Below are positions 1 to 23,681 of a DNA stretch of 23,681 bases, one piece after another. The stretch's first letter is position 1; the number at the start of each line of letters is the position of its first letter. Origin of the DNA: a virus; IMG/VR virus record IMGVR_UViG_3300032223_002502, positions 1-23,681 of that record, one strand, 5' to 3'. A program made the position numbers and the translations under genes. The notes below the pieces were generated by a model, which saw only the letters and a program-made list of their open reading frames with translations, made no database searches and was not told where the DNA came from.

Positions 1-6
1 AGGAGG
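1..6 (+). promoter_or_regulatory. Shine-Dalgarno site of the DnaB helicase gene
   Basis: AGGAGG lies 4 bases before the ATG at 11, a near-perfect anti-SD match though at short spacing. It is notable because most stand-alone starts in this window have no SD sequence. The promoter lies outside the window. Confidence 0.7.
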
Positions 7-10
7 CCGC

Positions 11-1396
11 ATGAGCGCCAATCCCTTTGACCGCCTGCCGAATGCCTCGCCCGAGCACGAGCGCATCGTCCTCTCCTGCATGATGCAGGACCCTGCAAAT
101 TGCATCCCCGTCGTCATCGAAGCGATCGGCCCCGATGCATTCCGTGGGGGAGGTCACCGCGTCATCGTCGAGGCCATCCTTGAGCGATTCCACCAGCATC
201 AGGGATGTGACCTGATCGGCGTCCAGCAGCACCTCATCGACATGGGTCGGATCGAGGATGTGGGCGGCGTGGGCAATCTCACCGAGATCGCCATGGCCGC
301 CCCGACTGTCATGGATATGCCCCGCGCCCTGGACGAGGTGCGAAGGAAGTGGGCGCTCACCCGGATCTGGCAGACCGGCTACGACGCCGTCCATCTCGCG
401 GCGAATCACCAGGACGAGGGCAACCCCGACCAGCTCCTCGACGATGTCGAGACCGCGTTCTTCAACCTGCGGGCCACCTTTGCCAAGCAGGACGAGCTGC
501 TCAAGCCCGCCAAGGACTTCATCAATCAGGCCATCGACCAGTTTGAGCACGCCTACAAGGCCCGCGGCACCGGAGTGCTGGGAGTTCCCAGCGGCTTCGT
601 CGATCTCGACCGGATGTGCAATGGATTCAAGGGAGGCCAGCTCATTGTCCTGGCGGCGCGTCCCTCCATGGGCAAGAGCGCCCTGGCTATGAATATCCTC
701 CAGCACGCGGCCGAGCAGGGCCACGGCTCAGCGCTCTTCTCCCTTGAGATGAGCGGCATGGAGATGGCCCAGCGCATGATTTGCGCCTCGGCCGATGTCA
801 GCCTCCAGCGGGTCAGGGATGGATTCCTCTCCAAGCAGGATTTCCCACGGATCACCAATGCCGGGAGCAAGGTCAGCCAGCAGAATATCTGGATCGACGA
901 GACCCCATCCCTGTCGCTCTACGCGCTGCGGGCTCGGGCAAGGCGGCTCAAGATGCAGCACAAGATCGGGCTCATCGTCATCGACTACTTACAACTCATG
1001 AGGTGCCCGAGCAAGCGGGGCGACGCCAATAGGGCGCTTGAGATTGCCGACATCACCGGCGGGCTCAAGACCCTGGCCAAGGAATTGGATATCCCCATCA
1101 TCGGCCTAGCCCAGTTGAATAGGGAAGCCGAGCGCCGTGGCGAGCCGAAGCTCTCCGACCTCCGCGAGAGTGGATCGATCGAGCAGGATGCCGACGTGGT
1201 CCTCCTGCTCAACCGGAACAAGGAGGATCCCGCCGAGCCGAGCAAGCTCTTCGTGGCCAAGCAGCGCAACGGCCCGGTGGGACCGATCGACCTTATGTTT
1301 GACGGGGAGAAGACCCGCTTCCGCGACTGCACCGACCGGAAGTACAGCAACTCCGAAGAGCACCGCCAGAAGGGCTACACCAAGAAGGCCGCATGA
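11..1396 (+). CDS. dnaB: Replicative DNA helicase, DnaB family
   Basis: The 461-aa product is a complete DnaB-type hexameric helicase that would unwind the fork during phage replication. An N-terminal helical domain (about residues 10-110, starting with the family's 'P.s.eaE..vL' pattern) is followed by a RecA-like ATPase. Walker A is ARPSMGKS at 216-223, Walker B is LIVIDYLQLM at 321-330, and the LRESGSIEQDADVVLLL segment of the C-terminal core is present. The length is normal for the family. The start is set by AGGAGG at 1-6. The stop overlaps the next start in ATGA, so the following small genes are probably co-translated. No loader or primase is visible in the window. Confidence 0.96.
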   Translation: MSANPFDRLPNASPEHERIVLSCMMQDPANCIPVVIEAIGPDAFRGGGHRVIVEAILERFHQHQGCDLIGVQQHLIDMGRIEDVGGVGNLTEIAMAAPTVMDMPRALDEVRRKWALTRIWQTGYDAVHLAANHQDEGNPDQLLDDVETAFFNLRATFAKQDELLKPAKDFINQAIDQFEHAYKARGTGVLGVPSGFVDLDRMCNGFKGGQLIVLAARPSMGKSALAMNILQHAAEQGHGSALFSLEMSGMEMAQRMICASADVSLQRVRDGFLSKQDFPRITNAGSKVSQQNIWIDETPSLSLYALRARARRLKMQHKIGLIVIDYLQLMRCPSKRGDANRALEIADITGGLKTLAKELDIPIIGLAQLNREAERRGEPKLSDLRESGSIEQDADVVLLLNRNKEDPAEPSKLFVAKQRNGPVGPIDLMFDGEKTRFRDCTDRKYSNSEEHRQKGYTKKAA

Positions 1397-1689
1397 AAAT
1401 TAACAACGCCTGTATTTGTTGGAATTCCGAAACCGGCCGTATCCGTGCGCTTGAGTTGCCACGTGAAGATGAAATGAGGCGCTTTGATCTGGACAGTGAT
1501 TTCGGGGCTTCACTGCCTAATTTTCAAAAGAGGAGCTCTTATCAACAAGTTTTCGTCATGTTCACGTTTGTTTTGAATCTGATCGGACACGAAGTAGTCG
1601 ATGGCATGGATGCGTATGAGGAACTGATGAAAATCGATGAATGTGCCGATGAAATCAACGTGTGGGGAGACGTAAGTAAATTGTCATGA
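1393..1689 (+). CDS. Hypothetical acidic 98-aa protein
   Basis: This 98-aa product is not recognised. It overlaps the DnaB stop by ATGA at 1393-1396 and its own stop overlaps the next start, which supports real translation. The sequence is rich in Asp and Glu, with a hydrophobic central stretch (VFVMFTFVLNLIGHEVV, about residues 53-69) too short and mixed to be called a membrane segment. Base composition is clearly more AT-rich than the flanking genes, with many AAT, GAT and TTT codons, which suggests more recent acquisition into the early operon. Function unknown. Confidence 0.75.
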   Translation: MKINNACICWNSETGRIRALELPREDEMRRFDLDSDFGASLPNFQKRSSYQQVFVMFTFVLNLIGHEVVDGMDAYEELMKIDECADEINVWGDVSKLS

Positions 1690-1967
1690 GCACTGATTCC
1701 ACCCACCGCAAGCCCCTCACCATTGCCCGGATTCTTCTCGGTCAGCCCTACGTCATCCATCAACCGGACTCGGTCATGGTTCCGGCGGTGGATGTCCGAG
1801 TGCTGGCCGAGAACGGGGGGATGTTCCAGCGGACCTTCCTCGCCTTTGGCCTCAGCAAGGAGCTGGTCCGCTCCGCCTGGGAGCGCGAGCCCGACAAGTT
1901 TCTGAAAGTCGACCTCAACCAATCGGCAACATTAGACCCCAACCTCAACCTCACCCTTGATAATTAG
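1686..1967 (+). CDS. Hypothetical 93-aa protein
   Basis: Unrecognised 93-aa product, joined to the upstream gene by an ATGA overlap at 1686-1689. The C-terminus carries a small repeat of Asn-Leu (PNLNLTLDN). The central part (MVPAVDVRVLAENGGMFQRTFLAFGLSKELVRSAW) looks like a compact alpha/beta fold without a known catalytic motif. GC content has returned to the high level of the DnaB gene. It belongs to the small-gene early operon; no function is assigned. Confidence 0.72.
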   Translation: MSTDSTHRKPLTIARILLGQPYVIHQPDSVMVPAVDVRVLAENGGMFQRTFLAFGLSKELVRSAWEREPDKFLKVDLNQSATLDPNLNLTLDN

Positions 1968-1970
1968 ACC

Positions 1971-2198
1971 ATGACCTCAACGAACCCACGCATGAATGGC
2001 AAGACCCTCCGGATGCACATTGCCGAAGGGACGGCCGAACTCTCACGCGGCGACGCCATCAAGATGAAGATCGCCTGTGATAAGTGGCTCCGGGAGCGAG
2101 ACCCCGGCTACATCCCTTCAAGCGGATTTCACTTCGGCTCGCTGGTCCGCCGCACCCAGCCCACCCCGATTGCCACCATCACCCCGGCCACCGCATGA
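1971..2198 (+). CDS. Hypothetical basic 75-aa protein
   Basis: A 75-aa product starting 4 bases after the preceding stop. It is basic and contains a helix-rich segment (GKTLRMHIAEGTAELSRGDAIKMKIACDKWLRERDPGY, about residues 10-47) that could be a small nucleic-acid-binding fold, but no helix-turn-helix can be assigned with confidence. The Pro/Thr-rich tail ends at an ATGA junction with the next gene. The competing reading frames at 2077 and 2084 cover the same DNA; this frame is chosen for its continuous spacing between neighbours. Confidence 0.65.
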   Translation: MTSTNPRMNGKTLRMHIAEGTAELSRGDAIKMKIACDKWLRERDPGYIPSSGFHFGSLVRRTQPTPIATITPATA

Positions 2199-2461
2199 AG
2201 GATTACAACGCCAAAAACTACGCCGACAAGATTCCTCCGGAGGCGACACCTGCGGCACCGGCACCGAGACCTCAGACCAAGTCCACGGTCGATGCCATGC
2301 TCGATAAGATCAGCGAGCTCATCCGAACCCGTGATGCCTGGGCCACGCTGGCCCAGCTTCTCCTGCTTCGGGGAGATTATCCCAAAGATGACCCCGAGCT
2401 GGCCGCCGCCCTGCGCGCTTGCTCGCCGCGCTCCAATTCGGCCACCCCTGATTCCCTCTAA
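2195..2461 (+). CDS. Hypothetical 88-aa protein
   Basis: The start is set at the ATG at 2195, inside the ATGA overlap with the previous gene, rather than at a longer upstream reading of the same frame. The 88-aa product has a Pro/Ala-rich spacer (residues about 14-27) and then an amphipathic helical domain (VDAMLDKISELIRTRDAWATLAQLLLLRG). No known family is recognised. The next ATG follows 2 bases after its stop, keeping it in the same cotranscribed run. Confidence 0.65.
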   Translation: MKDYNAKNYADKIPPEATPAAPAPRPQTKSTVDAMLDKISELIRTRDAWATLAQLLLLRGDYPKDDPELAAALRACSPRSNSATPDSL

Positions 2462-2463
2462 CC

Positions 2464-2928
2464 ATGGAACGCGTCGAGAACCCCATCCGATCGCTGACCA
2501 TTGCCATGCTCGAGCAAGCCGTCGAGGACTACGTCACCCTGCGCGAGCTCGGCTGCGTGCGGGCTCAGGAGGTCGTGAAGGAGAAGTGGCGTTACGAGGT
2601 CGGGCTCGACTGGCGGTACAGCCCGCTGGGCTACCGGGCACCCAGGCAAGTGGCCGAGCTGATCGAGTTCCTCATGGGGCCGTACTTTGAGAAATTCTGC
2701 GACCACCTCTCGACCGAGAGCGTCAAATGGCAGTCGTGGAAGTTCCGCCAGCGTCTGGGGCTTGTGCCCGGAGCGACGGCCCTGCTCACCCGCGATGACC
2801 TGACCTGGCTCTTGACCCCCTCGCACCAGCGCGAGCGCCAGCGCAATGCCCGCTCTGGAACCGACCTCCCGCTCTACAACACCGAAGAAAACATCGTCGC
2901 CCATGAACCTGACCTTCAAGCCGCGTAA
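2464..2928 (+). CDS. Hypothetical 154-aa protein of the early operon
   Basis: A 154-aa product, unrecognised. It is charged and probably helical, with aromatic clusters (EKWRYEVGLDWRYSPLGY; PYFEKFCDHL; VKWQSWKFRQ). A catalytic motif is not visible. Its 3' end overlaps the start of the kinase gene by 26 bases, and its position directly before a nucleotide kinase suggests an accessory role in replication or nucleotide supply, but that is only context. Confidence 0.75.
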   Translation: MERVENPIRSLTIAMLEQAVEDYVTLRELGCVRAQEVVKEKWRYEVGLDWRYSPLGYRAPRQVAELIEFLMGPYFEKFCDHLSTESVKWQSWKFRQRLGLVPGATALLTRDDLTWLLTPSHQRERQRNARSGTDLPLYNTEENIVAHEPDLQAA

Positions 2929-3532
2929 AGACTCCAACGGATTGATCCACCCTTTTCCCGTGGTCAAGGAATGGCCAGAGAATTGGCCAAGCGTGGTCGC
3001 TTTCATCGGACCGGCCGGTTGCGGGAAAAGCACCGCCGCGCATTTCCTGCGTGAGAAGTATGGATACTCCCTGCTCAAGTTTGCCCACCCAATCAAGGAA
3101 ATGCTCCGCGTCTTGGGATTGGAGGATCGGCACCTCGAAGGGGATCAGAAAGAAGCCCCATGCAACCTCTTGTGTGGCACCAGTCCAAGGAGAGCCATGC
3201 AGCTCCTTGGAACCGAGTACGGCCGCAAACTCATCCACCCCGACATTTGGGTGAAAGCATGGATGCGAGAAGCCGTCTGGAAAATCCAGAACGGTCAGCG
3301 GCTTGTAATCGACGACCTGAGGTATCCCAACGAGTTGGACGCCATCCTGCGCCTTGGCGGGTCGACTTTACGGATCGTCCGGAAGGATATCCACCAGTGC
3401 GAGGCCCATGACAGCGAGACCCAGCACATCATCAGCCAGCGGGTCATTGTGAACGACCTCAGCCGGGAAGAATTCCATAAGAGTGTTTCAGAATCACTCG
3501 ACTCACTCACCCACAACCAACACGCCGCATGA
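2903..3532 (+). CDS. Deoxynucleoside monophosphate kinase-like protein
   Basis: The 209-aa product resembles the phage deoxynucleoside-monophosphate kinase family (T4 gene 1 type), which phosphorylates dNMPs to dNDPs for phage DNA synthesis. The P-loop is GPAGCGKST at residues 36-44. It is followed by the family's FAHPIKEML segment (60-68), an RRAMQLLGTEYGR segment (96-108) and a strand ending in VIDDLRYPNE (135-144), the Walker-B-like region. The ATG at 2903 is preferred to the longer frame from 2846, whose extra 19 residues overlap the upstream gene and are low in complexity. The 26-base overlap with the previous gene suggests coupling. The stop overlaps the next start by ATGA. Confidence 0.85.
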   Translation: MNLTFKPRKDSNGLIHPFPVVKEWPENWPSVVAFIGPAGCGKSTAAHFLREKYGYSLLKFAHPIKEMLRVLGLEDRHLEGDQKEAPCNLLCGTSPRRAMQLLGTEYGRKLIHPDIWVKAWMREAVWKIQNGQRLVIDDLRYPNELDAILRLGGSTLRIVRKDIHQCEAHDSETQHIISQRVIVNDLSREEFHKSVSESLDSLTHNQHAA

Positions 3533-3819
3533 GCACCACCGACACCAAACTCAAGCAAGCCTACGAAGCTGCCGAGGCCAAGCGCCGCAAGGCCGCCATC
3601 ACCCGCGACCGAAACACCATTCCGTTCGATTTTGACATCGTCGAGAATCCCGGCACCTACGCCGAGGACCCGATCTGGAAGCGCTATTGGAAAACCGAAG
3701 GGGTGCGTGCGCTCAATGCCGACAACACGGTCATCACCGACCAGATGGAGCGTTTCCGCCTGGCCTTTGAGCTGGGGTATCAGGCCTGCAAGAAAATTGA
3801 GGCAGGGGGCTGGAAATGA
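3529..3819 (+). CDS. Hypothetical 96-aa protein
   Basis: The 96-aa product starts in the ATGA overlap with the kinase gene. A basic, Ala/Lys-rich N-terminal helix (LKQAYEAAEAKRRKAAITRDR) precedes a compact domain with several aromatic residues (PIWKRYWKTEG; MERFRLAFELGYQAC). No family is recognised. The stop overlaps the next start in ATGA, so translation is probably coupled on both sides. Confidence 0.72.
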   Translation: MSTTDTKLKQAYEAAEAKRRKAAITRDRNTIPFDFDIVENPGTYAEDPIWKRYWKTEGVRALNADNTVITDQMERFRLAFELGYQACKKIEAGGWK

Positions 3820-4088
3820 ACCAACCACAGACACCCGACAACGAGGTCGCAAGGCTCCGTGATGAGGCAAATACTTGGCATCGTCATTACAGGGACGAGA
3901 CTTCTATGGCGCAGAAGTGCAAGCAGGCTTTCATTGCCCAGGAGAAAGAGGTCGCAAGGCTCCGTGAGGAGAATGAAAAACTACAGGATATAGCGAACCG
4001 AGCTTGCAATCTTCTCAACCTAAAAGGCGGGTATCATGAATCTTACGAACTCCGCGACGAGATCCAGAAGCTCAAGGAGGCCCCATGA
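3816..4088 (+). CDS. Small coiled-coil protein with internal duplication
   Basis: A 90-aa product dominated by heptad-like charged helices. A 20-base direct repeat at 3843-3862 and 3948-3967 encodes EVARLRDE and EVARLREE, spaced by 105 bases (exactly 35 codons), so the protein appears to have grown by an internal in-frame duplication. Such Glu/Lys/Arg coiled-coil proteins are common among small phage early genes and have no assigned role. ATGA overlaps join it to both neighbours. Confidence 0.75.
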   Translation: MNQPQTPDNEVARLRDEANTWHRHYRDETSMAQKCKQAFIAQEKEVARLREENEKLQDIANRACNLLNLKGGYHESYELRDEIQKLKEAP

Positions 4089-4255
4089 GCGCGGGGAAGG
4101 GATCGGCCCCGAGGAATCTCGGCCCCAAGTTCAGGGAGAACTGGGATCAGATTTTCGCGCAGAGGCGCAGAGGCGCAGAGGAGAAGGCCAGCAAGGAGTT
4201 AAAAAAACGGAACGAAACTCTTAACGCCGGTCGGACGGTTTCACCTCATCCCTAA
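4085..4255 (+). CDS. Small phage protein with NWDQIF motif, interrupted in frame by a repeat
   Basis: The 56-aa product starts in the ATGA overlap at 4085-4088. Its N-terminal part (basic Gly/Pro/Arg-rich stretch, then KFRENWDQIF at residues 15-24) resembles the small phage proteins that end in an 'NW.RIFG'-type motif; their role is unknown. Immediately after the motif the frame runs through the 25-bp repeat at 4156-4180, read as AQRRRGAE, and continues with a Lys/Glu-rich tail to TAA at 4253. The repeat has therefore entered the gene in frame, replacing or extending the usual short C-terminus. Confidence 0.7.
   Translation: MSAGKGSAPRNLGPKFRENWDQIFAQRRRGAEEKASKELKKRNETLNAGRTVSPHP
4156..4180 (+). 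repeat. GCGCAGAG-type interspersed repeat, copy 1 (inside a gene)
   Basis: Perfect copy of the 25-bp element: a CG, then three CGCAGAG(G) units in forward orientation. It is read in frame inside the gene at 4085-4255. Other copies are at 9181, 12367, 13267, 15431, 16696, 17579, 17696, 23199 and 23263. Confidence 0.9.
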
Positions 4256-4275
4256 CAGTCTAACAGCCTAATTTT

Positions 4276-4560
4276 ATGAGCTTCAAGCGCATCTGCACGG
4301 CCACGATCCTCGGCAAGCGGTGGACCATCGGCTTCGGATTCCCTGGCAAGACCAAGGGGATCGTCGATGACGGATCCGCTGACAAGGACCTGCGGCGGAT
4401 CGTAATTCATGCCGCACGGCATGGCCGATCACGTTCCCTCATGGAATGTACCGTCCACGAACTGCTCCATGCCCGATTTCCCGACATCGAAGAGGAGGCC
4501 GTCACCGAGTTCGGTGAGCTGGTCGCCCGCGTCTACGAGAAACTCGCCTCCCACGAATAA
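4276..4560 (+). CDS. Small HExxH metallopeptidase-like protein
   Basis: The 94-aa product contains HELLH at residues 61-65, the zinc-binding motif of metallopeptidases, followed by the acidic run IEEEAVTEFGELVARVY. The spacing of the later Glu resembles the ImmA/IrrE-like pattern, although the protein is much shorter than a typical protease. The N-terminal half (KRICTATILGKRWTIGFGFPG) looks like a beta hairpin, followed by a stretch rich in Asp, Arg and His. If active it could cleave a phage or host regulator; it may equally be a non-enzymatic zinc protein. The start has no SD; the upstream 20 bases are CTAAC-rich followed by ATTTT. Confidence 0.65.
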   Translation: MSFKRICTATILGKRWTIGFGFPGKTKGIVDDGSADKDLRRIVIHAARHGRSRSLMECTVHELLHARFPDIEEEAVTEFGELVARVYEKLASHE

Positions 4561-4590
4561 CCCCAAACCAACCAAACCAACCAAAACCAA
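4561..4590 (+). promoter_or_regulatory. Unstructured CCAAA-rich leader
   Basis: Thirty bases made almost only of C and A (CCAAA/CCAACC words) fill the gap before the ATG at 4591. There is no SD sequence. A similar C/A-rich stretch follows the scaffold gene at 10707-10740. Such unpaired leaders could favour SD-independent initiation; this is inference. Confidence 0.5.
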
Positions 4591-4890
4591 ATGAGCGAAA
4601 GCAACCAAAACAAAGGCACCTTTGTCCTCTTCAAGAACATCAAGCGCGAGGGCGATCACCCCCGCAAGCCGGTCTACTCCGGATCGATCGAGCTGCCCGA
4701 CGGCACCAAGTATGATCTGGCCGGATGGATCAACGAGGGCAAGGTCGGATCCAAGATCGAGGGCCAGAAATACATCAAGGGTGAGGTCAAAGAGCCATGG
4801 GTGCCGCAACAAAAGGTCGAGGGTCGAGAGACGAAGGTTGAGAGCCCGAAGACCGAGAGCAACCTTGCCGAGGACGACATCCCCTTTTGA
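4591..4890 (+). CDS. Small probable ssDNA-binding protein with SSB-type C-terminal tail
   Basis: The 99-aa product has an N-terminal beta-rich domain (GTFVLFKNIKREGDHPRKPVYSGSIELPDGTKYDLAGWI, about residues 9-48), a short linker and the acidic ending EDDIPF at 94-99. That ending matches the C-terminal tip with which bacterial SSB proteins recruit replication partners. A full OB-fold of standard length is not evident, so it is called SSB-like rather than SSB. The linker (about residues 75-90, KVEGRETKVESPKTES) is encoded by the GTCGAG/GAGAG word repeat also found in gene gaps at 9465, 15558 and 20014, so the linker appears to be repeat-derived. Confidence 0.65.
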   Translation: MSESNQNKGTFVLFKNIKREGDHPRKPVYSGSIELPDGTKYDLAGWINEGKVGSKIEGQKYIKGEVKEPWVPQQKVEGRETKVESPKTESNLAEDDIPF

Positions 4891-4987
4891 AACCTGAAAT
4901 TGGAAACCTGAAATCTGAAAGAAAACCAACCGACTGAATCCCTTCTGACTCAGGTCTCAGGTCTCAAGCTTCATCCTTCACTCCATC
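4891..4987. repeat. Gap before terminase: ACCTGAAA words and inverted TCAGGTCTC words
   Basis: The 97-base gap holds repeated ACCTGAAA-type words (4891-4920) and, about 30 bases on, TCAGGTCTC words in the opposite sense (4950-4968), which can pair with them. The same two-part arrangement recurs at 19861-19935. No SD precedes the terminase ATG at 4988; the bases before it are pyrimidine-rich. Confidence 0.7.
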
Positions 4988-6676
4988 ATGCTCCAAACTC
5001 CCCACCCCGTTCATCCCCTGGTCGAGCTGATCGGCCGCCGCAAGGATGGCCGGATCGCGGCCCGCGTGGGTGAGCGGGAGCGGATCTTCACCAAGGACCA
5101 GCTTGCGGCCTTCATCACCGCAAGGGAGGAGGGGATCCGGCTGGAGAAGGCCGACCCCCTCCGCTACGGCCATGAGCCCTCTTCCTGGGTGCGTGCCGAT
5201 GCGGAGCGGGCCCGGCTGCGGGAGAAGTTCCCAGTGGGGGTGATTGAGGAGTGGAACCTTGGCGGGAACCGTGCAGGGAAGTCGGAGCGGGCGGCCAAAC
5301 GAATCGTCCAGCTCATGATCGAAAAGGATTTTGCCAAAGTCTGGTGCCTGCAGAGCACCGAGGCATCCTCGATTGAGAACCAGCAAGGCCTGATCTGGAA
5401 ATACCTCCCGACCGAGTACAAGAGCGAGACGGGGAAGCTCCGCCAAGGGACCACCACCAAAATCAACTACTCGGTGAGTGGCGGATTCACCGAGAACAAG
5501 CTCGTCCTGCCGAATGGCTCCATGTGCGTCTTTAAATTTTACTCCATGGATGTGAAGAGCGTGGAGGGTGCCGAGCTGGATTGTGCCTGGGCGGACGAGT
5601 TGGTCACCCCGGACTGGCTTGAGGCCCTGCGCTACCGACTTCTGACCAGGAATGGACTGCTCCATGTCACCTTCACCCCGGTGGCGGGTTACACCCCGAC
5701 CGTCGCTTCCGTGCTCAATGGGGCCGTGACTACCGAAGAGACCGAGGCCGAGCTCCTGCCCAAGATCACGGGCGAGGGATTTGAGAAGGTCCCGCTGACC
5801 CAGCAGCCGGTCATGCGTAATGCCGGGATCGTCTACTTCCACACCCAGGAGAACCCCTACGGCAACTACCCCTCGCTCAAGGTCGTGCTGGAGGGCAAGA
5901 ACAAGGAGACCATTCTCTGTCGTGCCTATGGTGTGGCGACCAAGAGCCGTGTCAGCCGCTTCCCCCGCTTCCGCGACGATGTCCATGTGGTCGATCCCGA
6001 GTCCATCCCCAAGGAAGGAAGCAATTACCACATCGTCGACCCTTGCAGTGGCCGCAACTGGTTCATGATCTGGGTCAGGGTCGACATTCGTGGTCGGCTC
6101 TTTGTCTACCGGGAGTGGCCCGACTCTTCCCGCTACATCACCGGGGTCGGCGTGGTCGGCCCCTGGGCGGTGCCAAGTGCCAGCAAGGCCGACGGCGACA
6201 TGGGCGATGCCCAGAAGACTTTCGGATGGGGCCTGCAGGAGTACAAGGAGGAGATCGCACGCCTCGAGGGTGATGAGGTGATCCGCGAACGCCTCATGGA
6301 CAGCCGCTATGCGTCGAGTGCGACCATCCTGCGCGACGGGGTGACCACCCTGCTGGATGAGTGTGCGGATATTGACCTGGACTTCAACCCGACCTCGGGA
6401 CGTGCCATCGATGAGGGAGTGGATTTGATCAACAACGCCCTGGCCTACGATCCCGACAAGCCGGTCGCGCATGGGAACGAGCCCCGGCTCTTCATTTCAC
6501 GCGATTGCGCTAATGTCATCTACAGCCTCAAGGAGTGGACGGGCGCGGACGGAAACAAAGCGGCGACCAAGGACCCGCTCGACTGCGTCCGCTATGCGGT
6601 GACAGCCGAGCCGGAGCTGCTCTACGTCGAGGGAGACATCTTGAGACCAACTCAGCACCCAGGGTGTGGCTACTGA
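4988..6676 (+). CDS. terL: Terminase large subunit
   Basis: The 562-aa product is a phage DNA-packaging motor: an ATPase that drives DNA into the prohead plus a nuclease that cuts the concatemer. The Walker-A-like loop is GGNRAGKS at residues 92-99 and the Walker B is LDCAWADE at 197-204 with the catalytic Glu. A C-terminal RNase-H-like nuclease domain starts near HIVDPCSGRNW (about residue 350) with the acidic residues expected for metal binding. Length is in the usual range. No small terminase is recognisable nearby; one of the unassigned small genes upstream could fill that role. A 282-base gap separates it from the portal gene. Confidence 0.92.
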   Translation: MLQTPHPVHPLVELIGRRKDGRIAARVGERERIFTKDQLAAFITAREEGIRLEKADPLRYGHEPSSWVRADAERARLREKFPVGVIEEWNLGGNRAGKSERAAKRIVQLMIEKDFAKVWCLQSTEASSIENQQGLIWKYLPTEYKSETGKLRQGTTTKINYSVSGGFTENKLVLPNGSMCVFKFYSMDVKSVEGAELDCAWADELVTPDWLEALRYRLLTRNGLLHVTFTPVAGYTPTVASVLNGAVTTEETEAELLPKITGEGFEKVPLTQQPVMRNAGIVYFHTQENPYGNYPSLKVVLEGKNKETILCRAYGVATKSRVSRFPRFRDDVHVVDPESIPKEGSNYHIVDPCSGRNWFMIWVRVDIRGRLFVYREWPDSSRYITGVGVVGPWAVPSASKADGDMGDAQKTFGWGLQEYKEEIARLEGDEVIRERLMDSRYASSATILRDGVTTLLDECADIDLDFNPTSGRAIDEGVDLINNALAYDPDKPVAHGNEPRLFISRDCANVIYSLKEWTGADGNKAATKDPLDCVRYAVTAEPELLYVEGDILRPTQHPGCGY

Positions 6677-6915
6677 ATTAATAATATGGAAATCAGGAAA
6701 TCAGGAATTTAGGGGCAGACTGGAAGCGATAGCGAAGCATTCCGGCCGGGTGAACGTGTAGCGTAAAGCCAGACTGAAAAGGAGAATGCCAAAACCTTGA
6801 TTCCGCGAATTTGAATCAAAAGCCTCTTCTCCGTTCCCCTTCCTGAGTTTGCTGGCCCGGCCGTTGCTCCGCATCCGTTACGGCTGAGTTCCACATTCAT
6901 CCTTTGGCTTCCGTT
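6677..6915. other. Non-coding gap between terminase and portal
   Basis: No convincing gene is seen here; the 63-aa minus-strand reading at 6709-6900 has no SD and no recognisable content. The gap begins with the AATCAGGAA word repeat (6686-6712), contains a nested stem-loop at 6781-6832 and ends in promoter-like element 1. Confidence 0.6.
6781..6832 (+). terminator. Nested stem-loop downstream of terminase
   Basis: TTGATTC (6797-6803) is perfectly inverted as GAATCAA (6813-6819) around a 9-base loop, and GGAGAA (6781-6786) pairs with TTCTCC (6827-6832) outside it. No T-run follows, so it could be a transcript-end or processing structure rather than a classical terminator. Confidence 0.4.
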
Positions 6916-6950
6916 CCCCCATTAAGCTCGGACATCCCATCGTCTACGCT
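6916..6950 (+). promoter_or_regulatory. Promoter-like 35-bp element, copy 1 (portal)
   Basis: CCCCCATTAAGCTCG, 12 bases, then TCTACGCT. As a promoter: TTAAGC at 6922-6927, 17-bp spacer, TACGCT at 6945-6950, the most divergent -10 box of the five copies. The portal ATG follows after 8 bases, at the expected transcription start, with no SD, which predicts a leaderless portal mRNA. Confidence 0.7.
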
Positions 6951-6958
6951 TCCGGCGT

Positions 6959-9136
6959 ATGTCACTTGCCAACGACGGAACCGGATCGAAGATCGAACGC
7001 CTCGGAGCCCTGGATGCCGGGGGAGATCTTAGCGAGAACCTCGCGATCCTTTCCACTGAGCTGATCCAGTCGACCCGGGACGCCTTCTGGTACTACAACC
7101 GGTCCGAGCAGGCTTACCATACCAGGCTCAATCTCTGGAACGGCCAGTCCGCCGACGGCCGCAAGCACGGGGCCGATCTCAATGCCCAGCCCTTCCCCTG
7201 GGAGGGGGCGAGCGATATGCGCCCGCGCATCATCGACAGCGCGATCAACGAGCAAGTGATGCTCATGATGAGCGCCTTCACCAGGGCGAACACGCAGGCC
7301 GTGGCGATGGACTCCGACGACATGGAATACGCGGAGAAGGTCTCGACCCTGCTCAAATATGTCATCTGGAACCAGATGCGCCCCCAGATCCGCCGCGAGC
7401 TCCAGCTTGCCGCCAACTGGCGTCAGACCTACGGGGCCTCGATCACGGCCGTCATGTGGGATCAGCAACTTCGCCGCACCACTCAGGAGATCACCCTCGC
7501 CGGCCTCGCCACCATGATGGGTGCCACCGAGGACCCCCAGCAACTCGCCGCCATCAAGCAGCAGATCACCGAGCAGGTGATGGACCCCCTTCGCGAGGAG
7601 GAGAATCTCCGCATCCTGACCGGGATGTCGCCGATCCTGAAGAAGGGTCCGGCACGCGCCTGCCTGAAGGAGCTCCGCGAGACCGGCCGCTGCGAGATCC
7701 CGATCCCCGAGGTCTTCTCCGCCATGCCCAAGTGGAGCGCCCTGCTTCCGATGGTCGATGTTTTCTTCCCTTGCATCACCGACGACATCCAGCGGGCACC
7801 CTGGGTGGCTCACCGTGAGCGTCTCACCGAGGGTGAGCTGCGCGACCGGATCAACACCCACGGCTACGATGCCGACTGGGTCGAGGAAGCCGTCAAGCGC
7901 AAGGGCTACGTGGTCGACACCCTGACATCGAACCTCCTGCTCCTCTCCGAGAGCCGCCGCAACTTCTGGGGCATCCTCGACTACGAGCGCCGGGACCTGA
8001 TTGAGATCTTCCACTTCCACAGGAAATCCGTGGATGACGACGGCATTCCCTGCGTCTGGAATACCGTCCTCTGCCTCGGCGTCCGTGATAGCGTGGCCCT
8101 GGACGAGGCCCTGCCCTACGAGCATGGCCAGTATCCCTATGTGGTCCACCAGCGCGAGCAGATCGCCCGCACGATCCTTGAGTCCCGGGGCGTTCCGACG
8201 ATCGCCGATACCTGGGAGAAAGAGGTCAAGTGCCAACGTGACGCCCGCAGTGATCGCACCTCCATTTCCGTCCTCCCGCCCATTCTTGTCCCCGCGTCTC
8301 GTGGCGCGATGAATCTCTCCTTCGGCCCCGGCACCAAGTGGCCGAGCCGCCGCGGCGAGGAGATCTCCTGGATGCAGATCCCGCCGGGGGACGGATCCTC
8401 CATCGAGATCGAAAAGGCCGCCCAGACCACGCTCGACCAGTACCTCGGCCGCATGACCGAGAACTGCCCGCCCCAGCTCGCCCAGCTCCACCAGCAGGAC
8501 CTCGTCGACGGGTGGCTGCTCGAGATGCGTCAGGTGGTCGGTCAGACCCTCCAGCTTTGCCAGCAGTACATGGCCGAGGATCATGTCGTGCGCATCGTCG
8601 GTGCGCTCTCCCGACCTTGGAATGCCGGACGCAGCGAGGTGCAGGGAATGTTCGACGTGAGCTTGGAATTCGACATCCGCGACCTCAACCACGAACTGCT
8701 CAAGGAGAAGTTCGGCCTGATCCAGAGCGTCCTGGCCAATGACCGTTTTGGCCGCGTCGATTACAGCAAGTTCACCGAGCTCATGTTCCGCGCCATCGAT
8801 CCAAACATGGCGGGGGCCGTGCTCCAGCCGATGGATCAGGCGACTCAGGCACAGGTCAGCGACGAGCAGAATGCCCTGACCCAGATGGTGGCCGGAGTGG
8901 AGCCCAAGATGGAGCCGCAGGCCGGGATGAACTATCAGCTCCGGCTGCAGACGCTCCAGCAGTCGATCCAGATGAATCCCGAACTCCAGCAGATGATCGC
9001 CGCACGGCCGGTGCTCTCCAAGATGGTGGAGAACCGGATCAAGTTCTTGAACTTCCAGTTGCAACAGCAAGGCAACGCCCAGATCGGACGGGTCGGCACC
9101 CAGCCGGTGCTGCAAGCGGGCCAGCCGAATCAATAA
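6959..9136 (+). CDS. Portal protein
   Basis: The 725-aa product is a phage portal: a dodecameric ring at one capsid vertex through which DNA enters and leaves and to which the terminase docks. The N-terminal region has the pattern typical of podovirus portals (PFPWEGASDMRPRIIDSAINEQVMLM, then a helix with ANTQAV, about residues 63-105). Helical wing and stem regions follow. The C-terminal ~140 residues are Gln-rich (many QQ/QM pairs), consistent with a helical barrel. The length equals that of the P22 portal, though sequence relation to P22 was not tested. The gene has no SD and its ATG is at the predicted transcription start of element 1. A 723-codon open frame lies antisense to it and is considered a composition shadow. 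Confidence 0.88.
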   Translation: MSLANDGTGSKIERLGALDAGGDLSENLAILSTELIQSTRDAFWYYNRSEQAYHTRLNLWNGQSADGRKHGADLNAQPFPWEGASDMRPRIIDSAINEQVMLMMSAFTRANTQAVAMDSDDMEYAEKVSTLLKYVIWNQMRPQIRRELQLAANWRQTYGASITAVMWDQQLRRTTQEITLAGLATMMGATEDPQQLAAIKQQITEQVMDPLREEENLRILTGMSPILKKGPARACLKELRETGRCEIPIPEVFSAMPKWSALLPMVDVFFPCITDDIQRAPWVAHRERLTEGELRDRINTHGYDADWVEEAVKRKGYVVDTLTSNLLLLSESRRNFWGILDYERRDLIEIFHFHRKSVDDDGIPCVWNTVLCLGVRDSVALDEALPYEHGQYPYVVHQREQIARTILESRGVPTIADTWEKEVKCQRDARSDRTSISVLPPILVPASRGAMNLSFGPGTKWPSRRGEEISWMQIPPGDGSSIEIEKAAQTTLDQYLGRMTENCPPQLAQLHQQDLVDGWLLEMRQVVGQTLQLCQQYMAEDHVVRIVGALSRPWNAGRSEVQGMFDVSLEFDIRDLNHELLKEKFGLIQSVLANDRFGRVDYSKFTELMFRAIDPNMAGAVLQPMDQATQAQVSDEQNALTQMVAGVEPKMEPQAGMNYQLRLQTLQQSIQMNPELQQMIAARPVLSKMVENRIKFLNFQLQQQGNAQIGRVGTQPVLQAGQPNQ

Positions 9137-9180
9137 TCAGGAACTTAGGAACTCATGAAAAAATTCTTTCAGATTCTCTT

Positions 9181-9205
9181 CTCTGCGCCTCTGCGCCTCT
9201 GCGCG
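9181..9205 (-). repeat. GCGCAGAG-type repeat, copy 2
   Basis: Perfect 25-bp copy in reverse orientation (three CTCTGCGC units) in the gap after the portal gene. It is preceded by the AATCAGGAAC/TTAGGAACTC words at 9135-9154. An open frame starting at 9155 runs through the repeat (read as SAPLRLCA) but is not the likely start of the next gene. Confidence 0.9.
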
Positions 9206-9232
9206 AAACCTTACGTTCTGAGGGCCACGCGC

Positions 9233-9466
9233 ATGACGGATGCCGAGCTCGTCGGTGCCCTTGCCGTCGACAACGACCACCCCGTGCTGCAGGCCGTGCT
9301 TGAAGTGATCGACCGTGCGCGGACCGAGGCACGGAGCGAGGCCAAGGCCATCATCAAGAGCGAGCGGGAGACCATCTTTGCACTTGGCGGGGAGAATGGA
9401 CTCGACCGCTTGGAAGAATATCTGCTCAACCTCCGTGCCGAAGCCATGAGGCAGAGGCAGGTCTGA
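9233..9466 (+). CDS. Small helical protein between portal and scaffold
   Basis: The 77-aa product is read from the ATG at 9233 because GAGGG at 9220-9224 gives it an SD, whereas the extra N-terminus of the longer frame from 9155 is encoded by the repeat. The protein is highly charged and helical (VLQAVLEVIDRARTEARSEAKAIIKSERETIFAL). Small helical genes at this position in related phages are usually of unknown function; it could be a portal or scaffold accessory factor. The frame ends just at a strong inverted repeat. Confidence 0.65.
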   Translation: MTDAELVGALAVDNDHPVLQAVLEVIDRARTEARSEAKAIIKSERETIFALGGENGLDRLEEYLLNLRAEAMRQRQV

Positions 9467-9495
9467 GTCGAGAGACGAGGGTCGACCCTCGACTC
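9465..9495 (+). terminator. GAGTCGAG hairpin with inner GAGGGTCGACCCTC palindrome
   Basis: GAGTCGAG (9465-9472) pairs with CTCGACTC (9488-9495); alternatively the 14-base perfect palindrome at 9477-9490 forms. It overlaps the stop of the preceding gene and belongs to the TCGAG/CTCGA word family. No T-run follows. It may end the portal transcript just before element 2. Confidence 0.45.
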
Positions 9496-9497
9496 AC

Positions 9498-9520
9498 ATT
9501 CATCTGCGGTGCGGATGAAT
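9498..9520 (+). repeat. Short inverted repeat abutting promoter-like element 2
   Basis: ATTCATC (9498-9504) and GATGAAT (9514-9520) are perfect inverted arms around 9 bases, ending 2 bases before the C-run of element 2. It could be a regulator site or a terminator stem. Element 3 has a comparable ATGGG/CCCAT inverted pair at 15481-15497. Confidence 0.4.
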
Positions 9521-9522
9521 TT

Positions 9523-9557
9523 CCCCCATTAAGCTCGACCCGTCGGTGACCGATACT
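9523..9557 (+). promoter_or_regulatory. Promoter-like 35-bp element, copy 2 (scaffold/capsid)
   Basis: CCCCCATTAAGCTCG, 12 bases, CCGATACT. TTAAGC at 9529-9534 and GATACT at 9552-9557 with a 17-bp spacer. It is placed to transcribe the leader ORF at 9565, the scaffold and the capsid genes. Confidence 0.72.
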
Positions 9558-9564
9558 CCCCCGC

Positions 9565-9639
9565 ATGGGATCTTCCTGCGCTTCGATCGGCACCGCATCA
9601 CGCGGGGCAAAGGCAAGTGCTGACAACAAGGCCTCTTGA
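9565..9639 (+). other. Possible 24-aa leader ORF after element 2
   Basis: ATG lies 7 bases after the -10-like box and opens a 24-codon frame (MGSSCASIGTASRG...), closing with TGA at 9637-9639, 17 bases before the scaffold ATG. The end overlaps a GGCCTC-TT-GAGGGCC hairpin (9630-9644). It has no SD and would need leaderless initiation. It may be non-coding. Confidence 0.3.
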
Positions 9640-9656
9640 GGGCCGTATAAAAACTC

Positions 9657-10706
9657 ATGAGCGAAAGCACCCAAGAGACAGCAGCACCCGCACCCGACAT
9701 CGCCGAAGAATCTCGTGATTCCATAAGCGATATCCTGGATCATCTCCCACCCGAGGTGGCTCAGGCCCTTGGCAAGTCAAAGGACTCCAAGAGCAAGCAA
9801 GAGCCCGATCCGACGGATGCCGAGACCGAGGAGGAGAATGCGGGGACAGAGACTGAGGATTCCGAATCCGAGGACGACAACAAGGATGAGGAGGATTCCG
9901 AGGAGAAAGACTCCGAGGAAAAGCCCAAGGGAATCGAGAAGCTCGAAAAGCGCATCGACAAGCTGACCCGCCGCCGCAAGGAGGCCGAGTCCGCTGCCGA
10001 ATCACTCCGTGCCGAAAACGAGAGCCTGAAGGCCGAAGTCGAGAAACGATCCGTCATCAAGCTCGAGGCCACGGCCGAGGATCCCCTTGCCGATCTCGAT
10101 TCGATGTCCGAACTGGAAGCCAAGGTCAGCGCGGCCAAAAAGGTCCGCGCCTGGGCACTGGCCAATCCGGACGGTGCCACGGTGACCAATCCCGACGGCA
10201 GCGAGCGCTATGTCGACCGCAGCGAGATGGCCAAGTTCATCGCACAGACCGATGCCCTCCTCACCGACCACGCCCCGTCGCGCAAGGAGTACCTTGCCCA
10301 GCGCGAGGCAATCCTGCCCGAGGCCAAGGCGACCTATCCCGACCTCTTCAAGGTGGGATCGGCCGAGCACAAGGTCATGGTCGAGACCCTCAAGCAGGTA
10401 CCCGCGCTCAAGCGTCTGCCCGGCTACGAGATGGTCATCGGCGACGCCCTCCTCGGCATGAAGTACCGGATGGAGGCCGCCCAGGCGAAATCAGAGTCCC
10501 AGTCCAAGTCAGCCGCTGAATCAAAAGGCACCGACGCAAGTAAAACAGCATTTGCGGCCCCCTCGAGGAAGGTGATCGCCCCCGCGATCCCCAAGCCCTC
10601 GGCAAGCCGCCCACCCGCCGCCAGCACCAAAGGGAAGTCAGGACGCCTCGACCGAGTGATCGGATCGGGATCCATGGACGACCTCACGGCCTACTTCGGC
10701 GGGTAA
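9657..10706 (+). CDS. Scaffolding protein
   Basis: The 349-aa product fits a phage scaffold, which templates capsid shell assembly and is absent from the mature virion. It lies directly before the major capsid gene. Residues about 40-105 are extremely acidic (Glu/Asp/Ser runs), then a basic coiled coil (KGIEKLEKRIDKLTRRRKEAESAAESLRAENESL, about 100-135), a central helical domain and a Lys/Ala/Pro/Ser-rich basic C-terminus. A basic C-terminal end is what many scaffolds use to bind coat protein. No protease motif is seen. The ATG is preceded by GTATAAAAACTC, with only a distant GAGGG. Confidence 0.78.
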   Translation: MSESTQETAAPAPDIAEESRDSISDILDHLPPEVAQALGKSKDSKSKQEPDPTDAETEEENAGTETEDSESEDDNKDEEDSEEKDSEEKPKGIEKLEKRIDKLTRRRKEAESAAESLRAENESLKAEVEKRSVIKLEATAEDPLADLDSMSELEAKVSAAKKVRAWALANPDGATVTNPDGSERYVDRSEMAKFIAQTDALLTDHAPSRKEYLAQREAILPEAKATYPDLFKVGSAEHKVMVETLKQVPALKRLPGYEMVIGDALLGMKYRMEAAQAKSESQSKSAAESKGTDASKTAFAAPSRKVIAPAIPKPSASRPPAASTKGKSGRLDRVIGSGSMDDLTAYFGG

Positions 10707-10782
10707 AACCCCAAACAACTCAAACACCCAAACAAACATCCGGCTTTAGAACCCTAAAACCTAAAGCCTAACATCTAACACT
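10707..10782 (+). promoter_or_regulatory. A/C-rich leader of the major capsid gene
   Basis: The first half is CAA/CCAAA-rich; the second half is a set of CTAAA/CCTAAAGCCTAAC words running up to ATG 10783. There is no SD and no stable hairpin, although this should be among the most strongly translated genes. Similar CTAAC words precede starts at 4276, 13334 and 21328. Confidence 0.5.
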
Positions 10783-11799
10783 ATGGCAGCTACAAGCTAT
10801 CTCAATTCAGTCGGTAAGAGGGAAGATCTCTCTGATATCATCGCCGTCGTCGACGCCAAGGAAACGATACTTACATCGTCCATAAAGAAAAGTTCAAAAA
10901 AGCCCAGCAACGCGTATGTTGAGTGGCTCGTGGATTCCTATCCTTCCACCAGCACCGCCGGAACCGTTGACGGAACCGAGGTCGCCTACACCGATGCCGC
11001 CGACTTCGCGTCGACCCGTTACCGCATCGGCACTTACATCCAGCAGTTCCGCCGCGTCCCCGGCGTCAGCCGCCTGGAGGAGACCGTCGCCACCGTCGCC
11101 GGTGTCAACAACCCCGACTCCCAGGGTGTGGCCGGAGCCACGGAATTCGCCCGTGCGAAGGCCAAGGCCGTAATCATGGTCAAGCGCGACATCGAGGCAA
11201 CCTGCCTGAGCGCCAATGGTGCCGTGGCCGGAACCGGCTCGGTCGCCTACAAGACCCGTGGTCTGGGTCAGTGGCTCAGTGCTTCGGCTGATTCCGTCGC
11301 CCTCGGTCAGTCCAACGTGCTGCTCTCCAGCTCCCAGATCTATTCGGGGAACCTGAGTGCCTTCACCGAGGATTCCCTCCGTGGCGTGCTTCAGCAGCGC
11401 TGGAGCGTGACGGGCAAGGGTGGGGATCTCCTCGCCATCGTCGGTAGCGATGTCAAGAATAGCGTGAGCGACTTCTCGAGATACTTACCAAGTAAGACAA
11501 GCAACACCCCTGTGCGTTTCTACAATCAGGACGTGAATAGTAAGATGGTGTCCTCGGTTGTAGACCTCTATAGTGGAGACTACGGCAATCTTGAGTTGCA
11601 CCTGTCTGCGTTTTTGCCGACCACCCGCACGGGATACATCATCGATCCCGAGTTCTGCGAGCTCCGCACTCACACCGCCCCGTACTTCACCGAGCTCCCT
11701 GATCTCGGTGCCGGTCGTCGCGGCATCGTGGAGGCCATCGTGGCCCTGGTTCCGACCAACCCACAGGCCCACGCCAAGATCGACGCCGCCAACGCGTAA
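10783..11799 (+). CDS. Major capsid protein, SU10-like
   Basis: The 338-aa product resembles the SU10-type major capsid family (HK97 fold), which forms the icosahedral shell. Supporting features are the N-terminal segment (SVGKREDLSDIIAVVDAKETILTSSIKK), the RYRIGTYIQQFRRVPGVSRLEETVATVAGV region and the late TGYIIDPEFCELRTHTAPYFTELPD segment near the C-terminus. It directly follows the scaffold gene. Two patches, about 10795-10925 and 11480-11620, use AT-richer codons than the rest, suggesting segmental exchange between capsid genes. A very strong hairpin follows the stop. Confidence 0.87.
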   Translation: MAATSYLNSVGKREDLSDIIAVVDAKETILTSSIKKSSKKPSNAYVEWLVDSYPSTSTAGTVDGTEVAYTDAADFASTRYRIGTYIQQFRRVPGVSRLEETVATVAGVNNPDSQGVAGATEFARAKAKAVIMVKRDIEATCLSANGAVAGTGSVAYKTRGLGQWLSASADSVALGQSNVLLSSSQIYSGNLSAFTEDSLRGVLQQRWSVTGKGGDLLAIVGSDVKNSVSDFSRYLPSKTSNTPVRFYNQDVNSKMVSSVVDLYSGDYGNLELHLSAFLPTTRTGYIIDPEFCELRTHTAPYFTELPDLGAGRRGIVEAIVALVPTNPQAHAKIDAANA

Positions 11800-11816
11800 T
11801 TCTGGTTCGTGGTACA

Positions 11817-11844
11817 CAGCGTCCGGGGGCAACCCCGGGCGCTG
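11817..11844 (+). terminator. Strong 12-bp hairpin with GCAA tetraloop after the capsid gene
   Basis: CAGCGTCCGGGG (11817-11828) pairs with CCCCGGGCGCTG (11833-11844) with one T-G wobble, closing on GCAA, a GNRA tetraloop. The 12-bp GC-rich stem begins 17 bases after the capsid stop. The following bases (CAATCACGG) contain no T-run, so it may protect the capsid mRNA 3' end or attenuate transcription rather than terminate fully. Confidence 0.7.
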
Positions 11845-11865
11845 CAATCACGGTCCAAAATCCTC

Positions 11866-12351
11866 ATGTCACTCGTAGCACCCATCGAAGCCAGCTCTGC
11901 CGTCCTGGAGGAATTCCGCAAGGGATTCAAGCAGCACGCCGTTGCGGCGGCCCTCCGTCAGGAGAAGGTGAATGCCTACTCGCGTCAGCTTGAGAACTCC
12001 TCCCGGCTCATGGAGGGTCTCGGCCAGCTCAAGTACCGGATCGATGCCGACCTCTACCATCACATGAAAGCCATCTTTGGTCCCGATTGCTGGAAGGACA
12101 AGGCCTTCACCGATGCCCTTGAACGCGACGGCATCATTCAACGGGTCAAGGGGATTTCGGATAAGATCATGTCGTTCGCTCCTACGGAGCGAAAGGCTGA
12201 AGACTGTAGGCTGAAGGATGAAGGTTCCGAGGAAACAGCCAAGAAGATCATTGCGGAACACACCTTTCCAGAAACCGAACTGCCCGCCCCTTCCACCGAG
12301 GGAACGCTTGATGGTGCCGAGGTAGAAAGCACCGACACCATCGTCTCATGA
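11866..12351 (+). CDS. Hypothetical head-region protein with repeat-derived linker
   Basis: The 161-aa product is read from the ATG at 11866; the longer frame from 11809 would run through the capsid hairpin. The N-terminal two thirds are helical (VLEEFRKGFKQHAVAAALRQEKVNAYSRQLENSSRLMEGLGQL, then RIDADLYHHMKAIFGPDCWKD). The position after the capsid suggests a head-associated protein, function unknown. Residues about 107-123 (TERKAEDCRLKDEGSEE) are encoded by the GGCTGAAG word repeat (12185-12228), which recurs inverted in the gap at 13295-13320. The C-terminus is an acidic, probably disordered tail. Confidence 0.7.
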   Translation: MSLVAPIEASSAVLEEFRKGFKQHAVAAALRQEKVNAYSRQLENSSRLMEGLGQLKYRIDADLYHHMKAIFGPDCWKDKAFTDALERDGIIQRVKGISDKIMSFAPTERKAEDCRLKDEGSEETAKKIIAEHTFPETELPAPSTEGTLDGAEVESTDTIVS

Positions 12352-12366
12352 GTTTGCTCCTTTCCT

Positions 12367-12391
12367 CTCTGCGCCTCTGCGCCTCTGCGCG
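12367..12391 (-). repeat. GCGCAGAG-type repeat, copy 3
   Basis: Perfect 25-bp reverse-orientation copy filling most of the 61-base gap before the adaptor gene. Confidence 0.9.
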
Positions 12392-12412
12392 AGTCCATTC
12401 CCCTGCATCCTT

Positions 12413-13204
12413 GTGAGAACTGTTACTTTCAAGAGCGTCATTGACGGAGCCCTTGCCCGCATGGGTCTCGACCCCTTGGTCACTCCCTCCTCCAACACGC
12501 TGGCGGCCTTCACCGAGTACGCGAACTCCTCGCTCCGTGCCGCTTGGGAGATGTACCCGTGGCCCGATGCCGTGCGGTTTGAGAGTCGCCAGTTCTACCC
12601 CACCTGGGTGACCGGGACTTCCTACGCCGCCGGTGCCGTTGTCCTGGGGAGTGATGGCAACTACTACTACGCCCGCCAAACAAACTCTTCCCAAGATCCG
12701 CTTGCCGATACCACTGATACTTACTGGGCTCCGGCCAGCTCTTACAGCTCGACTACCGGCAGCGGGATCCTCTATGCGATCTCACTCGACCAAGTGCTGG
12801 GTGGCACCACCCTCACCCCGATTGGCGAGGTGCTCGGAGTCTTCCAGAGCGATCCCAGGACAAACCGGTATGCCACCCCGGTCAACTGGATGCTGACCAA
12901 TGACGGCATCGTTGTCGGTCAGAATGGGCTCTCGGTCACCTCGATCCCTTCCACGGTCTGGGTCCAGTTCACCGTCCGCCCTTCGGTCTACACCACTTCA
13001 AGCTATAGCAACGGCGACACGATCCCCTATGTCGTGGCCGAGGCCGTCAAGTTCGGCATCTGTGCCGAGGCCCAGCGTGAGGATGGCCAATTTGACAAGG
13101 CCGCCGCCCATGACGCCAATGCCCTGGCCGCGCTCAACACCGAGTGGGACAAGCTGGAAATGAAACAGGGCCAGCAAGGGCGCTTTTCAGCGATGAATCG
13201 CTAA
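12413..13204 (+). CDS. Head-tail adaptor-like protein with an inserted carbohydrate-binding-like motif
   Basis: The 263-aa product begins at GTG 12413, without an SD; the next in-frame ATG would remove 16 residues that match the usual start of adaptors (VTFKSVIDGALARMGLDP). Position after the capsid genes, the N-terminal helices and the C-terminal helical hairpin (YVVAEAVKFGICAEAQREDGQFDKAAAHD...) suggest a podovirus adaptor that docks below the portal. Residues about 61-106 (WVTGTSYAAGAVV, GNYYYAR, then W) follow the Trp/Tyr pattern of chitin-binding-like CBM5/12 modules, inserted between the two helical parts. Function is from context and general pattern. Confidence 0.68.
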   Translation: MRTVTFKSVIDGALARMGLDPLVTPSSNTLAAFTEYANSSLRAAWEMYPWPDAVRFESRQFYPTWVTGTSYAAGAVVLGSDGNYYYARQTNSSQDPLADTTDTYWAPASSYSSTTGSGILYAISLDQVLGGTTLTPIGEVLGVFQSDPRTNRYATPVNWMLTNDGIVVGQNGLSVTSIPSTVWVQFTVRPSVYTTSSYSNGDTIPYVVAEAVKFGICAEAQREDGQFDKAAAHDANALAALNTEWDKLEMKQGQQGRFSAMNR

Positions 13205-13333
13205 GAAGAAATTGAATATGGAACTCAGGAACTCAGGAAAATGAACAAAAAACCAACTCAAATCTCCTTTGCGCCTCTGCGCCCCTGCGCGAGAACCTTC
13301 AGCCTTCAGCCTACAGCCTAACCACCTATTCCC
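13205..13333. repeat. Gap of stacked repeat words, with repeat copy 4
   Basis: The 129-base gap contains GGAACTCAGGAACTC words (13218-13237), a degenerate reverse copy of the 25-bp element at 13267-13291 (starts CTTTGCGC, middle unit CCCTGCGC) and CTTCAGCCTTCAGCC words (13296-13320), ending in CTAACC just before the next gene. No promoter-like element of the CCCCCATTAAG type is present. Confidence 0.8.
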
Positions 13334-15010
13334 ATGGCAGACGTAATGATTGGCAAAACCGACGCGGGCGCAAGGCTCCCGGTCAATGTGGACACCCGTG
13401 GCCGCGTGGTCATTTCCGGCACCGTTTCCTCGATCGGAAATGTCGAAACGATCCTCAATGCCCAGACCGCGATTGAGACCGTGATGGCTGCGGATGTGGC
13501 CACGATCAAATCCGGAACCAAAACTGGTGATGGAAATGGCAATTTAATCACGTCCACTACGGTTGCCAGCAAGCGAGGCCTTGATGTCAATATCATTGCA
13601 GGAGGTGGAGGGGGCGGAGGTGGAGGTACTTCGGCGCAATATAATTCCACGCTTCCAACCTACAACAATGGCGACGTTGCAACGCTTCAGACCGATATCA
13701 ATGGAAAGTTGATTACTACGGGGGGATTGACAGATAGCCAGCTTCGCGCCTCGGCGGTGCCTGTTTCGGTTAGTGGAACACCTTCGGTTTCAATCAGCGG
13801 TACGGTTCCTGTGTCCGGCACTTTCTATCAAGCAACTCAACCTGTTTCAGGCACTGTAACGGCCAATGTGCAAGGCGGCAACGCAACCGCTGTCAAAGTC
13901 GATGGTACTTCCGCAATTCAACTTGGAAGCGGTGTCGTTACTTCAACAACCCAACGGGTCACCTTGGCCTCGGACGGCCCAGAGGTCACGAATAGCACAG
14001 CAATTAAGAATAATACTGCCAACATTCCAGCCAAAGGTGCAGCTACTACGGCCAACAGCACGCCAGTCAACATTGCTAATGACCAGACTGTTCCCGTTTC
14101 ACTAACTTCGGTTCCTTCTCACAACGTTACCAATACGGGTACTTTCGCCGTCCAACCTTCGGCAGGCGACATGACCAATGGGAACGCCAAGACACAGATC
14201 GTTAATGGAGCCAACACGCTTGCGGTCAATTCAGACGGTTCTATCTTCGTCAATAACAACCTTGGCGCCGCTTTAACCTATACTGCCACGGGTGTTGTTT
14301 CTATCAACACGCTGGCAATTAACAGCACCGATGTTTCCGCATACCGAACAATTTCGGTTCAAGTGTCTTCATTAGGTAGTGGTGGGACGATTGTCGGCGA
14401 ACTTTCAAACGACAACTCAACATGGGTAATCGCCTATGTTCAAAACGACATCAATTCAACAAGCGGCATCGTTTCATCGTTTAATGCTCCCGGTATTTGG
14501 CGACTGAGTACAAATGGAGCAAGATATTTTCGCATCCGTTTCAGCGTGGCTCAAACATCTGGAACCACCACGATTACTGCCTATCCTTCGCTTTATCCGA
14601 TTACTCCAACAATTGGGTCAACTGCAATCAGCAACTCGGTTAGCGTTTTACCTCAAGTCAGTCAAAATTTTGGCTTTAGCGCGTTTCATACGTTGATTTC
14701 CTCTTCAGGAACCAACGCAACACTTGTTAAAAACGCAATCGGTGTTCTTGGAACTTGCGTCCTATCAAATACGACTGCATCGGTGAAATATGTAAAATTT
14801 TTCAATAGCTCATCGTCACCCACGGTTGGAACTTCCACCCCCGTTATCCAATTTGCCATCCAAGCAAATCAAACTATTGATGTTTCGACCGCGTTTGTTG
14901 GAATGAGGTTTTCATCGGGAATATCTTACGCCATCACCGGGGCATCTGCATTACTTGATACAACTTCAATCGCGGCTGGTGACGTCCTTGTAAATTTGAC
15001 TTACCTATGA
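13334..15010 (+). CDS. Fibre-like or adhesin structural protein
   Basis: The 558-aa product has the low-charge, Thr/Ser/Val/Asn/Gly-rich composition of phage fibre or surface proteins. The N-terminal part (to about 88) may be a docking domain. A run of nine Gly at 90-98 (13601-13627) is a flexible hinge. Next come repeated VSGT motifs (VPVSVSGTPSVSISGTVPVSGT and relatives, about 135-180), and the C-terminal half looks like beta-sandwich domains. Codon use shifts to AT-rich third positions from about 13640, unlike the neighbours, as expected for host-range modules that are exchanged. The adhesin role is inferred, not demonstrated. The stop overlaps the next gene. Confidence 0.7.
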   Translation: MADVMIGKTDAGARLPVNVDTRGRVVISGTVSSIGNVETILNAQTAIETVMAADVATIKSGTKTGDGNGNLITSTTVASKRGLDVNIIAGGGGGGGGGTSAQYNSTLPTYNNGDVATLQTDINGKLITTGGLTDSQLRASAVPVSVSGTPSVSISGTVPVSGTFYQATQPVSGTVTANVQGGNATAVKVDGTSAIQLGSGVVTSTTQRVTLASDGPEVTNSTAIKNNTANIPAKGAATTANSTPVNIANDQTVPVSLTSVPSHNVTNTGTFAVQPSAGDMTNGNAKTQIVNGANTLAVNSDGSIFVNNNLGAALTYTATGVVSINTLAINSTDVSAYRTISVQVSSLGSGGTIVGELSNDNSTWVIAYVQNDINSTSGIVSSFNAPGIWRLSTNGARYFRIRFSVAQTSGTTTITAYPSLYPITPTIGSTAISNSVSVLPQVSQNFGFSAFHTLISSSGTNATLVKNAIGVLGTCVLSNTTASVKYVKFFNSSSSPTVGTSTPVIQFAIQANQTIDVSTAFVGMRFSSGISYAITGASALLDTTSIAAGDVLVNLTYL

Positions 15011-15207
15011 TGAAATTAACAATCAGGGTAACTGGAAACGAGTTGTGGGATCGCATCGCTGGCCTTGTGAATGGCGAAGCTGGCGAAATAGTCGGCTCTC
15101 CGCTTACCAATGGGAACCAGTTTTACAATGCCGTTTTTCCAAATTACGGCGAAGTGACTTGGATTCCTGCTAAGTGCGCCGAGCTAAGCGAAAACACAAC
15201 AGCATGA
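15007..15207 (+). CDS. Hypothetical 66-aa protein
   Basis: A 66-aa product starting within the ATGATGA junction of the fibre-like gene. It looks like a small mixed alpha/beta protein (LTIRVTGNELWDRIAGLVNGEAGEIVG...GEVTWIPAKCAEL) and is AT-richer, like its upstream partner. The tight coupling suggests a role linked to that protein, for example as an assembly factor, but there is no family match. Confidence 0.65.
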   Translation: MMKLTIRVTGNELWDRIAGLVNGEAGEIVGSPLTNGNQFYNAVFPNYGEVTWIPAKCAELSENTTA

Positions 15208-15428
15208 AACTACTCCGCGATCTCCGGCTTTTCCTCCGTTGCTACCCGATTGCCCGTGGCCGTGTCCTGGTCGATCGGCCCGAGAAATACCCCGGCACGG
15301 TCTGCCACATGATCGCCTACAACGAGACCCGCACCGAGCTGGTGAACCGAGGACTCCGCGAAGAGGGCGAGATCACCGGGGCCGTGGTCATGATCGCGGT
15401 GGGATTGGCTTATCTTCTCAATAGATAA
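15204..15428 (+). CDS. Small protein with C-terminal membrane segment
   Basis: The 74-aa product starts at the ATG at 15204, in the ATGA overlap, rather than at the GTG at 15174 in the same frame. The N-terminal 50 residues are basic (LLRDLRLFLRCYPIARGRVLVDRPEKYPG). Residues about 54-72 (EITGAVVMIAVGLAYLLN) form one hydrophobic segment close to the C-terminus, so it may be tail-anchored. Function unknown; a link with the lysis cassette is possible but not shown. Confidence 0.62.
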   Translation: MKLLRDLRLFLRCYPIARGRVLVDRPEKYPGTVCHMIAYNETRTELVNRGLREEGEITGAVVMIAVGLAYLLNR

Positions 15429-15430
15429 CT

Positions 15431-15455
15431 CGCGCAGAGGCGCAGAGACGCAGAA
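15431..15455 (+). repeat. GCGCAGAG-type repeat, copy 5
   Basis: Forward copy with two substitutions in the last unit (GACGCAGAA), directly after the stop of the preceding gene. Confidence 0.85.
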
Positions 15456-15499
15456 GAATACAATCCAGGCGGGATGGGTGATGGGATCAGGGCCCATTT

Positions 15500-15534
15500 C
15501 CCCCATTAAGCTCATCCCTTTGGTGACCTATCCT
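15500..15534 (+). promoter_or_regulatory. Promoter-like 35-bp element, copy 3
   Basis: CCCCCATTAAGCTCA, 12 bases, CCTATCCT. TTAAGC at 15506-15511, 17-bp spacer, TATCCT at 15529-15534. ATG follows at 15541 and opens only a three-codon frame (ATG AAG GGC TAA). It is followed by CTCGAC/CTCTCG words up to the ATG at 15594. It should serve the 92-aa protein and the lysis genes. Confidence 0.75.
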
Positions 15535-15593
15535 CTATCCATGAAGGGCTAATCCGGCCCTCGACTCTCGGCTCTCGACACTCGACTTCTCTC

Positions 15594-15872
15594 ATGAATA
15601 CCTACGCAACCGTCAAATCTGCAGGCAATGCCGCGGTCACCCTCAATGCCTCCACCTACACGGCCCTCACCGCCCAGGTCGCCACCCGTGTCCATATCAC
15701 GAACACGGCCTCGGGTGCGGTCGCCGTTCAGGTGAAGCAAGATGCCGGATCCGCCGCCATCACGGTCCCGGCGGCCATCACCATGACCTTCACGGGTCTG
15801 CGTGATGCGTCCCAGCTCTCGGTCCTCGCTGCGTCCGGAACACCCACGCTCTCCTACCGCTGGGAACACTAA
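15594..15872 (+). CDS. Small beta-rich structural protein
   Basis: The 92-aa product is Thr/Ala/Val-rich with few charges (VATRVHITNTASGAVAVQVKQDAGSAAITVPAAITMTFTG) and looks like a single beta sandwich. This fits a capsid decoration or fibre-tip protein, but no family is recognised. It is the first gene after element 3 and its leader consists of CTCGAC-type words without an SD. Confidence 0.68.
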   Translation: MNTYATVKSAGNAAVTLNASTYTALTAQVATRVHITNTASGAVAVQVKQDAGSAAITVPAAITMTFTGLRDASQLSVLAASGTPTLSYRWEH

Positions 15873-15879
15873 TTCCCTC

Positions 15880-16107
15880 ATGAGTGCCGATGAGGTCTCA
15901 GCGCTGAGGGAAGACATCGCCACGCTCCGCGCTATCGTGGAGGAACGAGCCCGCTCGGCCTCGGGCAATGCCGCCCTGCTCAAGACGATCGGGGCGGCCG
16001 TCGTCCTGCAGATCGTCATGTCAGTCTACATCGCCGGGCAGAAGACCCAAATGCTCGACCGGCTGCAACAAGATGTGGTTGCCATCCAACAACGTCTGGA
16101 CAAATGA
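15880..16107 (+). CDS. Coiled-coil/membrane lysis-cassette protein (holin or XhlA-like)
   Basis: The 75-aa product is read from the ATG at 15880, 7 bases after the previous stop; the longer frame from 15802 overlaps the upstream gene. Residues 5-28 form a coiled coil, 33-52 are one hydrophobic membrane segment (TIGAAVVLQIVMSVYIAGQ) and 56-75 form a second coiled coil. This resembles haemolysin XhlA-like small membrane proteins of phage lysis regions, though those usually place the membrane segment at the end. It is joined to the lipoprotein gene by ATGA. Confidence 0.7.
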   Translation: MSADEVSALREDIATLRAIVEERARSASGNAALLKTIGAAVVLQIVMSVYIAGQKTQMLDRLQQDVVAIQQRLDK

Positions 16108-16682
16108 GGCTCTTCCTTCTTTCGCTTCTTGGCCTAGTCACTGGATGCGCGTCGCATCCGAAAATGCCGCCATCCTTCACGCCCCCGGCAGTGAGTGGCG
16201 TGGCGGCCCCCGTCCAGCGCACCCGTCTCGAGGTGGCCGGAGCCGTGGCCGACCTCGACAAGCTGGCACCCCATGTCGATGAGGCCGGTCGAGTCCAACT
16301 CACCGCGCTGCGTGAATCCCTTCGCTCGGCAAAGACTGCCAGCGAGGAGGCCCAGTCCGGTCTCATTGCCTACGCCACCCAGGTCGATGCCCAGACCCGT
16401 TCGCTCAATGCCGCCGCCCTTGAGCGCAATGCCGCCGTAGCGGATGCTGAGAAATGGCACCGGCAAGCCCACAACAATGCCCGCGAACGGGATGTCATCC
16501 TGATCCTCTTTGCGGCGGCCGTCTCTTTCTGGATCGGCACCATGGTTGCCGGAGAAATCCTGCGGAACTTTCCCGCCCCCTGGTCCTTTGTCGCCGCCGG
16601 GGGACTCTACCTTGGTGTCGGGATTGCCGCTTACTTGGCCGGGCGACTCTTCCTCCATGCGGCCAGCCGTCTCATCCCATGA
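16104..16682 (+). CDS. Lipoprotein with C-terminal membrane segments, candidate unimolecular spanin
   Basis: The 192-aa product has a lipoprotein signal (MRLFLLSLLGLVTGC, predicted lipidated Cys15), a Pro-rich start, a long Ala-rich coiled coil (about 37-125) and two hydrophobic segments near the end (about 131-153 and 160-186). Lipid anchor in the outer membrane plus C-terminal anchor in the inner membrane is the layout of unimolecular spanins (T1 gp11 type), which fuse the two membranes in the last lysis step. Having two C-terminal segments instead of one is unusual. The gene lies between membrane protein, holin and endolysin genes, which supports the role. Start overlaps the previous stop (ATGA). 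Confidence 0.65.
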   Translation: MRLFLLSLLGLVTGCASHPKMPPSFTPPAVSGVAAPVQRTRLEVAGAVADLDKLAPHVDEAGRVQLTALRESLRSAKTASEEAQSGLIAYATQVDAQTRSLNAAALERNAAVADAEKWHRQAHNNARERDVILILFAAAVSFWIGTMVAGEILRNFPAPWSFVAAGGLYLGVGIAAYLAGRLFLHAASRLIP

Positions 16683-16695
16683 TTACCGAAATTCT

Positions 16696-16720
16696 CGCGC
16701 AGAGGCGCAGAGGCGCAAAG
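16696..16720 (+). repeat. GCGCAGAG-type repeat, copy 6, abutting the holin RBS
   Basis: Forward copy ending GCGCAAAG, immediately followed by GGGGAG, the SD of the gene at 16729. The insertion lies exactly between the spanin candidate and the holin. Confidence 0.88.
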
Positions 16721-16728
16721 GGGGAGCA

Positions 16729-16977
16729 ATGAGGAACTGGCTTGCCAAAGTATTTTCCGAGTCGAATGGCACACCCAGCAGCGTGCGGATTTTGCTCGGT
16801 CTGGCCGTCTTCTGTGCGGTCGGTGCCATCGTCTATGTCCTGATCCAGCACGCCCGGCTCGGCACGTTGATCGATCTGCCTCCCGGTGTGGTCTCGGTCG
16901 TCAACTGGACGGTCTCGGTCCTTGCCGGAGCCAAGGCCGCCAGCAAATTCGGGGAACAGCCCCCTCAATCCCTATGA
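16729..16977 (+). CDS. Holin
   Basis: The 82-aa product starts at ATG 16729 with a clear SD (GGGGGAG, 16719-16726); the longer frame from 16510 lies antisense to nothing but overlaps the spanin candidate and is rejected. Two membrane segments, about 20-40 (RILLGLAVFCAVGAIVYVLIQ) and 53-72 (GVVSVVNWTVSVLAGAKAAS), with short ends, fit a two-segment holin that forms inner-membrane lesions to release the endolysin. The stop overlaps the endolysin start by ATGA, strongly supporting the role. Confidence 0.8.
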   Translation: MRNWLAKVFSESNGTPSSVRILLGLAVFCAVGAIVYVLIQHARLGTLIDLPPGVVSVVNWTVSVLAGAKAASKFGEQPPQSL

Positions 16978-17552
16978 CCATCGCCGACATTCTCAGTAGC
17001 GCCAATGCCGCCAACCAGACCTCGGCATTCCGGAAGGCCCTGGCAATCACGCTCTACAACGAGTGCGAGTTCACCCATGACGGGGTGACGATCCGCAACG
17101 AACAGGTGGCCGGAGACTCCGGTGGGCTGACCTTTGCCGGGATTGATCAGGCCAGTCATCCCGATTTCCCTTACGAGAATCCCAAGCCCTTCCAAGTCTG
17201 GCAGGCCTACCTCGATCACTACTGGCGTCCGCTGCGCTGCTCGGAGCTACCTTATCCGGTTTCCCTTGTCCTCTTTGTCCAGGGAGTCAACCAAGGGATC
17301 GATGCCGTGGCAAGAATGCTGCAGGAAGCTCTCAATGACTACGGATCACGACTGACCATCGATGGAGCTATCGGCCAGAACAGTCTGCAAGCCGCATGGA
17401 AGGTGCCCGACAGCGACGGCCTTGCCATGGCATTCCTGGCCAAATCCCGCCGCCGCTACCTCGAGCGGGTGGCCCGGCGTCCTGACCAAGAGAAGTTTCT
17501 GCATGGGTGGTTGGCCCGGATCGACAACCTCAAACGGGAAATCGCGGCTTAA
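16974..17552 (+). CDS. Endolysin, GH108-type lysozyme
   Basis: The 192-aa product resembles glycoside hydrolase family 108 muramidases, which cut the glycan strands of peptidoglycan. The likely catalytic Glu is E30 in YNECEF, and the family's D.GG.T..GI motif appears as GDSGGLTFAGI at 47-57. The C-terminal half (VQGVNQGIDAVARMLQEALNDYG...DGAIGQNSLQAAW) matches the peptidoglycan-binding part found in this family. No signal peptide is seen, so export depends on the holin. The start is in an ATGA overlap with the holin gene. Confidence 0.87.
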   Translation: MTIADILSSANAANQTSAFRKALAITLYNECEFTHDGVTIRNEQVAGDSGGLTFAGIDQASHPDFPYENPKPFQVWQAYLDHYWRPLRCSELPYPVSLVLFVQGVNQGIDAVARMLQEALNDYGSRLTIDGAIGQNSLQAAWKVPDSDGLAMAFLAKSRRRYLERVARRPDQEKFLHGWLARIDNLKREIAA

Positions 17553-17565
17553 AGGAGAAATCTAT

Positions 17566-17724
17566 ATGAACCGATTCTCCCGCAGAGGCGCAGAGGCGCA
17601 GAGAAATGATTTTAGGAAGGTTCACCCCCAGCGCGCATCGGGTGAATTCAATGACTGTCAGCGTAACAGCGCCTTCTTTCACTTTTTATCCTCATCTCCG
17701 CGCCTCTGCGCCTCTGCGCGATAA
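17566..17724 (+). pseudogene. Possible disrupted small gene within a repeat doublet
   Basis: A 52-codon frame starts at ATG 17566 behind a good SD (AAAGGAG, 17551-17557) directly after the endolysin stop. Almost all of it is repeat: it enters copy 7 after four codons and ends in copy 8 (reads SRRGAEAQR ... SPRLCASAR). A real gene start may have been broken by insertion of the inverted repeat pair; alternatively the SD is chance. The product has no recognisable domain. Confidence 0.35.
17579..17720. repeat. Inverted pair of GCGCAGAG-type repeats (REP-doublet-like), copies 7 and 8
   Basis: Forward copy 17579-17603 and reverse copy 17696-17720 face each other around 92 bases that hold their own hairpin (TTCACCC 17622-17628 / GGGTGAA near 17640-17646). 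The whole 142-bp unit can fold as one long stem-loop and resembles the doublet form of bacterial REP elements. It fills the gap between endolysin and nozzle gene. Confidence 0.75.
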
Positions 17725-17733
17725 TTTCCTACT

Positions 17734-19845
17734 ATGGCTACACCACTCTCCAGCCCGATCGTCCGTGATGGTGACACCGCTTTCCTCGGCCTCCAGTCAC
17801 GCCGCAACCCGTTGACCATTCCCTCCGGATACCTTCAGGTCGCCCAGAATATCCGTCTCGATCGCGGCATTGCCCAGACCCGCAAGGGGGCCAAGCGGCT
17901 CGCGGCGGGCATCTCGGTCGGAGCTACGCCGGTCACCGTGCCCTTCACCCTGCATGGCGGCGACACGGTCAGCTCGATCACCCAGTCCGGCAATGTGGCC
18001 ACGGTGACCACGGCATCGCCCCATGGCCTTGGCTCAAATGGCTCGCAGTTCTATGTCGAGATCGCGGGAGTCACCGGGGCCACGGCCAGCGCCTACAATG
18101 GCAAGTGGACGGTGACGATCACCGGGGCCTCGACCTTCACCTACAATGTCTCGGGATCACCCGCCTCCAATCCTCCCGGGGCGATCACCTGGGCATGGCC
18201 GGTCCTCCTGACTAATTACTCGGGCGGTCTCTTCGGTGCCGGGGTCTACTCCTCACCCCGCTATGACTACGCCAACGAGTATATCGTGCTGTGCGGGCCG
18301 ACGACGGCCTACCTCTACCGTCAGGGTTCGAGCCTTCTGACGTTGAGTTACCCCATCACCCCAATCACCGAACAGATCCTGCCCGGTGACATCGTCACGA
18401 CGCTGCAGGCCTTTGACCGTCTCTATCTCTTCCGCTGGCGGTCCAGTGACCTCCAGCAGAAAGTGACCTCCATCACCCAGTCCAGTGGCACCGCCACCAT
18501 CACCACCCCGGTCGCCCATGGCTATGCCGTAGGCGAAGTCGTCCGACTTTTGGGAAGTGACCAGAGTGGGTTCAACCTCGACGCGGTCATTGCCACGGTG
18601 CCGACCACCACGACCTTCACGGTGGCCGTCCCGAGTGCCACTTCGGCCAATACTTCGACCAGTCTCTTTGCGCAGCGGGTGCAATGCCCGCTCGTCTGGG
18701 ATGGGATCACCTCGGGATTTGTCCGCGTCCCCACCGGCACCTCCCCGCTCGGCTCGACCTATTCGCGCATGATAAGTCCGACGGGTGGCATTGCCGCCTA
18801 CTACAACAATCAGGTCGTGATCTGCAACGGGCGTGACACCCTGCTCATCTCGGACGTGCTCGATCCCGACACCTACGATCCGATGCTCAAGGGATTCCGG
18901 ACTAATACGGGATCCAACGATTACCTGGTCGCCCTCCATCCTTATGCCAACCGCCAGTTGATCGCGTTCCTACGCAAATCGATTTACCTCGGGACGCTTG
19001 TCCTAGCCGCCGATGGTGTTTCGGTCGATACGGCCCAGTCCAGCCTCCAGCTTTTGACCAATGAGGTCGGGTGCGCGGCCCGGCTGACGGTGGCCACGGC
19101 CGGAACCTATATTTACTTCCTGGCCGATCAGGGCGTCTACCGACTCGACAATAGCCAGATCGATCTGGCCCTGCGCGGGAACACGCTCCCGCTTTCCGAG
19201 CCGATTGCCGACATCTTCTCCACGATCAATCAGTCGGCCGTCGGCACCTCCAATGCGGTCTATTTTAACAACCGCTACTACCTTGCCGTCCCGACCGGAA
19301 ACGCCACCTCACCTAATACCCTGCTGATCTACAACCAGCTCAATGAGTCCTGGGAAAGCGTGGACACCAATCTCCCGGCCCTTGACCGGCTTGTGGTCAG
19401 CGATTACGGCACCCAGCGGCGGCTCTTTGCCGCCTCCAACTCGGGGGCCATCTTCCTGCTTGAGGAGTATGATACCGCCAGTGATGACACCGGCACGGGA
19501 TCGGCGCAAGCCACGGTCAATGGCGTGATCACGACCCGCCGCTATTTCTACGGACAACTCGCCCGCAAGCGCCTAGGCAATGTGGCGGTCTCGGCCTACT
19601 TGCCTGCCGGAACCACGGTCGATGTGGCCTCCGTCACGACCGATCCGGACAACACGACCCACATTGCCACGGTCACCAACTCCGGGGTGGACAATGACTA
19701 CACGATCCGGGCACCGATCCGCCGCCCCGGCACCTACCTCGACCTGACCGTCACCACCTCGGGCGGCCGCCCTACGATCCGTGCGGTCACTGCCGACGCG
19801 ACCATCCCGGCCGATACCTCACGACTGTCCAGGACGGAGAGCTAG
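17734..19845 (+). CDS. Tail nozzle-like protein with two inserted beta domains
   Basis: The 703-aa product begins SPIVRDGDTAFLGLQSRRNPLTIPSGYLQVAQNIRLDRGIAQTRKGAKRL, the type of start seen in podovirus nozzle/tail-tube beta-propeller proteins (P22 gp10 and T7 gp12-like roles), where it would form the tail tip that channels DNA. Residues 79-144 and 244-305 are two copies of a small beta domain with the pattern 'ITQSG.ATVTT..HG...G' and '.TTFT', like modules often inserted in phage tail proteins. The blade-like repeats NQLNESWESVDTNLP and similar fit a propeller. The assignment is by pattern and context. Confidence 0.72.
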   Translation: MATPLSSPIVRDGDTAFLGLQSRRNPLTIPSGYLQVAQNIRLDRGIAQTRKGAKRLAAGISVGATPVTVPFTLHGGDTVSSITQSGNVATVTTASPHGLGSNGSQFYVEIAGVTGATASAYNGKWTVTITGASTFTYNVSGSPASNPPGAITWAWPVLLTNYSGGLFGAGVYSSPRYDYANEYIVLCGPTTAYLYRQGSSLLTLSYPITPITEQILPGDIVTTLQAFDRLYLFRWRSSDLQQKVTSITQSSGTATITTPVAHGYAVGEVVRLLGSDQSGFNLDAVIATVPTTTTFTVAVPSATSANTSTSLFAQRVQCPLVWDGITSGFVRVPTGTSPLGSTYSRMISPTGGIAAYYNNQVVICNGRDTLLISDVLDPDTYDPMLKGFRTNTGSNDYLVALHPYANRQLIAFLRKSIYLGTLVLAADGVSVDTAQSSLQLLTNEVGCAARLTVATAGTYIYFLADQGVYRLDNSQIDLALRGNTLPLSEPIADIFSTINQSAVGTSNAVYFNNRYYLAVPTGNATSPNTLLIYNQLNESWESVDTNLPALDRLVVSDYGTQRRLFAASNSGAIFLLEEYDTASDDTGTGSAQATVNGVITTRRYFYGQLARKRLGNVAVSAYLPAGTTVDVASVTTDPDNTTHIATVTNSGVDNDYTIRAPIRRPGTYLDLTVTTSGGRPTIRAVTADATIPADTSRLSRTES

Positions 19846-19857
19846 GACGAAGTCCTA
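19843..19857 (+). terminator. Small hairpin at the nozzle stop codon
   Basis: TAGGAC-GAA-GTCCTA, six pairs with a three-base loop, starting at the TAG stop itself. No T-run follows. Weak candidate for a terminator or processing site. Confidence 0.3.
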
Positions 19858-19860
19858 ACG

Positions 19861-19935
19861 AAACCTGAAAGCTGAAACCTGAAACCTGAAATGCCGAAAG
19901 CCTAAAATCATTCAGGTCTCAAGTCTCCGGTCTCA
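19861..19935. repeat. ACCTGAAA words facing TCAGGTCTC words, second copy of the module
   Basis: Three ACCTGAAA/GCTGAAA units (19861-19890) are followed by TCAGGTCTCAAGTCTC (19914-19929) in inverted sense. The same order and spacing occur before the terminase gene at 4891-4987. The two arms can pair. Confidence 0.7.
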
Positions 19936-19952
19936 TCTTTCTCTCCTGATTT

Positions 19953-19987
19953 CCCTCATTAAGCTCGGAGCCCCCGTCATCTATCCT
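19953..19987 (+). promoter_or_regulatory. Promoter-like 35-bp element, copy 4 (second fibre)
   Basis: CCCTCATTAAGCTCG, 12 bases, TCTATCCT. TTAAGC at 19959-19964, 17-bp spacer, TATCCT at 19982-19987. The ATG of a 16-aa leader ORF follows 6 bases later. Confidence 0.75.
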
Positions 19988-19993
19988 CTCCCC

Positions 19994-20044
19994 ATGCGGC
20001 ATTCCGTGCTCTCGTCCCTCGACCCTCGTTTCTCGACTCACTAA
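19994..20044 (+). other. Possible 16-aa leader ORF after element 4
   Basis: ATG at 19994 opens MRHSVLSSLDPRFSTH, closing with TAA at 20042, 3 bases before the fibre ATG. The copy after element 5 starts MRHSSSVLSSF, with an insertion of exactly two codons and mostly synonymous differences. The later half of this ORF consists of CTCGAC word repeat. It has no SD; initiation would be leaderless. Confidence 0.4.
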
Positions 20045-20047
20045 CCC

Positions 20048-20956
20048 ATGGCCACCGTCACCACCGGATACACGTTCGTCAATAATGAGACGGTCACCCC
20101 GGCCAAGCTCAACAGCCTGGCGGGCGGGGCTTCCGTTTCCAACATAGTTGATTCCGATGTGTCGTCCTCGGCCGCCATTGCCGACACAAAGCTTGCCACA
20201 ATTTTCACGGCAGGGAAGGTATCCAACAGCGCAACAACGGCCACAAGCGCAAATACGGCCAACGCCATCGTGGCCCGCGATGCTTCCGGAAATTTTACGG
20301 CGGGGACTATTACGGCGGGGACTATTACGGCGGCCAGCTTTTCGGGTCCTTTGGCAGGGAATGTGATCGGCAACTTGACAGGAACGGCATCAGCTATCGC
20401 CGACGGTGCGGTATCAACGACGGCAAAGTTAGCCAACTCAATCGTCACTCCTGCAAAGATGACTCAATGGCTTACCTCTGGAACAGCACAAGCGACAACT
20501 TCTGGAACATCGGTTGATTTTACGGGCATCCCGTCTTGGGCAAAGCGGATCACCGTCATGTTCAATGGTGTAAGTACGGCAGCGGTAGTTGGTGGAAGTA
20601 GCAACATTCTTATCCAAATAGGTTCATCAACGATTTCTACCTCTGGATATAATTCGGGAGCAAGTTATGCAAGCACTTCTGGAACATGGATTACATCAAC
20701 TACTGGATTTGTTGCAATACCAAATGGAATGCTTTTTGCCGCCGCGTTGTATTGCGGGAGTCTAATAATTTCTCTTATTTCAAACAATGCGTGGGTAACT
20801 CAAGGATCTATCTATTCTACAACAGGAACAGTTGTTTCATCTGTTGGAGGGGTATCTCCGTCACTATCTGGTGCGCTTGATCGAATCCGCATCACCACGC
20901 TAGGTGGAACTGATACCTTTGACGCAGGGTCGGTCAACATCATGTACGAAGGATAA
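20048..20956 (+). CDS. Second fibre-like protein
   Basis: The 302-aa product starts with a typical fibre N-terminus (TTGYTFVNNETVTPAKLNSLAGGASVSNIVDSDVSSSAAIADTKLATI), followed by Ala/Thr/Gly/Ser-rich segments seen in phage tail fibres and a C-terminal beta domain ending IRITTLGGTDTFDAGSVNIMYEG. A 15-base tandem repeat at 20296-20333 encodes GTITAGTITA. From about 20470 the DNA becomes AT-rich (many AAT, TCT and GGA codons), as expected for a swapped receptor-binding tip. Host attachment is inferred. The stop and the next start share the TAATG junction. Confidence 0.72.
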   Translation: MATVTTGYTFVNNETVTPAKLNSLAGGASVSNIVDSDVSSSAAIADTKLATIFTAGKVSNSATTATSANTANAIVARDASGNFTAGTITAGTITAASFSGPLAGNVIGNLTGTASAIADGAVSTTAKLANSIVTPAKMTQWLTSGTAQATTSGTSVDFTGIPSWAKRITVMFNGVSTAAVVGGSSNILIQIGSSTISTSGYNSGASYASTSGTWITSTTGFVAIPNGMLFAAALYCGSLIISLISNNAWVTQGSIYSTTGTVVSSVGGVSPSLSGALDRIRITTLGGTDTFDAGSVNIMYEG

Positions 20957-21309
20957 TGCTCGCATGGGAACTTGCACGTCAATGGCAGCAGGAACATTCC
21001 ACCGTTCCATTCGAGGATCGGGTAGCGTGGCATCATGCCCATGGCGTCGTGCATTCCGATCCCTCCTGCTTGGTGCTTGCCTCGCTGGTCTCCTGGGATG
21101 CTTTGCTCAAAGCTCCCGCCTCCCCGACCGCGCCGAGGAATGCTTGGTTCATCGAACTGGCGGCGCTTTCCGGTGCTTCCCTAAGCAGGATTTTGCAAGT
21201 GCTTCCTTATCCCATGGAATGGATCATTTTCCGCAGGAACAATGCATTGGACCTGCATCCCTACTCTTGGCCACGCATGGCCAAGCGGGTCGGCCTTCAC
21301 TCACTCTAA
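20956..21309 (+). CDS. Hypothetical 117-aa protein
   Basis: The 117-aa product starts at the TAATG junction with the fibre gene, so it is probably translated by termination-reinitiation. It is rich in Trp, His and Leu (MLAWELARQWQQEH, VAWHHAHGVVHSDPSCLVLASLVSWDALL) with a Pro/Arg C-terminus. It shows no secretion signal and no known motif. A competing frame (20904-21323) covers the same DNA but overlaps the fibre gene and is rejected. It could be a fibre chaperone by position; unproven. Confidence 0.65.
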   Translation: MLAWELARQWQQEHSTVPFEDRVAWHHAHGVVHSDPSCLVLASLVSWDALLKAPASPTAPRNAWFIELAALSGASLSRILQVLPYPMEWIIFRRNNALDLHPYSWPRMAKRVGLHSL

Positions 21310-21327
21310 CCTCTAACACTTAAAATT

Positions 21328-22377
21328 ATGGGCGGACTCTTCGGCGGCGGCGCATCGGCACCTGCACCCATGGATTACAATGCCATGGCGGAGGCGGGCA
21401 TGAAAGCCACGCTCAAATACTATCCCCAGATTGCCTCCCAACAGCTTCAGTACAATCCGTATTTCTCGCAGCAGGCACTCGGTCAGGTCAACAATGTGGC
21501 GGCATTGCTCTCGGGCGACCCGATGCAGCAATACACCCTGACTCCGACCCTCGACAAAAAAGGCAATGTCACCGGCCTGACCCAGACCCCGATCGGGATG
21601 TCTGCCGGAAACGACTACACCAAGCGGGCCGACAATGTCATCAACGAGACGATGTCCCGTGGCACCAATGCGCTGATCGATACCGGCAACCGGATCAATG
21701 CCCTGGGTGACCAGTCCTCCGCCGTGGCAAGTGCGGCCCAGCAACGCGCCCTGGCGGGTCCCACTTCAATCGAGCAAAGCTTCTACAATCAGGCGGCCAG
21801 CGACTTGGCCCTCGGCTCCCAGCTCAATCCCGAGGAGGCCCGCGCCGCCTCCCAGCAAGCCTCTAGCGCCTATGCAATGCGCGGACTGGGAACAGGGCAG
21901 TCCGCCGCTTCCGCCGATCTGCTCAACCGCTACCAATACGGTCAGGCCCGACTTCAGCAACGCCAGCAGGCGGCCTCAGGAGCCAATCAACTGATGGAGG
22001 CCGGAATGAATAACCGCGCCACGACGGCCAGTGGCCTGCTTGGCAACTCGGCCAACCTCTACGGCCAGGCGGGGGGTGCCTACCAGAATGCGGCACAACT
22101 CGGATACGGAGGTGCCAGCGCCCTGGTGAATCTCGACCCGATGCAACGGGCCATGGGCACCGGTGTCAACCTTGGCACCAGCACCAACGGCCAGAACGGC
22201 CAGATGATCGGCAATATGTACAGCCAGAATTTGCAGATGGCCGGGGATGTCGCCTCCGCCAACTACAACGGCCAAATGAGCCAGTACAACTCCCAACAGA
22301 ACAACAAGGCGGCCCTGCTCGGCGCTGGGATCGGCGCCGTGGGCTCAATCGGGGGTGCTGCTGTTGTTGCGCTCTGA
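21328..22377 (+). CDS. Probable ejection (internal virion) protein
   Basis: The 349-aa product has the Gln/Ala/Asn-rich, low-charge composition of podovirus DNA-ejection proteins (P22 gp7/gp20-like class), which leave the virion with the genome to build a channel across the envelope. It begins MGGLFGGGASAPAP, has helical Gln/Ala repeats, a Gly-rich central part and a C-terminal glycine-zipper-like hydrophobic end (AALLGAGIGAVGSIGGAAVVAL) able to insert in membranes. Leader without SD (CTAAC words and AAAATT). The TGATG junction links it to the next gene. Confidence 0.62.
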   Translation: MGGLFGGGASAPAPMDYNAMAEAGMKATLKYYPQIASQQLQYNPYFSQQALGQVNNVAALLSGDPMQQYTLTPTLDKKGNVTGLTQTPIGMSAGNDYTKRADNVINETMSRGTNALIDTGNRINALGDQSSAVASAAQQRALAGPTSIEQSFYNQAASDLALGSQLNPEEARAASQQASSAYAMRGLGTGQSAASADLLNRYQYGQARLQQRQQAASGANQLMEAGMNNRATTASGLLGNSANLYGQAGGAYQNAAQLGYGGASALVNLDPMQRAMGTGVNLGTSTNGQNGQMIGNMYSQNLQMAGDVASANYNGQMSQYNSQQNNKAALLGAGIGAVGSIGGAAVVAL

Positions 22378-23195
22378 TGCTTTTCTCCGAGAAGCTCGCC
22401 ACTTCCCGTAAGCGTCTCGCGGGATGGTTTGCCCATTTCCGCAACCCCTGCATCCTTTGGTCCTCGGGCAAGGATTCCCAAGTCCTGCTCCACCTGATCC
22501 GCTCCATGGGTCATGACCTGCCGGTCGTGACTTTTCAGGAGCCATGGCAACGTGGTCGGGTTAACTTCACCCAGCAAGTGGCCTCCGACTGGAATCTGAC
22601 CCTTTACGACTTCCCCCCATCGGAGCTCGGTCTCAACCGGGGAAATGGCCGCATCGACATCATGCAGCGATTCCAGCTTGGCAACTTCTCCCTCTGGCTG
22701 GCACGTGGCACCGAGCCACCCCGTGGAGGAGAGCCCTTCCAGTGCGGGGTGGAGTGGCTTTCACGCCCTACTGGCGGGATGCAATTCCCTTGGGATGCCG
22801 CCTTCCATGGCCAGAAATCCTCGGACGAGGATCCCTGCTCGGGCAAGGTCCCTCTGGCCCTGGACATGATCGCCCACCCGACCTGCCCGGCCGCACTCTA
22901 TCCTCTCAGAGAATGGACCGATGAGGATATCTTCACCTACTGCGAGCTCCATAACGTGCCGCTGGATCCCCAACGCTATGGCCGCCTCGACGGCGAGATG
23001 GCCGTCCTGCACAACGACAAGGTGGGCAATCCCGACTACTACCGCACCTGCACGGCCTGCCTCGATCCCGATCAGCCCGGTGTGGTGGAGTGCCCCAAGC
23101 TGAAATGCCAGGTCAACAATGTGAGCGCCACCGCCCCCTGGGTAAAACTTGACCTTCCGCTCTGCGGCTATGCCGCAGGGGGAGCAGGGGAATAA
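22377..23195 (+). CDS. PAPS reductase-like ATP-pyrophosphatase
   Basis: The 272-aa product belongs to the PAPS reductase/adenine nucleotide alpha-hydrolase family. SSGKDS at residues 29-34 is the pyrophosphate loop; YPLREWTDEDIFTYCELHNVPLDP (about 177-200) matches the family's 'PL..WT..DiW.Y....iP' segment. A C-terminal cysteine cluster (CTACLDP...CPKLKC) replaces the usual ECG end of sulfate-assimilation enzymes, so it is unlikely to be a normal PAPS reductase. Related phage proteins have been discussed for tRNA or DNA modification; the substrate here is unknown. It starts at a TGATG overlap with the ejection protein and ends at a repeat-rich gap facing the YkgJ-like gene. Confidence 0.78.
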   Translation: MLFSEKLATSRKRLAGWFAHFRNPCILWSSGKDSQVLLHLIRSMGHDLPVVTFQEPWQRGRVNFTQQVASDWNLTLYDFPPSELGLNRGNGRIDIMQRFQLGNFSLWLARGTEPPRGGEPFQCGVEWLSRPTGGMQFPWDAAFHGQKSSDEDPCSGKVPLALDMIAHPTCPAALYPLREWTDEDIFTYCELHNVPLDPQRYGRLDGEMAVLHNDKVGNPDYYRTCTACLDPDQPGVVECPKLKCQVNNVSATAPWVKLDLPLCGYAAGGAGE

Positions 23196-23198
23196 TCT

Positions 23199-23287
23199 CC
23201 CGCAGCAGCGCAAAGGGATTGGCTCTTTAATTTCCTGATTTCCTGATTTCCACATTAAAATCCTTTGCGCCTCTGCGCCTCTGCGCG
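23199..23287. repeat. Convergent-gene gap: inverted repeat pair, copies 9 and 10
   Basis: A degenerate forward copy (23199-23215, CGCAGCAGCGCAAAG) and a near-perfect reverse copy (23263-23287) flank TTTAAT (23226-23231)/ATTAAA (23254-23259) arms and TTTCCTGA words. The arms GCGCAAAGGGATT and AATCCTTTGCGC pair. The structure could act as a two-way terminator between converging genes. The minus-strand gene's stop codon lies inside. Confidence 0.75.
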
Positions 23288-23562
23288 AAAATTGCTTCTC
23301 TGGCTTCGAGACAAAGAGCCGATCCCGGTGTGAAGGACCTGCACGCGGCGGGTCTGGCCGCGTAGATTGAGCACCCGGTGGAGACACCGACTTGTCCGAT
23401 CAATGCCACGCACCTGTTCCCGGTTGTCTTGAGCAGTGGGTAATCATCCCGCACCATCGAGCAAGGAATCCCCGCCGCATCGCTCCGGTCCCGCCGCAGC
23501 ACGGGCCAGCTCCACTTGTGGGCACAGCAGGCCCCGCAGGTTTGGCAATCAAAGTCGCTCAC
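23227..23562 (-). CDS. YkgJ-like cysteine-cluster protein with repeat-encoded C-terminus
   Basis: The 111-aa product has the pattern of YkgJ-family zinc/iron-chelating cysteine-cluster proteins: C6..C9GAC12C13 at the start, then C34 and C51, then CSIYAARPAACRSFTPGSALC (C64, C74, C84). The start is GTG at 23562; an AGGAAG lies well upstream, better spaced to an out-of-frame ATG, so the start is not certain. After about residue 91 the frame runs through repeat copy 10 (AQRRRGAK) and the TTTCCTGA words to TAA at 23227, so the tail is not native. Only convincing minus-strand gene, convergent with the PAPS reductase-like gene; the two may be functional partners. The cluster function is not established. 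Confidence 0.72.
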   Translation of the reverse strand: MSDFDCQTCGACCAHKWSWPVLRRDRSDAAGIPCSMVRDDYPLLKTTGNRCVALIGQVGVSTGCSIYAARPAACRSFTPGSALCLEAREAIFAQRRRGAKDFNVEIRKSGN

Positions 23563-23605
23563 CCGTCATCGTATGCTTCCTGAAACAAGAGTTCGTCAAG
23601 ATTTT

Positions 23606-23640
23606 CCCCCATTAAGCTCGGTGGCTTGAAGCTCTATCCT
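23606..23640 (+). promoter_or_regulatory. Promoter-like 35-bp element, copy 5 (right edge)
   Basis: CCCCCATTAAGCTCG, 12 bases, TCTATCCT. TTAAGC at 23612-23617, 17-bp spacer, TATCCT at 23635-23640. It points to the right, out of the window, and is followed by a leader ORF starting at 23647 (MRHSSSVLSSF...). It should drive the next + strand gene. Confidence 0.75.
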
Positions 23641-23681
23641 GCCCCCATGCGGCATTCTTCTTCCGTGCTCTCATCTTTTGG

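Follow-up and report, generated by a model that had tools for sequence, protein, structure and literature searches.

A PAPS reductase-like PP-loop enzyme and a CxxCxxCC protein form a conserved gene pair in late operons of podovirus-like phages

Two genes near the end of the window

The DNA analysed here, called the window, is the whole stretch of 23,681 nucleotides of a viral record (IMG/VR IMGVR_UViG_3300032223_002502). An earlier note on it had described a PAPS reductase-like enzyme next to a cysteine-cluster protein. Both genes were found, as open reading frames at 22377-23195 (plus strand) and 23562-23227 (minus strand). The features of the locus are as follows.

20956..21309, plus strand: 117-aa protein, in the same place as the annotated Lessievirus acyltransferase (likened by position)
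21328..22377, plus strand: Gly/Ala/Gln-rich, Cys-free protein of 349 aa (MGGLFGGG...), whose position and composition alone suggest an ejection ("gp14-like") virion protein
22377..23195, plus strand: PP-loop ATP-pyrophosphatase of the PAPS-reductase superfamily (PF01507), ATG start, 272 aa; below, the enzyme
22461..22478, plus strand: PP-loop SSGKDS, residues 29-34, with S29, G31, K32 and D33 invariant (40/40)
22743..22745, plus strand: invariant Cys123; in the hhalign alignment, BcepIL02 gp67 has the first Cys of its CC motif here
23049..23093, plus strand: invariant C225xxC228-x10-C239, a putative metal site (alignment of 40 representatives)
23227..23562, minus strand: YkgJ-like CxxCxxCC protein (PF03692), GTG start, 111 aa, eight invariant Cys
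23524..23547, minus strand: CxxCxxCC motif of the YkgJ-like protein (C6, C9, C12, C13), invariant in 31/31

The enzyme scored 33.2 bits against Pfam PF01507 (PAPS_reduct; cut-off 22.5), and PHROG 424 and 2302, both annotated as PAPS reductase, matched it with E values of 1.7e-07 and 2.2e-07. Across 40 representatives, whose identity to the window enzyme goes as low as 32%, the PP-loop consensus is S[G/S]GKD, the canonical adenylating loop found in TtuA/TtcA-type sulfurtransferases. Four cysteines (C123, C225, C228 and C239) are invariant in all 40. The Cys-rich end, which the earlier note had rightly pointed out together with the SSGKDS loop, reads C225xxC228...C239PKLKC. C263, near the C-terminus, is invariant in the 17 sequences of alignment A1 and varies among the 40 of alignment A3. 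These motifs mark the enzyme as an adenylating-type PP-loop ATPase that has a site of four cysteines.

The YkgJ-like protein scored 37.5 bits against PF03692 (CxxCxxCC; cut-off 23), and its eight cysteines are invariant in 31 of 31 representatives. No NCBIfam family matched it, no solved relative was found by sequence at E 10, and its predicted structure was unusable (pLDDT 44.8). A simple sigma-70 scan gave no promoter for this reversed gene. According to the accessible part of a study of the flagellin lysine methylase FliB, the CX4CX3CC motif of that enzyme holds one [4Fe-4S] cluster, the authors liken the motif to PF03692, and FliB also has eight conserved Cys (PMC8598068). The phage YkgJ-like protein differs in being only about 95-111 aa long. 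The dN/dS ratio was 0.06-0.14 for the enzyme in six group-A pairs, indicating purifying selection, and 0.12-0.44 for the YkgJ-like gene in five of them, the sixth being saturated; both genes thus look to be under purifying selection in the six pairs compared.

Conservation of the pair and its late-operon setting

The enzyme family was confirmed in 211 IMG/VR stretches in one scan, and a profile search found relatives of the YkgJ-like protein encoded in 291 viral stretches. Among 50,697 deposited phage records no match was found at E 1e-5 for three family members tried, and plasmids gave no match for the enzyme. A scan of 84,980 cellular species, which relied on two short patterns and could overlook distant members, gave one weak match (22% identity). 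When the window enzyme was compared with phages by tblastn at E up to 10, 98 records matched weakly; 90 were from Flavobacterium phages (E 4 among the matches listed), and the one inspected was a ParB-PAPS-type gene. The enzyme of locus L062 weakly matched 18 records, best at genes annotated cysD (E 4e-3). Among the predicted viral proteins of BFVD, the best structural match was A0A6J7XPH8, named "PAPS reductase", of an uncultured Caudovirales phage (E 1.2e-28, TM 0.84/0.86, 30% identity). This modelled protein probably belongs to the same family; it comes from metagenomic phage DNA and is known by name only.

In the loci collected with the enzyme profile (the best-scoring 80 of 211), YkgJ was beside the enzyme in 58; 18 were without it, all with at least 400 nt of contig downstream, and 4 contigs ended too soon. 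In the loci collected with the YkgJ profile (the best-scoring 80 of 291), the enzyme was present in all 80, twice as a truncated enzyme end only. Because the best-scoring loci were taken, both sets lean to close relatives. These results showed that the two genes form a genuine conserved module, and the co-occurrence in other phages, which the earlier note had named as a check, is borne out.

Three layouts of the pair were observed: convergent, same-strand in the +1 frame and same-strand in the +2 frame. The convergence described by the earlier note holds for the window phage and its five closest relatives, and fails in 75 loci of the YkgJ-profile set, where the genes lie on the same strand and the two domain envelopes overlap. 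Of 28 same-strand representatives, 12 had an offset of +1 and the other 16 an offset of +2. A fusion of the two proteins by programmed frameshift is unlikely, because the pair persists across the +1 and +2 layouts and the convergent one of group A.

The quick tree and the locus counts showed that one clade, together with L032 and L054, has kept the enzyme without YkgJ. YkgJ is therefore not strictly needed, or is supplied by the host. No YkgJ was found elsewhere in 15 of the 18 records without an adjacent copy (L063, L086 and L106 were left out); these 15 are linear records of unestablished completeness, and five pair-bearing records used as the control all matched. Enzymes with and without YkgJ differ at R92, E113 and P176, with nine sequences on the side without, one of them (L042) from a contig ending 1 nt downstream; these differences reflect mostly one clade. 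The archaeal L107 stood on a very long branch of the quick tree. In a mirror-tree comparison of 30 loci the enzyme and YkgJ correlated with r 0.72, reached by none of 2000 permutations, which shows joint inheritance only. In a literature search whose coverage excludes most subscription journals, no description was found joining phage PAPS reductase with YkgJ, PAPS reductase with a phage internal virion protein, or an iron-chelating domain with phosphosulfate. The pair is apparently undescribed.

In the window, the TGA of the 349-aa gene shares 1 nt with the ATG of the enzyme. This coupling is general: in 39 of 40 representatives a Gly/Ala/Gln-rich, ejection-like gene precedes the enzyme, and the distance from its stop to the enzyme start is -1 to +3 nt. 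The upstream protein lacks Cys in 38 of 39 representatives, the exception (L050) being scored on an uncertain start. Neither the 349-aa nor the 117-aa protein of the window matched Pfam or PHROG. The earlier note had seen the pair as standing alone where the structural region ends, which proved to be mistaken. In L003-L006 the YkgJ-like gene is followed by more plus-strand genes belonging to the same operon, the relatives' loci run on into further late-type genes, and in L022 a DNA transfer protein (phrog_770) is encoded downstream. The apparent isolation arises because the record ends at 23681, and the pair sits inside a late operon. The reading of YkgJ as host DNA at the edge of a contig or prophage was rejected on account of these plus-strand genes and the 291 viral stretches.

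The part of the late operon that holds the pair is probably the DNA-ejection section. Ejection families gave no match to the genes upstream of the enzyme in the window, L022, L099 and L032, nor to the large genes downstream in L004 and L099. The place could be a hotspot for insertions without any functional link. In L003, one gene resembles an integrase and scores below the Phage_integrase cut-off (24.4 against 27.1 bits); its counterpart in L005 is near-identical and that in L006 similar by eye. The pair is carried by uncultivated phages of podovirus-like type, and some of them look temperate.

In three other phage lineages (Lessievirus, phiA008 and ctyzp037), a Gln/Ala-rich gene is likewise followed directly by a PAPS-like gene, which belongs to a different subfamily from the enzyme. 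YkgJ gave no match in the stretches with these enzymes (L108-L112), and in L111 the gene upstream encodes a DNA ejection protein (phrog_4287). The Lessievirus slot (Bcep22-like; BcepIL02 gp67, JC1 gp65) is similar in place to that of the enzyme and runs acyltransferase, Q/A-rich virion protein, PAPS-like gene, virion proteins and giant protein; homology to the enzyme is remote (hhalign 96.7%). In contrast to the enzyme, the Lessievirus gene has a CC...CxxC set, has no YkgJ match in L108 and L109, and is separated from the gene upstream by 13 and 11 nt instead of a start-stop overlap. No cysteine occurs in JC1 gp66, the neighbour of the PAPS-like gene. For the isolate JC1, the accessible text names gp64, gp67, gp68 and gp69 among the virion proteins and not the PAPS-like gp65 (PMC9144972), which favours action inside the cell. 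In FCV-1 a PP-loop gene also lies beside a second gene (gp08-gp09, a ParB-PAPS-reductase pair); the partner there is ParB-like, the pair is placed between terminase and portal, and only 39 N-terminal columns around the PP-loop align with the enzyme by hhalign.

Relation of the enzyme to CysH and other PP-loop families

The enzyme shares with CysH PAPS/APS reductases the Pfam domain, the fold and a CxxC in the C-terminal third. Its scores against the NCBIfam CysH families are far below the cut-offs (21.4 of 154 and 12.6 of 165.1 bits). The PP-loop is of the ATP type, whereas solved CysH (6vpu) has SSSFG. CysH has a conserved catalytic Cys in a C-terminal ECGLH; a conserved C-terminal Cys of this type is absent from the enzyme family, in which C263 varies. 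APS reductases bind [4Fe-4S] through CC...CxxC. The enzyme has C123-G124 where the CysH-like phage protein has CC by hhalign, then C225xxC228 and the extra C239. The earlier note had named a lack of co-occurrence and a conserved sulfate-assimilation context as evidence against its proposal; the pair co-occurs, and no sulfate-assimilation gene was recognised near the enzyme in the loci read, where late-type phage genes lie on both sides. By loop, family cut-offs and context, the enzyme is not a CysH-type reductase, in line with the earlier note's view that it does not serve sulfate use.

The nearest solved sequence was CysD (1zun_A, profile E 2.3e-13), whose SIGKDS aligns with the PP-loop of the enzyme. 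CysD and the PAPS domain of FAD synthase were also the top folds (Z 16.4 and 16.3); APS reductase scored 15.1, PAPS reductase 14.9, TtuA 14.4 and LarE 12.7. This search does not tell PP-loop families apart, and its matches barely reach beyond residue 224, where CxxC-x10-C sits. The enzyme is below the NCBIfam CysD cut-offs (34.6 of 195, 32.4 of 396.6 and 30.2 of 413 bits), and it differs from CysD in its four invariant Cys and in that no CysN-type partner was recognised in the loci read. TtuA, LarE and their relatives, which are [4Fe-4S] sulfurtransferases, combine an adenylating PP-loop with Cys-bound metal sites, of which the enzyme has a putative one; the sequence match to TtuA is weak (E 0.72-0.73). 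The partner of TtuA is TtuB, which contrasts with the eight-Cys CxxCxxCC protein of the phage. In the accessible part of the source, TtuA acts with a sulfur-donor partner (PMC7138817).

Taken together, an ATP-using sulfur-transfer enzyme seems a better description than the sulfate reductase implied by the name. The set C123-C225-C228-C239 is neither the APS-reductase set nor a proven TtuA-type set, and zinc is as possible as Fe-S.

Possible functions of the pair

We tentatively favour, at somewhat less than even confidence, a two-gene late-operon cassette of an ATP-dependent sulfur-transfer enzyme made late and an Fe-S partner, with nucleic acid as the probable substrate. The enzyme would use ATP late in infection to adenylate an acceptor, giving an AMP intermediate and PPi, and sulfur would be inserted via a metal or [4Fe-4S] centre held by C123, C225, C228 and C239. 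TtcA, TtuA, NcsA and DndC enzymes insert sulfur in this manner. The YkgJ-like protein may carry a second Fe-S centre or sulfur and serve as the sulfur or electron partner. The acceptor may be RNA, or DNA about to be packaged, a guess made because these named PP-loop sulfur enzymes act on nucleic acid. The window also encodes a deoxynucleoside monophosphate kinase, which is compatible with nucleotide modification and not specific for it. Against this reading, no DNA- or RNA-modification family matched among the 19 window ORFs scanned. Doubtful in its full form is the proposal that the PP-loop ATPase and the CxxCxxCC Fe-S protein are a two-component modification enzyme made in step with the DNA-ejection protein, which thiolates or modifies virion nucleic acid or late-needed RNA, PP-loop enzymes recurring in the same slot of unrelated podovirus lineages.

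The start-stop coupling to one gene type, and the similar place of the other-subfamily genes after a Gln/Ala-rich gene, would also agree with an assembly or modification factor that is made in step with the upstream protein and chaperones it or its neighbours, or modifies them at residues other than Cys. Since the window upstream protein has no Cys, its modification at cysteine is excluded. The general lack of Cys in this protein speaks against such a factor, the coupling may serve expression only, and to our knowledge PP-loop sulfur enzymes all act on nucleic acid or small molecules. We consider this role unlikely.

Protection of phage DNA from restriction in the next host, by thio- or other modification before packaging, would fit the late timing indicated by the operon. 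DndC is a distant member of the enzyme's superfamily. In Lessievirus an annotated DarB-like antirestriction gene lies three genes downstream of the PAPS-like gene, and four in JC1. The deoxynucleoside monophosphate kinase encoded in the window also speaks for it. Against this, the DndC profile gave no match, PADLOC at E up to 1 gave for the enzyme only BrxP (E 0.045) and QueC (E 0.058) and nothing for the YkgJ-like protein, and the loci read, where part of the neighbours was scanned, showed no recognisable dndD- or dndE-like gene. Such a counter-defence role is distinctly improbable.

Equally improbable is a moron pair that was inserted at a late-operon hotspot for the benefit of the lysogen or host and has no link to the virion. 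The integrase-like genes agree with it, and moron is the term of the JC1 authors for their PAPS-like gene in the accessible text (PMC9144972). The fixed and coupled place in 39 of 40 representatives, at identities down to 32%, and the near-absence from the cellular scan, within the reach of its two patterns, argue against it. A viral cysH that reduces PAPS or APS to sulfite for cysteine supply or redox protection, with YkgJ as the redox partner, is very unlikely given the CysH scores, loop, variable C263 and gene context, despite the PF01507 and PHROG matches and the high fold similarity to both reductases.

Phage "PAPS reductase" genes have been counted as sulfur-cycling auxiliary genes, as far as the accessible parts of the sources go (PMC8226683, PMC6802176, PMC9144972). 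Since this enzyme family does not pass as CysH and is linked to late virion-type genes, such readings may be mistaken in its case. The CxxCxxCC family, which is poorly understood, gains an enzyme partner, since YkgJ was never seen without the enzyme in the loci fetched, and with a constant partner its function becomes testable. Our results also suggest that the late operons of podoviruses have a slot in which PP-loop enzymes recur.

The enzyme and its YkgJ partner

The window (an IMG/VR virus record of 23,681 bases) encodes the two genes where the earlier note had placed them.

22377-23195, plus strand: PP-loop enzyme of the PAPS-reductase superfamily, 272 aa; PF01507 match, 33.2 bits
23562-23227, minus strand: YkgJ, GTG start, 111 aa; PF03692 match, 37.5 bits

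In six comparisons within the window's clade (group A), dN/dS was 0.06-0.14 for the enzyme and 0.12-0.44 for YkgJ in five, the sixth being saturated.

Profiles found IMG/VR stretches encoding enzyme relatives (211) and YkgJ relatives (291), and the best 80 of each set were analysed. YkgJ lay beside or overlapped the enzyme gene in 58 of the best 80 of 211 enzyme loci (5 convergent, 53 same strand). It was absent from 18 despite at least 400 nt of contig downstream, and in 4 the contig ended too early to judge. The enzyme was present in 80/80 of the best YkgJ loci of 291, two of which (L140, L156) retained only its truncated end. A long enzyme match was found in 19 of the first 20 YkgJ loci; L012 had the C-terminal end only, the contig being cut there. 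Co-occurrence in other phages, the check that the earlier note proposed, was observed. Losses of YkgJ were confined, in a quick tree, to one clade plus L032 and L054. No PF03692 match was detected elsewhere in 15 searched of the 18 YkgJ-less records, and one was detected in 5/5 control records with the pair. The enzyme and YkgJ distances were correlated (r 0.72, 30 loci; 0/2000 permutations), as joint inheritance would give. No description of the pair was found in the literature searched.

Three layouts were observed. The genes converge in the window's clade; in the other two layouts they share a strand, YkgJ being in the +1 frame in 12 of 28 same-strand representatives and in the +2 frame in 16 of 28. 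This varying offset argues against a conserved frameshift fusion of the two proteins. In L062, about 260 of the 294 nt of YkgJ (4792-5085) lie inside the enzyme gene (3959-5053) in another frame, so that one DNA is read as two proteins. Enzyme residues R92, E113 and P176 (window numbering, alignment of 40 representatives) were fixed or nearly so in the 31 representatives counted with YkgJ; most of the 9 counted without it, mainly one clade, differ at these positions.

Eight cysteines of YkgJ were invariant in 31/31. YkgJ had no sequence match among solved chains, and its predicted structure model was unusable. The authors of the FliB report liken the FliB CX4CX3CC motif to PF03692; FliB holds one [4Fe-4S] cluster, which is lost when the motif is mutated (PMC8598068).

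A short dispersed element, approximately CTCTGCGCCTCTGCGCCTCTGCGCGA, has nine copies in the window (5 plus, 4 minus), one of them (23268) within the C-terminal tail of the YkgJ ORF. Its 10-base core averaged 0.16 copies, at most 2, in 100 Markov-1 simulations.

Element copies: 4158, 9186, 12372, 13272, 15433, 16698, 17581, 17701, 23268

Position in the late operon

A long upstream gene ends close to the enzyme start in 39/40 representatives, with offsets from stop to start of -1 to +3 nt (25 at -1, 4 at +1, 2 at +2, 8 at +3); the 40th, L017, is cut off. Read from the first ATG or GTG, the upstream protein starts with MGG in 25/39. It is cysteine-free in 38/39, the exception (L050) being measured over an uncertain start. 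We named it a putative ejection protein on its place, composition and counterparts elsewhere. Ejection families were not matched by the gene upstream of the enzyme in the window, L022, L099 or L032, or by the large genes lying downstream in L004 and L099. In L022, a match to phrog_770 (E 7.8e-56) identifies the large gene downstream as a DNA transfer protein.

The window continues just 119 bases past YkgJ. In four related loci (L003-L006), plus-strand genes go on downstream, including one that contains MTAEELALMGY and another for a giant protein (1420-1842 aa). An MFGY-type gene follows YkgJ in L003-L005, with none called in L006. Integrase-like genes lie further on in L003, L005 and L006, that of L003 scoring 24.4 bits, below Pfam's 27.1; these phages may be temperate. 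In L003, a calcineurin-like phosphoesterase (13429-14415) stands behind the giant late gene and is followed by the minus-strand integrase-like gene, under the Pfam cut-off. The pair thus lies within a podovirus-like late operon, probably in its ejection section, and is not isolated at its end. The reading of the earlier note is supported in part: the partnership that it proposed is real, and the isolation at the end of the structural region that it described did not hold.

The window also encodes an SU10-type capsid protein, a DnaB helicase and, at 2846-3532, a deoxynucleoside monophosphate kinase (phrog_139, E 2.5e-41; PF21448, 53.4 bits). Such a kinase also occurs in some phages whose DNA is modified.

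PAPS-like genes of another subfamily (CC...CxxC) come after a Gln/Ala-rich gene in Lessievirus (BcepIL02, gap 13 nt; JC1, 11 nt), Aeromonas phage phiA008 (38 nt) and ctyzp037 (2 nt). Virion or internal virion genes lie downstream in Lessievirus and ctyzp037. In ctyzp037 the upstream gene, a putative tailspike by its deposited annotation, matches the DNA ejection protein family phrog_4287 (E 3.1e-15). The phiA008 upstream gene had no PHROG match, every neighbour there is annotated hypothetical, and the annotated CDS begins about 150 nt inside the PAPS-like match. None of the stretches from these phages yielded a YkgJ match. Directly 5' of the Gln/Ala-rich gene are:

L108 (Lessievirus), 6066-6503: GNAT-like gene, annotated so
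L111 (ctyzp037), 4494-5063: possibly GNAT-like, by eye
L032, 2715-3098: possibly GNAT-like, by eye; no Pfam match

In the available part of the JC1 report, virion proteomics names gp64, gp67, gp68 and gp69 and not gp65, which suggests that gp65 acts in the cell and is not injected; the JC1 authors read gp65 as sulfate reduction (PMC9144972). In FCV-1 the PAPS-like gene lies between terminase and portal, with a ParB-like gene as its neighbour, and therefore the slot is not common to every phage PAPS-like gene.

Enzyme anatomy, distribution and possible chemistry

S29, G31, K32, D33, C123, C225, C228 and C239 were invariant in the 40 representatives; C263, near the C-terminal end, was fully conserved among the first 17 representatives and no longer so in the set of 40. 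The PP-loop S[G/S]GKDS (SGGKDG in L016) resembles SIGKDS of CysD, whereas solved CysH (6vpu) has SSSFG in the aligned stretch. The enzyme missed the NCBIfam CysH and CysD cut-offs by wide margins. Its AlphaFold model (pLDDT 87) matched CysD (Z 16.4, rmsd 2.9, 160 aligned), FAD synthase (16.3, 2.9, 157), APS reductase (15.1, 3.4, 171), PAPS reductase (14.9, 3.9, 164) and TtuA (14.4, 4.1, 168). Adjacent entries in this ranking are tied, and the matches hardly extend past residue 224. By hhalign, the enzyme matched BcepIL02 gp67 (96.7%, E 3.9e-10), with C123 aligned to the leading Cys of the gp67 CC motif.

In 50,697 phage records, tblastn at E 1e-5 found no match to the window enzyme, the L099 and L022 enzymes or the window YkgJ. 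The enzyme had no match among 72,556 plasmids, and 84,980 cellular species gave one weak match, an archaeal MAG at 22% identity; scans seeded by a pair of short patterns can overlook distant members. The uncultured Caudovirales phage protein A0A6J7XPH8 (30% identity, TM 0.84/0.86) is the one close relative in a library of predicted structures. The family looks like one of uncultivated phages.

The module, its start-stop coupling, the PP-loop and the invariant cysteines are observed at the sequence level. By analogy with TtuA (PMC7138817), the enzyme would adenylate an acceptor using ATP, and sulfur would be inserted at a putative metal site with YkgJ as Fe-S partner. We hold this chemistry tentatively, and it could well be wrong. 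DndC is a second analogue for adenylation and sulfur insertion. The acceptor is a guess held less firmly still, with nucleic acid as first choice and non-Cys residues of virion proteins as second. The recurrent slot of the PP-loop gene is surprising, and its partnership with YkgJ is unusual.
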